Assembly (NCBI GenBank): GCA_016234445.1
Contig: JACRBT010000001.1
Location: forward strand, 310,001 to 374,000
Length of the DNA stretch: 64,000 nucleotides
Direction: 5' to 3'
Origin: Chloroflexota bacterium
GTDB taxonomy: Bacteria > Chloroflexota > Dehalococcoidia > Tepidiformales > Tepidiformaceae
Part shown: positions 1-64,000 of the stretch, one piece after another
Layout: the number at the start of each line of letters is the position of its first letter
Numbering within the stretch: position 1 is the stretch's first letter
The notes under the pieces: generated by a model
What the model saw: the letters and a program-made list of their open reading frames with translations, nothing else
Databases searched by the model: none
Told to the model about the DNA's origin: nothing
Translations under genes and position numbers: made by a program

Positions 1-1378
1 TCTCGGGGTCAGGGTAGTCAGCGATCCAGCCGTCCGCGAGCACCTGGAAGGTCTTCTTCTTGCGCTCGCGAAGGTAGGCTGAGGGGTCGATGCCCTGGAG
101 GTCGACTGTGACGCCGAGGACATCCTGCCAGTCGGCCTGGAGCGCTTCGAGGAGGTCGCCGCCGCCACCGGCGGCGCCGGAGTACTTCAGGGTGATGGCC
201 GGCATCTTGCCCGCGTACTTCGACTCGGCGATGAGTTGCTTCGCCTTCACCGGGTCGTACTTGTAGCCCGCGATGCTCTCCTTGTAGCCGGGCATCTCAG
301 GGGGAAGGACCCCGTCGGCCACGCGGAGGGCGTTGAAGAAGAGGTTCTCGTTGATGTTCTTGTAGTCGACGGCCATGGCGAAGGCCTGGCGGACCTTGGG
401 GTCGTCGAAGGGCGCCTGTTTCACGTTGAAAGCGATGTAGGAGAGGCTCATCTCCGGCTGGGGCTTGTAGAACTGGCTGAGCGGGCTGTTGCCAGCCTTC
501 ACCGCGTCCAGCTGGAGGAGCGGGACGCCGGCAACGTGGATTTCGTCGTTTTCGAAGCGGGTGGAGACGGAGCCACCACCAAGCTCGAAGATGACCTCGT
601 CGACTTTCGCGACGCCGAGGTGGTAACGGTCGTTCCGGACCAGGCGGATGCGCTCGGCGGCCTTGAATTCGGCGACGCGGAAGGGACCGGTGCCGTTCGG
701 CTTCTGGGTCCAGTTGCGGGGGCTGGTCTTGATCTGCTCCTTGTCGACCACGTAGGCGACGGGGTAGGTCAGCTCGGCGAGGAAGAAGTCCTCCGGCTCT
801 TCGAGCTCGATCTGGAGCGTCTTCTCGTCGATGACGCGGACGCCCTTGACCTCCGTGGCCTTGTTGGCGAAGCGCTCCTTCACGCCGACGATGCCGCCAA
901 GGTAGGGGAGAACCTGGAGCGAAGCGTTCGCGGGGTCGGCGGCGCGTTCGAGGCTGTACTTGAAGTCGTCGGCCGTCACCCGGCGGCCGTTGTGGAAGAC
1001 GACGTCCTGGCGGAGGTGGAAGGTGTAGGTCTTGCCGTCCGGGGAGATGTCCCACTTTTCGGCGATGTCGGGCTTGACGTTCAGCTGGAGGTCGAGGGTG
1101 ACGAGCCCGCCGAAGATCTCGGCGACGTATTCGGCCGTCGACACGTCGCCGACCTGGATGGGATCGAGGACGGTGTTCGGTTCGTCGCCCGGGATGATGA
1201 GGACGTTGCCCCCACAGATCCCGCCGGCGGTCTTCCTGGTGGGGGTCGGCTTGTCGTCAGTGGCGCCGGAGCTGTCGTCGCCGCCGGAGCTGGCGAGGAC
1301 AACAACGAAGACTACCCCCACCGCGAGGATGAGGACGGCAACGAAGCCCATCATGAGCGTTAGGGTTCGGTTCGACAT
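1..1378 (-). CDS. ABC transporter substrate-binding protein, peptide (SBP_bac_5) family, 3' end outside window
   Basis: Extracytoplasmic solute-binding subunit of an oligopeptide/dipeptide-type ABC importer. About 459 codons are visible; the C-terminus runs off the left edge. Residues 6-29 form one hydrophobic segment. No lipobox cysteine follows it, so the protein is probably anchored by an uncleaved signal or released, not lipidated. A Thr/Asp/Pro linker (about 30-50) precedes the binding domain. Family features seen: IAEKWDISPDGKTYTFHLR, then VVFHNGRRVTADDFKYSLE, typical of DppA/OppA proteins. The ATG at 1378 is the only start that includes the membrane segment. Permease and ATPase genes would lie left of the window or elsewhere. 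Substrate cannot be told from sequence. Confidence 0.88.
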   Translation of the reverse strand, partial: MSNRTLTLMMGFVAVLILAVGVVFVVVLASSGGDDSSGATDDKPTPTRKTAGGICGGNVLIIPGDEPNTVLDPIQVGDVSTAEYVAEIFGGLVTLDLQLNVKPDIAEKWDISPDGKTYTFHLRQDVVFHNGRRVTADDFKYSLERAADPANASLQVLPYLGGIVGVKERFANKATEVKGVRVIDEKTLQIELEEPEDFFLAELTYPVAYVVDKEQIKTSPRNWTQKPNGTGPFRVAEFKAAERIRLVRNDRYHLGVAKVDEVIFELGGGSVSTRFENDEIHVAGVPLLQLDAVKAGNSPLSQFYKPQPEMSLSYIAFNVKQAPFDDPKVRQAFAMAVDYKNINENLFFNALRVADGVLPPEMPGYKESIAGYKYDPVKAKQLIAESKYAGKMPAITLKYSGAAGGGGDLLEALQADWQDVLGVTVDLQGIDPSAYLRERKKKTFQVLADGWIADYPDPE

Positions 1379-1478
1379 GGTCACCTGCCGGGCGGCGAAT
1401 CAGTTTGTGAAGGATACGCTGGAGACGCCGTCCCCGATGGCTGCCATGGGGGCGCGGCGAAGCTTCAGGGAAAGATAA

Positions 1479-1520
1479 CGCTTCCGGGCGTCGCACGGGA
1501 ATCGGGCAACGCCCGGAGCG
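1479..1520 (-). terminator. Rho-independent terminator of aspS
   Basis: On the minus strand CGCTCCGGGCGT (1520-1509) pairs with ACGCCCGGAAGCG (1491-1479) with one bulged base. It is followed at once by TTATCTTTCCC. It lies 12 bases beyond the aspS stop codon. Confidence 0.75.
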
Positions 1521-1531
1521 GCAAGGACGGT

Positions 1532-3301
1532 TTACCGCGACGGCTCTTCGGCGAGCCGCAGCCCCAGTTCCGCCAGCTGGGCCGCATCCACGGGAGTGGG
1601 CGAGCCCATCAGCGGATCCCCGCCCGAAGACGCCTTGGGGAAGGCGATGACGTCGCGGATGTTGTCGGTCCCGGCGAGGGTCATGATCAGGCGGTCGATC
1701 CCGGCGCCGACTCCGCCCTCGGGCGGGGTACCGTATTCGAGTGCGTCGAGGACAACCCCGAAGCGGTCCTGCTGCTCCTCTTTCGTATAGCCCATGAGCC
1801 CGAAGACCCGCTCCTGGTCGGAGCGGTTATTGATCCGGATGGAGCCGCCGCCAACCTCGGCGCCGTTGCAGACGAGGTCGTACTGGTAGGAGGCGGCGCG
1901 CCCGGGATCGGTGTCGAGGAGCGCCCGCTCCGATTCGGGGAAGCCGCAGAAGGGGTTGTGGGTGGCATCCCAGCGCTCTTCTTCCGGCCGCCATTCCAGG
2001 AGCGGGAAACCCGTCACCCAGGCGAACGAAAGCACCCCCGCGTCCTTGAGCCCGAGGCGGCTGCCCAGTTCCGTGCGGACTTCGTGGAGGGACTTCGCCA
2101 CCACAGCCGGCTGGTCGGCGACGATGACGACCATGTCCCCGTCTTCGGCGCCGGTACGCGAACGGATGCCCGCCACCTCCTCCGGCGAGAGGAACTTGGC
2201 GATGGGCGAGCGCAGTTCGGCGCCCGTGAAGCCGATGTAGGCGAGGCCACGGGCGCCGCCGCCGCGGGCGACTTCCGTGAGTTCGTCGATCTCCTTGCGG
2301 GTCATGTCCGCCTTGCCGGGGATGCGGATCGCCTTGATCTCGCCGCCTGCCGCCAGCGCCCCCGCGAACACCTGGAACTGCGAGGTCCGAACCGCATCGG
2401 CGATGTCGACCAGTTCGAGGCCGAAGCGAAGGTCGGGGCGATCGATGCCGTAGCGCGCCATGCAGTCCGCGTAGTCGAGCCGGGGGAATGGCGTGGCCGC
2501 CAGTGCGCCGGGCCGGAAGCGCTGGGCGATGCCGGTGTAGAGCTCCTCGATCAGGGCCATCACGTCCTCCTGGCCGACGAAGCTCATCTCCAGGTCGAGC
2601 TGGGTGTGTTCGGCGACGCGGTTGGCGCGCGTGTCTTCGTCACGGTAGCAGCGGGCGATCTGGAAGTACTTCTCGACACCGCCGTACATCAGGAGCTGCT
2701 TGAGGATCTGGGGCGACTGCGGCAGCGCGAAGAAGTGGCCGGGCTTCATCCGCGAGGGTACGAGGAAGTCCCGGGCGCCCTCCGGTGTCGACTTGATCAG
2801 GGTCGGCGTCTCCACCTCGATGAAGCCGCGCCCGTAAAGGAACTCGCGCATGAATCGCACAACTTCGTGGCGCAGGTAGATGACCTTCGCCACTTCCGGC
2901 CGGCGGAGGTCGAGGTAGCGGTAGCGGAGGCGAAGCTGTTCGTCCACTTCGACCGGCTCGTTGATGTAGAACGGCGGGGTCAGGGCTTCGCTCAGCACCT
3001 GGACGGCCGCTGGCACGACTTCGACGGCGCCGGTGGCCATGTTGGGGTTGACGGTCTCGGCGGAGCGGGCGCGGACGACGCCCTCGACGGCCAGCACCCA
3101 TTCCGTCCGGGCGCGATGGGCGACGGCGTGGCTGGCGGCGTCCTCGGGGTTGAACACGACCTGGACGATGCCGCGCGAATCCCGCAGGTCGATGAAGATG
3201 AGCCCGCCGTGGTCGCGGCGGCGGTGGACCCAGCCCGCGATGCGGACGGCGCGGCCGGCGTCGGCAGGGCGAAGGTCGCCGCAGTAGGTGTCTTTCAGCA
3301 T
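1532..3301 (-). CDS. aspS: Aspartyl-tRNA synthetase
   Basis: Charges tRNA-Asp with aspartate. Class II synthetase of the bacterial type, 589 residues, the normal length. N-terminal OB anticodon-binding domain about 1-105 (WVHRRRDHGGLIFIDLRD), then catalytic motif 2 at 213-223 (FQIARCYRDED). A bacterial GAD insertion follows at about 290-410, and motif 3 near the C-terminus (GAGIDRLIMTLAG). The frame is open upstream to 3397, but the start chosen is the ATG at 3301: the protein then begins MLKDTYCGDLR as in homologues, and a TACCCT hexamer lies exactly 6 bases before it. There is no Shine-Dalgarno sequence, which fits a leaderless message. A strong terminator follows. Confidence 0.97.
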   Translation of the reverse strand: MLKDTYCGDLRPADAGRAVRIAGWVHRRRDHGGLIFIDLRDSRGIVQVVFNPEDAASHAVAHRARTEWVLAVEGVVRARSAETVNPNMATGAVEVVPAAVQVLSEALTPPFYINEPVEVDEQLRLRYRYLDLRRPEVAKVIYLRHEVVRFMREFLYGRGFIEVETPTLIKSTPEGARDFLVPSRMKPGHFFALPQSPQILKQLLMYGGVEKYFQIARCYRDEDTRANRVAEHTQLDLEMSFVGQEDVMALIEELYTGIAQRFRPGALAATPFPRLDYADCMARYGIDRPDLRFGLELVDIADAVRTSQFQVFAGALAAGGEIKAIRIPGKADMTRKEIDELTEVARGGGARGLAYIGFTGAELRSPIAKFLSPEEVAGIRSRTGAEDGDMVVIVADQPAVVAKSLHEVRTELGSRLGLKDAGVLSFAWVTGFPLLEWRPEEERWDATHNPFCGFPESERALLDTDPGRAASYQYDLVCNGAEVGGGSIRINNRSDQERVFGLMGYTKEEQQDRFGVVLDALEYGTPPEGGVGAGIDRLIMTLAGTDNIRDVIAFPKASSGGDPLMGSPTPVDAAQLAELGLRLAEEPSR

Positions 3302-3307
3302 GGGAAA

Positions 3308-3313
3308 AGGGTA
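3308..3313 (-). promoter_or_regulatory. Candidate -10 element of aspS (leaderless)
   Basis: Minus strand TACCCT, then six bases TTTCCC, then the ATG at 3301. A transcript would begin at or next to the start codon. Same arrangement as at 42165 and 47357. Confidence 0.5.
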
Positions 3314-3356
3314 CCCGAAGGGGGCGATACCGGTTAGCGGGGCGCCGAGCGAAGCC

Positions 3357-3893
3357 TCAGGGTGTGAGCCAATCCCAGATGGCCTGGACCGCCTCAACCG
3401 CCGTGAACCGGTCCAGCCAACGCGCTTCGTGGAGCACGTACTCCTGGAACTCCTTGAGCGGGAGGAGGATGGCCATCACCACGGCAACCTGCCGCCGGCC
3501 AAAGCGGAACCCGGGGCGCCAGTGCGGGAGGCTGGCCACGAAGAGAAACCAGAATTCGAAGACGTTCGGGAAGAACAGCAGCACCCCGCGCGCACCGGTC
3601 ACTTCGAAGGCGAAGAACCCGGCCAGCCGGAACAGGTAGAGGGCGATGGAGATGCTGCGGGCCGGGCCTCGCCAGCGCATCGCCACGGCGAGGAAGGCGA
3701 GCATGTAGACCTGATCCAGGTACTTGTCGAATTCCTGGTAGTCGCGGACCCCACCAAGGTCGAGCAGGTTCTTGAGAAACAGGTCGCTGAAGTCGACCAG
3801 CACCGCCACGATCCCGCCCACGAACGCCCACCGGAGCACCAACAGCGACCCGGCCACGCGGACAACGCTGATGATGAGCTCCTCCTGCGTCAC
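3357..3893 (-). CDS. Uncharacterised integral membrane protein
   Basis: 178 residues with about four hydrophobic segments: about 12-35, 62-80, 84-108 and 128-147. I do not recognise the family. A conserved-looking acidic/aromatic stretch (DLFLKNLLDLGGVRDYQEF) follows the first segment. The GTG start at 3893 overlaps the stop of the upstream regulator gene by four bases (GTGA), so the two are translationally coupled. The membrane protein may therefore be the target or partner of that ModE-like regulator. Transport of an anion or lipid-related functions are possible, but nothing in the sequence decides. Confidence 0.75.
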   Translation of the reverse strand: MTQEELIISVVRVAGSLLVLRWAFVGGIVAVLVDFSDLFLKNLLDLGGVRDYQEFDKYLDQVYMLAFLAVAMRWRGPARSISIALYLFRLAGFFAFEVTGARGVLLFFPNVFEFWFLFVASLPHWRPGFRFGRRQVAVVMAILLPLKEFQEYVLHEARWLDRFTAVEAVQAIWDWLTP

Positions 3894-4276
3894 GGCAGTG
3901 GCGCTCCCCCGGGCGGGCCAGTACCGCCGCCCAGCACCCCCTCGACTTCTTCCCGAAAGGCGACGTCGAGCTCTCGCGCCATGCGCTCCTGGAAGCGCCG
4001 GTAGGCCGCGACCAGCGCCCGGCCCTCTTCCGAAAGCACCGTGTGCCCGCCACCGGCGCCGCCAACTTCGGACTGGACGAGGGCGAGGCCGAGGTTGGCT
4101 TCGAGTTCTTTGACCTTCCCCCAGGCGCGCCGGTAGGAGAGGCCCATCTGTTCAGCAGCGTGGGCGAGCGAGCCGGATTCGCCGACGAGTTCCAGGAGGC
4201 GGACGCGGTAGTCGGACATCACCAGGCGTCCGCCGGATTCGACCCAGAGCTTCAGGCGAGGTGAGAAGTCGTCCAC
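3890..4276 (-). CDS. ModE-type winged-helix transcriptional regulator (N-terminal domain only)
   Basis: 128 residues. The DNA-binding half of ModE/LysR-type regulators lies at about 20-95: a helix-turn-helix around SGSLAHAAEQMGLSYRRAWG, then the wing (LGLALVQSEVGGAGGGHTVLSEEG). No molybdate-binding TOBE domain is present, as in many stand-alone ModE-N proteins. Regulation of molybdenum genes is the family association; moaD and moaE lie 50 kb away, so the link is only suggestive. The GTG start at 4276 has TAGGCT six bases before it, so this gene is probably leaderless and heads the two-gene unit with the membrane protein. Confidence 0.85.
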   Translation of the reverse strand: MDDFSPRLKLWVESGGRLVMSDYRVRLLELVGESGSLAHAAEQMGLSYRRAWGKVKELEANLGLALVQSEVGGAGGGHTVLSEEGRALVAAYRRFQERMARELDVAFREEVEGVLGGGTGPPGGAPLP

Positions 4277-4282
4277 GCCGCG

Positions 4283-4288
4283 AGCCTA
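4283..4288 (-). promoter_or_regulatory. Candidate -10 element of the ModE-like gene (leaderless)
   Basis: Minus strand TAGGCT, six bases, then GTG at 4276. No Shine-Dalgarno sequence is visible. Confidence 0.4.
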
Positions 4289-4337
4289 CCGCGCGGGCGG
4301 CGCCGCGGCCAGCGGACTGGCCCCCCGGAGGCCCTGC

Positions 4338-5045
4338 TCAGGCGTTTATGTCGCCCCGGGAGTGCTGGAAGCTCATCACGTGGGAGTAGTCGTTGATGGT
4401 GAGCAGACTGCGGCGGGTGTCGGCCCCACGCACGACGGTGATGGAGGTGTGGTGCACCGAAACGAGGTTGTCGAACACGGACCCCAGAAGGTGCCCCAGG
4501 TAGGTGTTGATCACGCCGCCGTGGCAGGTGAGGGCCACCCGGCGTCCCTGGTTCTCGGCGATGACGCGGTCGATGGCGCCGATGACGCGAGCCTTGAAGG
4601 CGTCGACGTCCTCACAGTACGGCCAGGATGAGTGCTTCCGCGTCCGAGTCACGTCGCGGTAGACGGCGGCAAGCTCTTCCTTCGAGTAGATGTCGAGGAG
4701 GCCCTTGTCCTGGGGCGCGCGCTGCCAGAGGTCGATCTCCTTGAGGTCCTGGATGACCTGGACTTCGAGGCCGTGGTGCTTCGCAATCTCCTTGCCGGTC
4801 TCGTAGGCGCGGACCATGGGGCTCGAAACGACGGCCCCAAGCCGTGCGCCAGCGAGACGTTCGCCGACGGCCCGGGCCTGGCGTTCGCCGAGCTCCGAAA
4901 GCGGCGCGTCGAGGGCCTGGCCGAGTGTGATGTTCTCGTGGAACTTCTGCTCGCCGTGGCGGATGAGGAGGACTTCGCACATCCCCTCGAAGGAGTCGAC
5001 GAAGGGGTTCTCAAGGTCGATGGTGCGGACGTGCTTCCGGGTCAC
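4338..5045 (-). CDS. Histidine phosphatase (phosphoglycerate mutase-like) family protein
   Basis: 235 residues. The phosphohistidine motif LLIRHGEQ gives RHG at 29-31, and the second catalytic His is in LTCHGG at about 175. Further landmarks are LSELGERQARA and SSPMVRAYETG. It could act as phosphatase or mutase; substrate unknown. The GTG at 5045 overlaps the stop of the MarR gene (GTGA), indicating coupling. An internal ATG at 4982 (MCEVLLIRHGE) would remove the 21-residue leader and is a real alternative, since most family members start just before the RHG strand. Confidence 0.9.
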   Translation of the reverse strand: MTRKHVRTIDLENPFVDSFEGMCEVLLIRHGEQKFHENITLGQALDAPLSELGERQARAVGERLAGARLGAVVSSPMVRAYETGKEIAKHHGLEVQVIQDLKEIDLWQRAPQDKGLLDIYSKEELAAVYRDVTRTRKHSSWPYCEDVDAFKARVIGAIDRVIAENQGRRVALTCHGGVINTYLGHLLGSVFDNLVSVHHTSITVVRGADTRRSLLTINDYSHVMSFQHSRGDINA

Positions 5046-5551
5046 GAGCCGCTCCCGCCGGGCATGGCGACGACGGCGAGGTTCGGCTCGACCCTGGAGA
5101 CGTGCTCGGCGGCGTTGATGAAGGCCCGGAGCCCGCGGGTGAAGGCGTCCAGGTCGGCTTCGTCCATCTCCACAAGGATGCGGCGGGTGAAGAGCCCCGC
5201 GCCGCGTTCAAGGCAGCCACAGGTGTCCTCGCCACGGCCGCTGAGGAAGTTGCGGACGAGGCGGCGGTCGGCGGCGTCGTCTTCGCGCCGGACCAGGCCG
5301 AGCTTCACCAGGCGGTCGACGATGCCCGAGATCGTCGGGGGCGTGACGGAGAGCCGGGCGGCGAGGGCGCCGGCGGTGACGCCGGGGTTTTCGCGCATCA
5401 GGAACATCACGCGAAGCTGGGCGGTGGTCAGCCCGAGTTCGGCCCAGGCGCGGAAGCGGAATGGGTCCAGTTGTGCGAGCGCCTGGCCAAAGTCGCGAAG
5501 CGCGGCGTCGACGGCATCTTCGGGTTTCACCGGTGTTTGGGTCGCGGTCAA
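5042..5551 (-). CDS. MarR family transcriptional regulator
   Basis: 169 residues counted from a TTG at 5551. The TTG is preceded by AGGG seven bases upstream; a GTG at 5530 is the alternative. The winged helix spans about 45-110: LTTAQLRVMFLMRENPG, the recognition helix in LSVTPPTISGIVDRL, and the wing VRREDDAADRRLV, all typical of MarR. Such proteins are dimeric repressors that respond to small phenolic or other ligands. It is divergent from the MidA-like gene at 5644 with 92 bases between, and is co-transcribed with the phosphatase downstream. Confidence 0.92.
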   Translation of the reverse strand: MTATQTPVKPEDAVDAALRDFGQALAQLDPFRFRAWAELGLTTAQLRVMFLMRENPGVTAGALAARLSVTPPTISGIVDRLVKLGLVRREDDAADRRLVRNFLSGRGEDTCGCLERGAGLFTRRILVEMDEADLDAFTRGLRAFINAAEHVSRVEPNLAVVAMPGGSGS

Positions 5552-5643
5552 AAGCTTAGCCCTATGCGAACTGATTCGTTGACCGAAGCGTAGCAGAGCG
5601 CCGCGCCGGAACACCACTCCCCGGCCGTGAGCGAGGCGCGCCC

Positions 5644-6738
5644 GTGTGTGACACTTGGGGGGTGACGCTCGACCTCGACCCCGGCCTCGGCTCCGCGGGC
5701 AACCCGCGGCTGGTGCGTGCAATCGTCGACGAGATGAACGGGGGTGCAATCCCATTCGAGCGGTTCATGGAACTCGCGCTCTATCACCCGAAGTATGGCT
5801 ACTACCGCAAGCCGGGCCGGGTGGGCCCCGACGGCGACTTCCTCACCAGCCCGGCGATCCACCCGATGTTTGGGTGGGCGATCGGTGGGTGGCTGCGCTG
5901 GACGTGGCAGCAACTGGGCGAACCCACCACGTTCACCGTCATCGAACCCGGCGCCGGGGAGGGCTTGCTGGCGGCCTCGATCCTCGACTGGGCGGAGGGG
6001 CGGGACGACAACTTCCGGGAGGCGCTCCGCTACGTCGCGATCGAGCCCAACGCACCCGGCCGCGACTCACGCGTCGAGTGGCGCGACAGCCCGCCGGACG
6101 CGGTGGAGGCCGGCGCCGTCGTCACGAACGAACTCTTCGACGCATTCCCGGTTCGCATTTTCGACGCTGGCGAACGGGGGCCGATCGAGGTCTTCGTCCG
6201 CTGGGACGGCGAGCGCTTCGTCGAGGCGCCCGGCGGGGTCGCGTCGATCGACGGCGCGCCGGAGTCTGGCCGATTCGAGGTGAACCAGCGGGCCTACCCG
6301 GCGATGCGCGACCTCTGCGGGCTGGTCGAACGCGGCGCCGTGCTGGTGTTCGACTACGGCTACCCCCAGGAGGACCTCTGGGCCCCGTGGCGGACCACCG
6401 GGACGCTGCTCTGTTTCTATCGCCACACGGCCCACGAAAACCCGTACATCCACGTCGGGGATCAGGACATCACCACGCACGTGAACTTCACCGACCTCGC
6501 CTTCGCGGCGCAAGCCTCGGGTTTCGACGTCCACGGGCCGGTCAGCCAGTCGGCGTTCCTCTGGGCGGCCGGCCTGGGGGAGGTGGTCGAAGCGGCGCGG
6601 GCCGAGATGGCTGAATACTTCAGCCGCCGCCGCGCGCTCGAACGCCTGACCGACAGCGCCGGGCTGGGCCGCGTCCGTGTCCTCGCCGCGACGCGAGGAT
6701 TCGCCGCCGGGACGCCGCCGGGATTCGGGGAAAGCTGA
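5644..6738 (+). CDS. SAM-dependent methyltransferase, MidA/NDUFAF7 family
   Basis: 364 residues of the DUF185 family. Hallmarks: FMELALYHPKYGYY (41-54), GDFLTSPAI (64-72) and the SAM-binding loop IEPGAGEGLL (100-109). The family includes mitochondrial NDUFAF7, which methylates an arginine of a complex I subunit. Bacterial members are thought to have a similar protein substrate, but this is unproven. The GTG start at 5644 has GAGG seven bases upstream; a GTG at 5662 is possible. The stop overlaps the ATG of the peroxiredoxin (TGATG), so the two genes form an operon. Confidence 0.93.
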   Translation: MCDTWGVTLDLDPGLGSAGNPRLVRAIVDEMNGGAIPFERFMELALYHPKYGYYRKPGRVGPDGDFLTSPAIHPMFGWAIGGWLRWTWQQLGEPTTFTVIEPGAGEGLLAASILDWAEGRDDNFREALRYVAIEPNAPGRDSRVEWRDSPPDAVEAGAVVTNELFDAFPVRIFDAGERGPIEVFVRWDGERFVEAPGGVASIDGAPESGRFEVNQRAYPAMRDLCGLVERGAVLVFDYGYPQEDLWAPWRTTGTLLCFYRHTAHENPYIHVGDQDITTHVNFTDLAFAAQASGFDVHGPVSQSAFLWAAGLGEVVEAARAEMAEYFSRRRALERLTDSAGLGRVRVLAATRGFAAGTPPGFGES

Positions 6739-7250
6739 TGGACGAGCCGCACGAGCCCGCCACGACAGCAGCGCCCCGCGACAAGCCGATCAGCGTGGGG
6801 GAACCGGCGCCCGCGTTCGCGCTCCCGGCCGTCGACAGCGCGGGAACGACGACGACGCTCGCTTTCCCGGCGGCACTCGACGGGCACCCCGGCCTGCTCG
6901 TGTTCTACCAGGACGACGGCATGCCGATCTGCACGAGCGAGCTCAAGGCGTTCGCCCAGGAACACGAGTTGCTCGTGGAGGCGGGGGTCCGCGTCTTCGG
7001 GATCAACACCAACGGGGTGGGCTCGCACGCGAAGTTCCAGGAGCGCGACCACTTCCCCTTCCCGCTGATCAGCGACTTCTACGCTGAGGTGGTGAAGGCG
7101 TACGGCCTCTGGGACGCCGACGAGGGGAAGTCGCGCCGGGCCGTGGTCCTTGTCGGCGAAGACGGCCTTGTACGGTACGTGCTGCCGCACTTCAACCCCG
7201 GGAACCTCGCCGCCTTCGAAGAGGTCTTCCGGGCGCTGGGGCTGGTCTAA
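6738..7250 (+). CDS. Peroxiredoxin (AhpC/TSA, BCP-like)
   Basis: 170 residues with a thioredoxin fold. The peroxidatic cysteine is Cys65 in FYQDDGMPICTSE. In standard peroxiredoxins a Thr or Ser three residues before the cysteine helps to activate the peroxide; here it is Met. The Pro two residues before the cysteine and the later Arg (SRRAVVLVGEDG) are kept. No resolving cysteine is seen, so it would be a 1-Cys enzyme if active. It is translationally coupled to the methyltransferase upstream. The last four bases overlap the convergent gene at 7247. Confidence 0.85.
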   Translation: MDEPHEPATTAAPRDKPISVGEPAPAFALPAVDSAGTTTTLAFPAALDGHPGLLVFYQDDGMPICTSELKAFAQEHELLVEAGVRVFGINTNGVGSHAKFQERDHFPFPLISDFYAEVVKAYGLWDADEGKSRRAVVLVGEDGLVRYVLPHFNPGNLAAFEEVFRALGLV

Positions 7251-7612
7251 GCGCGGGCGGCGCTGACTTCGTCGCGCAGCTTGTCGAGGAGGGGGCTCCC
7301 CTCTGCGTAGCGCTCCACGACTAGCTGGAACAGGGAGTTCAGTTCCGGCACGCGGCCGCCACCGAGGACCGATTCGGCAAACTGCTCGATCTCGTCGCCC
7401 CTCGGGTCGAGCACCCGGATGGAAAGACCTTGGAGGAGCGTCAGGATTGGCCCGACCGGCCCCCGAATCACGACGGTGCCGTTCGAACCGGTATACGCGA
7501 ACGCGCCCGGGAGGTCGGTTGGCTTCCAGACGATTGCTCCCGCGCGCGTCTGCTGCAGCAACGTCGCAATCAGTTCGGCCATTCGACGAGTGGGCCGTTC
7601 AAGCATGCTCAT
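7247..7612 (-). CDS. Small uncharacterised protein
   Basis: 121 residues, predicted soluble, family not recognised. Visible features are an N-terminal amphipathic helix (RRMAELIATLLQQTRAG), a glycine-containing beta region (YTGSNGTVVIRGPVGP) and a helical C-terminus. Start at 7612; GGAGG also positions the ATG at 7606. TATACT lies 7 bases before 7612, so the gene may have its own promoter inside the 3' end of the preceding gene, which overlaps it by 14 bases. It is likely a partner of the membrane-anchored protein encoded just upstream. Confidence 0.7.
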   Translation of the reverse strand: MSMLERPTRRMAELIATLLQQTRAGAIVWKPTDLPGAFAYTGSNGTVVIRGPVGPILTLLQGLSIRVLDPRGDEIEQFAESVLGGGRVPELNSLFQLVVERYAEGSPLLDKLRDEVSAARA

Positions 7613-8099
7613 CCTCCCCAGTATACAGCCGAAGCCGGGCAGTAAAGGTGCCCGCCTCGGCCGTCGCGTTGCCTACCGCGGTCCGCGCCCGCCGAATCGA
7701 CACGTTCGCGGTCCCGCGGCCCTCGGAAAGCGCCTGTTCCGCGAGCGCAGCCAGTCCCGCAGCTTCCGCGAGGGAGCCAAGGAGCCCCTCAGCCGCAGGC
7801 GACACGGTGATAACCAGTCCCCTGAGTTCGGCGGCGAGGTGGCGCCAGCGGGTCAACGCCTGGATCGCATCCTCGGTTCGCGTCGTTGCCAGCGAGGCGG
7901 ACAGCTCGATGTCGAGCTGGACCAGCCGGGGGACGATGGAAAGCAGTGCGTTGCTCGCCATTCGAGCCTCGGTCCGTCTGACCGCCAGTCCTGTCGCAGC
8001 GACGGCAGACTGCGTTCTTCGAATCTGCCAGATAGCAACGCCAAACCCGCAAATCGAGACGGCGACGCCCAGCCATGTCCCGATCGTGTTGGCATCCAT
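7599..8099 (-). CDS. Small membrane-anchored protein with helical cytoplasmic domain
   Basis: 166 residues. The frame is open to 8120, but the ATG at 8099 (MDANTIGTWLG) is preferred: TATAGT lies seven bases before it. Residues 6-25 form a single membrane helix (LGVAVSICGFGVAIWQIRRT) ending in Arg-Arg, so the rest is probably cytoplasmic. The remainder is almost all alpha-helical and Ala/Leu/Arg rich, possibly coiled coil (VAATGLAVRRTEARMASNA). Family not recognised. The two-gene arrangement with 7247-7612 suggests a membrane anchor plus a soluble partner. Confidence 0.72.
   Translation of the reverse strand: MDANTIGTWLGVAVSICGFGVAIWQIRRTQSAVAATGLAVRRTEARMASNALLSIVPRLVQLDIELSASLATTRTEDAIQALTRWRHLAAELRGLVITVSPAAEGLLGSLAEAAGLAALAEQALSEGRGTANVSIRRARTAVGNATAEAGTFTARLRLYTGEDEHA
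7620..7625 (-). promoter_or_regulatory. Candidate internal -10 element
   Basis: Minus strand TATACT (five of six bases match TATAAT), seven bases before the ATG at 7612. It lies within the coding end of the 7599-8099 gene. Confidence 0.4.
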
Positions 8100-8106
8100 G
8101 GAGCTC

Positions 8107-8112
8107 ACTATA
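8107..8112 (-). promoter_or_regulatory. Candidate -10 element (leaderless)
   Basis: Minus strand TATAGT, five of six matches to TATAAT, seven bases before the ATG at 8099. Confidence 0.5.
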
Positions 8113-8129
8113 CGTGCCACACAGAGCGG

Positions 8130-9371
8130 CTAGATCACCTTCTTCGCCTGCATCTCATCCAGCTGATCCGAGAAGTAGCCGAGGAGTTCGCCGTAGATGC
8201 GGTGGTTGTCGGCGCCGGGCGCAGTGGTGCCGCGCCAGATCTTCCCCGGCGTGGCGGAGAAGTGCGGGAGTGGACCAGTGCCCCGGACGCGGCCCACCTG
8301 TTCGTCGTCCCATTCGATGTGCACGTTTCGCGCCTGGTAGTGGGGGTCTTCCGCCGCCAGCTTCGAGCTCAGGATCGGGCTGCAGGCGACGCCGGCTTCG
8401 TTCAGGATGGCGATCACTTCCGACATCGTGTGCTCTTCCACCCAGCCGCGAAGGATGGCGTCGAACTCGACCCCGTTGGGCTCGTTGATGGCGGTGCGAG
8501 CGGTCGCCCAGTGGGGGTCTTCGGGATCCAGGCCGAGCACCCGGCAGGTCTTGTCGAAGATCGTCTGGGCCGGGGCGGCGATGACGACCGAGCCGTCCGA
8601 CGCCCGGAAGACATCGTAGGGCTGGAAGGCGGGCGACCGGTTGCCGCTTCGCTCGCGGACGACGCCAAGCTGGAACCACTCGACCATCGTCCCCGCGAGG
8701 ACCGAGTGGATCGCCTCGAACTGGGCGAGGTCGATCGCCTGCCCCTGGCCCGTTTCCTTGGCGTGGAGGTGGGCGGCGAGGCACGAGGAGAGGCAGAAGA
8801 GCGCGGTGATGTAGTCGGCGGTCCAGGGCGCCGCCCGGGTCGGCGGCTCCGGGTCGGGGAAGCCCGTCTGGTACATCGACCCGCCGAAGGCCTGGCCGAT
8901 CATGTCGTAGCTGGCGCGGCCAAGGTATGAGGACTCGCCGGACTGGCCGTAGCCGGAGACGTGGCAGATGACCAGTTTCGGGTTGTGGGTGAGCACCGCC
9001 GCGTCGGTCAGTCCCCAGCGTTCGTAGCTGCCTGGCTTCGAGCTTTCCATCCAGATATCCGCGCGTTCGATGAGCTTGAAGAAGATCTCGCGGCCCTCGG
9101 GCTTGCTCATGTCGAGGGTGACGTTGAACTCGTTGCGGCGTTCCGCGAGCCAGCTCGTGCCGACTTCACCCTTCCCGTCTCGCGACGGGACCTTGAGGCC
9201 GATCGTCCGCCAGGTGTCTTCGATGTGGGGGTTCTCGACCTGGATCACCTCCGCGCCCCACTGGGCGGCAAGCGCGGCCGCGAAGGGCTGGGCGATGACC
9301 GACCCGGTCGAGAGGATGCGGACTCCCTGGAGGGGGCCGAACTGGTCGGGGACGAGTGTCTGGCGGGTCAT
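8130..9371 (-). CDS. CoA-transferase, CaiB/BaiF (family III)
   Basis: 413 residues. Moves CoA between an acyl-CoA donor and a carboxylic acid; used in carnitine, bile acid, oxalate and aromatic acid degradation. Seen: the N-terminal LQGVRILSTGSVIAQPFAA block, the CoA-binding region (AERRNEFNVTLDMSKPEGRE), and GRASYDMIGQAFGG with the expected catalytic Asp at 156. Later SAHLHAKETGQGQAIDLAQFE-type residues are typical of the family. The ATG at 9371 is preceded by GGAG. It is divergent from the IscU-type gene. The substrate cannot be inferred; nearby acyl-CoA genes suggest a role in organic acid catabolism. Confidence 0.93.
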   Translation of the reverse strand: MTRQTLVPDQFGPLQGVRILSTGSVIAQPFAAALAAQWGAEVIQVENPHIEDTWRTIGLKVPSRDGKGEVGTSWLAERRNEFNVTLDMSKPEGREIFFKLIERADIWMESSKPGSYERWGLTDAAVLTHNPKLVICHVSGYGQSGESSYLGRASYDMIGQAFGGSMYQTGFPDPEPPTRAAPWTADYITALFCLSSCLAAHLHAKETGQGQAIDLAQFEAIHSVLAGTMVEWFQLGVVRERSGNRSPAFQPYDVFRASDGSVVIAAPAQTIFDKTCRVLGLDPEDPHWATARTAINEPNGVEFDAILRGWVEEHTMSEVIAILNEAGVACSPILSSKLAAEDPHYQARNVHIEWDDEQVGRVRGTGPLPHFSATPGKIWRGTTAPGADNHRIYGELLGYFSDQLDEMQAKKVI

Positions 9372-9489
9372 GGTGGGCTCCGTGGTGGGTTCGCCCCGGG
9401 CAACGGGGAGTGCGCCGCAGAATACGCAGCCGGGCCGCGCGAGGGAAGCGGGTTTGACGCCCCTGCCCCGGCCTCGGGAAGATGGCCGT

Positions 9490-9870
9490 GTGGCCGCCTA
9501 TTCGGACCTCGTCATCGAGCACTTCCAGAACCCCCGCAACGCCGGCGAAGTCGAATCCCCCGACGGCGAGGCCACGACGGCCAACCCCGTTTGCGGCGAC
9601 CGGATGCGCGTGACCATCCGGGTGACCGGAGGGCGCCTGGCGGAGGTCCGATGGCAGACGCGGGGCTGCCCGCCGGCCATCGCCACGAGCTCATTCGCCA
9701 GCGAGATGGTGCAGGGCTGGACGCTGGAAGACGCGAGCGCGCTGACCCGCGAGGCCATCGCCACGGGCATCGGCGGGCTGCCGGCTGACAAGGTGCACTG
9801 CAGCGTCCTCGCCGCCGATGCCATCCGCGCGGCGATCGCCGACTACCGGGAAAAGCACCCCGGCGGGTAG
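9490..9870 (+). CDS. Iron-sulfur cluster assembly scaffold, IscU/NifU-N family
   Basis: 126 residues. Scaffold on which [2Fe-2S] clusters are built before transfer to apoproteins. The three ligand cysteines are present: Cys35 (NPVCGD), Cys60 (TRGCPPAIATSS) and Cys104 (KVHCSVLAADAI). The N-terminus (YSDLVIEHFQNPRNAGEV) is the classical IscU start. The initiation codon is GTG at 9490, preceded by GGGAAG with eight bases between. No isc/suf partner genes are in the window. The usual Asp/Lys switch residues are partly altered (ANPVCGDRM). Confidence 0.93.
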   Translation: MAAYSDLVIEHFQNPRNAGEVESPDGEATTANPVCGDRMRVTIRVTGGRLAEVRWQTRGCPPAIATSSFASEMVQGWTLEDASALTREAIATGIGGLPADKVHCSVLAADAIRAAIADYREKHPGG

Positions 9871-9962
9871 GCCCGCAGCCAAGTGTCCCTTACCGAAACT
9901 ATGCGTATGATCCGGCCAAATGGCGCCACCCGGCGCCGGTACGCCAGCGCTCCGGAGTTCCG

Positions 9963-10184
9963 ATGCTCGCCTATCTCCCGTTCCTGATTGACCCGCTCAC
10001 CTTCGGCATCGTCGCCCTGCTCATCATGATGGGCTCGACGGTGATCTTCACCATCCCTGTCTTCGCGACACGTGGCAGCACGCAGTTGATGTGGTTGGGG
10101 ATCGTCGGGTTCGCCCTGACCGCGGAACTGGCGCTGCTGGTGACGCTGGGCATCCTGGTGGACCAGGGCAAGATCTGGAACTGA
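9963..10184 (+). CDS. Small two-helix membrane protein
   Basis: 73 residues, two hydrophobic helices at about 10-34 and 43-66 joined by a short polar loop (ATRGSTQ), ending DQGKIWN. Function unknown. CGGAG lies five bases before the ATG. A TATGAT (-10-like, five of six) at 9906-9911 would give a leader of about 45 bases. The low charge and lack of catalytic residues fit a small accessory subunit of a membrane complex or a stress peptide. Confidence 0.7.
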   Translation: MLAYLPFLIDPLTFGIVALLIMMGSTVIFTIPVFATRGSTQLMWLGIVGFALTAELALLVTLGILVDQGKIWN

Positions 10185-10217
10185 CGCCCATGGGGCACTG
10201 ACCGCGGACGCGCCGCC

Positions 10218-11135
10218 TCAGTCGACCGGCTGCGGCAGTCCCTGGACCCGGTGGTAGGCCCCGTTGAAGACGGCATAGGCGCCGCACCGGCTGCAGTCGA
10301 CGTTGTTCCCATAGCAGCAGAAGGTCTTTTCGAAGTTCCCGCCGTCGCCCATGTAAAGCGGGAGCATGTGGCGCATCACGCAGGGCTCGCCGTTCTCGCC
10401 CGTGTATTCCAGGGCGCGGTCCGACTTCATCATCTCCAGGGCGCCGACGTTCGACTTGATCAGCTTCGGATAGGCGCGCTTCATGGCGATAACGCGGTCG
10501 ACGACCTCGTCGCGCTCCCGGAGGTCGTCCCAGGCGAGCTCGCTGTGTTCGCCCTTGCTGGGCACGTAGAAGGTGAAGGCGACGCCGTCGACCGGCCAGT
10601 CCTTCACCCCTTCGACGAACTCCTCGATGGCAGGGGCGTTCTCGCGGGTGATGGTCATCTGGAGGATCACGTTGGTGCGGTCGTTGGGGTCGCGGGCGAA
10701 GATCGCGTCCTTCACCTTGCGGTAGACGCCGTCGCCGCGGATGGGGTCGTTGTAGGCTTCGGGGCCGTCGAGGCTGACGGTGACGAGGTGGCCGGGCGCC
10801 GAGGGGATGCCGTAGGTGCCGTTCGTGACGATCGAGCTGCGCGGGAAGAGGCCCATCGCTTCGAGGACGAACTTCTTGCGGATCATCGGCTCGCCGCCCA
10901 TGAAGAGCATCGACTCGATGTGGTGCTTGTCGCGAAGGACGGCGAGCTGGTAGAGCATCGTCGCGTCGTCCATCTTGTCTTTCGGCGCGTTCGGGTTGTC
11001 GGCGCGAAAAACGAAGCAGTGCCGGCAGGAGAGGTTGCAGACGTTCGTCACGTTGACGAGGGCCGACCGGAAGGTGCGGTCGCCAAAGTCGGTGGGTTCG
11101 CGAAGGACGATGTCAGGTTCGGAAATCAATGTCAT
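10218..11135 (-). CDS. Radical SAM protein with C-terminal cysteine cluster
   Basis: 305 residues. The canonical 4Fe-4S/SAM motif CNLSCRHC gives Cys33, Cys37 and Cys40, and MLFMGGEPM is the glycine-rich SAM contact. The C-terminal third contains further cysteines: one in GEPCVMRH and a cluster (FCCYGNNVDCSRCGAY). These could bind one or two auxiliary clusters as in SPASM/twitch enzymes. No peptide precursor or obvious substrate gene is adjacent. The start ATG at 11135 has GGAG five bases upstream. It could be a peptide- or cofactor-modifying enzyme. Confidence 0.87.
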   Translation of the reverse strand: MTLISEPDIVLREPTDFGDRTFRSALVNVTNVCNLSCRHCFVFRADNPNAPKDKMDDATMLYQLAVLRDKHHIESMLFMGGEPMIRKKFVLEAMGLFPRSSIVTNGTYGIPSAPGHLVTVSLDGPEAYNDPIRGDGVYRKVKDAIFARDPNDRTNVILQMTITRENAPAIEEFVEGVKDWPVDGVAFTFYVPSKGEHSELAWDDLRERDEVVDRVIAMKRAYPKLIKSNVGALEMMKSDRALEYTGENGEPCVMRHMLPLYMGDGGNFEKTFCCYGNNVDCSRCGAYAVFNGAYHRVQGLPQPVD

Positions 11136-11229
11136 GTGGCTCCGCCATGCGAACGATCTCGCTCACGCGCAACCTTAGCATGCCACGCAAGCCCCCGGGC
11201 GCCAGAAAACGCGGAGAAGGAACCAGGCG

Positions 11230-11928
11230 TCAGGCAACGAGGACAAGTTCGTCAACGAGCGCCGCCAACTCCCTGGCGACTTCGCGCGGGTGGGTGTACG
11301 GCGCGAAATGGGTGAGACCGGAGGAGCGCGTGGGCCATGCTCGGGCTCTTGCCTCCTCCAGCGCGCCGTCGTAGGCGGCGCTGAGGCGCAGGTAGCCGCA
11401 GGGCAGCCAGGCAGGCAAAGCGGCCTCCGGGAGCACTTCCTCGAAGAAGGACAGGGGCCGCGGCGTGACGAGCCCGAGCAGCGAGCTGCGGGCTTCGTCG
11501 CCCGGCACAAACGGCCTGAGTTGCGCGTCGGTCCAGGTCGGCCACCTGCCACCCGCTCGCAGTCCCCGTTCGAACGCTTCGAAGGCGCTCGGAGACAGCG
11601 TCCGCTCAAGCTCGTCGAGCCGCGACCTTCCGGGGTGAGGGAGCGTGGCGTCGAGGAAGGCAACCATTGCCTGGTCATGCCCGAGCGCCCCCAGCACGGC
11701 CGGAACCAGGGGGCCAGCGCCGCTATGAGGGACGAGTAGTACCCGCTCGCCGCCGCCGGGCCGGGGCACCTGGCGTGCGGCACTGGCGATCATCTCGGCA
11801 TTGCTGTCGCCGTCGACATTGAGAACGGACGCCGGGAGTCCGAGCTCGCGGAGGGCGGCTTCCAGCGGCTGGAAGAATTCGGGCCTCGCCAGGAACGGAC
11901 TCGGAAACAGGACAGGCCGGGCATGCAC
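11230..11928 (-). CDS. Alpha/beta hydrolase-like protein
   Basis: 232 residues. A nucleophile-elbow-like motif (VLLVPHSGAGPLVPAVL) at about 82-98 places a Ser after His, and a possible acid follows in VAFLDATLPHP. A His near the C-terminus (LTHFAPYTHPREVA) could complete the triad. The elbow reads PHSGAG instead of GxSxG, so activity is uncertain. Only nine bases separate it from the HTH gene upstream, so the two are co-transcribed. No substrate is suggested. Confidence 0.7.
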   Translation of the reverse strand: MHARPVLFPSPFLARPEFFQPLEAALRELGLPASVLNVDGDSNAEMIASAARQVPRPGGGERVLLVPHSGAGPLVPAVLGALGHDQAMVAFLDATLPHPGRSRLDELERTLSPSAFEAFERGLRAGGRWPTWTDAQLRPFVPGDEARSSLLGLVTPRPLSFFEEVLPEAALPAWLPCGYLRLSAAYDGALEEARARAWPTRSSGLTHFAPYTHPREVARELAALVDELVLVA

Positions 11929-11937
11929 CCGATGAGG

Positions 11938-12156
11938 TTACAGCAGGCGGCGGATGGGTTTGCGGCCCGGGCGCGGGTCGTAGTTGCTCTTGAACATCTC
12001 GAGCTTGTCGCGCTCGATGAGGTACTTGCCGGCGAAAAGCGTCGCGGGCAGCTTCTTCTGCTTGATGAGCCGGCGGAGGCTCTGCGGGTGGATGGCGAGC
12101 TCGCGGGCGGCCTCCACCAGGTCCAGGTAGTTTTCAAACGGGGTGATGACTGCCAT
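11938..12156 (-). CDS. Excisionase-type helix-turn-helix protein
   Basis: 72 residues from the ATG at 12156, with a GGGAGA ribosome site upstream; the frame stays open to 12219. The MerR/Xis-type HTH_17 fold is visible: LDLVEAARELAIHPQSLRRL (recognition helix), then IKQKKLPATLFAGKYLIERD, where the small hairpin ends. The C-terminus is basic (RPGRKPIRRLL). No integrase, att-like repeat or phage gene is near, so it is more likely a stand-alone DNA-binding regulator than a true excisionase. It shares an operon with the hydrolase-like gene. Confidence 0.85.
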   Translation of the reverse strand: MAVITPFENYLDLVEAARELAIHPQSLRRLIKQKKLPATLFAGKYLIERDKLEMFKSNYDPRPGRKPIRRLL

Positions 12157-12239
12157 CGCCAGGGTCTCCCTCCCACGGCAAACGGGGCCGCTGCGTCGCC
12201 CGCGGTTGCAATGGATCAACCGCTTAGGCAGAAACGAAG

Positions 12240-12267
12240 ATTAGCAAACCCGGGGATTTATTGTCTA
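12240..12267 (-). promoter_or_regulatory. Candidate sigma-70-type promoter for the HTH/hydrolase operon
   Basis: Minus strand TAGACA (12267-12262), 16 bases, GCTAAT (12245-12240). The leader would be about 75 bases. Confidence 0.35.
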
Positions 12268-12272
12268 CACCC

Positions 12273-13460
12273 CTATGCAGTTTCTCCGGGGGCCACCTGC
12301 GGCGGCCAGAGCCGCCGGGCCACGAACACCGTCCGTTTCCCCGCGAGCGTCGTGCAGAGGAGGGTGACGCGCTCCCCCGGCAGGTCGCCAAGGAGCCGAC
12401 GGAGTTCATCTGGTTCCACCGGGAAGGCCCGGCGCCGAATCTCGTCGGGCCGCCATCCACGAGCCCTCAGGAGACCCCGCAGCCGGGCCACCGAGAAGTC
12501 GAGCCGCTCCAGGACTTCGAAGGTGGCACAGAGCGGGTCGAAGGCGGGTTCGGCCGCGGCCAGGTAGGCGACTTCCGGGTCGATCATCCGGGCGCCGGTG
12601 CGCTGGGCGAGGTGGCGCACCAGCCCGGCCCGGGTGACGCAGGACTCGGGGTCGAGCAAGAACGGCCCCGGGGGGACGATGGCGGCCGGCGCTTCTGGCG
12701 CCTCCGAGGTGAGTTCGGCGCCGGCCGGGAGAAGCACGGCACGCCGCAGCCCGGGCACCGCGTCGCCGCCGAACCAGAGGGCGCACTCACGGAGCCCTCG
12801 GCCAAGCTGGACGAATTCCACTTCCGCCGCAACCGGGAGGTGGGCGCGATCGATCCCGGGCGGCCCCTTCACGACCCCCGCCGCGGCGGCCGCGGCGAGC
12901 GTCATGGTTACGTCCCACGGGGGCGTGAACGCGCGCGGGTCGAAGGCGCGCATCACCCCGGCGCGGCGGGAAGGGTCGATCAAGACGGCGTGCCGGGAGA
13001 GGTCGAACGGCGGGCGGGTAGCTTCCCCCTGGACGACCGCCGCCCCGGGGACGTTGGCGGCGGCAAGCAGCGCCGTGGGCCGATCGCGGTCGAGGCCGGC
13101 GCCGCGAGCTCCCGTTGCGGCCAGGGCATGGAGGTCGCCGCCGATACCGCAGGTGAGGTCGAGCACGGGCAGGCCGTTGTCGGCGAGCCGCCCTGCCCGG
13201 CGCTGCGCCACGAGCGGGTGCGTCATCATCTCAAGGCCGTTGGCGGAGTAGAGCGGAAGCGGGCTTTCGCCGAATCGCTCGCGTGCCCTCGCCGCGAGCG
13301 TCACCTGTTCCGCCAGCGCCGCCGCTTCGTCTGGCGCCCACGATTCGCGGAGGACCGCGGCGAGCCGGTGCAGGGGCAGCGTCCCCAGCCCGGCATCAAG
13401 GCCGGCGAGCGCCTCCCGGCCGCGGGCGGAGACGAGAAATCGCGCCCGGGCGAGGTCCAT
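12273..13460 (-). CDS. Class I SAM methyltransferase with THUMP-like C-terminal domain
   Basis: 395 residues. The methyltransferase core has its SAM loop at about 97-111 (PVLDLTCGIGGDLHALAA) and a later IDPSRRAG motif in the position of the catalytic loop. The C-terminal about 90 residues (FEVLERLDFSVARLRGLLR, then RRRAFPVEPDELRRLL) match the THUMP-like domain of putative RNA methyltransferases. RNA modification is therefore likely; the target base is unknown. TACACT ends seven bases before the ATG, with no ribosome site, so the message is probably leaderless. It is divergent from the HAD gene. Confidence 0.85.
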   Translation of the reverse strand: MDLARARFLVSARGREALAGLDAGLGTLPLHRLAAVLRESWAPDEAAALAEQVTLAARARERFGESPLPLYSANGLEMMTHPLVAQRRAGRLADNGLPVLDLTCGIGGDLHALAATGARGAGLDRDRPTALLAAANVPGAAVVQGEATRPPFDLSRHAVLIDPSRRAGVMRAFDPRAFTPPWDVTMTLAAAAAAGVVKGPPGIDRAHLPVAAEVEFVQLGRGLRECALWFGGDAVPGLRRAVLLPAGAELTSEAPEAPAAIVPPGPFLLDPESCVTRAGLVRHLAQRTGARMIDPEVAYLAAAEPAFDPLCATFEVLERLDFSVARLRGLLRARGWRPDEIRRRAFPVEPDELRRLLGDLPGERVTLLCTTLAGKRTVFVARRLWPPQVAPGETA

Positions 13461-13467
13461 GGAGGCG

Positions 13468-13473
13468 AGTGTA
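13468..13473 (-). promoter_or_regulatory. Candidate -10 element of the THUMP-like methyltransferase (leaderless)
   Basis: Minus strand TACACT, seven bases before the ATG at 13460. It sits back to back with the plus-strand element at 13490. Confidence 0.5.
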
Positions 13474-13489
13474 GAGCACCGTCCGCGGC

Positions 13490-13495
13490 TATGCT
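13490..13495 (+). promoter_or_regulatory. Candidate -10 element of the HAD phosphatase gene
   Basis: TATGCT. It ends three bases before the ATG at 13499 and six before the in-frame GTG at 13502, so by the pattern of this window GTG may be the true first codon. Confidence 0.4.
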
Positions 13496-13498
13496 CCG

Positions 13499-14170
13499 AT
13501 GGTGGCCGCCATCCTCTGCCTCGACTTCGACGACACGATCGTGCTCGACAACAGCTCCCGGCAGGTGTTCGAACGCTTCGCCGCGGACGGCTGGCGGGAC
13601 CTCGAAGCCGCCTACCACCGGGGCGAGTTGACGGTCGAGCAGTACAATGCCGCCGCCTTCGCGACCGTCGAGGCCACGGCAGAGGAGATCGTCGCGTTCG
13701 TGCGAACGGTCGCCCGCCCGCGGCCGGGGCTGCCGCAACTGAACGCCTGGGCCGCCCGGAACGGCTGGCTGGTGTCGGTGGTGAGCAACGGGCTCGACCT
13801 CTGCGTCGACCCCGTCCTCGACGACCTGGGCCTTGACCGGGTGGCGCGGCACTGCGGCCGGACCACCCGCGGCTATCGCTGGCGGGTGTCGTACTTCAGC
13901 CCCCGGGGGGTGGAGCTGCAGCAGGGGTTCAAGCTGGCCTACGCCTCCGCGCACCACCAGGCGGGCGACTTCGTGGCCTACATGGGCGATGGCGCCTCCG
14001 ACGTTGGCGCTGCGCGGCTGGCAGGGGCGGTGTTCGCGCGAGACACCCTCTGGCGGGAGTTGAAAGACGAACACCCCCGCATCTACGCATTCGAGACCTT
14101 CCACGACGTGATCGCGGTCCTGGAACGGGAGGCCGGGGCGTGGCTCGCGGCCCCGGCGATACGCGACTGA
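13499..14170 (+). CDS. HAD superfamily phosphatase (HAD-IB, PSPase/MtnX-like)
   Basis: 223 residues. HAD motif I is CLDFDDTIV with the two catalytic Asp at about 9 and 11; motif II is VVSNG; motif III/IV is AYMGDGASDVGAARLA. The cap lies between motifs I and II, as in phosphoserine-phosphatase-like enzymes and MtnX. The substrate is a small phosphorylated metabolite. The ATG at 13499 is followed directly by an in-frame GTG at 13502 that better fits the -10 spacing. It is divergent from the methyltransferase gene with 38 bases between. Confidence 0.9.
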   Translation: MVAAILCLDFDDTIVLDNSSRQVFERFAADGWRDLEAAYHRGELTVEQYNAAAFATVEATAEEIVAFVRTVARPRPGLPQLNAWAARNGWLVSVVSNGLDLCVDPVLDDLGLDRVARHCGRTTRGYRWRVSYFSPRGVELQQGFKLAYASAHHQAGDFVAYMGDGASDVGAARLAGAVFARDTLWRELKDEHPRIYAFETFHDVIAVLEREAGAWLAAPAIRD

Positions 14171-14200
14171 ACCGCTTCCTGCGCGCCTCCCGGGACGCCG

Positions 14201-14220
14201 AATGTGATGTGGTTCACATT
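14201..14220. promoter_or_regulatory. CRP/FNR-family binding site
   Basis: Perfect inverted repeat AATGTGA-N6-TCACATT, containing the full TGTGA-N6-TCACA consensus of CRP-like proteins (CRP, GlxR, Vfr). It lies in the gap before the repeat-containing surface protein gene and overlaps its likely -35. A regulator of this family would be encoded outside the window. Confidence 0.8.
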
Positions 14221-14241
14221 CTCCACTGTCGTCTTTACCAT
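14213..14241 (+). promoter_or_regulatory. Candidate promoter of the surface protein gene
   Basis: TTCACA (14213-14218), 17 bases, TACCAT (14236-14241). The -35 lies inside the CRP-type site, centred about 38 bases before the expected start. This suits class II activation or repression. The leader would be about 120 bases. Confidence 0.5.
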
Positions 14242-14368
14242 CGGGTAGGGTGCGCCGAAAGGGCCGGGGCGAGACTCGAAGTGAGCCAGGCTGCGAACCC
14301 GAAAGCGAAGCAGCCGAAGGAGACGACCGGCCCCGCGGCTTGAATCCGAATCGGTCACGGAGAAAGAT

Positions 14369-15220
14369 GTGAATCTCCATCGAACCCTCATCGGGGCTGC
14401 CATCGGCGGGCTGTTGACCGTCGTCGCGGGAGTCGGGATTGCGCCCCTGGAAAGCGCGAGCGCCCGGGTCCCCGCGGAAGACGTGCCCGCGGGCCTGACA
14501 GCCGCCATCAAGGCCACGGTCGAAAGCCGCGGCGAGGTCTACGTGGGCGACTGCTCCACGGCCACCATCAAGGACATCGGCAAGCGCTGCTCGACGGTCG
14601 GCGAGATCGCGGACGGCAAGGCCACCGTGTTCATCGGCATGCCGTTCTCGGACGACATCTTCGAAGCCCGCTACTCGGTGTCCAACGGTACCTGGGTACA
14701 GGTCGGTGGCGTGGAGTCCCCTACCGGCGGCGCCGGTCAGCCCGGCGGCAACCCCGGCACGGACCCCGGCCCACCGACGAGCAACGTCCCGGCGGGCCTT
14801 ACCGCCGCCATCAAGGCCACGGTCGAAAGCCGCGGCGAGGTCTACGTGGGCGACTGCTCCACGGCCACCATCAAGGACATCGGCAAGCGCTGCTCCAACG
14901 TGGGTGAGATCGCGGACGGCAAGGCCACCGTGTTCATCGGGATGCCGTTCTCGGACGACATCTTCGAAGCCCACTACTCGCTGTCCAACGGCGCCTGGGC
15001 CCAGGTGGGTGGCAACACCGGCGACGGGTCCGGCAACCCGCAGCCTGCTCCAGGTGGCGAGGCCCCCGAGCCTCAGCCCGGCGAAGTGCATACAACCAGC
15101 GGCGAGAACAGCGAATTGCCGCTGGTCGCCGGCATCCTCGGCGCCCTCGCCGCCGCCGGCGTCGCGGGACTGGGTGTTGCCGCCCGGAAGCGGCACGATC
15201 GCACCGCCCTGGCCCGCTAA
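14369..15220 (+). CDS. Exported membrane-anchored protein with two tandem repeats
   Basis: 283 residues from a GTG preceded by GGAGAAAGAT. Signal peptide at about 1-32 (LIGAAIGGLLTVVAGVG, then SASA). Two almost identical 76-residue modules follow (about 39-114 and 140-215), each with one cysteine pair (GDCSTATIKDIGKRCS) that could form a disulfide outside the cell. A Gly/Pro/Glu-rich spacer comes next, then a single membrane helix (LVAGILGALAAAGVAGLGVA) and a basic tail (ARKRHDRTALAR). The order of export signal, modules, spacer, helix and basic tail is that of a wall- or membrane-anchored surface protein. ELPLVAG before the helix faintly resembles a sortase motif but lacks LPxTG. Module function unknown; likely under CRP-like control. 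Confidence 0.85.
   Translation: MNLHRTLIGAAIGGLLTVVAGVGIAPLESASARVPAEDVPAGLTAAIKATVESRGEVYVGDCSTATIKDIGKRCSTVGEIADGKATVFIGMPFSDDIFEARYSVSNGTWVQVGGVESPTGGAGQPGGNPGTDPGPPTSNVPAGLTAAIKATVESRGEVYVGDCSTATIKDIGKRCSNVGEIADGKATVFIGMPFSDDIFEAHYSLSNGAWAQVGGNTGDGSGNPQPAPGGEAPEPQPGEVHTTSGENSELPLVAGILGALAAAGVAGLGVAARKRHDRTALAR
14483..14710 (+). repeat. Tandem intragenic repeat, copy 1
   Basis: 228 bases encoding one module (VPAGL to QVGG). The second copy starts 303 bases later; the two are nearly identical at the DNA level, with only scattered substitutions. Confidence 0.9.
14786..15013 (+). repeat. Tandem intragenic repeat, copy 2
   Basis: Second 228-base copy. Long stretches, including synonymous positions, are unchanged from copy 1, pointing to a recent duplication or gene conversion. 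Confidence 0.9.
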
Positions 15221-15246
15221 GGGAAGCGCCAGCCAGCCCTCGCCAT

Positions 15247-15286
15247 GGCCGCCCCGGGAGGGATCCCGGGGCGGCCGTTTCGTCTT
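15247..15286 (+). terminator. Rho-independent terminator of the surface protein gene
   Basis: Perfect 13-base stem GGCCGCCCCGGGA / TCCCGGGGCGGCC with loop GGGA, followed by GTTTCGTCTT. It begins 26 bases after the stop. Confidence 0.85.
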
Positions 15287-15374
15287 GTGACGACGGGGGT
15301 CGGCTGGCCCGCCCCGTGCGACTGCGAGTAGGCTATGCAGAAGCGCGAGGACAGAACGCGAGGAGCGCTGGCCG

Positions 15375-15968
15375 ATGAGCGTCGTGACCATCCCGACACG
15401 GATGCAGGCGTATTGCTTCCGCTGTAAAGCGGTCAGGGAACACGACTTCCTGCAATGGACCCGGTCCGAGATCCTTCCCAACTCCTCCTCCGCTGAACTC
15501 AGGTGCCGGGCTTGCCAGCGCGTGGGACGATACGCCCAGCGGGATCGACCCTGGGGTATCTTCCTCGTCTTCCTCGGCCTGCTGCTGTTCGCGCTGCCGT
15601 GGGTTGCCCTGGCCGCACGCTTTGCCAGGGGCGAAGGCACGTCGAGCACGCTCCTGTATTTCGCCGCTTTCGCGCTCCTGTGCCTCTTCCCGGGGGTGGC
15701 GCTGCCACTCCACGGTTGGCGGCGGTTCCTGGGAGACGCCGGCTTCGGCGCGAAACTGCCACAGATCGAGCGGTTGCATCCCCTGGTCCTGAGGCTGTCG
15801 GGAGGCTACCTGGTGCTCTTCGGGATAGGCGTCTTCGGCCTGGATCTCTACAACGGCATCACGGAGGGCTTCGAACCTTATGCCGGACTCGGTGCGCTGT
15901 TCGCTGGCGTGCTTGTTGTGATCGGGAGGCAGCTTTACCTCAAGGGTCAGGCGCTCGACACCGCCTGA
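15375..15968 (+). CDS. Zinc-ribbon membrane protein
   Basis: 197 residues. A short N-terminal zinc ribbon has C14-x2-C17 (YCFRCK) and C44-x2-C47 (RCRACQ). Four hydrophobic helices follow at about 61-83, 92-112, 137-155 and 165-184. I do not recognise the family. Soluble zinc ribbons on small membrane proteins often mediate protein contacts. GAGGAG lies nine bases before the ATG. A TAGGCT at 15329-15334 is a possible -10. It stands alone between a terminator and the flavodoxin gene. Confidence 0.78.
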   Translation: MSVVTIPTRMQAYCFRCKAVREHDFLQWTRSEILPNSSSAELRCRACQRVGRYAQRDRPWGIFLVFLGLLLFALPWVALAARFARGEGTSSTLLYFAAFALLCLFPGVALPLHGWRRFLGDAGFGAKLPQIERLHPLVLRLSGGYLVLFGIGVFGLDLYNGITEGFEPYAGLGALFAGVLVVIGRQLYLKGQALDTA

Positions 15969-16075
15969 CAATCCAAACATCGTTCACTCGCGCCCGTGGA
16001 CCCACGCCAGCGCACGGCCCGAACCGGGCCTGGGTCATCTTCGGGTCCAAACTCAGAACTGGGGGTGCCAGGATC

Positions 16076-16606
16076 ATGGCTACTCGCCTCACGCGCATCC
16101 TCCTGCTGTACGACAGCCGGGGCGGGCTGACGGAGCAACTCGCGGACGCCATCGCCGAGGGGGTGACCGGCGCGGGCTGCGAATGCCTCCGCCGCCGGAT
16201 CGACGACGCAACCGTCCCGGATCTGCTCGCCGCCGACGGGATCATCCTTGGCTCGCCCAACTGGAGCGGCATCACCGGCCGGCTGAAGGAATGGTTCGAC
16301 TACTCCGGCGACCTCTGGGAGACCCGCGAACTCGCGGGGAAAGTGGGAGCGGCGTTCACGGCGGGCTATTCGCGCTCCGGTGGGATCGAGGCGACGCTAC
16401 TCCAGCTCATCCACTTGCTGCTGGCCCACGGCATGGTCATCGTGGGGCTCCCATGGACGGAGGCGATGCGCGAGTCCGGTTCGTACTACGGCGCCACCGC
16501 CCACGGCCGGGTGACAGACGCCGACCGGGAGCAGGCCCGGGCGCTCGGGCCCGGGTGGCGGAGGTCGCGGCGCGTCTGGCGGCTGGCCGCTGAGGAGTCG
16601 AGTTGA
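16076..16606 (+). CDS. Flavodoxin/WrbA-like NAD(P)H-dependent FMN protein
   Basis: 176 residues. The FMN phosphate-binding loop is near the N-terminus (LLYDSRGGLTEQLADAI), followed by the flavodoxin pattern GIILGSPNWSGITGRLKEWFD and GKVGAAFTAGYSRSGG, where the FMN ring loop lies. It resembles flavodoxin-like quinone reductases of the WrbA group, but a short-chain electron carrier is also possible. The reading frame extends far upstream without a better start; ATG at 16076 gives the family N-terminus. The PEP-utilising gene begins 51 bases downstream. Confidence 0.85.
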   Translation: MATRLTRILLLYDSRGGLTEQLADAIAEGVTGAGCECLRRRIDDATVPDLLAADGIILGSPNWSGITGRLKEWFDYSGDLWETRELAGKVGAAFTAGYSRSGGIEATLLQLIHLLLAHGMVIVGLPWTEAMRESGSYYGATAHGRVTDADREQARALGPGWRRSRRVWRLAAEESS

Positions 16607-16657
16607 GCCCCGGCGCGGGGCATCAGACAATTCGCGGCCAGGCAGAGGAGACGCATC

Positions 16658-18229
16658 GTGACCGAAGCACCCGAGCGGACGAACTTTCGACTCGCCAACC
16701 CGGAAGACGCACAGGCGCCGTGGATGTGGGACGCGATGCACTGTCCACGGCCACTGCCACCGCTCGCGGGGGACGGCTGGTTGCTCTGGTGCGCCACCGG
16801 GATTGGGATGCGCGCCCAGATGGTAAACGGCTACTGCTACCTGTCCTTTGGCGGCGGGGGGCCCGGGATGGGCGCCGGAGTGCCGGCGCCCCCGGCCGGC
16901 CTCACGCCGCGCGAGGCGTGGGAGCGACACTACTTGCCGCCGGTGGTGAACTTCGTCACGGGGATAAACGCGCGGGATTTCGATGCGATCCCGGCCCGCG
17001 AACTCGCGGCCCGGCTGCGCGAGGTTGTCGATGGCTCGACGAGCGCCTTCGCCCACACGATGGCGGCGCTGGGAGGGGTTACAGAGCCGCTCGCGGCCTT
17101 CGTCCGCTTCTGCGAGTCAGCCTTCGGGGCCGACGGGGCATTGCGGGCGATGACCATGCTCCAGGGCTTCGACAACGCCTCCGCCGACGCCGGCGCGGGC
17201 CTCGGCAGGCTCGGGGCCATGGCGGCCGGCCTCCCCGCGGTGCGCGAAGCGATCCTCGGCGGCGACCATGCCCGGCTTGCAACGGTGGATGGCGGGGCGG
17301 AGTTCCTCGACGCGCTCAGCCGCTACCTCGACGAGTTCGGCATCGGCACCCAGACCTGGTTCGAGATCCACCGCCCGACCTGGCGCGAAGACCCATCGGT
17401 GCCGCTGAGGCTCATCGGCCGTTACCTCCAGGGAGGTGGCTCCCCGGCAGGCGCCCACGGCCACGCCGCCGACGTCCGCGACGAAGCGATCCGGGCGGCG
17501 GCAGCAGCGCTGGGCGATGCGAGCCAGGTCGAAGAGTTCCGGGCATTGCTCGCGGGGGCCGGTGACTACGTCTCCGTGATCGAAGGCAGGGCGCGGTGGC
17601 AGCTCGCGTGCGCGGCGACCGTCCGGCGGCCCTCCATCGCCCTCGGCCGCAAACTGGCCACCAGCGGCGAGATCGAGGCGGCGGACGACGTGTTCTTTCT
17701 CCACCTCGCCGAAGTCGATGCATACGGGAACGGCGAGGCGCTCCCCGGCCGCGACGAGATCGCGCGCAGGAAGGCCGCCTTCGCGAGCTGGCAGGAAGTG
17801 CTGCCGCCGCGGTTCCTCGGCCAGGCCGTCCCCGAAGGCGTGCTCGCGAACATCCCGGAGCTGCGGCAGCTGACCGGCCTTGGTGTGCTCGCCTCCACGG
17901 AGCCGGGGATCCTGCGTGGCAACGGTTCCAGCCGGGGCGTCGTCCGTGCCCGTGCCCGGGTCGTCCTGGACCTCGACGACGCCGAGCGTGTCGAGCCCGG
18001 GGACGTGCTGGTCTGCCCGTTCACGGCGCCGCCATGGACGCCCTACTTCGCCGTGGCCTCGGCGGTGGTGACCGACGCCGGGGGTGTGCTGTCACACGCC
18101 GCTATCGCTGCCCGCGAATACGGCATCCCCTGCGTTACCGGGACGAAGGACGGCACCCGCCGCATCGCCGACGGCGCAATCGTGACAGTCGACGGCACCG
18201 AAGGCATCGTCCGGATCGACGAGGTCTGA
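16658..18229 (+). CDS. PEP-utilising enzyme, phosphohistidine swivel domain without ATP-grasp domain
   Basis: 523 residues from GTG with GGAG upstream. The C-terminal about 90 residues form the swivelling domain of PEP synthase, PPDK and rifampin phosphotransferase. GGVLSHAAIAAREYGIPCV keeps the phosphorylated His at about 480. The N-terminal 400 residues are the helical part found between ATP-grasp and swivel in rifampin phosphotransferase-like proteins. The ATP-grasp nucleotide domain is absent, as is the PEP/pyruvate barrel. The protein therefore needs a separate ATP-grasp partner, as phenylphosphate synthase does, or has a different role. No partner is in the window. Confidence 0.85.
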   Translation: MTEAPERTNFRLANPEDAQAPWMWDAMHCPRPLPPLAGDGWLLWCATGIGMRAQMVNGYCYLSFGGGGPGMGAGVPAPPAGLTPREAWERHYLPPVVNFVTGINARDFDAIPARELAARLREVVDGSTSAFAHTMAALGGVTEPLAAFVRFCESAFGADGALRAMTMLQGFDNASADAGAGLGRLGAMAAGLPAVREAILGGDHARLATVDGGAEFLDALSRYLDEFGIGTQTWFEIHRPTWREDPSVPLRLIGRYLQGGGSPAGAHGHAADVRDEAIRAAAAALGDASQVEEFRALLAGAGDYVSVIEGRARWQLACAATVRRPSIALGRKLATSGEIEAADDVFFLHLAEVDAYGNGEALPGRDEIARRKAAFASWQEVLPPRFLGQAVPEGVLANIPELRQLTGLGVLASTEPGILRGNGSSRGVVRARARVVLDLDDAERVEPGDVLVCPFTAPPWTPYFAVASAVVTDAGGVLSHAAIAAREYGIPCVTGTKDGTRRIADGAIVTVDGTEGIVRIDEV

Positions 18230-18251
18230 CTCCCGCTCCCGGCCCCGCGCC

Positions 18252-19760
18252 TCAGGCGCCTGGTGCTGCCCAGAAGGCCCGTTCCGGCTCGCGGGGGCCG
18301 TTCTCGACGTGGCAGGAATCGCCGAGGAGCATGGTCGCGCGGCGGCTGGCATCGTAGCGCGGCCATTCGGGGAGTCCGCCGTGGCCGGGATTGCCGGTCC
18401 GCGCGAACGCGAGCCAGGCGTCCTGGACCCGGTTCGAAAGCGTCTCCGCCGCGGGGCCGCTCCCGGCAAACGTCGTCATCGCGGGGTCGTTCTCCAGCCC
18501 CCAGAGAAACGCGAGTTCGAGCGCGTGGCACGACCCGAGGACCCCGCCCATCGCCGGGGACTTCCAGGTGAAGAGGTAGGCGAAGGTTTGCGGTTGGTGT
18601 GCGGATTGCAGTTCGGCCAGGCGCATGGCCGGGTAGCGGAAGACCTGGTCCGTGTTCATCGCCGACCAGGTTTCGGCGGGGGTGGTGGACTCGCCGCGGG
18701 CGGCGCGCGACGAGCGGTAGACCTCGATCGCCTCCTTGCCGTGGCCGCGAGTGAGCGCCTCGGCCCTCGCGAGCAGCCCCGGTTCGTCGAGTGAGGCGAA
18801 CGAGGGGTCCATGAACTGGAAGAGCTTGAGTTCGTCGGCGGTGGTCCCGATGAGCATCGGCACGCCCGCACGCCCTCCTTCGGCGACGACATCGAAGGGC
18901 GAACGGGGGACGACTTCGCCATCGACCACCGGCGCGTAGGACATCCCGCCGGAGCGTGGAGTGACCTTGTCCTGGATCTCGAGGAGCCTCGCGGCAGGGA
19001 GGTCGCGGAGGCGCCCGGCCTCCTGTGGCGAAAGGCCGGCTTCGGCGAGGACGGCCGCGGTCGCCTTCGAAGCGGCCTCGGGCGTCGCGAGGAGATTCGC
19101 GGACCCGCTCTGGAGGATGGCCTTGTGATAGAGCCCGTCGGCCGCGGGGGTGCCCAGGATCGCGGCGATGCTGATCGACCCCGCCGACTCGCCGAAGATG
19201 GTCACATTCGTGGGGTCACCCCCGAAAGCAGCGATCTCGTCCCGGACCCAGCGCAGGGCCGCGATCTGGTCGAGGATGCCTTCGTTGCCGCTCGAAGCGA
19301 GCGCGTCGCCGCAGAGGGTCTTGCCGTGGAGGAAGCCGAAGAGGCCAAGCCGGTAGTTCACGGTGACCACGACGACGTCGCCGCGCGCGGCAAGCCCGGC
19401 GCCGTCGTAGAGCGGCTGCGAGCCGGCACCGATGACAAAGGCCCCGCCGTGGAACCAGACCATCACCGGTCGCCTGCCGTCGAGCGCCGGGGTCCAGACG
19501 TTGAGGTAGAGGCAGTCCTCGTGGACGTCGCTGAGCTTGATCCCGAGGAGGTCGCCGATGGGGCTGGCCGCCTGGAGCGCGGCATGGCCGGGGTGCGTGG
19601 CGTCGCGGGTCCCGGTCCAGGGCGGGGGCGGCTCCGGGGCGCGGAAGCGGAGCGGGCCGAGGGGCGGCTTCGCAAAGGGGATGCCCCGGAAGGACAGGCT
19701 GCCCCCCGCCGCCCGCTCGCCCTGGAGGCTGCCATGGCTGGTCTTCACGATCGTGGTCAT
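18252..19760 (-). CDS. Type B carboxylesterase/lipase
   Basis: 502 residues. The family signature EDCLYLNVW is at 81-89. The nucleophile elbow TIFGESAGS has Ser192, the oxyanion hole is HGGAFVIG, and SCHALELAFLWG holds the expected catalytic His. Hydrolyses carboxylic esters; para-nitrobenzyl esterase-like. No signal peptide, so cytoplasmic. The frame runs open a further 465 codons upstream, antisense to glnA, but GGAGGG lies just before the ATG at 19760 and homologues begin here. A TAGAAT at 19793-19798 (minus) is a plausible -10. Confidence 0.95.
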   Translation of the reverse strand: MTTIVKTSHGSLQGERAAGGSLSFRGIPFAKPPLGPLRFRAPEPPPPWTGTRDATHPGHAALQAASPIGDLLGIKLSDVHEDCLYLNVWTPALDGRRPVMVWFHGGAFVIGAGSQPLYDGAGLAARGDVVVVTVNYRLGLFGFLHGKTLCGDALASSGNEGILDQIAALRWVRDEIAAFGGDPTNVTIFGESAGSISIAAILGTPAADGLYHKAILQSGSANLLATPEAASKATAAVLAEAGLSPQEAGRLRDLPAARLLEIQDKVTPRSGGMSYAPVVDGEVVPRSPFDVVAEGGRAGVPMLIGTTADELKLFQFMDPSFASLDEPGLLARAEALTRGHGKEAIEVYRSSRAARGESTTPAETWSAMNTDQVFRYPAMRLAELQSAHQPQTFAYLFTWKSPAMGGVLGSCHALELAFLWGLENDPAMTTFAGSGPAAETLSNRVQDAWLAFARTGNPGHGGLPEWPRYDASRRATMLLGDSCHVENGPREPERAFWAAPGA

Positions 19761-19874
19761 CTCGTCCCTCCGGCCGCTTGTCGATGACGGCAATTCTACG
19801 GCGGCCGGCGTTGCACGTTCGTAACATGGGCGCGGTACTCTTAGCGGCAGGGCATAGCCCGGGGGCGCTTTGGC

Positions 19875-21197
19875 ATGAACGAATCGGCAAATTATGTCAT
19901 CTCCACCTGCAAGGAGAGCGACGTCAAGTTCATCCGGCTCTGGTTCACCGACATCGTCGGCAGCCTGAAGTCGTTCGCGATCACGGTGGAAGAACTGGAG
20001 AAGGCCCTCGACGAGGGCATGGGCTTCGACGGCTCCAGCATCGAAGGCTTCGCCCGCATCGACGAGTCCGACATGGTCGCGCGCCCGGACCCGACGACGT
20101 TCCAGCTGGTGCCCTGGCGGCCGAAGGAACAGGGCGTCGCGCGCATGTTCTGCGACATCATCCGCCCCGACGGCCGGCCCTTCGAAGGCGACCCCCGCTT
20201 CGTCCTCCGCCAGCAACTGAAACGGGCCGCCGACCTCGGCTATACGTTCTACGTCAGCCCCGAACTGGAGTACTTCTACTTCAAGGATGCGAAGGGCACG
20301 GAACCGCTCGACCGCGGCGGCTACTTCGACCAGACCGCCGACGCTGCCCACGACCTCCGCCGAGAGACCGTGCTCACGCTCGAAGCGATGGGGATCGAGG
20401 TCGAGTACAGCCACCACGAAGTCGCTCCCAGCCAGCACGAGATCGCGCTCCGCTACACCGACGCAATGACGATGGCCGACAACGCGATGACCTATCGGCT
20501 CGTCGTGAAGGAGATCGCGGCGGCGAACGGGGTCTACGCGACCTTCATGCCCAAGCCGGTCGCGAACGAGAACGGCAGCGGGATGCACGTCCACCAATCG
20601 CTCTTCAAGGGCGAACGGAACGCCTTCTTCGACCCCGAGGACCCGTACCACCTGAGCGCCATCGCCCGCGCCTACATCGCCGGGCTGCTCCACCACGCGC
20701 GCGGGATCACGCTGGTGACGAACCAGTGGGTCAACAGCTACAAGCGGCTGCTGCCCGGCTTCGAAGCGCCTGTCTACAAGAGCTGGGCGCGGCGCAACCG
20801 CAGCGACCTGATCCGCATCCCTGAATACACCTCCGGCAAGGAATCCCACACGCGGATCGAGTACCGGTCGCCTGACCCAGCCTGCAACCCCTACCTGGTC
20901 TTCGCCACGATGCTCGCCGCGGGGCTCGACGGGATCGAAAACGAACGTCCACTGCCACCGCCGGTCGAGGAGAACGTCTTTGAGATGACCGAGGCCGAGC
21001 GCGCCGCCCGCGGTATCGAAACCCTCCCGGGCAGCCTGATCGAGGCGATCGAAGAGGCCGAGAAGTGCACCCTCCTGCGCTCGGCCCTCGGCGACCACGT
21101 CTTCGAGAGCCTGATCAAGAACAAGCGGATCGAATGGGAGCGCTACCGTCGCCACATCAGCGACTTCGAGCTGGCGGAGTACCTGCCGATCCTCTGA
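19875..21197 (+). CDS. glnA: Glutamine synthetase, type I (GSI-alpha size)
   Basis: 440 residues. Makes glutamine from glutamate, ammonia and ATP; dodecameric. Seen: beta-grasp N-domain with MGFDGSSIEGFARIDESDM, the metal-binding PELEYFYF, NENGSGMHVHQSLF, and the ATP-site KRLLPGFEAPVYKSWARRNRS. The glutamate-binding RIEYRSPDPACNPYL is also present. The length and lack of the adenylylation tyrosine segment match GSI-alpha, which is regulated by feedback and protein contacts, not by GlnE. TTGCAC at 19811 and TACTCT at 19836 (19 apart) are a weak promoter candidate. Confidence 0.97.
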   Translation: MNESANYVISTCKESDVKFIRLWFTDIVGSLKSFAITVEELEKALDEGMGFDGSSIEGFARIDESDMVARPDPTTFQLVPWRPKEQGVARMFCDIIRPDGRPFEGDPRFVLRQQLKRAADLGYTFYVSPELEYFYFKDAKGTEPLDRGGYFDQTADAAHDLRRETVLTLEAMGIEVEYSHHEVAPSQHEIALRYTDAMTMADNAMTYRLVVKEIAAANGVYATFMPKPVANENGSGMHVHQSLFKGERNAFFDPEDPYHLSAIARAYIAGLLHHARGITLVTNQWVNSYKRLLPGFEAPVYKSWARRNRSDLIRIPEYTSGKESHTRIEYRSPDPACNPYLVFATMLAAGLDGIENERPLPPPVEENVFEMTEAERAARGIETLPGSLIEAIEEAEKCTLLRSALGDHVFESLIKNKRIEWERYRRHISDFELAEYLPIL

Positions 21198-21244
21198 GCG
21201 GGGCTGTCGCGCCGACGGGCGAGCGCCGGTACGCTACCACCGCG

Positions 21245-21997
21245 ATGCGAATTCTCCGGCTGACGAACAGCAGCGACTTGCTCCCCTCGGTGCCGGAGCA
21301 TCTCCGGTCAACCCGGATCGCGGAGAGTGTCGTCGCCGAACTGACTGGCGAGCCAGTCGATACCGCCGTGCGGGTGTTCTGGCCCACGGAAGAGCTGCCG
21401 GACATCGTCGAACGGTGGATCGACCGCTTCGAACCGGACGTCCTTTTCATCCGCGCCGCCGCCTTCTGCTGCTCGTACGAATCCGTGCCGCTGCGCCTGG
21501 AGCGGAAGCTCGGCCCCCTGGGGAAGCCGATTGCGCGGGCCGCCGTCAAGGCGAGCGCCAGCCGGGTTGGGCATGCCGGCGCCTTCCATGCCGTCCGCCG
21601 CCTGGCCGTGCGCACCATCGGCGGCGACTTCAACTTCGAACCGGAAGAGGCGACGGCAATCATCGAGGCCGTCTTCCGTCGCGCCCTGAGCCATGAGTCG
21701 CTTGTCCCGGTGATGCGCGGGCCGGGCATGGCGCGCGACTCGACCGGCACGCCGGCGGGGCTCCTCCGGGCACAGCGCCGGAACGCGGCGTTGTCGGCGG
21801 AACTCGCGAAGATGTGCCAGTCGCTCCACATCCTCTACGCCCCGGTCGAGGACACCTTCGACGCTTCGCTGCTGGCGGAAGACCAGTTCCACAGCAACGA
21901 GGCCGGCCAGCGGCGCCAGGGCGAGATGGAAGGCCGCGCCATCGCGCGGGCCTGGATCGCTGCCCGCGACGGGGTCGACCCGGGACCGCTGGAGTAG
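21245..21997 (+). CDS. SGNH/GDSL-like hydrolase
   Basis: 250 residues. The first strand ILRLTNSSDLLPSVPEHL stands where GDSL enzymes have the nucleophile Ser, and the DQFHSNEAGQRRQGE motif near the C-terminus supplies the D-x-x-H pair typical of SGNH hydrolases. The usual GDS is not obvious, so catalysis is uncertain. The middle contains a long helical insertion rich in Arg/Ala. A TACGCT ends nine bases before the ATG; no ribosome site is present. It follows glnA by 47 bases but may have its own promoter. Confidence 0.7.
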   Translation: MRILRLTNSSDLLPSVPEHLRSTRIAESVVAELTGEPVDTAVRVFWPTEELPDIVERWIDRFEPDVLFIRAAAFCCSYESVPLRLERKLGPLGKPIARAAVKASASRVGHAGAFHAVRRLAVRTIGGDFNFEPEEATAIIEAVFRRALSHESLVPVMRGPGMARDSTGTPAGLLRAQRRNAALSAELAKMCQSLHILYAPVEDTFDASLLAEDQFHSNEAGQRRQGEMEGRAIARAWIAARDGVDPGPLE

Positions 21998-22027
21998 GAT
22001 GGCGCCCACCAACGACGGGGGAACGCC

Positions 22028-22354
22028 GTGTACAAGATGATCTTCGGGGCCAAGCGGAAGCCGGGAATGTCCCGCGAGGACTTCGGCAGCTATTGGACCA
22101 CCACCCACGCCGCCAAGGCGGTCAAGGTCCCGGGCATCGCCCGCTACGTCATCAACCTGGCGCCGGACCTCTCCGGCAGCGGGCGGGAGATGGCCTACGA
22201 CGGCTTCGCCGAGGTCTGGTTCGAGTCCGAAGAGGCGATGCGCGCTTCCGGCCGGTCGCCCGAGATCCGGGTCGTGCTCGAAGACGAAAAGAACCTCTTC
22301 GACCTCTCGACGCGCTTCTCGGTCATCGTCCAGGAGAACGTTATAGTGGGCTGA
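22028..22354 (+). CDS. EthD family protein (dimeric alpha-beta barrel)
   Basis: 108 residues. Ferredoxin-like EthD fold: MYKMIFGAKRKPGMSREDFGSYW at the start includes the typical motif; TTHAAKAVKVPGIARYVIN has the conserved His-Ala turn. EthD proteins accompany ether-degrading P450s and many catabolic enzymes; some are monooxygenases or cyclases, most are uncharacterised. GTG start at 22028. TAGGAT at 21995 could be the -10. The LLM oxidoreductase follows after 28 bases, so the two may act in one oxidative pathway. Confidence 0.87.
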   Translation: MYKMIFGAKRKPGMSREDFGSYWTTTHAAKAVKVPGIARYVINLAPDLSGSGREMAYDGFAEVWFESEEAMRASGRSPEIRVVLEDEKNLFDLSTRFSVIVQENVIVG

Positions 22355-22382
22355 CGGGCACCTGCCCACCCGGGAGCCATCC

Positions 22383-23309
22383 TTGGACATAGGCATCACC
22401 GTCGGGCTCGGCGCCCGTGGCGAAGCGAGCGTGGAGGGGCTGATCGACCGGGCGGGCGAAGTTGAGCATCGTGGCTTCCGGAGCCTCTGGATGCCGACGG
22501 CCTTCGGATTCGACGCACTCACCGTCCTGGCCGTGGTTGGCAGCCGGACGAATCGCCTTGAGGTTGGGACGGCGGTCGTGCCTACCTTCCCCCGTCACCC
22601 GGTGGTCATGGCGCAACAGGCCCTGACCACGCAGGCGGTCCTCGGGGGCCGGTTCACCCTCGGTATCGGTCTTTCTCACAAAGTCATGATGGAGGACCAG
22701 CTGGGCATCCCCTACGAACGCCCCGCCGAACACATGCGGGAGTATCTCTCGGTGCTCGCCCCGCTCCTACGTGGGGAGGCGGTCTCCTTCCATGGGAGCC
22801 AATACCGGGTCGAAACCACCCTCACGATTCCCGGGAGCACGCGCGTGCCGCTCCTTGTCGCCGCCCTGGGACCTGCGATGCTCGGGCTCGCCGGGACGCT
22901 CGCCGACGGCACCATCACCTCGTGGGTCGGGCCCCGCACGCTGGAGCGCCATGTGGTCCCACTGATCCGGGCCGCCGCCGCCGAGGCAGGCCGCCCGGCC
23001 CCACGGGTAGCGGTCGGCCTCCCGATCGTCCTCACGGCCGATGCGGCGGAGGCACGGCGGCAGATCAGTGAACGGGCCGCCTGGTACACCACGCTTCCGT
23101 CCTACCGGGCGATGTTTGAGCGTGAGGGCGCGACGCAGCCGGGTGAGGTCGCGCTCGTTGGGACCGAGGGGGAACTCGACGCCGCCCTGGACCGCCTTCG
23201 CGAAGCCGGAGCGACCGATTTCCTGGCACAGATCCAGTCCACCGGCCCCGGCACCGCGGCGGCGACGTTCGAGTACCTCGCCAGTCGCGCGAATCGGGCG
23301 GGCGCGTAG
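22383..23309 (+). CDS. LLM class (luciferase-like) F420/FMN-dependent oxidoreductase
   Basis: 308 residues, bacterial luciferase-like TIM barrel. Seen: GFRSLWMPTAFGFDALTVLA, LEVGTAVVPTFPRHPVVMAQQA and GGRFTLGIGLSHKVMME, all typical of F420-dependent family members, then the C-terminal VPLLVAALGPAMLGLAGTLADG. The cofactor, F420 or FMN, cannot be decided by eye. TTG start at 22383 with GGGAG six bases upstream. TATAGT at 22342-22347 is a good -10 inside the end of the EthD gene. The substrate is unknown. Confidence 0.92.
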   Translation: MDIGITVGLGARGEASVEGLIDRAGEVEHRGFRSLWMPTAFGFDALTVLAVVGSRTNRLEVGTAVVPTFPRHPVVMAQQALTTQAVLGGRFTLGIGLSHKVMMEDQLGIPYERPAEHMREYLSVLAPLLRGEAVSFHGSQYRVETTLTIPGSTRVPLLVAALGPAMLGLAGTLADGTITSWVGPRTLERHVVPLIRAAAAEAGRPAPRVAVGLPIVLTADAAEARRQISERAAWYTTLPSYRAMFEREGATQPGEVALVGTEGELDAALDRLREAGATDFLAQIQSTGPGTAAATFEYLASRANRAGA

Positions 23310-23379
23310 CCGGCCCATCCGCCTGCCCGCCGTGGGCACGCCGCCGTCTGTATGCATTGTGGTGAGGGCCAGGCACGAA

Positions 23380-23405
23380 GAAGGGCGCCCTCGCGGACGC
23401 CCTTC
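23380..23405 (-). terminator. Probable terminator of pnp
   Basis: Minus strand stem GAAGGGCG / CGCCCTTC with a ten-base loop, followed by TTCGTGCC. The T-run is weak. It lies between the convergent LLM and pnp genes. Confidence 0.55.
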
Positions 23406-23427
23406 GCCATGTTTGCCGTAGCCGGAG

Positions 23428-25938
23428 CTACTCTTCGTCGCCTTCGTACTGGCCGCCGCCACCGAAGCCCCTGCGCGGAGGCGGGGGAGGGGGAGGAGGA
23501 CCATCGCCGGGGGCGTCTGTCCGGCGCTGCCAACCGCGGCTCGCCGCACCCGTGGGGACGGACCCGCCACGCTGGCCGCCGCCGAAGGTCCCGCCTTCGC
23601 GCTGGCCGCCACGATCGCCGCCGCCACGAGGGCCACGGTCGCCGCCGCCGAAGCCGCCACCACCGCCGCCACGAGGGCCGCGGTCGAAACCGCCGCCACC
23701 GCCGCCGCGGGGAGGGCCACCACGGTCACCGCCGCCACGAGGGCCGCGGTCGAAGCCGCCGCCGCCGCCACGCGGAGCGCCGCCACGGTCGCCGCCGAAG
23801 CCGCGGCCGCCACCGGGACGGCCACCGCGGGCGCCACCGCCGCCACCCGGGGGAGGCGTCGGGGGCTCTTCGCCGAGAAGGACGGCGCGCCGGGAGAGGT
23901 TGATGCGGCCGAGGTTGTCGATTTCGCTCACCATCACGGTGACTTCATCGCCAACGGAGACTTCGTCTTCCACGCTTTCGACGTGGTCCTCTCCCAGCTG
24001 GGAGATGTGGACGAGGCCTTCCTTGCCCGGGAGGATTTCGACGAAAGCGCCGAAGTTGAGGAGACGGGTCACCTTGCCGGTGTAGATCTCGCCGATCCGC
24101 ACTTCCTTGGTGAGCCCTTCGATCATCGCGATGGCCTTGCGGGCGACGGCTTCGTTGATGCCGCCGACGAAGACGGTGCCATCTTCCTCGATGTCGATCG
24201 TGGCGCCGCCGGATTCTTCCTGGATCTTGCGGACCATCTTGCCGCCGGGGCCGATGATGGTGCCGATCTGGTCCTGGTTGATCTGGATGCGGTACATCTT
24301 GGGCGCGAACTCGGAGACCTCTTCCCGGGGTTCGGGGATGACTTCGAGCATACGTTCGAGGATGGTCTCGCGGGCGACCTTGGCCTGCTGGAGGGCGGTC
24401 GTCAGGAGCTCGCGGGAAACGCCCGCGACCTTCATGTCCATCTGGAGGGCGGTGATGCCCGCGGACGTGCCGGCGACCTTGAAGTCCATGTCGCCCATGA
24501 AGTCTTCCTGGCCGGCGATGTCGGTGAGGACCTTGTAGTTGCCGTCGTCACCCATGATCAGGCCCATCGCGATGCCCGCGACCGGTGCCTTGATGGGGAC
24601 GCCGGCGTCCATGAGGGAGAGCGTGCTGCCGCAGACGCTCGCCATGGAGGTGGAGCCGTTCGAGGACATCACTTCGCTCACGAGCCGGAGCGCGTAGGGG
24701 AATTCGTCCTGGGTCGGGAGCACGGGTTCAAGGGCGCGCTCGGCGAGGGCGCCGTGGCCGATTTCGCGACGGCCGGCGCCGCGCATTGGGCGAACTTCGC
24801 CGACCGAGTAGGGCGGGAAGTTGTAGTGGTGCATGTAGCGTTTCGACTCGTCGGGGGAGAGCGTGTCCAGCTTCTGGGCCATGCTCAGGCCACCGAGGGT
24901 GGCGATGGTGAGGACCTGCGTCTGGCCGCGCTGGAAGAGGCCGCTGCCGTGGGTGCGGGGGAGCACGCCGACGTGGATGTCGAGGTCGCGGATCTGGTCG
25001 GTGGCGCGGCCGTCGGCGCGGACGCCCTGGTCGAGGATCCGCGAGCGCATCGCCTTCTTGATGACGTTGTAGAGCGCGTCGCCGAGTTCGTTCGACTTGA
25101 ACTGTTCGCCGAACTTCTCGTTCAGTTCCTGGCGGATGCTCTTATTGGCGTCGCTGCGCTCGCTGGCGGCGGTGGCAACGAGCTCGTCGATGCGGTCCTT
25201 CAGGTAGCCGTAGACGGCGTCGTAGGCGGCCTGGTTCTCGACGTGAGGGGTGAAGCCCTTCTTCACCGGGGCGGCTTCGGAAGCGATCTGCTCTTGGAGG
25301 GCGATGATGGCGCGGTTTGCTTCCATCGCCACTTCGATCGCTTCGAGGACGGTCTCTTCCGAAGCCTGCCTGGCGCCGGCTTCGACCATGACGACCGCGT
25401 CCTTGGTGCCGGCGACGATGATGTCGATGTCGCCCCGCTCGGCTTCGTCAAAGGTGGGGTTGACGATGAATTCGCCGTCGATCCGGGTCACGCGGACGCT
25501 GGAGACGGGGCCGTTGAAGGGGATGTCGCTGATCATCAGGGCGGCGCTGGCGCCGATTGTGATGAGCGTGTCGGGCTGGTGTTCACGGTCCGCCGAAAGG
25601 GTGGTGGCGACAATCTGGATGTCCTGGCGGAAGCCCTTGGGGAAGAGCGGGCGGAGAGGACGGTCGGTGAGGCGCATGGCGAGGATGCCATCGGTGCTGG
25701 CGCGGCCTTCGCGGCGCGGGAACCCGCCGGGGATCTTGCCGACGGCGTAGAGGCGCTCTTCGTAGTCCACGGTCAGCGGGAAGAAGTCAATGCCTTCGCG
25801 CGCGTCGGCCATGCAGGCGGTGACGAGGACCACGGTATCGCCCTGGCGGACGGTGACGGCCCCGTTCGCGAGCTGGGCAAGGATGCCGTGCTGGATGGTG
25901 AGGGTCTTTCCCCCGACTTCGAGTTCGTAGGTTTGCAT
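23428..25938 (-). CDS. pnp: Polyribonucleotide nucleotidyltransferase with long Gly/Arg-rich C-terminal tail
   Basis: 836 residues. Phosphorolytic 3'-5' exoribonuclease and RNA polymerase of the degradosome. The order is normal: two RNase PH domains ([20 protein letters not shown] in the first, [19 protein letters not shown] in the second), KH domain ([15 protein letters not shown]), S1 domain ([20 protein letters not shown]). The core ends near residue 697. The last 139 residues are almost only Gly, Arg, Asp, Phe and Pro, with repeated RGGG and GFDRGPRGG units, a run of eight prolines, and an acidic end (YEGDEE). Ordinary PNPases have 700-720 residues. The tail looks like an RGG-type disordered RNA-binding region. 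rpsO lies upstream. Confidence 0.97.
23540..23850 (-). repeat. Low-complexity Gly/Arg coding repeats in the pnp tail
   Basis: Imperfect tandem units encoding GFDRGPRGG-type motifs, spaced irregularly by 30-60 bases. This explains the CRISPR-like repetitive look of the DNA here. Confidence 0.85.
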
Positions 25939-25952
25939 ATTCCTGTCTTGTA

Positions 25953-25970
25953 CTTCCTGTTCCTGTTCCT
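25953..25970 (-). repeat. AGGAAC tandem repeat in the pnp leader
   Basis: Minus strand reads AGGAACAGGAACAGGAAG, three Shine-Dalgarno-like AGGAA units 15-32 bases before the ATG. A fourth (ACAGGAAT) sits three bases before it. Could act as a ribosome standby or autoregulatory site. Confidence 0.6.
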
Positions 25971-26090
25971 ACAGTTCGGCCCCTGCCTTCTGGGATTCTT
26001 TCTCGGGCAGTGGGGCAATGACGCTCCGGTCCCATTCACGGGGACCCTGGCAAAGGGAGCAGTGGGGTGGGTTGCTTGACGGCCGGGCGC

Positions 26091-26125
26091 GAAAAGACAA
26101 AGGCCCCCGCTTACTTGCGGAGGCC
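26091..26125 (-). terminator. Rho-independent terminator overlapping the rpsO stop codon
   Basis: Minus strand GGCCTCCGC / GCGGGGGCC (nine pairs, one G-U) with loop AAGTAA holding the TAA stop, then TTTGTCTTTT. It separates rpsO from pnp. Confidence 0.8.
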
Positions 26126-26377
26126 AAGCCGGGCGATGAGTTCGCGGTAGCGGTTCACGTCGCGGTGATTCAGATACCGCAGTTGGCGGCGACGCTGGCC
26201 AACAAGCTTCAGCAACCCGCGGCGGGTATGATAATCGTGCTTGTTCGCCTTCAGGTGGGTCGTCAGGTACTTGATACGTTCCGTCAGGATCGCGACCTGG
26301 ACTTCCGGGGACCCGGTATCGCCGACGTTGGTGGCGTATTCCTGGATCAGGTCAGATTTGCGCTCTTGGGTCAGCAA
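26111..26377 (-). CDS. rpsO: 30S ribosomal protein S15
   Basis: 88 residues, standard length. Binds 16S rRNA at the central-domain three-way junction. Typical blocks: [33 protein letters not shown] and [20 protein letters not shown]. The start is TTG at 26377 (reads MLTQERKSD). The rpsO-pnp order is the common bacterial one, but here a terminator overlaps the rpsO stop, so pnp probably depends on readthrough or its own promoter. A TTGACA at 26411-26406 upstream has no matching -10 at good spacing. Confidence 0.97.
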
Positions 26378-26428
26378 CCTACTCTTGCGTTTCCTTTGCC
26401 TAGCGTGTCAACCATGTCAGGTTAGCAC

Positions 26429-26971
26429 ATGAACATGACCAGTGCCAAACTTCCCGCCGCCGTGCCCGCCCTCGTCATCCTCTCCGGCTACCCGGGGGCG
26501 GGGAAGACCACTTTCGCGCGGGCGCTGGTCGAATCCACCGGCTGCCTTCACGTCGAGAGCGACGCCATCCGCCGCCGCCTCTTCGCACGGCCCACCTATG
26601 CCCCCGCGGAGAGCGCCCGGGTCTTCGCCGCCGCCGAGTCGATGGTCGAGGCCGGGCTCGCAGGGAACCGCCACGTCGTCCTTGACGCCACGAACCTGGC
26701 CGTCCGCGACCGCCGCCGCTTCGTCCGGCTGGCCGCGCGGCTCGACGCCACCATTGTGCCGGTCCGGCTGGTGGCCACGGACGCGACGATCCGGGAGCGC
26801 CTTTCGAAGGCGCGCGACGGGTTCTCCGAGGCCACTCCCGCCGTCTACGAGGCCATGCTCGGGCGCGCGCGGGGATTCGCCGTGCCGGCCCTCGTGGTCG
26901 ACTCGCGTTTCGGCTTCGAACCGGCGCTGGCGCTCGTGCGGGCACTGATGGAGCGTGGCAGCGAATGCTGA
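26429..26971 (+). CDS. P-loop ATPase/kinase (AAA_33, zeta-toxin-like)
   Basis: 180 residues. Walker A is GYPGAGKT at 20-27; HVESDAIRRRLF after it and VVLDATNLAVRDRRRFV carry the Asp/Asn/Arg residues typical of this kinase-like family (tRNA ligase kinase/T4 PNK kinase relatives). A lid region with Arg residues follows (RERLSKARDGFSEATPAVYE). Probably a small-molecule or nucleotide kinase; not enough for a specific call. No antitoxin is adjacent. The stop overlaps the ATG of the next gene (ATGCTGA). Confidence 0.87.
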   Translation: MNMTSAKLPAAVPALVILSGYPGAGKTTFARALVESTGCLHVESDAIRRRLFARPTYAPAESARVFAAAESMVEAGLAGNRHVVLDATNLAVRDRRRFVRLAARLDATIVPVRLVATDATIRERLSKARDGFSEATPAVYEAMLGRARGFAVPALVVDSRFGFEPALALVRALMERGSEC

Positions 26972-27297
26972 GCGAGCCGCGTCCTTTCCTCCTCCTGCGG
27001 GCGCGACCCAAGGCCCCCGAACGCGGCCGCTTCGAGGAGTGGTTCCGGGATTCACACATCCCTGCTGTCCGGCGCATCCCGGGGATCTCCGGCGTCGAAG
27101 TCGGCCGGACCGCGGGCGGGACGACGCTCGGGATCTACATGTTCGAAAGCGCGGAAGTGGTGCAGGCAGCACTCAGCAGCCCGGAAGCGGCCTATGCCCG
27201 GGGCACCTGGGACGCGTGGACGCCCCACCTCGACGAGCTCCTGATTGAGATGTGGGCGCCGCTCGTGCCGCTCGCCATCTACCAGTCGGCCGGCTGA
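26965..27297 (+). CDS. EthD-like/dimeric alpha-beta barrel protein
   Basis: 110 residues, overlapping the kinase gene by seven bases. FLLLRARPKAPERGRFEEWF and DSHIPAVRRIPGISGVEVG follow the EthD/DUF4286 pattern: a strand, a helix with the His-Ile-Pro motif, a second strand with GVE. No catalytic residue is evident. It could be a small oxygenase, a heme-binding protein or a structural subunit. It ends 51 bases before the amidohydrolase gene, which has its own ribosome site. Confidence 0.75.
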   Translation: MLSEPRPFLLLRARPKAPERGRFEEWFRDSHIPAVRRIPGISGVEVGRTAGGTTLGIYMFESAEVVQAALSSPEAAYARGTWDAWTPHLDELLIEMWAPLVPLAIYQSAG

Positions 27298-27348
27298 CCC
27301 CTGCGTGGCCGCCATCCCGTAGAATCGCGGGCAGCACGGAGGTAGGCC

Positions 27349-28584
27349 ATGTCCACTGCGATTGTCTGCGGGTCGCTCATCGACGGGACCGGGAAGGACC
27401 CGGTGCGCAACGCCATCGTCGTCGTCGAAGGCGACTCGGTCACCGCCATCCGCACCAACGGCAAGCTGCCCCGCGGGGCGAAGGTGCTGGACGCGAGCCA
27501 GTTCACGGTGATGCCCGGGATGATCGACTGTCACGTCCACCTGATGAACCGGCCGCCAAAGACGATGGAGCAGCGCCTGAGCACCTCCTTCAGCCTCGGG
27601 GTCGCCGAAGCGCTGACCAGCGCCCGGATCTCGCTGGAACACGGCTTCACCAGCCTCCGTGACGCCGGCGGCACCCCTCGCGGCGTGAAGCAGGCGATCG
27701 ACCAGGGACTCTTCCCGGGGCCGCGGCTGCGGGTTGCCGTCACTGCCCTCTCCCAGACCGGCGGCCATGGCGACTCGACGATGCCCAACGGCTCCCAGTT
27801 GCGGGTCCCCAACGTCGAAGTGCCGAACAACCTGGTCGACGGCCCCGAATCGGCCCGGAAGGCGACGCGGGAGATCCTCCGCGCCGGGGCCGACCAGATC
27901 AAGATTATGACGAGCGGCGGGGTTCTTTCGCCCAGCGACGAACCCGGCGCCACGGGCATGACCCCGGACGAGATCGCGGCCGTCGTCTACGAAGCGCACG
28001 CTGCCCACAAGACCGTGATGTCCCACGCCCAGGCGAACCAGGGCATTCTCAACGCCGTCCTCGCGGGGGTCGAATCCATCGAACACGGCATTTACCTGGA
28101 CGAGCGCGTGGTCGACGAGATGGTGAAGCGCGGTACCTACCTGGTGGCGACGCTCATCGCCCCCGTGTCTGTGCTCAAGCTGGCGGAGGAGAACCCGGGC
28201 TCGATGCCGTCGTGGGGCGTCCGCAAGTCGAAGGAAGTCATCGGGGACCACCAGGCGAGCTTCAAGTACGCAGTCGAACGTGGCGTCAAGATCGCGATGG
28301 GGACCGACACGGGGGTCGGCGTCCACGGAACCAACGCCGGCGAGCTCCAGTTGATGGTTGATGGCGGGATGACGCCGATGCAGGTGATCGTCGCCACGAC
28401 GAAGACCGCGGCGGAGTGTTCGCGGCTGGGGAACATCACCGGGACGATCGAGGCCGGGAAGCGGGCCGACATTCTCGCCGTCGGCGGCGACCCCCTGGCG
28501 GACGTTCGGCTGCTCGAAAAGAAGGAGAGCTTCCGCCTGATCATGAAGGACGGAGCCGCCTTCAAGGACACGCTCGCGGGCTGA
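27349..28584 (+). CDS. Metal-dependent amidohydrolase (imidazolonepropionase-like)
   Basis: 411 residues. The first metal site is DCHVHL (His62, His64); the remaining sites are suggested by KIMTSGG (carboxylated Lys position), MSHAQ, ESIEHGIYL and GTDTGVGVHG (final Asp). Hydrolyses a cyclic amide, carbamate or Xaa-Pro dipeptide; family members include prolidase-like enzymes. GGAGGT precedes the ATG. TAGAAT at 27320-27325 is a plausible -10. Substrate not known. Confidence 0.93.
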   Translation: MSTAIVCGSLIDGTGKDPVRNAIVVVEGDSVTAIRTNGKLPRGAKVLDASQFTVMPGMIDCHVHLMNRPPKTMEQRLSTSFSLGVAEALTSARISLEHGFTSLRDAGGTPRGVKQAIDQGLFPGPRLRVAVTALSQTGGHGDSTMPNGSQLRVPNVEVPNNLVDGPESARKATREILRAGADQIKIMTSGGVLSPSDEPGATGMTPDEIAAVVYEAHAAHKTVMSHAQANQGILNAVLAGVESIEHGIYLDERVVDEMVKRGTYLVATLIAPVSVLKLAEENPGSMPSWGVRKSKEVIGDHQASFKYAVERGVKIAMGTDTGVGVHGTNAGELQLMVDGGMTPMQVIVATTKTAAECSRLGNITGTIEAGKRADILAVGGDPLADVRLLEKKESFRLIMKDGAAFKDTLAG

Positions 28585-28601
28585 CTTCCCGCCGGGCCGC
28601 T

Positions 28602-28631
28602 TTGCCCGCCGCGCCAGCCGCCGCCTACACT
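28602..28631 (+). promoter_or_regulatory. Candidate promoter of pepA
   Basis: TTGCCC (28602-28607), 18 bases, TACACT (28626-28631). It gives a leader of about 40 bases. Confidence 0.45.
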
Positions 28632-28677
28632 CATCTGGTTACAACGCAATCTGAACGGCGGCAGCCGGGGGGCATCT

Positions 28678-30186
28678 TTGGACATTCGCATCCAGGCCGG
28701 GGACATCGCGCAGAGCACCGCGGACGTGCTCATCGTCAACCTCTTCCAGGGCGTGACCAGCCCCGGCGGCGGCACCGGGGCCGTGGACCGCGCCCTCGGT
28801 GGGGCGATCTCGCAGCTCATCGCCCAGGGTGACATCCGCGGCAAGTCCGGCGAGTTCACGCTCATCCACACTCTCGGGAAGATCGCGGCGCCGCGTGTCC
28901 TCGTGGCAGGGCTCGGCAAGTCCGAAGAGTTCGACGTCGACGCCGTCCGCAACCTCGCCGCCAACCTCGTTCGCCAGGTCCGCAAGCCCGGGATCAAGAC
29001 GGTGGCGACGATCGCCCACGGCGCCGGAATCGGCGGCCTCGACCCCGCCGCCTGCGCGCAGGCCCTCGCCGAGGGCACCATCCTCGGGGCGTACCGGTTC
29101 ACCCGCCGGAAGGGCAAAGGCACCACCGACGACGACAACGGCGCCATCGAGAGCGTGACCATCGTCGAGCACGACCCCGCGAAGGTCCCGGCCATGACGG
29201 CTGCGGCCAGTCGCGGCGCGCTCCTCGCCGAGGCGACGAACTTCGCCCGCGACCTCGCCAACGAGCCGTCGAACCACCTGACCCCGACCGGCATGGCGAA
29301 CGCCGCCCGCGAACTCGCGGCAGCCGCGGGTCTCGAGTGCCATGTGCTCGAACAGGTGGACATGGAGCAGAAGGGCATGGGCTCGCTCCTCTCCGTGGCG
29401 AAGGGGAGTGCCCAGCCGCCGAAGCTCATCTCCATCAGCTACCGCGGCCGCGGCGGAGAAGGCTACGACCTCGCCCTCGTCGGCAAAGGCATCACCTTCG
29501 ACACCGGCGGCATCAGCATCAAGCCCGCGGCGGGGATGGAGGCGATGAAAGCCGACATGACCGGCGCGGCCTCGGTCATCGCCGCAATGCGGGCGATCGC
29601 GGCTCTGAAGCCGGCCGTGAACGTCGTCGCCGTCGCCCCCTGCACGGAGAACATGCCGGGCGGGAACGCCTCCAAGCCGGGCGACGTGGTTACGGCGATG
29701 AACGGGAAGACCATCGAAATCCTGAACACCGACGCCGAAGGCCGCCTCGTGCTCGCCGACGCCGTCTGCTACGCGAGGGAACTGGGGGCGAAGAACATCG
29801 TCGACGTAGCGACGCTCACCGGCGCCGTGACCACCGCGCTGGGCGACGTCTGCTACGCGGTCCTGACGAACAACGACGCGCTCGCCACGAAAGTAGAGGC
29901 CGCCGCGAAGGCGTCGGGCGAAAAGACCTGGCGCCTCCCGATGTGGAAGGACTACGACGACCTCATCAAGAGCGATGTCGCCGACATCAAGAACACCGGC
30001 GCACGCGGGGCCGGGACGATCGTCGGGGCGAAGTTCATCGAGCGCTTCGCCGAGGACACCCCATGGGTGCACCTCGACATCGCCGGGGTGGACATGTCGG
30101 ACCGCGAGCGCGGCTGGGTGACCAAGGGCGCGACCGGCTACAGTGTCCGCACCCTGATCAACCTCGCCGTCGCGATGGGCAGCTAG
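28678..30186 (+). CDS. pepA: Leucyl aminopeptidase (M17)
   Basis: 502 residues. Removes N-terminal amino acids from peptides; di-zinc, hexameric. Catalytic C-domain motifs: GKGITFDTGGISIKPAAGM (metal Lys and Asp), NTDAEGRLVLADA (the M17 signature with two ligands and the catalytic Arg), and DVATLTGA. The N-terminal macro-like domain starts DIRIQAGDIAQSTAD. The initiation codon is TTG at 28678, preceded by a GGGGGG run. PepA proteins can also bind DNA in enterobacteria; no evidence for that here. The last four bases overlap the convergent gene. Confidence 0.96.
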   Translation: MDIRIQAGDIAQSTADVLIVNLFQGVTSPGGGTGAVDRALGGAISQLIAQGDIRGKSGEFTLIHTLGKIAAPRVLVAGLGKSEEFDVDAVRNLAANLVRQVRKPGIKTVATIAHGAGIGGLDPAACAQALAEGTILGAYRFTRRKGKGTTDDDNGAIESVTIVEHDPAKVPAMTAAASRGALLAEATNFARDLANEPSNHLTPTGMANAARELAAAAGLECHVLEQVDMEQKGMGSLLSVAKGSAQPPKLISISYRGRGGEGYDLALVGKGITFDTGGISIKPAAGMEAMKADMTGAASVIAAMRAIAALKPAVNVVAVAPCTENMPGGNASKPGDVVTAMNGKTIEILNTDAEGRLVLADAVCYARELGAKNIVDVATLTGAVTTALGDVCYAVLTNNDALATKVEAAAKASGEKTWRLPMWKDYDDLIKSDVADIKNTGARGAGTIVGAKFIERFAEDTPWVHLDIAGVDMSDRERGWVTKGATGYSVRTLINLAVAMGS

Positions 30187-32060
30187 CCGAGAAGCGCTTC
30201 GACCCGGCCGGTGTGGTAGTGCATCGCCCGGCGCATCCCGGCCGTGATGACGGCGTGGGCGGGCGTGTTCCACTCGGCGTCCCATGCTTCGACGGCGGCC
30301 AGGCGCTCCCGCGCGGTTTCGAGCAGCCCCCTCGCGCGGCCGGTATCGCCGTCGAGGGCGGCATCCCAGGCCGCCGTGCGCGCGGCGAGGTGCCCGGCGA
30401 TCGCGGCGACGAAGGTGGCCTGCGCGGCCTCGCGGAGGGGCCGCGCATGGGTGTCCCAGGTGGTGGAGGCGAGCCGGAGGGTTTCGTAGGCACAGGCGTC
30501 GAGTTCGGCCGCGGCTTCGAGCGCTTCCTGTGCCTTGCGGCGGAGGGTCTCCCGGGGCTGTGCCGAGAAGTCGAGGACGTCGTGGCGGGGGATCATCTCG
30601 AGGTCGTGGAGGTCGAGGAGCTTCCCGTACGCCGCCTCCGCGCGCCGGGAGATCGCGGCATAGTCGGCCGGGGCGCCGGGGAAGGCGAGGGCGCAATACT
30701 GTTCGAGGGCGGCGGTCGCGTCCTGCTCAGGGTCCCAGCCGCTGCGAGCGAACCACCACGCGTGCCAGGGCGCGCCAATCCAGGGCCGGTCGCCGACCAT
30801 CAGGTCCTGGAGGTTCGACACCCCGGCATCGGCGTAGGCGCGGGCGTCGGCGCGAAGGACGTCGAGGTGTGTGGGGCCGATTCCCTTGAAGAGGATCGCG
30901 TCGCTGTAGTACTCGAACGCCTGGATGCGCCCGTCGCCCGCGCCGAATGCTTCCACCAGCCCCGTGAACGGCTTCCAGTACTCCTCGCGGTTCTTCGCGC
31001 AGGCCGGGTCCGCGATGCCGTGGGCGTAGCAGCGCTCGCGCGGCGCCCACAAGAGGAGCACGCCGTCGCCCGGGCGGACCCTGACCGGTGGGGCCACGGT
31101 GTCGTGGTAGGCAAGGTGGGCGACGCGGACGCCGCTTCCGGTGAGCGCCTCCGCCACCACGTTCGTGGCGATGAGGGCCTGGTCCGACGCCGTAAGGTCC
31201 GCACAGCCCGAGCATTCGCACCAGCCGCCGCCGCGGATGTCGTCGGCCCAGAAATGGTAGACGTCGGCGCCGGGGTAGGCAGCGACGAAGTCCCGCGCCC
31301 CGGCCCGCAGGCAGTCGAGCGCCCCGGCGGACGAGACGCAGAGGTTGTAGCGGGGATCGCGGCGGCCGCCCCGGAGCGGGAACCAATCCGGGTGGGCGTC
31401 GAAATGGCGCCGGGGGACGAGCGCGGGGAGATGGTGCCCCCCGAACTGGATGGTCATCCCCCGTTCGCGCGCCGCCGCGACGATCGCGGGACCGTCGGCG
31501 TGCCAGCGTTCGAACAGCCAGCCGCTGCCGTCCGCCGCGAGCTCCGCGGCCGTCGCCGGGCGCGATCCCGTCCGCCCGAGCCGGCTCGGTGGCGTGTCGT
31601 GGAAGAAGATGTCGTTCAGGCGGTTCCGGCTGGCCCATTCGATCCAGTCCCGCCAGTCGTCGTGGAGGGCGTCCTGTCCCAGGATGAGGGTGCGCGTGGG
31701 GAATTGGGGCTGCTCGCGGTATTCACCAGGGCGGAGGAGCCGGCCCTCGCGGTACGCCCGCCCGGAGGCACCGGGTTCGACCCAGCCGAAGCCGACTTGT
31801 TCGAGCAGCCAGGCGACTCCGTTCACCAGCCCCCTGGGGTTGTCGCCGCGCAGGAGGACCTGATCCGCGGAGACGGTCACGGTGTAGCCGTCGATGCTGC
31901 CATCCGCGGCTTCGAGCACGATCGCGCCCGGGCCTGGGGCACTGTCGATGGGGGAGCCCAGGTGGGCACGGAGCTCGGCCGCACAGTGCTCGAAGACAGG
32001 CCCGCTGCCGCGGCGTTCGATTCGCCAGTCCTGGAGATCCGCTGCCGTCAGTCCATCCAT
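30183..32060 (-). CDS. DUF4838-type alpha-glucuronidase/hexosaminidase-like protein
   Basis: 625 residues. An N-terminal glycoside-hydrolase-accessory domain (about 20-115, ending RGLVNGVAWLLEQVGFGW) is followed by a TIM-barrel-like region with WADDIRGGGWCECSGC and YHFWADD, the hallmark of DUF4838 proteins related to GH20 and GH67 enzymes. Cysteines in WCECSGC could bind a metal. The C-terminal about 150 residues are helical. Predicted to act on acidic or amino sugar glycans. No signal peptide, so cytoplasmic. TAGCAT ends seven bases before the ATG at 32060 with no ribosome site. Confidence 0.82.
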   Translation of the reverse strand: MDGLTAADLQDWRIERRGSGPVFEHCAAELRAHLGSPIDSAPGPGAIVLEAADGSIDGYTVTVSADQVLLRGDNPRGLVNGVAWLLEQVGFGWVEPGASGRAYREGRLLRPGEYREQPQFPTRTLILGQDALHDDWRDWIEWASRNRLNDIFFHDTPPSRLGRTGSRPATAAELAADGSGWLFERWHADGPAIVAAARERGMTIQFGGHHLPALVPRRHFDAHPDWFPLRGGRRDPRYNLCVSSAGALDCLRAGARDFVAAYPGADVYHFWADDIRGGGWCECSGCADLTASDQALIATNVVAEALTGSGVRVAHLAYHDTVAPPVRVRPGDGVLLLWAPRERCYAHGIADPACAKNREEYWKPFTGLVEAFGAGDGRIQAFEYYSDAILFKGIGPTHLDVLRADARAYADAGVSNLQDLMVGDRPWIGAPWHAWWFARSGWDPEQDATAALEQYCALAFPGAPADYAAISRRAEAAYGKLLDLHDLEMIPRHDVLDFSAQPRETLRRKAQEALEAAAELDACAYETLRLASTTWDTHARPLREAAQATFVAAIAGHLAARTAAWDAALDGDTGRARGLLETARERLAAVEAWDAEWNTPAHAVITAGMRRAMHYHTGRVEALLG

Positions 32061-32067
32061 GCGGGGG

Positions 32068-32073
32068 ATGCTA
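32068..32073 (-). promoter_or_regulatory. Candidate -10 element of the DUF4838 gene (leaderless)
   Basis: Minus strand TAGCAT, seven bases before the ATG at 32060. Confidence 0.4.
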
Positions 32074-32108
32074 GCGCACCGCGGGCGAATGCGAGACGCG
32101 GCGGCCGG

Positions 32109-32753
32109 TCAGACTGAGGGGGAGTCCGGTCCGGCGGTGTCGATAGCGCCCATGGCAGCGCGGAGCTGGCGCACGAAGGCCTGCTGGGGGAGCGTCAGGA
32201 CGCCAAACTTGAGCCGGAGCAGCACCTGCCCGTCGTCGGTCTCCGCGTGACTCACAACCTGGCAGGGGAGATGGGCGGCATAGCCACTCGCCCGGGCCTG
32301 CACCTCCAGGTCCTTGCCACCGGGCCGGGTGGCGACCATCACGGCCATGCCATCGCCAGCCACGTCGACAATGGTGGCCGGTTGGCGTGACCCGCCAAGG
32401 ATGGAGCGGACCTCCGCTTCGATGCCGGGACCAGGGTGGCGCTCCGCCTTCACCTCGAACGGGCGCCATTCGGCTTCGAGCGCGAAGACGGCCATCCCCG
32501 ACTGGGTGGAAACGAACCGGCCGGGCGCCATCAGGCGGTCGTCGTCCTCGCCCACGATAAGGACGACCTCCTCGCCGGGCGCCCATGCCGCGGCGGGCTC
32601 CGCTTGCACGGCGACCGCGGTCCGGCGGCTGGTCACGACGGTGCCACGGTGGACCGAAGGAGGGGAAACGCCGCGCCGCATCATTGCCACCGGCGAACCT
32701 TCGAGCTTCGCCTTGTCCATCTCTGCAAGTATCGGCCCGACCGCGAAACTCAT
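32109..32753 (-). CDS. PilZ-like domain protein (YcgR-like), degenerate
   Basis: 214 residues. The C-terminal half reads like a PilZ beta-barrel: SRQPATIVDVAGDGMAVMV in the place of the (D/N)xSxxG motif, followed by VQARASGYAAHLPCQVVSH. The N-terminal half may be a YcgR-N-type domain (GTVVTSRRTAVAVQAEP). The c-di-GMP-contacting RxxxR and the DxSxxG serine are not kept, so nucleotide binding is doubtful. No flagellar or pilus gene is near. Divergent from the RimI-like gene. Confidence 0.5.
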   Translation of the reverse strand: MSFAVGPILAEMDKAKLEGSPVAMMRRGVSPPSVHRGTVVTSRRTAVAVQAEPAAAWAPGEEVVLIVGEDDDRLMAPGRFVSTQSGMAVFALEAEWRPFEVKAERHPGPGIEAEVRSILGGSRQPATIVDVAGDGMAVMVATRPGGKDLEVQARASGYAAHLPCQVVSHAETDDGQVLLRLKFGVLTLPQQAFVRQLRAAMGAIDTAGPDSPSV

Positions 32754-32782
32754 GGAGTGGGGAGTTACCGGGGGCCGCCGCC

Positions 32783-32792
32783 GTTATACGAT
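32783..32792. promoter_or_regulatory. Overlapping divergent -10 elements
   Basis: Minus strand TATAAC (32788-32783) serves the PilZ-like gene. Plus strand TACGAT (32787-32792) ends eight bases before the RimI-like ATG at 32801. The two cannot be occupied at the same time. Confidence 0.45.
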
Positions 32793-32800
32793 CGGTCCAC

Positions 32801-33382
32801 ATGGAGAAGGACACCGGGGTCCCGGAGACCCGCCTGCGCCTGCGGATGATGGAACCGGCCGACATCGCGGCGGCCGCCGCCGTGGAACGCGCCTGTTTCG
32901 ACTCCGGCTGGCCGGCGACCGCCTTCGAACGCGAACTCCTTCACAACGGGGCGGCACGCTACATCGTCCTGGACGACCTGGGCGGCGCGGGCATCGTGGG
33001 GTTCGCCGGCGCCTGGCTCATGCTCGACGAGGCTCACGTGGTCACGGTCGCCGTGCTGCCCGGGGAGCGCCGCCACGGCTACGGGAGGCTCCTGGTCCAG
33101 GGGCTCCTCGACCTCGCGCGCGCCCTCGGGATGACCTCGGCGACGCTGGAGTGCAGGGTCTCGAACGCGGGAGCCCGCGCGCTCTACCGGGGTTTCGGTT
33201 TCCACGAAGTCGGCTTCCGCAAACGCTACTACTCGGACAACGGCGAGGACGCCACGATCATGACCACCGGGGCCTTCGACAGCGCGGCGTTCGAGGCTCG
33301 CGATGCGCGCTCGCGGGAAAACCTGGCGGCGCGGTTCCCGGGCGTGGTGCTTGCGGTCCCGGAAGCCGTCGAACCGGCCTGA
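32801..33382 (+). CDS. GNAT acetyltransferase, RimI-like
   Basis: 193 residues. The GNAT acetyl-CoA loop is VAVLPGERRHGYGRLLVQGL (Q/RxxGxG/A form RRHGYG). LECRVSNAGARALYRGFGF and the final YYSDNGEDATIM are characteristic of RimI-type protein N-alpha acetyltransferases. A 30-residue C-terminal extension follows. The ATG at 32801 was chosen because TACGAT sits eight bases before it and no ribosome site is present. rimI often lies next to tsaB/tsaD; neither is seen here, so the ribosomal S18 role is not proven. Confidence 0.88.
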   Translation: MEKDTGVPETRLRLRMMEPADIAAAAAVERACFDSGWPATAFERELLHNGAARYIVLDDLGGAGIVGFAGAWLMLDEAHVVTVAVLPGERRHGYGRLLVQGLLDLARALGMTSATLECRVSNAGARALYRGFGFHEVGFRKRYYSDNGEDATIMTTGAFDSAAFEARDARSRENLAARFPGVVLAVPEAVEPA

Positions 33383-34039
33383 TCAGCGCGTCCCCGGCCT
33401 GGAGCCGCGCTGCCGGGCATAGAAACGCTTCACCTTCGACCGGTTCCCACAATCGCTCATGCTGCACCAGCGGCGGCTGTGGTTGCGGCTCGTATCGAGG
33501 AAGAGCCAATCGCACCGGTCTCCCGCGCAGCGGCGGACCAGTTCGAGATCTTCCGACGCGAGCAGCCTGGCGGCGGAGACAGCGATGGGCCAGAGGACGG
33601 AGCCGAGGTCTTCGCCCATGCCGGTCCAGCTCCAGGTGTAGCCGCCGTCCTGCTGGCCGAGGGCCACGTGCTCGAGCGCGACGTGGAGCACTCCATTGAC
33701 GACGGCGAGGTCCGGGTCCGGGCAGCGGGTCCCTTCGATCTGCGCCTCGAAGACACGGTACAGCGCCTCCCGGAAGTCGATCGCCCGCCGGAACACGGCG
33801 CCGGCGGCCTCGGCGTCGCCGGAGGACAGGCCAGAAAGGAGCCTCGCCGCGCCCGCGTCCAGGCCGCCCTCGCTGACGGCCCACCCGACGAGTTCGTCGT
33901 AATGGGCAAGCGTCACCGGCTGGGCGGGGGCCTCGGTTTCAGGGACGCTGTGCATCGAGACCGTGTTCGTGAATTCGAGGCAGAGCCGCCGGCCGGTCGA
34001 CTCCACCGCTGGTCCGGGCTCGTTTGGGAAGAGGGTCAC
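33383..34039 (-). CDS. CGNR zinc-finger transcription regulator (ABATE domain)
   Basis: 218 residues from GTG at 34039, preceded by AGGAAGG. N-terminal ABATE domain (about 10-150), typical start RLCLEFTNTV; C-terminal zinc finger with RRCAGDRCDWLFLD and RRWCSMSDCGNRSKVKRFY, the defining CGNR motif with four cysteines. Proteins of this family are putative stress-responsive regulators. The gene is divergent from 34155; repeated GTTAG motifs lie in the gap. It abuts the RimI-like gene with no gap, tail to tail. Confidence 0.93.
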   Translation of the reverse strand: MTLFPNEPGPAVESTGRRLCLEFTNTVSMHSVPETEAPAQPVTLAHYDELVGWAVSEGGLDAGAARLLSGLSSGDAEAAGAVFRRAIDFREALYRVFEAQIEGTRCPDPDLAVVNGVLHVALEHVALGQQDGGYTWSWTGMGEDLGSVLWPIAVSAARLLASEDLELVRRCAGDRCDWLFLDTSRNHSRRWCSMSDCGNRSKVKRFYARQRGSRPGTR

Positions 34040-34064
34040 GAGGGGCCTTCCTTGGACGTAACTA

Positions 34065-34129
34065 CCTAACACCTCTTGACAGGTTAGCACATCTCGTGCT
34101 TAACTTGTATCACGCCTTTAGCAGGTTAG
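34065..34129. promoter_or_regulatory. Candidate operator/promoter region between the CGNR gene and 34155
   Basis: A consensus -35 TTGACA (34076-34081) is flanked by CTAACACCT (34066-34074) and AGGTTAG (34081-34087), a loose dyad. CAGGTTAG recurs at 34122-34129, exactly 42 bases (four helical turns) after the first copy. A good -10 was not found. Confidence 0.45.
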
Positions 34130-34154
34130 TTCCTCTTCCTCCCGGAGGCAAGTG

Positions 34155-34382
34155 ATGCTCCAGAATCCCCGCCAGGCCTACGAAGAAGCGCTGCGCCGTC
34201 ACGAGGCGCGGCTGGCGGAAGCGGCCGCGCGCGCCAGCCTGCGCGCGGTGCGACAGCCACAGTCCCGGTGGCGGTGCGCGGCCGCGCTGTTCCTCCGGCG
34301 AGCGGCCGCGCGGCTGGACGGCCAGGGAATTTTCGTCGAGTCCGCCGCCCCGGCGACGAGTGGCTCCGAATACGCGAACTGA
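34155..34382 (+). CDS. Small helical Arg/Ala-rich protein
   Basis: 75 residues from the ATG at 34155, six bases after CGGAGG; a GTG just before it is the alternative. The first about 35 residues are a highly charged helix (RQAYEEALRRHEARLAEAAA). The rest is Arg-rich with a short hydrophobic patch (CAAALFLRRAAARL). No family recognised. It follows the repeat-containing region and may be controlled by the divergent CGNR regulator. Confidence 0.6.
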   Translation: MLQNPRQAYEEALRRHEARLAEAAARASLRAVRQPQSRWRCAAALFLRRAAARLDGQGIFVESAAPATSGSEYAN

Positions 34383-34459
34383 GCCGAGCCCTCACGGTTG
34401 ACTCGCCACCGGGCGCCCCTTCAGACTCCTCGTTGCCCACCAACTTCCGAGGAGCTGCC

Positions 34460-35512
34460 GTGACCGAGCCCACGCTCGAACATCTGATTGATCTGCCCGC
34501 GCTCGAACGCTTCATCAACGACCACGTACCAGGGACGCCCGGACCGATCCAGGTCGAAAAGCACGTCGCCGGGTTTTCCAACGAAACCTTCTATGTCAGC
34601 CGCGGGGGCGACCGCTGGGTGATGCGCCGGCCCCCGGCAGGCCCACTCCTGCCGACCGCCCACGACGTCCTCCGGGAATACCGCTTCCTGGCGGGGCTCC
34701 ACGGGCGGGCGCGCGTGCCCCGGCCGGTCGTCGCCTGCGAGGACGTGTCGCTCATCGGCGCCCCGTTCTACCTGATGGAGCGCGCCGAAGGGGTCGTCAT
34801 CCGCACGGAGATCCCGGCGGCCTACGACACCCCGGAGGGCAGGCGGCGGATCGGCGAGGAGATGGTCGATGCGCTCGTCGAGCTCCACGCCGCGGACTGG
34901 CGCGCCGCCGGGATCAGCGGCCGCGACTCCGGCTACGTGCCCCGGCAAGTGGAACGCTGGAGCAAGCAGTGGGAACTGACGCGCCCCCGCACAAGGGAAC
35001 TCCCCGGGCTCGACGCAATCACCGCATGGCTGAAGGAGCGCATCCCCGCGGAGGTGCCCCACACCGTTGTCCATGGCGACTACAAGCTCGACAACGTCAT
35101 GTTCGCCCGGGACGAGCCGCGGCTGATCGCGATCTTCGACTGGGAGATGGCGACCATCGGCGACCCCCTGGCCGACCTGAGCTACCTTCTCCACAGCTGG
35201 GCGCCGGCGCCGATCCCCGCGGGCTACGAAGCCCGCGTCGCCACGATTGCCGGCCTCAGCCGCCAGCCCGGCTTCCTCTCCCCGGGCGAGATGGCAGCCC
35301 GCTACGAGCGTCTCATTGGCCGTTCGCTGCGCGACTTCCTCTTCTACCGCGTGCTCGCCGCCTACAAGCTGATCGTGATCCTTGAGGGGCTGTACATGCA
35401 CTACATCGAGGGCGCGGCTTCCAACCCCGCCTCGGCCGACTTCGAATGGCGGGTGCCGATGATGGTCCTCCAGGCGGAACAGATGATCGCCACGGGAGGC
35501 AACGATGTTTAA
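34460..35512 (+). CDS. Phosphotransferase (APH/ACAD10-11 N-terminal type)
   Basis: 350 residues from GTG with GAGGAG upstream. Aminoglycoside-phosphotransferase/choline kinase fold: Brenner motif VVHGDYKLDNVMF (205-212) with the catalytic Asp, then AIFDWEMATIGDPLADLSYLL with the metal Asp. The variant IFDWEMATIGDP is the hallmark of the acyl-CoA-dehydrogenase-associated kinases, which phosphorylate 4-hydroxy acyl-CoAs in ACAD10/11-type pathways. An acyl-CoA dehydrogenase is 4 kb downstream. The stop overlaps the next ATG (ATGTTTAA). Confidence 0.92.
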   Translation: MTEPTLEHLIDLPALERFINDHVPGTPGPIQVEKHVAGFSNETFYVSRGGDRWVMRRPPAGPLLPTAHDVLREYRFLAGLHGRARVPRPVVACEDVSLIGAPFYLMERAEGVVIRTEIPAAYDTPEGRRRIGEEMVDALVELHAADWRAAGISGRDSGYVPRQVERWSKQWELTRPRTRELPGLDAITAWLKERIPAEVPHTVVHGDYKLDNVMFARDEPRLIAIFDWEMATIGDPLADLSYLLHSWAPAPIPAGYEARVATIAGLSRQPGFLSPGEMAARYERLIGRSLRDFLFYRVLAAYKLIVILEGLYMHYIEGAASNPASADFEWRVPMMVLQAEQMIATGGNDV

Positions 35513-36518
35513 GAAGCGATGGGCGCTCTCGGTCCCCTTCGACGGCTTCACCAACCTGGAGCACGTCGAGCTGGCCCAAGAACTCGAGGGGCTGGGCTAC
35601 ACGGACGCGTGGTCGTTCGAAGTCGACGGGATCGACGTGTTCTCGCCGCTTGCGGTGGTGGCGCTCTCAACGAAGATGCGCGTCGGCACGGCGATCGCGA
35701 ACGTCTACACGCGCGGCCCGGCGACGCTCGCCCAGTCCGCGGCGGGCATCGCCGAGATCGCCCCGGGCCGGTTCGAGCTGGGGATCGGTTCCGGGTCGCA
35801 GCCGATCGTCGAGCAGTGGAACAACCTGAAGTTCGACCGGCCGGCCACGCGCGTGCGGGAGATGGTGCAGTTCCTCCGCCGGGCGCTCGCGGGCGAACGG
35901 GTGGTGTTCGACGGCAAGACGTTCAGCGTCGACGGCTTCCGGCTCTCACGCCCGGCGTCGTACGAGGTCCCCATCCACGTCGCGGCCCTCCGCGAGGGAA
36001 TGCTCCGGGTGGCGGGCGAAGTGGGCGACGGCTGCATCGTGAACTGGCTTTCGGCCGAAGACGTGAAGAAGTCGGTCAAGGTCGTGCGCGATGCCGCCTC
36101 CGCGGCCGGGCGGGACCCGGCGAAAATCGAGATCACGGCCCGGCTGATGGTCAACATCGACCCGCCCGGCCCGGAGGCCGACATAGTCATGAGGCGCGGC
36201 ATCAACGCCTACCTGAACGTGCCGGTCTACGCCGACTTCCACCGCTGGCTGGGGCGGGGAGAAGCGCTGCAACCGATGTGGGACGCCTGGGAGGCCGGGG
36301 ACCGCCGGGGCGCTGTCGCGGCGATCCCCGCGAAGGTCGTCGACGACCTCATCGTCGGGGGCACCGCCGAGGAGCGCCGCCAGCACATCCTTCGCTACAT
36401 GGACGCGGGGATCGACACGGCGTTCCTGTCGCTGTTCACGGCCGAGACCGACCCCCAGCGCAGGAAGGACCGGATCATGCAGGCGATGCGGGAGATGGCT
36501 CCTTCGGCCTACAAGTAG
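35505..36518 (+). CDS. LLM class F420/FMN-dependent oxidoreductase
   Basis: 337 residues, luciferase-like barrel. RVGTAIANVYTRGPATLAQS, AGIAEIAPGRFELGIGSGSQ and VPIHVAALREGMLRVAGEVGDG are typical of the F420-dependent group. It overlaps the kinase gene by eight bases, so both probably act in the same catabolic route. Cofactor and substrate cannot be assigned; F420 biosynthesis genes are not in the window unless the protein at 60917 belongs to them. A strong hairpin follows the stop. Confidence 0.93.
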   Translation: MFKKRWALSVPFDGFTNLEHVELAQELEGLGYTDAWSFEVDGIDVFSPLAVVALSTKMRVGTAIANVYTRGPATLAQSAAGIAEIAPGRFELGIGSGSQPIVEQWNNLKFDRPATRVREMVQFLRRALAGERVVFDGKTFSVDGFRLSRPASYEVPIHVAALREGMLRVAGEVGDGCIVNWLSAEDVKKSVKVVRDAASAAGRDPAKIEITARLMVNIDPPGPEADIVMRRGINAYLNVPVYADFHRWLGRGEALQPMWDAWEAGDRRGAVAAIPAKVVDDLIVGGTAEERRQHILRYMDAGIDTAFLSLFTAETDPQRRKDRIMQAMREMAPSAYK

Positions 36519-36524
36519 GCAAGA

Positions 36525-36558
36525 CGAAGGCCCCGGGACGAGTGTCCCGGGGCCTTCG
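36525..36558. terminator. Bidirectional hairpin between convergent genes
   Basis: Perfect 15-base stem (CGAAGGCCCCGGGAC / GTCCCGGGGCCTTCG) with loop GAGT. It sits between the LLM gene and the diiron operon end. Neither side has a clear T-run, so termination may rely on stem strength. Confidence 0.7.
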
Positions 36559-36578
36559 AAGGTGTCCTGTGAACCGCG

Positions 36579-37778
36579 TTAGCGGCCGCGGGCGAGGCTC
36601 AGGAGGCCGGCGTTCACGTTGGGAAGCCGGTCCACCGCCACCGAATCCAGGATCTGGAGGTAGTGGCGGAGCTGGTCTTCCCGGAGCTGCCGGACTTCCG
36701 CGACGCCGGCTTCGATCTTCTCGATGCCGCCGCCAAGGATGAGCGCCATCGCCGAGGCGTCGGCGCGGGTGTGGTGCAGTTCGTCGGAAAGCGCCGACTC
36801 GCTGCGGTTGAGGAAGTGGGCAAGGTACTCGCGTGCGTTCGGGTGGTGCTGCACGTAGTACTTGAGATGGCGGACGCCGAAGTCGAGGTGGCGACGCGAA
36901 TCGTGGGCGACCCGGCCGAAGATGTCGCGGTCGACGGCATCAGGCGCGGCCTTCGCAAGCCGTTCGAGGGCGATGACCTCGTAGCTCTTGTAGACGACGT
37001 CGATGGCGACGAGCAACTCGGTCAGCTTGAGGGAACCGAACCAGGCGCGGTAAAGCGTGCCCAGTGCTTCGAGCCCCATGCCGCCGCCGTTGGCGAGAGC
37101 ACGCTTGCGCATGACCTCGGTCTTGCGGCCGGCGTCGAAGATCTGGGTCGCGAGGAAGTCCTTGACGTCGTGGAAGCCGTAAGCGATGCGCTCTTCCCAG
37201 CTCGCCAGCAGCTTGGCTTCAACGAAACCGTTCTGGGCGAAGGTGGTGGAGAGCTGGCAGACAGCCTTCTCGATGTCATCCGGCAGGGCGACGAGTTCGG
37301 CCCACTTGATGTCGGTGGCGGGCGCCCAGCGCTCCCGGATCGCGTCCTCGTAGAGCCCGTCGACGCCGTCGGCCCAGACTTCGCTCTTGTCGTAGACGCT
37401 GTAGGAACCGGGGGCGTACGAACCCGGCGTCGGGTGCGAGCCCAGGGGGGTGTCGTTTTCGTAGGGCCAGTGGTCGGGCACATGGCCGTAGGTGCGGATG
37501 TTGATCTCGGGCATGCCGAGGCCGTTTGGCCCGGGACGGGCGCGGATGCCGAGCTCGGTCGTGGGGCGTGCCCAGGAAAGGCTCAGCTTCGCGATCGGGC
37601 TCTCCGGGTTCGCCTCCACGAGGGAGAGGAACCTGCCGGCGCGCTCTTCGGTCAGGTTGAGGGCGAGGAGGCTGCGGACCTGGTCGTCCTTCAGAGGCGA
37701 CGCCTCCATGCGGCCGACCAGTTCTTCGGACCAGTTTGCCTCACGAGTGCGGATGCGAGTGCCTTCGGAAAGCTGCAT
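36579..37778 (-). CDS. Ferritin-like diiron-protein paralogue with lost metal ligands (beta-like subunit)
   Basis: 399 residues, clearly paralogous to the protein encoded just upstream: both share a TYGHVP/SYGNVP motif, LPDDIE, KRALxNGGG, and RHLxFGVxHLKY. Compared with the paralogue the metal ligands are gone: Glu129 is Gly184, Glu161 is Ala216, His164 is Lys219 and Glu237 is Ser294; only His297 remains. It is therefore a non-metallated partner, like the beta subunit of bacterial multicomponent monooxygenases or PaaC. It has an extra about 60-residue helical N-terminus. Three bases separate it from the catalytic gene, so they are co-transcribed and probably form a heteromer. Confidence 0.85.
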   Translation of the reverse strand: MQLSEGTRIRTREANWSEELVGRMEASPLKDDQVRSLLALNLTEERAGRFLSLVEANPESPIAKLSLSWARPTTELGIRARPGPNGLGMPEINIRTYGHVPDHWPYENDTPLGSHPTPGSYAPGSYSVYDKSEVWADGVDGLYEDAIRERWAPATDIKWAELVALPDDIEKAVCQLSTTFAQNGFVEAKLLASWEERIAYGFHDVKDFLATQIFDAGRKTEVMRKRALANGGGMGLEALGTLYRAWFGSLKLTELLVAIDVVYKSYEVIALERLAKAAPDAVDRDIFGRVAHDSRRHLDFGVRHLKYYVQHHPNAREYLAHFLNRSESALSDELHHTRADASAMALILGGGIEKIEAGVAEVRQLREDQLRHYLQILDSVAVDRLPNVNAGLLSLARGR

Positions 37779-37781
37779 CGA

Positions 37782-38819
37782 CTAAGCCTCCAGGAAGACG
37801 CGCATGCTCTCGGCCATCCGCTCGCGGCGGTCGGCGAGGCCGATCACTTCGAGGCGGTGCATGTACTCGTTGATCTGCTTCTTGCGCATGAGCAGGAGCT
37901 TGCCGAAGCCTTCGTCGATCTTGTCGAGGCCGCCGCCGGCGAGGATGGCGAGCGCTTCGCCGGTGGCCGGGTTGGTCGTGAGCCCGGCGTTGGACTGCCC
38001 GAGGGCCCCTTCCTGGAGGTCCAGGTAGTGGTGCAGCTCTTCGGCGCGCTCGGGGACCACGTCCATGATGTACTTCAGGTGCGTGACGCCGAACGCGAGA
38101 TGACGGGATTCGTCCTGGGCGGAGAGGCGGTAGATGCGCTTCTCGGCTTCGTTGTTCGCGATCAGTTCGCCCATCCGGAAGACGGTCTGGACGAAGCCTT
38201 CGCCGATGAGGTGGAGGCGGGCCGTCATCTCCGTGAAGTCGTCGGCGGTAAGCAGCTGGGAAGCGCCGAAGCCGGCGTCGACAAGGCCGCCGCCGTTCAC
38301 GAGCGCGCGCTTGCGGAAGACGTCTTCATGGCGAGCTTCGTCCATCACCTGCGTGCCGAGGAAGAGCTGCACTTCGAACTGATCCGGGTGGACGGTGCCC
38401 ATGTAGCGGCCCGGGAGGTCGCCGGCGATGAACTCGACCTGCGTGAGGAACGTGCAGAGGGTGCACATCGCCATCTCGATGTCGTCGGGCAGCGGCTGGA
38501 TTTCGTGCCAGGGGATGTCGACGGCAGAGGCCCACTGGCGCTGCATGGCCTCTTCATAGAGAAGGCGCGCCGATTCGCTCCAGACGTCAGCCTTGCTGCG
38601 GTACTGGCGGGCGTGGCGAGGCGAACGCGGGTCCGGCTTGGCGCCGCGGAGACCCATGGTGGCGTTCCCTGCCTCGGTGGGCACGTTGCCGTAGCTGAGG
38701 ACGTTGAGGTCTTCGAGCGTCAGACCCTTCTTGCCGGGGACCGCGCGGGCGCCCCAATCTTCGTCGAGGTTGAGCCACGAGAGGTCGAGACCCGGCCGGG
38801 TCGAGGGAGCGGTGGACAT
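37782..38819 (-). CDS. Ferritin-like diiron oxygenase candidate (alpha-like subunit)
   Basis: 345 residues. Two DExRH motifs (VMDEARHEDVF at 160-164 and AQDESRHLAFG at 236-240) plus Glu129 (LTQVEFIAG) and Glu207 or Glu218 give a full ferritin-type six-ligand diiron site. The DExRH form is that of bacterial multicomponent monooxygenases; AurF-like N-oxygenases and R2-like oxidases are the alternatives. N-terminal about 100 residues are outside the helical bundle. First gene of a two-gene operon with the degenerate paralogue. GGAGG lies ten bases before the ATG. The reaction is unknown; a flavin reductase is divergent and could supply electrons. Confidence 0.88.
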   Translation of the reverse strand: MSTAPSTRPGLDLSWLNLDEDWGARAVPGKKGLTLEDLNVLSYGNVPTEAGNATMGLRGAKPDPRSPRHARQYRSKADVWSESARLLYEEAMQRQWASAVDIPWHEIQPLPDDIEMAMCTLCTFLTQVEFIAGDLPGRYMGTVHPDQFEVQLFLGTQVMDEARHEDVFRKRALVNGGGLVDAGFGASQLLTADDFTEMTARLHLIGEGFVQTVFRMGELIANNEAEKRIYRLSAQDESRHLAFGVTHLKYIMDVVPERAEELHHYLDLQEGALGQSNAGLTTNPATGEALAILAGGGLDKIDEGFGKLLLMRKKQINEYMHRLEVIGLADRRERMAESMRVFLEA

Positions 38820-39199
38820 AGGTTGGGAGCCTCCGATGGGATGGTGGACCGAGCTGGAACGTCACGCGAGATCGTTTGCCGGATGCTAAGGGCACTTACC
38901 GGCGGGTAAAGGGGCCATTGGTCCCCTTCACAGGGTCCGATCGGCCGTTCTGGCCCACGAAACCCCGTTAGGCGCCATGATCTCCGTCATATCCGCCGGA
39001 CAAGACCCTACGAGCCCTGTCACGTTCCCGCGATTATATGGCCCATCACCGTGCTATAGCATCCCTCTATCCCCCTAAATCACGGAAAAGTTTCGCCCGG
39101 AGCGAAATATCCTTCGGGACGATGCCCCGGAGAGCCCGCCGGGTGACCTCCTGGCACATTTCTTGGCACCATAGAACCACCATCCCGCGAGGAGCACCC
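38820..39199. other. 380-base intergenic region between the diiron operon and the flavin reductase
   Basis: No gene found. It holds a perfect minus-strand TATAAT at 39033-39038 and a ten-base palindrome TGCTATAGCA at 39052-39061. In the 200-base leader of the diiron operon there is a hairpin (AAGGGG at 38909-38914, CCCCTT at 38923-38928). Next to the flavin reductase is an inverted repeat TTTCGC-N5-GCGAAA at 39091-39107. The region is less GC-rich than its surroundings, as expected for a regulated divergent promoter. Confidence 0.7.
39033..39061 (-). promoter_or_regulatory. Promoter of the diiron operon with palindrome at the -35
   Basis: Minus strand TATAAT (39038-39033). No -35 match; instead the palindrome TGCTATAGCA occupies that position, as expected for an activator- or repressor-dependent promoter. 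Confidence 0.55.
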
Positions 39200-39766
39200 A
39201 TGACGCACCCCGGCCAGCAGTTCCCGAACATCCCGGGCAGCCCCAAGGAGCTCGAACCGGTGGAAAAAGCGATGCTCGCGATGTCCTATGGCGTCCACGT
39301 CATCGGCTCCACCAGCGCCGACGGCCGGCTCAACGCCATGATCGCCGACTGGGTGATGCAGGTGTCGTTCACCCCCCGGCTTGTCTGCGTCGCCATCGAA
39401 AACGACGCCCGTACCCTGAAGAACGTCCGCGCGACCGGGGCCTTCAGCGTGAACATGCTCCACGAAAAGGACGGCGACCAGATCGCGCGGGCAGTGGTCA
39501 TGCCGTCCGATGGCGGCAAGATCCGCGGGCGGTCTGAAGAAGCAGCCTCGGAGACGCACGACAAGCTCCGCGGCCTTCGCTACAGCCTGAGCCCGGAAGG
39601 CTGCCCCCTGCTCCACGACGCGCTCGGCTGGTACACCTGCGTCGCCGAACAGTTTGTCCCCGCGGGCGACCACACGCTCGTCATCGGGCGCGTCACCGAC
39701 GGCGACCGCATCCGCGACGGTGAGATGCTGATCGAACGCGACCTGGGCTGGGAATACGCCGGCTGA
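39200..39766 (+). CDS. Flavin reductase-like (FMN-binding split barrel) protein
   Basis: 188 residues from ATG with GAGGAG seven bases upstream. Split-barrel flavin reductase domain: AMSYGVHVIGSTSADGRLNAMIADWVMQV, then FTPRLVCVAIE and GAFSVNMLHEKDGD, the flavin contacts. Such enzymes reduce FMN with NAD(P)H and feed two-component oxygenases. It is divergent from the diiron pair, which makes it a candidate electron donor. The unusual SEEAASETHDKLRGLRYS stretch is a longer lid loop than usual. Confidence 0.9.
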   Translation: MTHPGQQFPNIPGSPKELEPVEKAMLAMSYGVHVIGSTSADGRLNAMIADWVMQVSFTPRLVCVAIENDARTLKNVRATGAFSVNMLHEKDGDQIARAVVMPSDGGKIRGRSEEAASETHDKLRGLRYSLSPEGCPLLHDALGWYTCVAEQFVPAGDHTLVIGRVTDGDRIRDGEMLIERDLGWEYAG

Positions 39767-39775
39767 AGGTGCCGC

Positions 39776-40951
39776 TCAGTCGCGGGGGAGTCCGAGGCCG
39801 CGGGTGGCGATGATGTTCCGCTGGATCTCGCTGGAGCCGCTGTAGATGGTGGGGGAGACGTTCGAGAGGTGCCCCTTTTCGATGATCCCGTCCCAGAGGG
39901 CGTGGCGGGAGTCCGGCTCCAGGGTCCCCTGCGGGCCCAGCAACCCGAGGCCGAAGTTCGTGATCTGCTGGGCGAGCTCGGTTGCGAACACCTTGATGAC
40001 CGAGGCCTCGTAGTTCGCAACCAGCCCCGACTCCTGCATCCATGCCGTCCGGTAGCTGAGCAGGCGGCCGGTTTCGTTCGCGGTCCAGAGGTCGGCGAGG
40101 CGGTGGCGGAGGACCGCCCGGTAGTCCCCGCCGGGCCTGTGCTCGCGGATGTAGCCGGCCAGCAGCTCGAGGGTGCGCTGGTTGGCGGCAATCGAGGCGA
40201 CGTTCGACCGCTCGAAGTCGAGCAGGGTCATCGCGACGTACCAGCCGTTGTTCTCTTCGCCAACACGGTTCGCGACGGGGACACGGACATCTTCGAAGAA
40301 GACCTCGTTGAACTCGTGGTAGCCGGCCATGTTCACGATCGGCCGGACGCTGATGCCAGGCGACTTCATGTCGGCGAGGAGGAAAGAGATGCCCTTGTGC
40401 TTGGGTGCGTCGGGATTCGTGCGGACGAGGAGGAAGCACCAGTCGGCGTGGTGGGCGCCCGTGGTCCAGATCTTCTGGCCGTTGACGACGTAGTCGTCGC
40501 CGTCGCGGGTGGCGCGGGTCTGGAGGCTGGCGAGGTCGCTGCCGGAGCCGGGTTCGCTGTAGCCCTGGCACCAGACGACGTCGCCGCTGGTGATCCGCGG
40601 CAGGTGCTGGCGCTTCTGCGCTTCGCTGCCGTGGACGATGAGGGTGGGGCCGATCATGCCGACGTTGAAGACACGCCCGGCATCCGGGGCGCCCGCGTAG
40701 GCCAGCTCTTCGGAGAAGATCATCTGGTTGATGTGGCTCCAGCCGAGGCCGCCGTACTGGACGGGCCAGGCGGGCGCGACCCACTTCCGGGCGGCAAGCT
40801 TCCGGAGGAAGTCCATCTGCTCGGGCCAGTTCTCCTGGCTCGTGGGGCGGGCGGGGCCCGGGCCGGCCGGGATCGACTGTTTCAGGAAGGTCCGTACTTC
40901 GGTGCGAAGGGCTTCATGCTCGGCGGTGAACTTGAATTCCATGGCGGCCAT
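39776..40951 (-). CDS. Acyl-CoA dehydrogenase
   Basis: 391 residues. Oxidises acyl-CoA at alpha-beta, passing electrons through FAD to ETF. Signature blocks: WCQGYSEPGSGSDLASLQTRA (FAD loop), YVVNGQKIWTTGAHHADW, and GSSEIQRNIIATRGLGLPRD at the C-terminus. It belongs to the long- or branched-chain-like group where substrates vary widely. ATG at 40951; a second ATG at 40942 is possible. TAGACT at 40979-40974 (minus) could be the -10. It faces the flavin reductase tail to tail. Confidence 0.96.
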   Translation of the reverse strand: MAAMEFKFTAEHEALRTEVRTFLKQSIPAGPGPARPTSQENWPEQMDFLRKLAARKWVAPAWPVQYGGLGWSHINQMIFSEELAYAGAPDAGRVFNVGMIGPTLIVHGSEAQKRQHLPRITSGDVVWCQGYSEPGSGSDLASLQTRATRDGDDYVVNGQKIWTTGAHHADWCFLLVRTNPDAPKHKGISFLLADMKSPGISVRPIVNMAGYHEFNEVFFEDVRVPVANRVGEENNGWYVAMTLLDFERSNVASIAANQRTLELLAGYIREHRPGGDYRAVLRHRLADLWTANETGRLLSYRTAWMQESGLVANYEASVIKVFATELAQQITNFGLGLLGPQGTLEPDSRHALWDGIIEKGHLSNVSPTIYSGSSEIQRNIIATRGLGLPRD

Positions 40952-41012
40952 CCTGTTGTGAGCGACTACGAGCAGTCTACCCCCGGGGCGGGGCGACTGT
41001 CCCTCCCCGAAG

Positions 41013-41041
41013 TGGACATCTGAAGTGACCAGTCACATAAT
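41013..41041 (+). promoter_or_regulatory. Promoter of the toxin-antitoxin operon (leaderless)
   Basis: TGGACA (41013-41018), exactly 17 bases, CATAAT (41036-41041). Six bases later is the ATG at 41048, so the transcript should begin on the start codon. Confidence 0.7.
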
Positions 41042-41048
41042 CTGGTCA
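41026..41048. promoter_or_regulatory. Autoregulatory operator of the toxin-antitoxin operon
   Basis: Perfect inverted repeat TGACCAG-N9-CTGGTCA. It spans the -10 and the A of the start codon. Binding would block polymerase; Phd-type antitoxins repress from such sites. Confidence 0.7.
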
Positions 41049-41299
41049 TGAAGACCATCGCTGCCGCCAAGTTCAAGGAACAGTGCCTCAGGCTCCTCGA
41101 CGAAGTCGACGCCGAAGGCATCGTGATCACGAAGCGGGGGAAGCCCGTTGCCCGGCTGGTGCCGGTCAGGGAGCGCGAGACCGACGCGGACCTCATCGGA
41201 ATCCTCGCGGGCAAGATCGGCCCGCTCGATCCGAAAGACGACCTGCTCTCAACCGGGGCGTGGGTCTCCGATGAGTGGGGCGACCTCAATCGTGGTTAA
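41048..41299 (+). CDS. Phd/YefM-type antitoxin
   Basis: 83 residues. The N-terminal DNA-binding Phd fold is plain: TIAAAKFKEQCLRLLDEV, IVITKRGKPVARLVPVRE. The C-terminal about 35 residues (acidic, ADLIGILAGKIGPLDPKDD) should wrap around the toxin. It would neutralise the PIN toxin encoded next and repress the operon. No ribosome site precedes the ATG, which fits the leaderless promoter. Confidence 0.93.
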   Translation: MKTIAAAKFKEQCLRLLDEVDAEGIVITKRGKPVARLVPVRERETDADLIGILAGKIGPLDPKDDLLSTGAWVSDEWGDLNRG

Positions 41300-41654
41300 C
41301 CTCGACACTCACATCCTCATCGCGGCGCTCGAAGGACGTATCAACCGAGCCGAGGAGCGGGCACTGGACGACTTCTGGGCGATCTCCGCGATTGTGTTCT
41401 GGGAGATCGGATTCCTGGAACGCGAAGGGCGGATCGCGCCGATCCTGGACTCACCCGACTTCGGTCGTGTCGTCAATGCTATGACGGTCTTCCCAATCGA
41501 CGTTGCGATAGCGCGGGCACTCCGCTCGCTCGATTTCCGAAGCGACCCGGCGGACGAAATCATCGCGGCGACCAGTCTCGTGCACGGGGTCGCGCTGCTC
41601 ACCCGGGATGCGCGGATCCTGTCCTCGAAGGTCGTGCCCCTGGCCGTTTCCTGA
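41271..41654 (+). CDS. PIN-domain toxin (VapC-like)
   Basis: 127 residues from ATG at 41271, overlapping the antitoxin by 29 bases; a GTG at 41292 would overlap by eight. PIN ribonuclease acids are present: LDTHILIAAL (first Asp), the acidic pair in FWEIGFLEREG, and SDPADEIIAATS plus LLTRDARIL at the end. VapC toxins cleave tRNA or rRNA loops. Pairing of a PIN toxin with a Phd-type antitoxin is a known combination. Confidence 0.92.
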   Translation: MSGATSIVVNLDTHILIAALEGRINRAEERALDDFWAISAIVFWEIGFLEREGRIAPILDSPDFGRVVNAMTVFPIDVAIARALRSLDFRSDPADEIIAATSLVHGVALLTRDARILSSKVVPLAVS

Positions 41655-41657
41655 GCG

Positions 41658-42158
41658 CTAGCGGTAGTTCCCGAAGTTCAGCTTGATCCCGTAGTCCTCG
41701 CCCTTGAGGGCCGTGATCACCTGCTGGAGCTCGTCGCGGCTGGGGCTGCTCACGCGGACGGCGTCGCCCTGCACCTGGGACTGGACCTTCTTGTACTTCT
41801 GGTCCTTGATGAACTTCACGATCTTCCGGGCCGTGTCGGAGTCGATCCCCTGCGTCATCGTCACTTCCTGGCGGACGGTGCCCCCAGCAGCCTTCTCGAC
41901 GTTGCCCCGCTTCAGGTTCTCCAGGGGGACGTTCCGGGCGATGAAGCGCTGCGCCAGCACCTGCCAGATCGCCTCGAGCTTGTATTCGTCGGCGGTGTGG
42001 AGGTTGAGCGTGGCCTTGTCGCGGTTGTAGTCGATCTCGACGAGCACGTTCTTGAAGTCGAAGCGCGTGGAGATCTCCTTGCGGGCCTGGTTCACGGCGT
42101 TGTCGGCTTCCTGCAAGTCGACCCCGGTGGTGATATCGAAGGATTCGTCTTTCGCCAT
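41658..42158 (-). CDS. yajQ: YajQ family nucleotide-binding protein
   Basis: 166 residues. Two ferredoxin-like domains; FDITTGVDLQEADNAVNQAR and STRFDFKN at the start, RDELQQVITALKGEDYGI at the end. Xanthomonas YajQ binds cyclic di-GMP and modulates LysR-type regulators; other members bind tRNA or nucleotides. TACCCT lies six bases before the ATG at 42158 with no ribosome site, so it is probably leaderless. It ends four bases after the toxin gene, tail to tail. Confidence 0.96.
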   Translation of the reverse strand: MAKDESFDITTGVDLQEADNAVNQARKEISTRFDFKNVLVEIDYNRDKATLNLHTADEYKLEAIWQVLAQRFIARNVPLENLKRGNVEKAAGGTVRQEVTMTQGIDSDTARKIVKFIKDQKYKKVQSQVQGDAVRVSSPSRDELQQVITALKGEDYGIKLNFGNYR

Positions 42159-42164
42159 AGGCAC

Positions 42165-42170
42165 AGGGTA
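42165..42170 (-). promoter_or_regulatory. Candidate -10 element of yajQ (leaderless)
   Basis: Minus strand TACCCT, then GTGCCT, then ATG at 42158. Identical hexamer and spacing to aspS. Confidence 0.5.
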
Positions 42171-42227
42171 CAGCGCGCGTTGCCCCTCGTGGTAGACCGC
42201 TCCAGGTGCCCCCTCCCACGATCCCTG

Positions 42228-42233
42228 TATCGT
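42228..42233 (+). promoter_or_regulatory. Candidate -10 element of the sugar-dehydrogenase-like gene (leaderless)
   Basis: TATCGT, seven bases before the ATG at 42241. No ribosome site. Confidence 0.35.
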
Positions 42234-42240
42234 TGCCTCC

Positions 42241-43716
42241 ATGCGCCGGGACGTCCTTACCTTCGACATCGACGGGGGCGAATGGTTCTTCACGGTCGCC
42301 CTGGGGGTGGCCGCCGCCATAGCCGCCTGCGGGCTCTGGACGGCCTTTCGGCGGCAAGACGCCCGCGGGAGGGGGCCGGGCATCGCGCTGGCAGCGGGCG
42401 GCATCCTCCTTGCCGCCGGGGCCGCCGTAGCCACGGTCGACCGGCTCCCGTTCACCGTCCTCTCCCTGAAGCTGAAGCTGTACATTTCCTCCGCGTTCTC
42501 CGCGGCGACGTTCGACGCAGCCTTCCTCATCGGCCTGGCCGGCGGCCTCATCACCGTTGAGGGCCTGCGGCGGGCCTTGCGTGCCCGCCTCGGCATGGGC
42601 TGGGTCACGACGGCGCTCCAACTGTCGGCGGGCACCGCGCTCGCCGTGCTGCTGCTGGTTCTGAGCAGGGGGGCCGACGCAGAACGGCGGCATCCATCGG
42701 GCACCCGGACAGGCCAACAGGTGAGTGCGACGCGCATCGTGGACGGGCTGGAGATGCCCACGGGACTCGCTGTCGGCCCCGGGGGCGAGCTGGTCTACGT
42801 CGAGCTGCTCAAGGGCAAGCTCACGATCCTTGGCCCACTCCCGGCCGGGGGCGGGACGCGCTCAACGACAACGATCGACCTCGGGCTTGGCGACGGGGCA
42901 CAGGCGTTCCACGTGGCCCTGCACCCCCGGTGGCCGGCCGAACCGTTCGTGTACGTCAGCGCCGAGCAAGAGGGCGGTGGCCGGATCACGATGCAGGTCC
43001 TCCGGGTGCGGACCGCCGGGGCCGGCGAAGTCCAACCGGTAGTCACCGGACTGCCCATCGGCCAGCGCGGCGAGAGCAACCACTACGGCTCTGCGGTCGG
43101 CTTCTGTGGCGACGCGTTCTTCATCACGACGGGCGACACCGACCCGATCCTCACAAATCCGGACGACGGGATCCGCAACCTGGCCCAGTCCCCCACCGGC
43201 GGCGAGGGGAAAGTCCTCCGCTACCGCCTGGACGGGTCGAACCTGGCGCCGGATGGAGTAGCCGGGGGCAACCCCCCGGTCTTCGCGATGGGGTTCCGCA
43301 ACCCGTTCGCGATGACCTGCGACCTCGCCACGGGGCTGCCCCTCGTCGCGGAAAACGGGTTGAACAGCAACGACCAGGTGCGCCTGGTCAGTCCCGGGTC
43401 CAACCATGAATGGCCAATGTCGAATGCGAGGGACTTCCTTTCCAAGCCCGTCTTCGACACCGGCAGCATGACGATTGCCCCGACCGGGATCGCCACGCGG
43501 CCCGGGACGAACGGGAATGAGATCATCCTCTCAGGGTTCAAGAGCACCGGCGTTTACTTGTTGGTTCAGGGGGCCGACAGGCGGGCCGCCGGGAAGCCGC
43601 GGCTGCTCCACGAATTCCCGCGGGGGCCGCTGGCGGTCGCCGTCGACGAGCGCGGTTGTGTCTATGTCGCCGACGCTGCCGGCATCTCGACGCTCGACGA
43701 AGAGGGTTGCCGTTAG
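42241..43716 (+). CDS. Membrane-tethered glucose/sorbosone dehydrogenase-like beta-propeller
   Basis: 491 residues. Four hydrophobic helices fill the first 145 residues, then a beta-propeller of the soluble aldose sugar dehydrogenase (GSDH) family: VDGLEMPTGLAVGPGG, FHVALHPRW, SNHYGSAVGF, GNPPVFAMGFRNPFAMTCD and VSPGSNHEWP. PQQ enzymes have similar propellers, but the PQQ and calcium ligands cannot be checked by eye. The propeller should lie outside the cell. Fusion to a four-helix membrane module is unusual; it could pass electrons to quinone. Confidence 0.82.
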   Translation: MRRDVLTFDIDGGEWFFTVALGVAAAIAACGLWTAFRRQDARGRGPGIALAAGGILLAAGAAVATVDRLPFTVLSLKLKLYISSAFSAATFDAAFLIGLAGGLITVEGLRRALRARLGMGWVTTALQLSAGTALAVLLLVLSRGADAERRHPSGTRTGQQVSATRIVDGLEMPTGLAVGPGGELVYVELLKGKLTILGPLPAGGGTRSTTTIDLGLGDGAQAFHVALHPRWPAEPFVYVSAEQEGGGRITMQVLRVRTAGAGEVQPVVTGLPIGQRGESNHYGSAVGFCGDAFFITTGDTDPILTNPDDGIRNLAQSPTGGEGKVLRYRLDGSNLAPDGVAGGNPPVFAMGFRNPFAMTCDLATGLPLVAENGLNSNDQVRLVSPGSNHEWPMSNARDFLSKPVFDTGSMTIAPTGIATRPGTNGNEIILSGFKSTGVYLLVQGADRRAAGKPRLLHEFPRGPLAVAVDERGCVYVADAAGISTLDEEGCR

Positions 43717-43782
43717 GAGCCCAAACGGGAGGCCGCGCACCGCGATTCGACCGTTGGGCCTGCGCCGTTCAATCTCTCGCCA

Positions 43783-44994
43783 GTGGCGCTGTTCGCATCC
43801 CTCCGTGGCCGGGGATTCGCCCTCCTCTGGGGCGGACAAAGCGTTTCGCGCCTCGGGGACTCGGTCTACCGGATCGCGCTCGCGTGGTGGGTCCTGGAGG
43901 AGACGGGTTCGCCCAGGACGATGGGGGCGGTCCTTGTCTTCGCCTTTGCGCCCATGCTGCTCTTTCTCCTCATCGGCGGTGTCGTCGTCGACCGCCTCCC
44001 CCGGATTGGCGTCATGCTCGCCTCCGACCTCATCCGGGGCGCGCTCGTCGCCGGGATCGCCGCCCTCGCGGTCAACGACTCTCTCGAGATCTGGCACATC
44101 TTCCTCGCGAGCGCTGTGTTCGGGCTGGTCGATGCGTTCTTCCAGCCGGCCTACGCCGCGGCCGTGCCCCAGCTGACGCCCGCCGACGCGCTCCCAAGCG
44201 CGAATTCGCTGACGACGGTGAGCCAGCAGGCGATCGGGATTGGCGGGCCAGCGCTGGGCGCCCTGCTTGTCGCCACGGGCGGGACTTCCACGGCATTCAC
44301 CCTGGACGCCGCCACGTTCTTCATCTCCGCCGGCTTCCTGGTGTTCATCCCCGGCCGCAGCCACCGCGTGGCCGGGGGCGAACCGAGCGACGGTTGGCTC
44401 ACTGACCTCGGGGCGGGGCTGCGGGCCGTGTCTTCGCGTCCCTTCCTCTGGGTCACCATCGCCGTGGCCGCCCTCGCGAACGTGACCATCAGTGGTCCCC
44501 ACAACGTGGCGCTGCCGTTCCTGATCAACGACGTGCGGTCGGAAGGCGTCGGTGCGTTCGGGCTCATCCTCTCCTTCACGGGGGCGGGCGCCGTGGCTGC
44601 GGCAGTCGTCCTTGGCCGCTTCAAACACGTCCGGCGCCGGGGGTGGTTGACGAACGGAGCGCTGCTCCTCCAGGGGGCGCTCCTGACCGTGTACGCGACG
44701 GGGGCGCCGCTCCCGGTGCTCCTGACAGCCTCGGTGTTCGAAGGCGCCTGCCTGGCGACGTTTGGCCTGATCTGGGTGGGGGCGATGCAGGAACTTGTCC
44801 CCCAGCACCTGCTCGGGCGGGTGGCGAGCATCGACTCGCTCGGGTCGTACGCCCTGCTCCCCCTCGGCTACGCGGCCGCAGGCTGGGCCTCCGCCCGCTT
44901 CGGCCCGGCCGAAGTCCTCGCCGGGGGTGGGGTCGCGACGATGGCCATCGCCGCGGCCGGGTTCCTCCACCCGCAAGTCCGGGGCCTCGACTGA
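43783..44994 (+). CDS. MFS transporter (enterobactin exporter/MFS_3-like)
   Basis: 403 residues, twelve predicted membrane helices, GTG start. [20 protein letters not shown] at the N-terminus and [20 protein letters not shown] (motif A region) are typical of MFS_3 efflux carriers. [19 protein letters not shown] lies in helix 5. Likely exports a small molecule by proton antiport. No regulator is adjacent. It follows the dehydrogenase gene after 66 bases; a functional link is not evident. Confidence 0.93.
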
Positions 44995-45027
44995 ACTCGC
45001 CGCGTTACGGACCCCCGCCGGGGACGG

Positions 45028-45033
45028 TACACT
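45028..45033 (+). promoter_or_regulatory. Candidate -10 element of the mutase gene
   Basis: TACACT, 34 bases before the ATG at 45068, which has its own GGGGAG site. No good -35. Confidence 0.35.
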
Positions 45034-45067
45034 CTTTCCAAACACGCGACAGCCGGGGAGCCAGGCC

Positions 45068-46732
<1,665 letters not shown>

Positions 46733-46749
46733 GTTAGGGGGAGGGCAGC

Positions 46750-47133
46750 ATGTACGACACGTCGCTGGCCGAACGGGTGCGACTCGCGATCGCGCCACTG
46801 TCTCCCTTCAGCGAAATGAAGATGTTCGGCGGGATTGCCTTCTTGGTCGGCGGGAACATGGCCTGTGGGATCGTCGGCGACGATCTGATGGTGCGCGTAG
46901 GTCCGGCGGCCTACGACGAGTGTCTCGCTCGCCCGCATGCCCGTCCGATGGAGTTCACGGGCCGCCCGATGAAGGGCATGGTCTATGTGGGCCCGGCGGG
47001 GATCTCGGGAGACCAACTCGTCGCCTGGATCCAGTTGGGGCTTTCGTACGCGGGGTCGCTCCCGCCGAAGCGCGCGCCCGCTCGGGGGGAAGGGAAGCAG
47101 CGTCCTACCGCGCGCCGAACGCCTCGAACGTGA
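46750..47133 (+). CDS. TfoX N-terminal domain protein
   Basis: 127 residues. TfoX_N fold: LAIAPLSPFSEMKMFGGIAF, the MACGIVGDDLMVRVG strand and GRPMKGMVYVGPAGI. The C-terminal TfoX half is missing, as in most stand-alone members; the basic tail is disordered. TfoX is a competence regulator in gamma-proteobacteria; single-domain relatives have no known role. Strong GGGGGAGGG site. The last 29 bases overlap the convergent AsnC-type gene. Confidence 0.88.
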   Translation: MYDTSLAERVRLAIAPLSPFSEMKMFGGIAFLVGGNMACGIVGDDLMVRVGPAAYDECLARPHARPMEFTGRPMKGMVYVGPAGISGDQLVAWIQLGLSYAGSLPPKRAPARGEGKQRPTARRTPRT

Positions 47134-47350
47134 GGATCGTGAACGTCTCCCGCACGTGGGGGATTGAGTGGATGTCCCGCTCGATCAGACGCCCCACCGA
47201 GTCGATGTCCGTGACGTACAGCTTCACGAGGAGGTCGTACTGGCCGGTGATGCTGTAGGCCTCGGAGAAGCTCTCGACGTCGGCGATGCGGTTGGCCACT
47301 TCGGTGCCGTGGCCCGGTTCGGTCTTGACCATCACAAAGACAGCACGCAT
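47105..47350 (-). CDS. Stand-alone Lrp/AsnC ligand-binding (RAM) domain protein
   Basis: 81 residues, consisting only of the RAM effector domain: MRAVFVMVKTEPGHGTEVAN and VESFSEAYSITGQYDLLVKL, then the HSIPHVRETFTILTFE end. No HTH. Such proteins bind amino acids as oligomers and may modulate full-length Lrp. The ATG at 47350 was chosen because homologues begin MxAFVLV and TACACT lies six bases upstream, though the frame extends to 47542. Confidence 0.9.
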   Translation of the reverse strand: MRAVFVMVKTEPGHGTEVANRIADVESFSEAYSITGQYDLLVKLYVTDIDSVGRLIERDIHSIPHVRETFTILTFEAFGAR

Positions 47351-47356
47351 GGCCGT

Positions 47357-47362
47357 AGTGTA
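47357..47362 (-). promoter_or_regulatory. Candidate -10 element of the RAM gene (leaderless)
   Basis: Minus strand TACACT, then ACGGCC, then ATG at 47350. Confidence 0.55.
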
Positions 47363-47530
47363 GGGCAGTCTGTTGCTGCGCGGTGGCCGGGGACGGGAGT
47401 AGGATTGAGCTGCGCGCGCGGACACGCCGAAGGAGGCACTCCCCGATGTGACGTGATCCTTCCAGGGGACGTCGACTGCCGCACTCACCTCACAGTGAAG
47501 CGACGCATTGGAACGAAAAGGAGTGCCACC

Positions 47531-47647
47531 ATGGCGAAGCAACCAAAGACGAAACCCGGCCAGGCGCCGAAAGGCGGAAGCGGCGGCGGCAAGCCCGTCG
47601 CCCCCCAGCCGCCTGGGAAGCAGATCAGGGTTCCTGTGAAGAAGTAG
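47531..47647 (+). CDS. 38-residue basic Pro/Gly/Lys peptide
   Basis: A short gene with a strong ribosome site (AAAAGGAG, seven bases before the ATG). The product has about nine Lys/Arg, no acidic residue, and many Pro and Gly, so it is disordered and very basic (QPKTKPGQAPKGGSGGG). This could be a nucleic-acid-binding or ribosome-associated small protein. Codon use matches the genome. The frame is open upstream to 47168, but no earlier start has a site. It has no relation to its neighbours that I can see. Confidence 0.55.
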   Translation: MAKQPKTKPGQAPKGGSGGGKPVAPQPPGKQIRVPVKK

Positions 47648-47687
47648 CGATCCCCTCGCCGGGCTGCGCTGCCCACGCCGCCCCGGC

Positions 47688-49418
47688 TCAATAGTCCCGG
47701 GGGTTGGAGTTGCCGGTCAGCGCCTCCCGCATGGCGGCGATCCGGTTCCGCTCGGCAATGAGGTCGAGGATCTTGATCGCTTCCGCCGCGGACGGGTTTT
47801 CCCCGGCTTCCCGCAGCAGCCGCGCGATCTCGCGGTCCAGGTCTGACAGCCGCGCCTCGATCTCACCCGGGCTGCCGGGCCGGGGCTCGGCGTTCGAGGG
47901 CGGCTGGTCGCCGCTGCCCGGCTGACCGCCCGGAGGCGGCTCGTCGCCGGGGCCCGCATCGTTGGGGTCGCCGTCGCCCGGCTGCTGATCACCGGGGCCG
48001 GGTTCTTGTTCGGGCTCAAGCAGGCGCAGCAGGACTTCGTAGTCGTGGCGGCTGGCTTCGTCGGCGGGATCGAGCAGCAGCGCTTGCTTGAACGAATCCA
48101 GCGCCGCCTTCGCGTCCCCGTCGGCGAACCGGTGATGGCCGATGCTCGCGTAGGCACGCGCCCGGACCTTCGGGTCGTTCGAGAGCAATGCCCGTCGCGC
48201 CGCCTGGGCCGCCTCGCCGAAGCGGCCGGCGCTGTGGAGGGCGGAGGCCAGGTTCAGGGCGATCGCCGGGTCGTCGGGCTGTTCTGCCTGCGCCTCGAAG
48301 AAGAGGCCGGCGGCGCCGTCAAAGTCCCCGGCGCGATAGGCTTCCCGGGCCTGGTCGTTCAGTTCCCACGCGCGCGTCGCGCAGGCCGGGAAGAGCAACA
48401 GCGCGGCGACCAGCACCAGGGCCGAACGCCGGGAGCGGAGCCGCGGTAGCCATTCCGCCACCGTCGCGAGGATGAGCAGCCCGAGGGCCGCCGCGGCGAA
48501 CCACTGGTAGCGCTCGATCGGCAGCGCCGGCGACTCGCGCTGGATCCGGGCCCGCTCGATCGTCTCCAACCGTCCCTGCACCGCCCCGGGCACGGCAGCC
48601 AGGTTCGACCCGAGGTAACGGCCGCCGGAAGCCGCCGCCAGCGTCCGGAGGAAGGGCTCGTCCAGCCTCGTGATGATCGGCTTCCCGTTGGCGTCGAGCT
48701 TGTCGATGAACTTCCGGCTGGTGACGTCGTAGACGGGGACGGTCGAACCGTCGGCCGTGCCCACGCCAACCACCAGCAAGTCAACGCCGGCGGCGCGCAC
48801 GGCCGAGGCGACGGCAGCCGGGTCGGGGCCGAGGTCGTTGCCGTCGGTGACGAGGATGAGCAGTTTGCCTCCAATCTGCGCCGGGTCGAAGGCGTCGATG
48901 GCGACGGCAAGCCCTGCGGACGCGCTCGAACCCGCCTGGACGATGACTGGCCCCGTTTCCAACGACGACACCACCTGCTGGGCGGCGCCGATGTCGTTGG
49001 TGAGCGGGAACCGGATCCTCGCCGAGCCGCCGAAGACGACGACGCCGACCCGGTCCCCGGCCAGGCGCGCGAAGGTGGCGTTGACCGCGGTCTTCGCGGC
49101 TTCCAGCCGGCTGGGGACGACGTCGCGTGCCTCCATGCTCCGGGACACGTCGAGCACCACGACGACGTCGGCGCCCTCGCGGGGGATAGAGGAGATCCGG
49201 GTGCCCCAGCGTGGCTGGGCCGCGGCCAGGACGGCCGCAACCGCCGCGAGCGCGAGGAGAACCGCGCCCGCGTAGGGCGGCGACGGGCTTCGTCCCCGGG
49301 AGAGCTCGCGCGAGCGTTGCAGCCCGCGCCGAACCGAGAACCACCAGCCTGCAAGCGCGACGGGCGCCAGGGGCAGGAGAAGAAGCAGCCACGCCCGTCC
49401 GAATTCGAGGTCGCTCAT
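47688..49418 (-). CDS. BatB-BatC fusion: VWA domain plus TPR protein
   Basis: 576 residues. N-terminal two membrane helices (about 10-30 and 50-67), then a von Willebrand A domain with the MIDAS motif VVLDVSRSMEARD and LVTDGNDLG. A membrane helix at about 300 (WFAAAALGLLILATVAEWLP) and a second at about 328-345 follow, and then three TPR-like units (AREAYRAGDFDGAAGLFFEA, LNLASALHSAGRFGEAAQAA and similar). The C-terminus is a Pro/Gly/Asp linker and a helix. In Bacteroides-type Bat operons BatB and BatC are separate; here they are one protein. Overlaps BatA by four bases. Confidence 0.87.
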   Translation of the reverse strand: MSDLEFGRAWLLLLLPLAPVALAGWWFSVRRGLQRSRELSRGRSPSPPYAGAVLLALAAVAAVLAAAQPRWGTRISSIPREGADVVVVLDVSRSMEARDVVPSRLEAAKTAVNATFARLAGDRVGVVVFGGSARIRFPLTNDIGAAQQVVSSLETGPVIVQAGSSASAGLAVAIDAFDPAQIGGKLLILVTDGNDLGPDPAAVASAVRAAGVDLLVVGVGTADGSTVPVYDVTSRKFIDKLDANGKPIITRLDEPFLRTLAAASGGRYLGSNLAAVPGAVQGRLETIERARIQRESPALPIERYQWFAAAALGLLILATVAEWLPRLRSRRSALVLVAALLLFPACATRAWELNDQAREAYRAGDFDGAAGLFFEAQAEQPDDPAIALNLASALHSAGRFGEAAQAARRALLSNDPKVRARAYASIGHHRFADGDAKAALDSFKQALLLDPADEASRHDYEVLLRLLEPEQEPGPGDQQPGDGDPNDAGPGDEPPPGGQPGSGDQPPSNAEPRPGSPGEIEARLSDLDREIARLLREAGENPSAAEAIKILDLIAERNRIAAMREALTGNSNPRDY

Positions 49419-50359
49419 CCTGGCGCCCTCCGCAGCCAGGTCGCCCGCAACGCCAGTTCCGCGAAGACGAGCAGGGCGGCGCCGCCGGCAAACCACCAGC
49501 CGTATTCGCTGTACCGATCGAACATCTCGTTGCCGACTCGGCTGGTTTCGAGCTTGCCGATCTCCTCATACACGTCGGCCAACGCGTCGGGGCTGTTCGC
49601 CGAGAAGTACTGCCCGCCCGTCTGTTCCGAGATCGCCCGCATGCGTGCTTCGTCGAGGGCGCCCCGCCCGCCGGGGGCGTCACCGCCGGTCACGCCGATG
49701 GTGTAGACGCGGATCCGCAAGGCAGTCGCAACGTCTGCCGCCTGCTCCGGGCTGATCGACTGCGCGTTATGTTCGCCGTCGGTGAGGAGGATGACAACCC
49801 GGCTCGCCGCCGTTGAGTCGCGCAGCATGTTCAGCGCGGTCGCCAGGCCCACACCGATCCCGGTTCCGTCGGGCAGGATCCCGCTCTCGGTCTGGGCGAC
49901 GATCCGGTCGAGCACCTCGTAGTCGAGCGTTGGCGGTGCGAGTGCGAGCGCATCCTGCTGGAAGACGACGAACCCGATCCGGTCGTTCTCGCGGCCCTTG
50001 ATGAAGTCGCGGATCACCCTCTTCGTGACGGTGAGCCGGTCGCGGCCGTCAGGGAACTTGCTCGTGATCATGCTGCTGGAGACGTCGACGGAGAGGGCGA
50101 TGTCGATGCCCTGGGCGGGCACCACGGCGTTCGCCTCTCCCGCGCGGGGCCGGGCCACGGCGACAGCCAGGAGCGCGACCGCCAGCAGCCGGAACAACGG
50201 CAGCAACCGGGCGGCCCGGAGACGCCAGGTCGGGCGAAGGGCAGCGATCCCGGTTGTCGAGGGCAGGACGTGGGCGACGGGGCGGCGCCACCAGGCGAGA
50301 ACCGCCAGCGGCAGGACCGCCGCCCCGAGGGCGAGAAGCCAGGGGTCGGCGAAGTCCAT
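49415..50359 (-). CDS. BatA-like VWA domain membrane protein
   Basis: 314 residues. Two N-terminal membrane helices (about 5-24 and 47-66), VWA domain with MIDAS residues in LSVDVSSSMITSKF, DGTGIGVG and LLTDGEHNAQ, and a C-terminal membrane helix (WWFAGGAALLVFAELAL). Part of the Bat/aerotolerance system, whose partner MoxR is an AAA+ chaperone. The start overlaps the stop of the upstream BatD-like gene (TGATG). The frame is open upstream to 50455 but within the next gene. Confidence 0.9.
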   Translation of the reverse strand: MDFADPWLLALGAAVLPLAVLAWWRRPVAHVLPSTTGIAALRPTWRLRAARLLPLFRLLAVALLAVAVARPRAGEANAVVPAQGIDIALSVDVSSSMITSKFPDGRDRLTVTKRVIRDFIKGRENDRIGFVVFQQDALALAPPTLDYEVLDRIVAQTESGILPDGTGIGVGLATALNMLRDSTAASRVVILLTDGEHNAQSISPEQAADVATALRIRVYTIGVTGGDAPGGRGALDEARMRAISEQTGGQYFSANSPDALADVYEEIGKLETSRVGNEMFDRYSEYGWWFAGGAALLVFAELALRATWLRRAPG

Positions 50360-51255
50360 CAGCCCACCCCCTCGACGATCTCGCGGGCCATGTTGATGTC
50401 GGCCTGGCGGCGTTCGGCGGCGGGACGATAGCCGGCGTAGACGACTGCGTCGCACTCCTGGAGCAGCCCGCCCACCAGCCGCGACTGCCAGCGGTCGACC
50501 CCTTCCGCCTCCATCCGCCGTTGGAGCTCGGCGGTCGTCAGGGCGAAGGCGGGGAAGCCGTAGCGGCGAGCGAGCAGGTTTCGCACCACGGTCCCAAGTG
50601 CCCGGTAGGCGCGGACCGGGTCGGAGTCGATGAGGGAGGCGGCGCCGTCAATGTCCACAGGCGCCGGCGTGGCCTGGGGCTGGGCGGGGGGACTTCGCCG
50701 AAGCAGCGTTACCACCGCCCGCCCGGCGAGGAAGATGACCAGGGCCGCGAAGAGTGCGCCCGCGGCGACCCCGGCGACGATGCCGGGCCGCAGGAACGGC
50801 GACTCCGCCCCGCCAATCCCGGACGGCGGGGGCAGCGGCGAAAGCTCAAGCGGGGCGCCAGCGGGAAGCGTGTCGATGACCGTGAGCTTGACCGCGGGGA
50901 GCAGCCACGGCGTCACCTCGCTTCCGTTCACCACGCTCACGGCCGGCCGGAAGCTGCGTTCGCCGGGGACGAAGCCAGCCACGACGAGCTCGATCCGGTG
51001 CAACGAACGGTCACCCAGCGCCAGCGTCTCGAGGCGCTCGATCCGTGCGACTTCGACCCCGGCCCAGGCGGGGCTGCCAGGATCGACCTCCACCGTCGCG
51101 CCGGCCGGGGTCACGACCTCCACGACCAGCCGGAGCTGTTCGCCGATGCGTGCCTGGGGGCGGGAGACCGTCGCCGAGTCGCCGTCTTCGGCCGACACCA
51201 CGCTCACCGCAAACATCGCGCCGAAAAGGGCCAGGACCACGGCCGCCGCCCTCAC
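50359..51255 (-). CDS. BatD/DUF4381-like membrane protein
   Basis: 298 residues. Signal peptide (about 1-22, ALFGAMFAVSVVSAE), an Ig-like extracellular domain (about 25-130, ATVSRPQARIGEQLRLVVEV), a single membrane helix near 157-180 (IVAGVAAGALFAALVIFLAG), and a cytoplasmic helical domain (RALGTVVRNLLARRYG, TTAELQRRMEAEGVDRWQ). This layout matches BatD and DUF4381 proteins of Bat operons. Overlaps the DUF58 gene by four bases and BatA by one. Confidence 0.8.
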   Translation of the reverse strand: MRAAAVVLALFGAMFAVSVVSAEDGDSATVSRPQARIGEQLRLVVEVVTPAGATVEVDPGSPAWAGVEVARIERLETLALGDRSLHRIELVVAGFVPGERSFRPAVSVVNGSEVTPWLLPAVKLTVIDTLPAGAPLELSPLPPPSGIGGAESPFLRPGIVAGVAAGALFAALVIFLAGRAVVTLLRRSPPAQPQATPAPVDIDGAASLIDSDPVRAYRALGTVVRNLLARRYGFPAFALTTAELQRRMEAEGVDRWQSRLVGGLLQECDAVVYAGYRPAAERRQADINMAREIVEGVG

Positions 51256-52187
51256 GAGGCCACCGCCAGCGCCCGGCGCTTGAAGAACTTCAGGAGCGCG
51301 GGGACGTAGTCTTTGCCGACCGCGACGGGGATCTCGTCGATCCCAAGCTCGCCGAAGAGACGCCGGCGATCGACGTCCGTTTCCTTCACGTGGCGGGCGT
51401 AGGCGTCGCGGACCGCCGCGCTGCCGGTGTCCACCTCAACGGGCGCGCCGGTTTCGGCGTCGGCGAGGGTGATGATCCCGGCGTTGGGGAGCTCCGAGTC
51501 GACAGGTTCGCGGATGCGGACCGCGATGATGTCGTGGCGGCGCGCGGCCGCGCGCAACTGTCGCTGGTAGCCGCCGGTCAGGAAGTCCGAGACGAGGAAG
51601 ACGGTCGCCCTGCGCTTCTGGACGCCGGTCAGGTACTCCAGGGCCGCGCCGATGTCGGTCCCCCGGGAAGCCGGCCGCGCCCAGAGCACTTCGCGCACCA
51701 CCCTGAGGACGTGAGTCGGGCCACCAGCGGGGCGGACGTAGCGCTCCGGCTGGCTGGCGAAGAGGAGAAGCCCGACTTTGTCCTTGTTGCGGATGGCGGC
51801 GAGGGCGAGGACGGCACAGAGTTCCGCCGCAAGGTCGGCCTTGGTCGCGGGGAGCGAGCCGGCCGCCTGTGACGCGCTCACGTCGACCACAAAGATGACC
51901 GTGAGGTCGCGGTCTTCCCGGTAGCGGCGCATGAAGGGCTGACCGGTGCGAGCCAGGGTCTTCCAGTCGATCGAACGGACGTCGTCGCCGGGGACGTAGG
52001 GCCGGAGCTCGTCGAACTCGAGCCCGCGGCCACGGAAGACGGCGTGGTACTCGCCGAGGAAGAGGTCGTTGACGAGCCGTCGCGCCTTGATCTCGATCGC
52101 GCGGACGCGTTCGAACATCTCCCGGGGGATCTGCCGCGACTCCTCGCTGGTCTCCTTCGCGGCCGCTCGTCTCCGCCAGAGCCTCAT
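51252..52187 (-). CDS. DUF58 domain protein
   Basis: 311 residues. DUF58 core with GRGLEFDELRPYVPGDDVRSIDW, the family signature, followed by a VWA-like domain (VVDVSASQ, then GLLLFA). The C-terminal 60 residues end in a Lys/Arg-rich helix. In MoxR operons DUF58 proteins are the usual third component and may interact with the ATPase. It starts 17 bases after the MoxR gene and is translationally coupled to the BatD-like gene. Confidence 0.93.
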   Translation of the reverse strand: MRLWRRRAAAKETSEESRQIPREMFERVRAIEIKARRLVNDLFLGEYHAVFRGRGLEFDELRPYVPGDDVRSIDWKTLARTGQPFMRRYREDRDLTVIFVVDVSASQAAGSLPATKADLAAELCAVLALAAIRNKDKVGLLLFASQPERYVRPAGGPTHVLRVVREVLWARPASRGTDIGAALEYLTGVQKRRATVFLVSDFLTGGYQRQLRAAARRHDIIAVRIREPVDSELPNAGIITLADAETGAPVEVDTGSAAVRDAYARHVKETDVDRRRLFGELGIDEIPVAVGKDYVPALLKFFKRRALAVAS

Positions 52188-52203
52188 CTTCGGGCCATCC
52201 CGG

Positions 52204-53193
52204 CTATGGGATCTCGACGCTTTCGAGAACCCGGTCGATGAGGTCGTCGGTGGTCAGTTCCTCGGCCTCGGCTTCGTAGGTGGTCACAATCCGGTGGCGA
52301 AGGACGTCGTGCGCCAGGGCTTTGACGTCGTCCGGAGTCGCATAGGGGCGGCCGTGGAGGAAGGCGTGGGCACGGCAGGCCTGCGCGAGGGAGATGGTCG
52401 CCCGGGGGGAGGCCCCGAAGGCGATGAGCGACTGGAGCTCGGGCAGGCGGTAGGCGGCGGGGCGGCGGGTGGCGAACACGACCTGGACGATGTACTCCTT
52501 CAGGGCGTCGTCGATGGCGACTTCGTGGACAGCCTCGCGGGCGGCCATCACGTCGTCACGCGAGGCGACGGGGCGGGCCCGGTGCGCGGTCCCGTTCAGG
52601 CCCATCTCAAGGATCTGGCGCTCCTCCTGCCGCGACGGATAGTCAACCCGCACCTTCAGGAGGAACCGGTCGAGCTGGGCTTCGGGCAGGGGGTAAGTGC
52701 CTTCCTGTTCGATGGGGTTTTGGGTCGCCATGACGAGGAAGGGCTCGTCGAGCGGGAACGTCTGGCCGCCGATGCTGACCTGGCGCTCCTGCATCGCTTC
52801 GAGGAGGGCAGACTGGACCTTCGCGGGGGCACGGTTGATCTCGTCGGCGAGGACGATGTTGGCGAAGATTGGTCCCTTTCGCACCGTGAAGGCGCCGTCG
52901 CCGGGGCTGAACACCTCGGTGCCCACGAGGTCCGCCGGGAGGAGGTCGGGCGTGAACTGGATGCGCACGCCCTTGAGGTTGAGCGAGGCGGAGAGCGTGG
53001 AGACGGTGAGCGTCTTGGCCAGCCCCGGCACGCCTTCGACCAGCACGTGGCCGTTGCAGAGGAGGCCGATGAGCAAGCGGTCGATCAGCAGGTCCTGCCC
53101 GACGATGACGCGGTGGACTTCGGCGCGCACGCGGGCAAGGAGGTCCGCCGACCGGGCGGCCTGGGGGGTCAGGGCGGGGGCGCCGGCGGCCAA
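52204..53193 (-). CDS. MoxR family AAA+ ATPase
   Basis: 329 residues. Walker A GVPGLAKT, Walker B VLADEINRA, sensor MATQNPIEQEGTYPLPEAQLDRF with the typical arginine, and a C-terminal lid domain (FGASPRATISLAQACRAHAFL). Acts as a chaperone-like ATPase that activates or assembles VWA-domain partners. The initiation codon is TTG at 53193 with GGAG six bases before it. TACAAT at 53247-53242 (minus) is a plausible -10 with no clear -35. It heads the five-gene operon down to 47688. Confidence 0.94.
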   Translation of the reverse strand: MAAGAPALTPQAARSADLLARVRAEVHRVIVGQDLLIDRLLIGLLCNGHVLVEGVPGLAKTLTVSTLSASLNLKGVRIQFTPDLLPADLVGTEVFSPGDGAFTVRKGPIFANIVLADEINRAPAKVQSALLEAMQERQVSIGGQTFPLDEPFLVMATQNPIEQEGTYPLPEAQLDRFLLKVRVDYPSRQEERQILEMGLNGTAHRARPVASRDDVMAAREAVHEVAIDDALKEYIVQVVFATRRPAAYRLPELQSLIAFGASPRATISLAQACRAHAFLHGRPYATPDDVKALAHDVLRHRIVTTYEAEAEELTTDDLIDRVLESVEIP

Positions 53194-53287
53194 TGGCAGC
53201 TCCGGGTGTCCCGGCCCTCAGGGCGGCCGGGGATTCGCACTATTGTAGGCACACTGGGGAAAGCTGGGATTAACCTTCTCGAAGCGC

Positions 53288-54010
53288 TCAGTCGGCGATC
53301 GGCGCGCCCGGGCGAGTGAGGTCGTAACTGGCTCGCGCGAAGGCCACGGCGATAACCTCGCGGGCGCCGTGATCCTTCAACAGCCGGGCGCATTCGTTCG
53401 CGGTCGCCCCGGTCGTGACGACGTCGTCGACGAGGCCCACGACCAGGCCTTCGAGCCGTTCGCCGGCGTAGCCAAAGGCCCCGGAGACGTTGGACCGGCG
53501 GTCGCGGTGGCCAAGACCAACCTGCTGGTGCGTCTTCCGCGCCCGGACGAGGCGCCCGGGGACCGCCGGCCATGGCAGCCCCCGGAGGATCTCCTCGGCC
53601 TGGTTGAACCCCCGGCGGCGCCGGCGCGACCGGTGGAGCGGCACCGCCACGGCGACGTCGAAGGGCCTCGGGCCGGCGCGGAGCCGCTCCATCTCGCCGG
53701 CCATGAGGGGCGCGACTGCGGTCGCATACTCGTACTTGAGGGCATGGACCACGCGCCGGGCGACACCCACCATCTCGAACGCGGCCACGCAGCCATCGAG
53801 CGCGTCCCACGGCTCGCAGCGGGGGCAATTCAGCGGCTCGGGCCAGGCCGCGGCGCAGTTCGGGCAGCGCCCGTGCCCCGTCGCGGGGACGAGTCCTTCG
53901 CGGCAGGTCGCACAGAGGAACCCGCCGAAGGCCGCGCAGCCCACGCAACGCGGCGGGTAGGCCAGGTCGAGGCCGGCGCCCAGGAGCCTCCGGACAAGGG
54001 GAACGGTCAC
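53288..54010 (-). CDS. ComF family phosphoribosyltransferase-like protein
   Basis: 240 residues from GTG at 54010; a TTG at 54046 would add 12 residues. Two zinc-binding pairs open the protein (CVGCAAFGGFLCATC, CPNCAAAW, CPRCEPW). The C-terminal PRTase fold ends with GLVDDVVTTGATANECARL, where PRPP binding is expected. ComF is required for DNA uptake in Bacillus and other transformable bacteria. No other com genes are here. Divergent from moaD. Confidence 0.93.
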   Translation of the reverse strand: MTVPLVRRLLGAGLDLAYPPRCVGCAAFGGFLCATCREGLVPATGHGRCPNCAAAWPEPLNCPRCEPWDALDGCVAAFEMVGVARRVVHALKYEYATAVAPLMAGEMERLRAGPRPFDVAVAVPLHRSRRRRRGFNQAEEILRGLPWPAVPGRLVRARKTHQQVGLGHRDRRSNVSGAFGYAGERLEGLVVGLVDDVVTTGATANECARLLKDHGAREVIAVAFARASYDLTRPGAPIAD

Positions 54011-54065
54011 GGGCGCTATTCGACTCCCCTTGGGCTTGGCCCGCAAGCGCCAGCGCCACGTGGGC

Positions 54066-54071
54066 TACAAT
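54066..54071 (+). promoter_or_regulatory. Candidate -10 element of moaD (leaderless)
   Basis: TACAAT, six bases before the GTG at 54078. No -35 at usual spacing. A short CAGGGG lies between but is too close to act as a ribosome site. Confidence 0.5.
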
Positions 54072-54077
54072 CAGGGG

Positions 54078-54323
54078 GTGAGCGTCACCATCCTCTTCTT
54101 CGCCTCGATCGCCGACGCCCTGGGCCACCGCCGCCTCGAGCTGCCCTCGGCCCCCGGCGACACCGTGGAGTCCGTCTGTGACCGCCTGATGACCGCCCAC
54201 CCGCAACTCGAACGATTCCGGCCGACGCTCCTCTTCGCGCTCGACGAGGAGTACGTCAAACCATCGGCGCCGGTGCCTGCCGGCGCCACGCTCGCCCTCA
54301 TACCGCCTGTCTCCGGGGGATAA
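54078..54323 (+). CDS. moaD: Molybdopterin synthase sulfur carrier subunit
   Basis: 81 residues, ubiquitin-like fold ending in the Gly-Gly that is thiocarboxylated (LIPPVSGG). ILFFASIADALGHRRLEL and VAPVPAGATLAL-like regions are typical. Donates sulfur to precursor Z in molybdopterin synthesis. GTG start at 54078. It is followed by moaE after four bases. Confidence 0.95.
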   Translation: MSVTILFFASIADALGHRRLELPSAPGDTVESVCDRLMTAHPQLERFRPTLLFALDEEYVKPSAPVPAGATLALIPPVSGG

Positions 54324-54327
54324 CGCC

Positions 54328-54777
54328 TTGCTCATCCGGGTCACCGAAGCACCACTGGACATCGCCGAAGCAGTGGCCGCCGTCGAAACGAACGCCGCCG
54401 GAGCCGTCAACGTCTTCCTCGGGAACGTCCGTGACAACAACCTTGGCCGCCGCGTTGACCACCTCGTCTACGACGCCTACCCCTCGATGGCCGAGAAGGT
54501 CATGCGCGAGATCGCTGAGGAGGCGAAAGCGCGGTTCGGGCTCCTCGACTGCGCCGTGCTCCACCGGACAGGCCGCCTCGAACTGGGAGAGACGAGCCTC
54601 CTGATCGCCGTCAGCAGCGGGCACCGGGCGGAGTCGTTTGAAGGTGGCCACTGGCTGGTCAACCAGATCAAGAAGCGGGTCCCGGTCTGGAAGAAGGAAG
54701 TCTGGGAAGACGGCGAAGCCTGGATCGAGGGGCCGGAGTCGATGGGACTCCAGCAGGCGCCCGCTGGCATGCGCTGA
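54328..54777 (+). CDS. moaE: Molybdopterin synthase catalytic subunit
   Basis: 149 residues. VFLGNVRDNNLGRRVDHLVYDAYPSMAEK and KKRVPVWKKEVWEDG carry the active-site Arg and Lys. Works with MoaD to form molybdopterin. TTG start at 54328 after a GGGGGA run. The moaDE pair shows that the organism makes molybdenum cofactor, so a ModE-type regulator elsewhere would make sense. Confidence 0.96.
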   Translation: MLIRVTEAPLDIAEAVAAVETNAAGAVNVFLGNVRDNNLGRRVDHLVYDAYPSMAEKVMREIAEEAKARFGLLDCAVLHRTGRLELGETSLLIAVSSGHRAESFEGGHWLVNQIKKRVPVWKKEVWEDGEAWIEGPESMGLQQAPAGMR

Positions 54778-54778
54778 C

Positions 54779-55300
54779 GTGACAAACCACCCGCATTCCT
54801 TCAGCCGCTACTGCATGCATTGCGGGGAGCGGCTGACCTCCGCCGTCCCCGAGGGCGACACGAAACGCCGCCTGGTGTGTATCGACTGCGGATTCGTCCA
54901 CTACCTGAACCCTCGGCCGGTGGCGGGCACCATCCCGGTCCGCGACGACGGCGCCTGCCTGCTGGTCCGGCGCGCGATCGAACCGCGGCGGGGGCTCTGG
55001 GTGTTCCCCGGCGGGTACATGGACGTCGGCGAAACCGCGGAGGAAGCGGCGATGCGAGAGACGCTGGAGGAAGCGAACCTTGAGGTGGCTGGCCTCGACC
55101 TGCTCGGTGTCTACACGCGCATCGAGCCCGGGGTCGTTGTCATCGTTTACGAAGCGGTGGCGGCGGGCGAAGCATCGGCCGGGCACGAGACGAGCGAAGT
55201 CGGCTGGTTCGCCCCGCACGAAATCCCCTGGGACGAGATCGCCTTCGACAGCACCGAACGGGCACTGCGCGACTGGGTGGCGCGCCGCCTCCGCGCTTAG
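54779..55300 (+). CDS. NUDIX hydrolase with N-terminal zinc ribbon
   Basis: 173 residues from GTG one base after the moaE stop. A zinc ribbon as in NudC-type NADH pyrophosphatases is built by YCMHCGERL and VCIDCGF. The Nudix box is GGYMDVGETAEEAAMRETLE followed by EA (GX5EX7REUXEE form, last Gly changed to Asn). Hydrolyses a nucleoside diphosphate-X substrate; possibly dinucleotide or ADP-sugar. Ends overlapping the DnaC-like gene by four bases. Confidence 0.93.
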   Translation: MTNHPHSFSRYCMHCGERLTSAVPEGDTKRRLVCIDCGFVHYLNPRPVAGTIPVRDDGACLLVRRAIEPRRGLWVFPGGYMDVGETAEEAAMRETLEEANLEVAGLDLLGVYTRIEPGVVVIVYEAVAAGEASAGHETSEVGWFAPHEIPWDEIAFDSTERALRDWVARRLRA

Positions 55301-56697
55301 CGCCCCCGCCGCGGTGGCGGGTTCCCCCGCTGCTGCTCCACCATCCGGCCGAGACGGTAGTGCGGCGAGAGGATGGCGATAACCGAGCCGGCGTGGGGGT
55401 CGGCGATCCGGGCGACGATGCGCGGATGTGCCCCCGAGAGCTGGTCCAACTGCTGGTCGGTCGTGACCACCGTCGGCAGCCCGGCGACGGTCCGGTAGTT
55501 CACGATCTGGTAGAGCTTTTCCTGCGCCCACGGCGACGAGGCCTGTGCCCCGAGGTCGTCGAGCACCAGCAGGGGGGCGTTGCGCACCTGTTCGAAGAGC
55601 TCGTCGTAGCCCACGTCTTTGCCGGGCGCGAAGGACGCACGGAGGTGGTCGAGGAGGTCGGGGACGACCGCGAAGAAGACTTCGCCGCCGTCGGCGAGCA
55701 CGCGGTTGGCGATGGCGGCGGCCAGGTGTGTCTTGCCGCAGCCGTTCGCCCCCTGGAGGGTGAACCAGCCGTGGGGGTGGTCGGCGAAGGCTTGCGAGGC
55801 CCGGAAGGCCGCTTCGAGTGACTCCCGCTCCTCGGGCTTCAGGCCGGCGCCGCGGAGGTCGAAGTCGCGGAACTGCATCTCCGCCAGCCGCTCGCGAGTC
55901 ATCCCGCCCACCTGCCGGTAGGCCGCCTGGCCGCTCCCTTCGAGCGTCACCACCGTGGAGACGCTGGCGTCCGCGAGGCGGGTCGCGAGTCGAGGGTCGA
56001 GCGCGGACGGCCTGACGGCGCAGGTGTAGACCGTCGGGAGCTGGGCGTTGTAGCGGTGGTTCACCACCTGGTGGAGCTTTTCGTTCGCCCACGGGGTCGG
56101 GGAGACGGCGTCGATGTCGTCGAGGATGAGGAGCGGGGCGTTCCGCACCTGTTCGAACATCGCGTCGTAGTCGAGTTCGTCGACCGCGGCCTCGTAGCTG
56201 CTGCGGAGGTGGTCCAGGAGATCGGAGACGACCATGAAGAGGGCGGGTTCGCCGCGGCCGATGCGGTCGTTGGCGATGGCGGCGGCGATGTGGGTCTTGC
56301 CGCTGCCGCTGGGCCCGCTGAGCACGAGCCAGCCTGCGGGCGCGGCGGCATAGTCGCGGGCGACGGCGGTCGCGCGTTCGCTCCAGGGGTTGTCGCCGTG
56401 CCGCCCCAGGGGCGAGAGGGTGTCGAAGGTGAACCGCGTCAGGGCGCCGAGGTTGCTGAGCCGCTCGAGCCGGGTGCGACGGACGTCCTCCGCCTCGTCG
56501 AGGACACATTCGCAGGGCTCCGCTTTGCCGAAACGGGGATGGTCGACCAGCCTCGGCAGGCGGACGAAGCCGGCCCCACGGCAGATCGGGCAGACGCCGG
56601 CCTCCGGCTCCTCAACGATAGCGGACGACGTGGCCGAGCGGTCCCCCGAGGTAGCGCCGCTTCCGATCTTCGAAAGAATCTCCTTCAGGTCCTTCAT
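55297..56697 (-). CDS. DnaC/DnaI/IstB-type helicase loader with two tandem AAA+ domains
   Basis: 466 residues. An N-terminal zinc-finger-like set of cysteines (Cys36, Cys39, Cys62, Cys64) is followed by two complete ATPase modules. Module 1 has Walker A GPSGSGKT at 128-135 and Walker B LLILDDIDAV at 189-198. Module 2 has GANGCGKT at 316-323 and LLVLDDLGAQ at 376-385. Both share SDLLDHLRSSYE/PDLLDHLRASFA and FEQVRNAPLL, and both keep the sensor/arginine region (ATRLADAS, VARIADPH). Ordinary DnaC has one module in about 250-310 residues. It overlaps the DnaD-like gene by 86 bases; GAGGAGGG eight bases before the ATG supports the start. Confidence 0.9.
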   Translation of the reverse strand: MKDLKEILSKIGSGATSGDRSATSSAIVEEPEAGVCPICRGAGFVRLPRLVDHPRFGKAEPCECVLDEAEDVRRTRLERLSNLGALTRFTFDTLSPLGRHGDNPWSERATAVARDYAAAPAGWLVLSGPSGSGKTHIAAAIANDRIGRGEPALFMVVSDLLDHLRSSYEAAVDELDYDAMFEQVRNAPLLILDDIDAVSPTPWANEKLHQVVNHRYNAQLPTVYTCAVRPSALDPRLATRLADASVSTVVTLEGSGQAAYRQVGGMTRERLAEMQFRDFDLRGAGLKPEERESLEAAFRASQAFADHPHGWFTLQGANGCGKTHLAAAIANRVLADGGEVFFAVVPDLLDHLRASFAPGKDVGYDELFEQVRNAPLLVLDDLGAQASSPWAQEKLYQIVNYRTVAGLPTVVTTDQQLDQLSGAHPRIVARIADPHAGSVIAILSPHYRLGRMVEQQRGNPPPRRGR

Positions 56698-57325
56698 CGC
56701 CGCGGCCCTCCTCGGCCCACTTCTGGAGAATGCGCTCAACGTAGCGCCAGCTGCGCTTATTCAGTTCCGCCGCCTCGCGGAAGGCTTCTTCCACCCACTC
56801 CGCGGGGTAGGTTTCGGCCGCGTGCAGGAGGCGTTCGCCGACCATCGGCGTGATCGTGCCGATGTTCTCTTCGTACATGCGAAAGATACCCGGGCGCGCT
56901 TCCGGAGGGATGGCGACCGCGACCGTCTCCGGCTTGAGGCGAAGCTCGCCCGCCCGCGCCCGGCCGACGGCCCGCTGCGACCCGGGGTTGTTGACGAAGT
57001 AGACGGTCTCTTCGCCGCCCGGGCCAGAGAGCCGCAAGGCTAGGAGCGCCCCGAGGCTCGCGCACTGGGAGAGCCCTTCGCGCAGGCCCCGGCGGCCGCC
57101 GCCAATCGCCTCGAACGCAGGCGCCGCGCCCTGCTGCGCCCAGACCTGGTCCTCGCTCGCGAACCGGGTTTCGCCCTTCTGTTCCTGGACGATGCGGGCG
57201 ACCCAGAGGAAGGCGAGGAGCGCCGCCGGGGAGCGCATCTCGGGGAGGACCGTGGCGAAGAAGACGTTGGGGATGGCCGTCGCCTTCGAGACGCCCGGGA
57301 ACCCGGCGAAGCCCGTGTCAGTCAT
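56612..57325 (-). CDS. DnaD/DnaB-II-type primosome component
   Basis: 237 residues. The C-terminal about 90 residues form a DnaD domain (YEENIGTITPMVGERLLHAA, WVEEAFREAAELNKRSWRYVERILQ), which binds single-stranded DNA and remodels origin complexes in Bacillus DnaD/DnaB. The N-terminal winged-helix half lies at about 1-120. It starts eight bases inside dnaB and ends inside the loader gene, so the three are tightly coupled. Confidence 0.88.
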   Translation of the reverse strand: MTDTGFAGFPGVSKATAIPNVFFATVLPEMRSPAALLAFLWVARIVQEQKGETRFASEDQVWAQQGAAPAFEAIGGGRRGLREGLSQCASLGALLALRLSGPGGEETVYFVNNPGSQRAVGRARAGELRLKPETVAVAIPPEARPGIFRMYEENIGTITPMVGERLLHAAETYPAEWVEEAFREAAELNKRSWRYVERILQKWAEEGRGDEGPEGDSFEDRKRRYLGGPLGHVVRYR

Positions 57326-58718
57326 CGGGCGGCCCATCTGGCCTGAGGGTCCAGTCTTCGAACTTCGCGATGCGGTCGCGGAAGCGAAGCTCGACGTTGC
57401 CGATAGGGCCGTTGCGGTGCTTGGCGACAATCACCTGGGCGACACCCCTGGGGTAGGCAGCGGCGGGCATGTCTTCGTGCGAAGCCATCCATTGTTCCAG
57501 CGAGACGTAGAGCTCTTCACGGCTGAGGAACATGACGACGTCGGCGTCCTGCTCGATCGAGCCCGAGTCCCGGAGGTCGGAGAGCATCGGCGTCCGCGGG
57601 TGGCGGTTTTCGATTGCGCGGGAGAGCTGGGCGAGGGCGATGATGGGGACGTCGAGTTCGCGGGCGAGGCTCTTCAACGTCCGCGAGATGTAGCTGATCT
57701 CCTGGACCCGGTTCTCGCGTCCCGGGATGCCCTCGCCGTGCATGAGCTGGAGGTAGTCGATCACGATCAGGTCGAGGCCGTCCTGGCGCATAGCGAGGCG
57801 GCGGGCCTTGGCCCGGAGTTCGGCCACGGTCAGGACCGGCGTGTCGTCGAACCAGATGTTGGCTTCGGAGAGCTCGCCGGTCGCGCGGATGATCCGGCGC
57901 TCCTCCAGTTCCGTCTGGGTACCGAGCCGGAGCCGCGTCGCCTCAACGTTCGCTTCGGCCGACAGGAGGCGCACGGCCAGCTGCTCCCCGCTCATTTCGA
58001 GCGAGAAGAAGGCGACGTTGGCGCGCTGGCTCACGGCCGCGTTCCGGGCGATGCCGAGGGCGAAGCTGGACTTCCCGACGCTGGGGCGGGCGCCAATGAT
58101 CACGAGGTCCGAGCGCTTCAGGCCGCCGAGGAGGGCGTCGAGGTCGGTGAAGCCGGTCTGGATGGCGGAGAGCTGCTTGCGCTCGAAGGTCTCGGCGTCC
58201 TCTTCCAGGTAGGCCGAAAGCAGCTGGCTGATGTGGACGAAGTCGCGGAAGTTCTCGCCCCCGCGGAGACGCTGGAGCAGGTCTTCGGCGCGGGTGAAGA
58301 CGTGCTCGATCTCGGGCGGGGCCTCGTAGGCCATCTGGAGGATGCCTGTGGCGGCGTGGATGAGACCGCGGTAGGTGGCGTCGCGCTTGACCAGGCGAGC
58401 GTAGAACTCGACCCCGAGGCTTGTCGGCAGCGCCCGGATGACTTCGGCGAGGTAGGTCTGCCCGCCCGTCTGTTCGAGGCGGTCGAGGCGGGCGAGCTCG
58501 TGGGCGACGGTGATCTGGTTGACGGCTTCGTCGCGGTTCCAGAGGGCGAGGCAGGCTTCGTAGACCCAGCCGTTCTTCTCGCGGAAGAAGTCCTGCGCCT
58601 TGAGGATGGGCAGGACCTTGTGGAGCGCTTCGACGTCGACGAGGAGCGCGGCGATAACCGCCTCTTCGGCTTCGATGTCATGCGGGGGGAGGCGTTCGAG
58701 AGCAGCAGGAAATGCCAT
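57318..58718 (-). CDS. dnaB: Replicative DNA helicase
   Basis: 466 residues. Hexameric fork helicase. N-terminal DnaB-N (about 10-110), RecA-like core with Walker A GARPSVGKSS (209-218), Walker B LDLIVIDYLQLM, and motif DSGSIEQDADVVMFL. No inteins. It sits between rplI and the loader genes. No ribosome site or leaderless -10 is seen before the ATG, so it depends on readthrough from rplI. Confidence 0.97.
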   Translation of the reverse strand: MAFPAALERLPPHDIEAEEAVIAALLVDVEALHKVLPILKAQDFFREKNGWVYEACLALWNRDEAVNQITVAHELARLDRLEQTGGQTYLAEVIRALPTSLGVEFYARLVKRDATYRGLIHAATGILQMAYEAPPEIEHVFTRAEDLLQRLRGGENFRDFVHISQLLSAYLEEDAETFERKQLSAIQTGFTDLDALLGGLKRSDLVIIGARPSVGKSSFALGIARNAAVSQRANVAFFSLEMSGEQLAVRLLSAEANVEATRLRLGTQTELEERRIIRATGELSEANIWFDDTPVLTVAELRAKARRLAMRQDGLDLIVIDYLQLMHGEGIPGRENRVQEISYISRTLKSLARELDVPIIALAQLSRAIENRHPRTPMLSDLRDSGSIEQDADVVMFLSREELYVSLEQWMASHEDMPAAAYPRGVAQVIVAKHRNGPIGNVELRFRDRIAKFEDWTLRPDGPPDD

Positions 58719-58793
58719 GGGCGGAGGGGGGACCGGCAGAGAGAATCGCGCCTGAGCGCGGCTGAACTGGTCCCACGCACCTCCTTCCCGGCG

Positions 58794-59405
58794 TTATTCG
58801 GCCTGGGGTTCTTCTTCCTCGGTCTCGGCGGCTTCGGGGTGGCCAGCTTTCGCTGCTGCCTGGGCGGCCGCGTAGGCGGCGGCCTCCTCGGCCTTGCGGG
58901 CGAGGGCAGCCTGCGCCTCGGCTTCGGCAATGAGCTTCGCCACGATCGGCTTCGACTCTTCGTCCGGGACCACGTCCACGTTCACGTCCACCGAAACGTT
59001 GCGGGTGAACTTGATCGTCACCGGGCGGTTGCCCAGTTCGCGGATGGGTTCGGGGAGGAGGACGATGTGGGGGTCCACCTCGATGCCACTGGCGGAGTGG
59101 AGCTTCTCGGCGATGTCGCGGTTGGTGACCGAGCCGAAGAGACGGCCGCTTTCGCCGACGCGGGCTTCGATGGTGATCGTGTAGCCGACGAGGCGGTCGG
59201 TGGTCTTGCGAGCCTCGGTGTCGAGCTTCTCCTGGCGGCGGACTTCCTTCTGGGCCAGCGCCTGGGCGTGCTGGAGGTTGTCGCGGGTGGGAGCGCCGGC
59301 GAGGTTGCGGGGCAGGAGGAAGTTGCGGGCGAACCCGTTCTTCACTTCCTTGACGTCGCCGACCTGCGCGGTACCTTCAACGTCTTCGAAAAAGACGACT
59401 TTCAT
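58794..59405 (-). CDS. rplI: 50S ribosomal protein L9 with C-terminal extension
   Basis: 203 residues; usual L9 has about 150. The N-terminal rRNA-binding domain (MKVVFFEDVEGTAQVGDVKE, NGFARNFLLPRNLA) and the central helix are standard. The last about 50 residues are Ala/Glu-rich and helical (EAEAQAALARKAEEAAAYAA), ending EEEEPQAE, an unusual acidic tail. GAGG precedes the ATG. First gene of the replication operon, in the common rplI-dnaB order. Confidence 0.96.
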   Translation of the reverse strand: MKVVFFEDVEGTAQVGDVKEVKNGFARNFLLPRNLAGAPTRDNLQHAQALAQKEVRRQEKLDTEARKTTDRLVGYTITIEARVGESGRLFGSVTNRDIAEKLHSASGIEVDPHIVLLPEPIRELGNRPVTIKFTRNVSVDVNVDVVPDEESKPIVAKLIAEAEAQAALARKAEEAAAYAAAQAAAKAGHPEAAETEEEEPQAE

Positions 59406-59575
59406 GGGAGAACCTCGATGCCATTTGGGGTGATTGCCGCACTGATTCGCACAGCCGGCCGGTGACGCCCCGGCAGTCCCGAGCGCAACCGTAGACCACT
59501 CATGGTAGCGGCTCAACGCGTTATCGTCGCGCTGGCCGAACCCGGGCGGTTTCTTCACCCCGAACCGCGGTTATG

Positions 59576-59605
59576 ACTGTAGAACGCCTGTTCGCATTCT
59601 GTCAA
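59576..59605 (-). promoter_or_regulatory. Promoter of the rplI-dnaB operon
   Basis: Minus strand TTGACA (59605-59600), 18 bases, TACAGT (59581-59576). The -35 is perfect. It gives a leader of about 160 bases. Confidence 0.65.
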
Positions 59606-59621
59606 GACCGTCACGGGCGCC

Positions 59622-60824
59622 TTAGCGCCGCAGGTTCGCGTTGAACTCCGCCCTGGCCGCCTCCATCCGCTCGGGCTGCAGGTAGAGGTCGAGCGCCGTC
59701 ATCGCCAGCGCCTTGGAAGCGCGGATGGTGGCGGCGTGGGCCTCCGGGGTCGCAGCCGCGTCGGTGAAGCCAGCCGTGTGGTTCCCGGCCATGGTGGGGA
59801 TCCCGAACATGGGATGGATACTCGGCACGACGTAGCTGACGTTCCCCATGTCTGTGCTGGCGGCGACGCTGGAGAGCGCCTGTTCGCGCGAGGCCGAAAC
59901 CGCGCCGAGGCCGGCGAGGTGGCCGGCGTAGGCCCCCGCCATGTGGTCGTTGTTCACCAGGTCGGTGTAGGGCCGGTTCGTCTCGCGGTATTCCAGGCGG
60001 CAGCCGGTGGCCAGCGCCGCGGCTTCGAAGCAGGCCTTCACCTTGACCTTCAGTTCCTCCAACTCCTCCGGGTTCTTCGCCCGGATGAAGTACTCGGCGG
60101 AGGTGTGGTCGGGGATGATGTTTGGCTTGAGCCCGCCGCGGGTGATGACCCCGTGAACGCGGTCGGTCGGGCGCATCTGCTGGCGCGCGAGGGAGACGCC
60201 GTTATAGGCCATGACCATCGCGTCGAGGGCGTTGATTCCCATCCAGGGGAACGCCGAGGCGTGGGCGTTGCGGCCGAAGTAGTCCACTTCCACCGACTGG
60301 ATCGCGATGACGTTCGCCCAGGCGGCGTCGCCGGGGGTCGGGTGCAGCATCATCGCCGCGTCGACGTTTTCGAAGGCGCCGCGCTCGATCATGAAGACCT
60401 TGCCGCCGCCGCCCTCTTCGGCCGGGCTCCCGAGGACGACCACCGTGCCGCTGCCGTCGCCAAGCGCCGCCTTCAGGCCCAGCGCCGTCGCGACGCCCGA
60501 AATGGCGATGAGGTTGTGGCCGCAGGCGTGGCCAATCCCCGGCAGGGCGTCGTATTCGCACATCACCGCGATCGTCGGGGAGCCGCTGCCGGCGACGGCC
60601 TGGAAGGCGGTGGGCATCTCGTAGGCGCCGCGGGTGACGTCGAATCCCTTCGACTCCAGGTAGTCTGTGAGAAGGCCGTGGGCGTGGTGCTCCTGGAAGT
60701 TCAGCTCCGGGTGAGCGTGGATGTCCAGGCTGATGCGGCGGAGCTCTTCTGACGCCTCGTCGATGACCTGGGCGGCCACCGCCCGCAGCAATTCGACGCG
60801 GTTGAGTTCGCTGTTCGCGGTCAC
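59622..60824 (-). CDS. M20 family amidohydrolase (AbgB/ACY1L2-like)
   Basis: 400 residues. Co-catalytic metal residues are seen in HAHPELNFQEH, GHACGHNL, PAEEGGGGK, NAHASAFPW and GNHTAGFTD. This subgroup cleaves aminoacyl or aminobenzoyl amides, and differs from classical aminoacylase. GTG at 60824, preceded by GGGAGA. The substrate is unknown; no transport genes are adjacent. Divergent from the nucleotidyltransferase-like gene. Confidence 0.94.
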   Translation of the reverse strand: MTANSELNRVELLRAVAAQVIDEASEELRRISLDIHAHPELNFQEHHAHGLLTDYLESKGFDVTRGAYEMPTAFQAVAGSGSPTIAVMCEYDALPGIGHACGHNLIAISGVATALGLKAALGDGSGTVVVLGSPAEEGGGGKVFMIERGAFENVDAAMMLHPTPGDAAWANVIAIQSVEVDYFGRNAHASAFPWMGINALDAMVMAYNGVSLARQQMRPTDRVHGVITRGGLKPNIIPDHTSAEYFIRAKNPEELEELKVKVKACFEAAALATGCRLEYRETNRPYTDLVNNDHMAGAYAGHLAGLGAVSASREQALSSVAASTDMGNVSYVVPSIHPMFGIPTMAGNHTAGFTDAAATPEAHAATIRASKALAMTALDLYLQPERMEAARAEFNANLRR

Positions 60825-60904
60825 GGCATGTCTCCCATTCGGCGCGAGATCAGGGCTGGCGGCGGTGCGCGGCCCACGATCAGGAGCCTACCAGAAGAGA
60901 CCGT

Positions 60905-60910
60905 TACTCT
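60905..60910 (+). promoter_or_regulatory. Candidate -10 element (leaderless)
   Basis: TACTCT, six bases before the ATG at 60917. No ribosome site. Confidence 0.45.
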
Positions 60911-60916
60911 GGGTGC

Positions 60917-62038
60917 ATGGCGTTCGCGGGTCCGGTACTCGTCATCTTCCACGGGGGCACGGGGACAGGCCCCGCGGAGTCGCTCGTCGCCCGGGCGCGG
61001 GCCGCCGCCGCCCGGTCCACGGCCGCGACGGCGCTGGCGGCCGGCTTCGAGGCGGTCATCCTCGCCACCGACGGGAGGCCCGCGTTCGCATCGCTCCCCA
61101 GTGGCGTGCTCCTCGACCTCGACGCACCGGGCGAGGCCTTCGACTACGACGCCCGGCTTCGAGGGATCGTCCAGCGCTATGGCCTGCTGAAGCCGGCGGT
61201 CATGGGGTCCGGGTCGGTCCCCCTCGCCGGGATCGACGACTTCCGCCTCATCGCCGAGCAGCTCGAAGCCCGCGACGGCCGCTTCGTCACCAACAACTTC
61301 TTCTCCGCCGACCTCACGGCATGGACGCCCGGGGATGCCCTCGGGCGGCTGGGCCGGATCGAGCGCGACAACGTCCTCCCACGGCGGCTCCGCGACGAAG
61401 CGGGGCTGGCGCCGGTGCTCCTCCCGAGGACGACCGCGACCCAGTTCGACCTCGACACGCCGGCCGACCTGGCCACGCTCGCGCTCACCCCCGGCCTCGC
61501 GCCCGAACTGGCGGAAGCCGTGGAACCGGCGAGGGCCGCGGCCGAACGCTTCCGCCCGCTCCTGCGGCTCCTCTGCGACCGCGAGGGCCAGCTCATCGTC
61601 GCGGGCCGCGTCGGGAGCCAGAGCTGGCAATACCTCGAACGCGAGACCGCCTGCCGCGTGCGGATGTTCAGCGAAGAGCGCGGCCTTGCCACCGCCCCCG
61701 CCGGTCATCGGCCGGCTTCGCTCCTCGGATTCCTCATCGAAGCGGTCGGGTTCGAACGCTTCTTCGAGCGCATGGCCCATCTCGGCGACGCCCTCGTCCT
61801 CGACACGCGCGTCATCGAAGCCCACCTGGGGATAACGCCTTCGCGCGAAGACCGCTTCCAGAGCGACCTCCTCGCCGCGGACGCGATCGCGGACCCGGTC
61901 CTCCGGGGGCTCACCGAGGCCGCGGCGGCCGCGCCGCTGCCCGTGTATCTCGGCGGCCATTCGCTCGTCGCCGGCGGGTTGATGGCCCTGAACGACATCG
62001 CCTGGCGCGAGAACGACATCCGCGAGGGGCGTGGATAG
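60917..62038 (+). CDS. Nucleotidyltransferase-fold protein of unknown function
   Basis: 373 residues. The motif QFDLDTPADLATLAL is the C-terminal signature of GT-A nucleotidyltransferases of the MobA/CofC group, and VMGSGSVPLAGIDDF resembles their product-binding loop. The first strand (VLVIFHGGTGTGPAESL) is unusual: it lacks the standard GGxSxRMG loop. An extra about 170-residue C-terminal region is not in MobA or CofC. Could be a CofC-like enzyme in F420 synthesis or act on another phosphate. The leaderless-type -10 supports the ATG. Confidence 0.6.
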   Translation: MAFAGPVLVIFHGGTGTGPAESLVARARAAAARSTAATALAAGFEAVILATDGRPAFASLPSGVLLDLDAPGEAFDYDARLRGIVQRYGLLKPAVMGSGSVPLAGIDDFRLIAEQLEARDGRFVTNNFFSADLTAWTPGDALGRLGRIERDNVLPRRLRDEAGLAPVLLPRTTATQFDLDTPADLATLALTPGLAPELAEAVEPARAAAERFRPLLRLLCDREGQLIVAGRVGSQSWQYLERETACRVRMFSEERGLATAPAGHRPASLLGFLIEAVGFERFFERMAHLGDALVLDTRVIEAHLGITPSREDRFQSDLLAADAIADPVLRGLTEAAAAAPLPVYLGGHSLVAGGLMALNDIAWRENDIREGRG

Positions 62039-62050
62039 CGGGAGAACCTG

Positions 62051-62701
62051 TCAGGCGGTCCCGGAAGGCACCTCGCCGCGGCGGCCCGGGGAGAGCGCCA
62101 TCGGCGCGCCGCGCTTCCGTTTCATGACATGGGTACGCACTTCCCAGCGCCCGTTGCTGAAGCGCAGGAACGGGGAGAGCGCCTCCCGTTCCGCCGGCGC
62201 CACCTTCCAGAGCTGCATCGCCAGGTCCGATTCGTGGTGCCAGCGCGTCTCGGTCACTTCGAAGCCCAGCGCGAGGTAGGCGTGGTGGGCACGCTCGGAG
62301 AAGGCGTTCGAGGTGAGGATGAAGTCGGACGCGGGGTATTCGGCTTCGAGCCAGCCCATCGCCGCGGCCATCATCCTCCGGCAAACGCCGCGGCCCTCGT
62401 GCTCAGGGGGGACGTGCACCCCCCAGAGGTAGAGCCCCGCCGTGTCCCGGAGGTTGACCGAGAGGCGCCCCACCGCGCGCGGGCCTTCGCAGGCGACGAA
62501 GTGACGGTGGGGGCCGGCCTCACGCGCCCAGGCGAGCTTCGTCCGGGCCCGCTGCGGGTCCTTCAGGTAGCCCAGGTCGAAAGCCGAGTAGGGGAAGCCC
62601 CGTTCGCCCCATGCGGCCATCTGCCGCACGAGGTCTTCGTCCCAGGGCCGCAGGACGAGCCCGTGGCCCTGGATCGGCGGGGGATAAGAGGCGTTCGCCA
62701 T
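62051..62701 (-). CDS. GNAT acetyltransferase
   Basis: 216 residues. Acetyl-CoA loop VHVPPEHEGRGVCRRMMAAA (R/QxxGxG form EGRGVC), preceded by GLYLWG and followed by TSNAFSERAHHAYLALGFE. Substrate unknown. The ATG at 62701 was chosen: TACAGT lies seven bases before it and no other start has a ribosome site. The last 60 residues are basic (KRKRGAPMALSPGRRG). Confidence 0.87.
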   Translation of the reverse strand: MANASYPPPIQGHGLVLRPWDEDLVRQMAAWGERGFPYSAFDLGYLKDPQRARTKLAWAREAGPHRHFVACEGPRAVGRLSVNLRDTAGLYLWGVHVPPEHEGRGVCRRMMAAAMGWLEAEYPASDFILTSNAFSERAHHAYLALGFEVTETRWHHESDLAMQLWKVAPAEREALSPFLRFSNGRWEVRTHVMKRKRGAPMALSPGRRGEVPSGTA

Positions 62702-62708
62702 GCCGTGC

Positions 62709-62714
62709 ACTGTA
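62709..62714 (-). promoter_or_regulatory. Candidate -10 element of the GNAT gene (leaderless)
   Basis: Minus strand TACAGT, seven bases before the ATG at 62701. Confidence 0.45.
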
Positions 62715-62747
62715 GACCAGGAGATGCCCCGGCGTGAATCGCGGGCT

Positions 62748-63260
62748 TCAATGGCCCACGAGGTCGCGCCCGGGGTCGAGGATGGCCTCCATGACGTCGT
62801 CGCGGACGGCGAACCCATGGCGTGCGTAGAGCGTGCGGCTGCGAGGAGTCGGCCAGAGCACGACCGAGTCGACGCCACGCTCCCGGCACCAGGCGAGCGC
62901 GGTTTCGACCAGGAGTTCGCCGGCGCCGCTCCCGCGAAGTTCCAGCTGGAGGTAGACGTTCGTGATGTAGGCGTGATGTTCGAGTTCGGGCACCGGGTTC
63001 GGCACCTTCTCGATCAGCTGCAGCCAGAGGTTCCCGGAGATCTCCCTGGCCGGGGCCTCGACCACCCAGCAACGCCAGGCGCTCCCGGCCGCGAGACGCG
63101 CGGCCATCCATTCTCCGCAGCGGGCCACGAAACCGGCTTCGTCCTCCGTCGCTTCGTTCAGGGCCGACCGGAACTCCCAGCGGAGGCGGGCAAGGGCGGC
63201 GGCATCGGCGGAGGTCGCCAGCCGGATCGCGAGGTGGCCGCCGGGTTCAGGCGCCGGCAA
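62748..63260 (-). CDS. GNAT acetyltransferase
   Basis: 170 residues, start uncertain; TTG at 63260 gives a normal N-terminus (HLAIRLATSADAAALARLRW). The acetyl-CoA loop is VYLQLELRGSGAGELLVETA (RGSGAG), then VVLWPTPRSRTLYARHGFA. It overlaps the hydrolase gene upstream by 14 bases, so the two are co-transcribed. Substrate unknown. Confidence 0.85.
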   Translation of the reverse strand: MPAPEPGGHLAIRLATSADAAALARLRWEFRSALNEATEDEAGFVARCGEWMAARLAAGSAWRCWVVEAPAREISGNLWLQLIEKVPNPVPELEHHAYITNVYLQLELRGSGAGELLVETALAWCRERGVDSVVLWPTPRSRTLYARHGFAVRDDVMEAILDPGRDLVGH

Positions 63261-64000
63261 TGGGGTGCCGCGCGAGGAAGTCGAGGACGGCGGGCGTCGC
63301 CTCGTCCGCGAACTCGATGAAGTAGCCATGCCGCCCGCCCTGGATGATGCGAAGTTCCGCGCCGGGGATCCGCCCGGCGAGCAATGCCGCGTTCGCCGTC
63401 GGGTTGATGGTGTCGTCGCTGCCGTGGATGACAAGCACCGGCGCAGTGATGTGCGGCAGCCCGTCCCAGGCGTCGTGACCCTCGCTGGCGAGGTAGTGCA
63501 TCCGCTGGGCGTAGGCTGGGATCGGGTTCCGGGCGCGCTCCAGGGCCGCCTCGACGTACTCCGGGTGGGTGGCGACGAACGCCGGCGTGACCATCTGGTC
63601 CAGCAGGAAACGGGCGGCCTCCTCCGGGTCCGAGGGCCGATTCGCCATCCGCGCATCGACTTCGGCCGGGCGGCGGACGCCGTGGGCGTTGCCGGGAGTC
63701 GTGCAGCCGAGGACGAGGCCGCCGAGCCGGGAACCATGGTCGATCCCCAGCCGCTGGCAGATGCGCCCGCCCATGGAGATGCCGTAGGCGTGGGCTCGGC
63801 GGATGCCGAGGTGGTCCAGCAGCCCCACGGCGTCGGCCGCGAAGCCCTCAATGCTGTAGGCGGGCTCGCGCGGCTTGTCGCTCTGCCCGGTGCCGCGGTG
63901 GTCCCAGACGATCACCCGGTGGCTGGCCGCGAAGCCGTCGCGGATCATGTCCCAGCCGTGGTGGTCGCCGCCCTGGCCGTTAACCAGGAGGAGCGGCTCA
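63247..64000 (-). CDS. Alpha/beta hydrolase, N-terminus outside window
   Basis: About 250 residues are visible and the N-terminus lies beyond the right edge. The oxyanion/HG-type start is partly visible (LLLVNGQGGDHHGWD). The nucleophile is in YGISMGGRICQRLG, the acid in VIHGSDDTINP and the His in QGGRHGYFIEF. Resembles 3-oxoadipate enol-lactonase and other fold members; a hydrolytic step in degradation of a ring or ester compound is likely. Confidence 0.9.
   Translation of the reverse strand, partial: EPLLLVNGQGGDHHGWDMIRDGFAASHRVIVWDHRGTGQSDKPREPAYSIEGFAADAVGLLDHLGIRRAHAYGISMGGRICQRLGIDHGSRLGGLVLGCTTPGNAHGVRRPAEVDARMANRPSDPEEAARFLLDQMVTPAFVATHPEYVEAALERARNPIPAYAQRMHYLASEGHDAWDGLPHITAPVLVIHGSDDTINPTANAALLAGRIPGAELRIIQGGRHGYFIEFADEATPAVLDFLARHPIAGA

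Follow-up and report, generated by a model that had tools for sequence, protein, structure and literature searches.

Pairs of a catalytic and a degenerate diiron subunit are known from the multicomponent monooxygenases and from PaaA/PaaC, and in ubiquinone hydroxylation by the Coq7/UbiJ system a diiron hydroxylase is aided by a lipid-binding partner. Of the other dimetal proteins considered here, R2lox has a long-chain fatty acid bound in a channel that reaches its metals and is recognized by a Val-Tyr ether cross-link (PMC6060897), VlmB is a diiron azoxy-forming oxygenase (PMC11705231, PMC12154687), and AurF-type enzymes are marked by a seventh metal-ligand His (PMC12154687). We analyzed a 64,000-nucleotide stretch of Chloroflexota DNA (the window) that carries two adjacent genes, here called A and B. 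We lean toward the reading that they encode a two-subunit diiron (or Mn/Fe) oxygenase or oxidase on the R2-like ferritin branch, acting on a hydrophobic substrate presented by a third protein, S.

A first-pass annotation of this DNA had described two adjacent paralogues of 345 and 399 residues, and both open reading frames were recovered exactly where it had placed them (Table 1). The genes lie on the same strand with 3 nt between the stop of A and the start of B, and their products are 33% identical over 328 aa (BLASTP, E 2e-54); judged from this alignment, A and B are paralogues. No Pfam, NCBIfam or PHROGs model attained its cut-off for either protein. Weak matches among the 27 A members scanned were mainly to RNR R2, AurF and R2lox, and the 26 B members scanned gave a single isolated one (SinI in one member, E 3e-4). 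Together with the open literature, in which we found no description of the family (subscription papers and preprints were outside the scope of this search, and an earlier description is possible), these scans agree with the annotation's view of the pair as apparently uncharacterized.

B and the F420/LLM gene converge, and a perfect inverted repeat lies between their ends. It has no T-run, was omitted by a terminator scan requiring one, and is probably a transcription end common to both genes. The flavin reductase and the F420-LLM protein were considered as redox partners and rejected: neither is conserved at the 19 loci with window-type orthologues, and the inverted repeat sets the LLM gene apart. 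The neighboring acyl-CoA dehydrogenase gene is likewise not kept beside A-B at these 19 loci. Because the window neighbors are not conserved with A-B, they provide no basis for guessing a substrate. The genome holds a second A-B pair on contig 19, whose A is 59% identical to that of the window and whose downstream genes differ from those of the window pair.

Table 1. Coordinates of the genes and features discussed. Positions without a prefix are those of the window.
Feature	Position	Strand	Remarks
A, putative catalytic subunit	37782-38819	minus	345 aa; ORF, alignment, structure model
B, degenerate A paralogue	36579-37778	minus	399 aa; ORF, alignment
N-terminal extension of B	37614-37778		~54 residues, missing from A
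Perfect 15-bp inverted repeat, GAGT loop	36525-36558	no strand	read from sequence
LLM-class F420-dependent oxidoreductase	35505-36518	plus	convergent neighbor; Pfam/NCBIfam scan
Flavin-reductase-domain protein	39038-39766	plus	divergent neighbor; Pfam scan
Second A-B pair, window genome (L169)	G000:C19:20681-22971		
S gene, window genome	G000:C5:7162-7581		on another contig
Solo A-S-ferredoxin loci, window's family (L186-L188)	G017:C2:502667-504403; G023:C12; G030:C87		
Distant solo A-type proteins, Chloroflexota	L050:913-2328; L052:1351-2589; L068:1171-2382		long N-terminal region
B with duplicated N-terminal motif	L065:1489-2868		
Small ORF between S and ferredoxin, Acidimicrobiia	L138:11509-11710		also L139, L140, L141, L142, L145, L148

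Subunit A contains the motifs DEARH (160-164) and DESRH (236-240), and its predicted ligands E129, E161, H164, E207, E237 and H240 are arranged in the usual order E, ExxH, E, ExxH. A joint alignment covering 187 sequences showed the six residues (EEHEEH) intact in all 112 A-type members, so that the claim that A keeps all its ligands holds across the family. One helical turn ahead of E207, H203 is present in 111 of the 112 and gone from most B sequences; it is a candidate second-sphere residue or extra ligand. The structure model of A (pLDDT 89.7, pTM 0.87) is an R2-like helical bundle, its ligands distributed over four long helices (112-140, 145-173, 195-215 and 224-254). A Foldseek search with this model placed R2lox and RNR R2 on top, with E from 3.6e-5 and TM-scores reaching 0.54 when normalized by query and 0.67 when normalized by target; similarity to R2lox was moderate, about 0.5 by query length. 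In a profile search the best PDB match was a VlmB homologue (E 3.5e-11), followed by R2lox (E 1.6e-6), and MmoX came no closer than E 0.1. On profile and fold prediction together, R2lox, RNR R2 and VlmB are nearest to A.

The rank of VlmB, and weak matches of four A members to AurF, would be expected if A-B were an N-oxygenase or N-N bond-modifying enzyme of secondary metabolism. We regard this as improbable. The seventh His of AurF, four residues ahead of the second-motif Glu, is missing from A (position 233 is A, C, S or T), natural-product genes were not recognized among the annotated neighbors of the loci inspected, and many genomes carry several pairs.

Distant solo A-type proteins with 28-31% identity and a long N-terminal region occur in Chloroflexota (Table 1). 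Their N-termini resemble TusA by eye, and a single A member among the 27 scanned matched Pfam TusA (E 1e-4), which suggests a sulfurtransferase-like domain fused to the diiron domain.

In B, five of the six ligands of A are replaced (E129 by G184, E161 by A216, H164 by K219, E207 by K264 and E237 by S294), and only H240 is kept, as H297. The annotation had reported Gly, Ala, Lys and Ser at the ligand places and one retained His, which the alignment confirmed; E207 to K264 is a fifth change missing from its list. None of the 75 B-type sequences in the joint alignment has EEHEEH, a contrast with A much greater than chance would give. The commonest patterns at the six places are GAKKSH and AAHGKH, and only one of the 75 retains any of the four ligand Glu. 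B nevertheless retains Y88, W96, W104, E115, D160, R163 (mostly), D236 and R239 (A numbering), and the alignment pattern is that of a scaffold kept with its metal site gone. Unlike A, B begins with an extension of ~54 residues. This extension has a GWxxELIxR-type helical motif, which is duplicated in one B homologue (Table 1).

Many B members keep one or both ligand His, and 23 of the 75 have Asp at the E207 position. These residues could belong to a B with an independent function or an unusual metal site of its own, its adjacency to A then reflecting simple tandem duplication. We find this very improbable: Lys and Arg are common at the ligand positions, no candidate ligand set is conserved across the B sequences of the alignment, and the linkage to A and the co-divergence described below persist over great sequence distances. 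The residues that are conserved across B are non-ligand (for example D215, R296, E170, W135, W151 and W159, B numbering), so that sequence conservation, taken by itself, lends no support to metal ligands from another part of B, which the annotation had named as a finding that would overturn its reading.

A was present in 38 of 61 relatives, with B nearly always coming after it and often at least two pairs per genome, and in 97 of the 294 Dehalococcoidia genomes sampled, frequently in several copies. Across 80 named loci in other genomes, the A-B pair was found in Dehalococcoidia, including a SAR202 assembly and the cultured Tepidiforma flava, which has a window-type pair, and in Gammaproteobacteria. 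Adjacent tandems numbered 67, and over these loci the distance matrices of A and B were correlated (r 0.95, with 0 of 1000 permutations as high). The annotation's other refuting outcome, that the two genes are not kept together elsewhere, was thus not what we found. B formed a single clade (SH-aLRT 100) in a quick tree with a midpoint root and long-branch warnings.

A clade of solo A genes with no B nearby occurs in Acidimicrobiia, in Myxococcaceae and in some genomes from the window's family, although some A genes scored without B sit at contig ends. Some genomes of this family have, in addition to the pair, a solo version in which A is followed by S and a ferredoxin gene (Table 1); its A is 43-45% identical to that of the window. 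Judging from these solo-A lineages, B is dispensable for the chemistry in some lineages. Horizontal transfer may lie behind part of the spread of A-B over phyla. A plasmid collection contained one distant relative, in Xenorhabdus (24.6% identity over half the length). Two contigs titled Klebsiella pneumoniae carry A (L098, CAMAVY010000004.1; L102, CAMAVY010000008.1), and L102 also has B. Their genes group with those of other Gammaproteobacteria assemblies, and the species label looks wrong.

Clustering of the neighboring genes identified a family of ~145 aa proteins, S, whose gene comes immediately after A or A-B. For the S model (pLDDT 93.5) the best match was the SCP2 protein TT1886 (E 3.2e-5), followed by AF1534 and UbiJ-SCP2, and assignment to the SCP2 fold had a Foldseek probability of 1.00 at a TM-score of ~0.57. 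The Pfam SCP2 score cut-off was not attained (one of 26 members matched, at E 0.11), and these weak sequence matches agree with the fold match of the model. The accessory genes are what is new beyond the first-pass observation. A ferredoxin or a zinc ribbon (Cys4) can be encoded with S: in Acidimicrobiia A is succeeded by S, then at most loci by a small Cys-pair/HxxC ORF, and then by ferredoxin; Gammaproteobacteria have A, B, S, S' and the Cys4 ribbon, and several Dehalococcoidia have A, B, ribbon and S. Counting loci with B or more than 4 kb of downstream sequence, we found AB at 29, ABS with ribbon at 19, A with S and ferredoxin at 9, A at 8, ABS at 4 and AS at 3. S therefore stands beside A-B at 23 loci, 19 of them with the ribbon, and the ferredoxin accompanies S at 9 solo-A loci. 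The ORF of ~65-70 aa between S and ferredoxin in Acidimicrobiia (CPxC...YGWWEW...HxDC) is probably another small metal-binding component.

In the window none of S, ferredoxin or ribbon lies beside A-B. In the window's family S is encoded apart from A-B, mostly in single copy and amid neighbors that vary, and in the window genome it lies on another contig. Among the 294 Dehalococcoidia genomes, 93 had both A and S, 4 had A only, 3 had S only and 194 had neither (Fisher p 2e-67, ignoring relatedness); of the families with either gene, 11 combined the two, 3 had only A and 2 had only S. The surroundings of the in-trans S genes were checked for a hidden operon, and these neighborhoods vary and share no Fe-S gene that we could see. 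A profile search of the window genome for a dedicated ferredoxin or ribbon returned only partial, generic-looking matches. On the lack of effector and electron-transfer genes the annotation is right about the locus; its remark does not extend to the genome, which encodes the SCP2-like S in trans, or to the family elsewhere.

The composition of these loci bears on the comparison that the annotation had drawn with the multicomponent monooxygenases. At the level of sequence alone, A-B has the make-up of a catalytic alpha and a metal-free paralogous beta subunit, and on this architecture the annotation was right. Like MmoX and MmoY, the pair has DExRH motifs and, at some loci, a small protein of ~145 aa and a ferredoxin, as would suit a true hydroxylase of this type in a smaller form, S being its MmoB-like effector. 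This is the least probable of the alternatives that we weighed. MmoX was matched at E 0.11 at best, Pfam Phenol_Hydrox was not matched, and no hydroxylase of these systems was among the best 50 Foldseek matches of A, which the present comparisons already suggest lies inside the R2lox/R2 branch. S has the predicted fold of SCP2, with no MmoB-type effector among its listed Foldseek matches, and no FAD/Fe-S reductase gene was recognized among the annotated neighbors in A-B operons. Closeness to these enzymes was not supported.

R2lox has the nearest predicted fold, and its NCBIfam model drew weak matches from 26 of the 27 A members, at E 5.4e-10 in the best case; the score of the window protein was far under the cut-off (25.4 bits vs 194). 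No substrate turnover is assigned to R2lox in PMC6060897. A-B might be an R2lox-like or other dimetal oxidase that oxygenates no external substrate, being instead self-modifying, ligand-sensing or detoxifying, with S a lipid ligand carrier or unrelated. We hold this to be unlikely, if a serious contender: placed by ligand spacing, the cross-linked V72 and Y162 of R2lox correspond in A to A132 (Ala in 112 of 112) and L202 (Leu, Met or Val), and the dedicated ferredoxin or ribbon genes suggest repeated electron supply.

Under the oxygenase or oxidase reading that we favor, A would bind two metals, presumably iron or Mn/Fe, through its four Glu and two His, and the metal-free B would complete the assembly as a structural partner in a physical complex. 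A small Fe-S protein would reduce A, which would then activate O2 and oxidize a hydrophobic substrate, perhaps an acyl or isoprenoid compound. The likely donors are the dedicated ferredoxin after S in Acidimicrobiia and, in Gammaproteobacteria and some Dehalococcoidia, the Cys4 ribbon after A-B; a general ferredoxin may fill this role in the window genome. By analogy with the lipid-binding partners of ubiquinone hydroxylation, S could bind and present the substrate, acting in trans in the window genome. The gene neighbors include CoA transferases, P450, LLM proteins and enoyl-CoA hydratases, none of them consistently; because neighborhoods differ between genera, no substrate pathway is indicated.

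SAR202 bacteria are thought to oxidize recalcitrant organic matter. More tentatively, and with appreciably less confidence, we suggest an undescribed oxygenase class that attacks hydrophobic recalcitrant compounds: an R2-like A-B heterodimer with metal in A only, an SCP2-fold carrier and a small Fe-S donor, in Dehalococcoidia (including SAR202) and Gammaproteobacteria, and B-less in Acidimicrobiia and Myxococcaceae. If true, this would be a separate case of a catalytic/degenerate diiron pair, one that belongs to the R2-like branch and has a lipid-carrier fold in the place taken by an effector in the multicomponent monooxygenases and PaaA/PaaC. Because A genes are common in Dehalococcoidia including SAR202, and often multicopy, assigning them a function would identify an oxidation step for many uncultured bacteria. 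Tepidiforma lives as a strictly aerobic heterotroph and can use aromatics (PMC10284905), which is compatible with an oxygenase and not specific to one.

A-B may work like an alpha/beta hydroxylase but belongs to none of the known groups compared here: multicomponent monooxygenases, PaaA/PaaC, R2lox, RNR and AurF. PaaA/PaaC is also a catalytic/degenerate ferritin-like pair, but its Pfam model matched neither A nor B at E up to 1, nor any alignment member at E up to 0.01, and counterparts of PaaB and PaaE were not recognized at the A-B locus. A falls short of the RNR R2 domain Ribonuc_red_sm (11.9 bits against a cut-off of 33.6) and lacks the radical Tyr: an invariant Phe168 stands four residues after the first-motif His, which we take to be the R2 radical Tyr site. 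VlmB shares the two DExRH motifs with A, but it acts in azoxy biosynthesis, and no counterpart of B or S is reported in its descriptions cited above. R2lox uses the same ligands (four Glu and two His, with two ExxH helices), but the first-motif His and third Glu are 62 residues apart, compared with 43 in A, and A differs further in its near-invariant H203, its metal-free paralogous partner and S. For S the comparison is one of analogy with Coq7/UbiJ ubiquinone hydroxylation, the UbiJ SCP2 domain being among its top fold matches.
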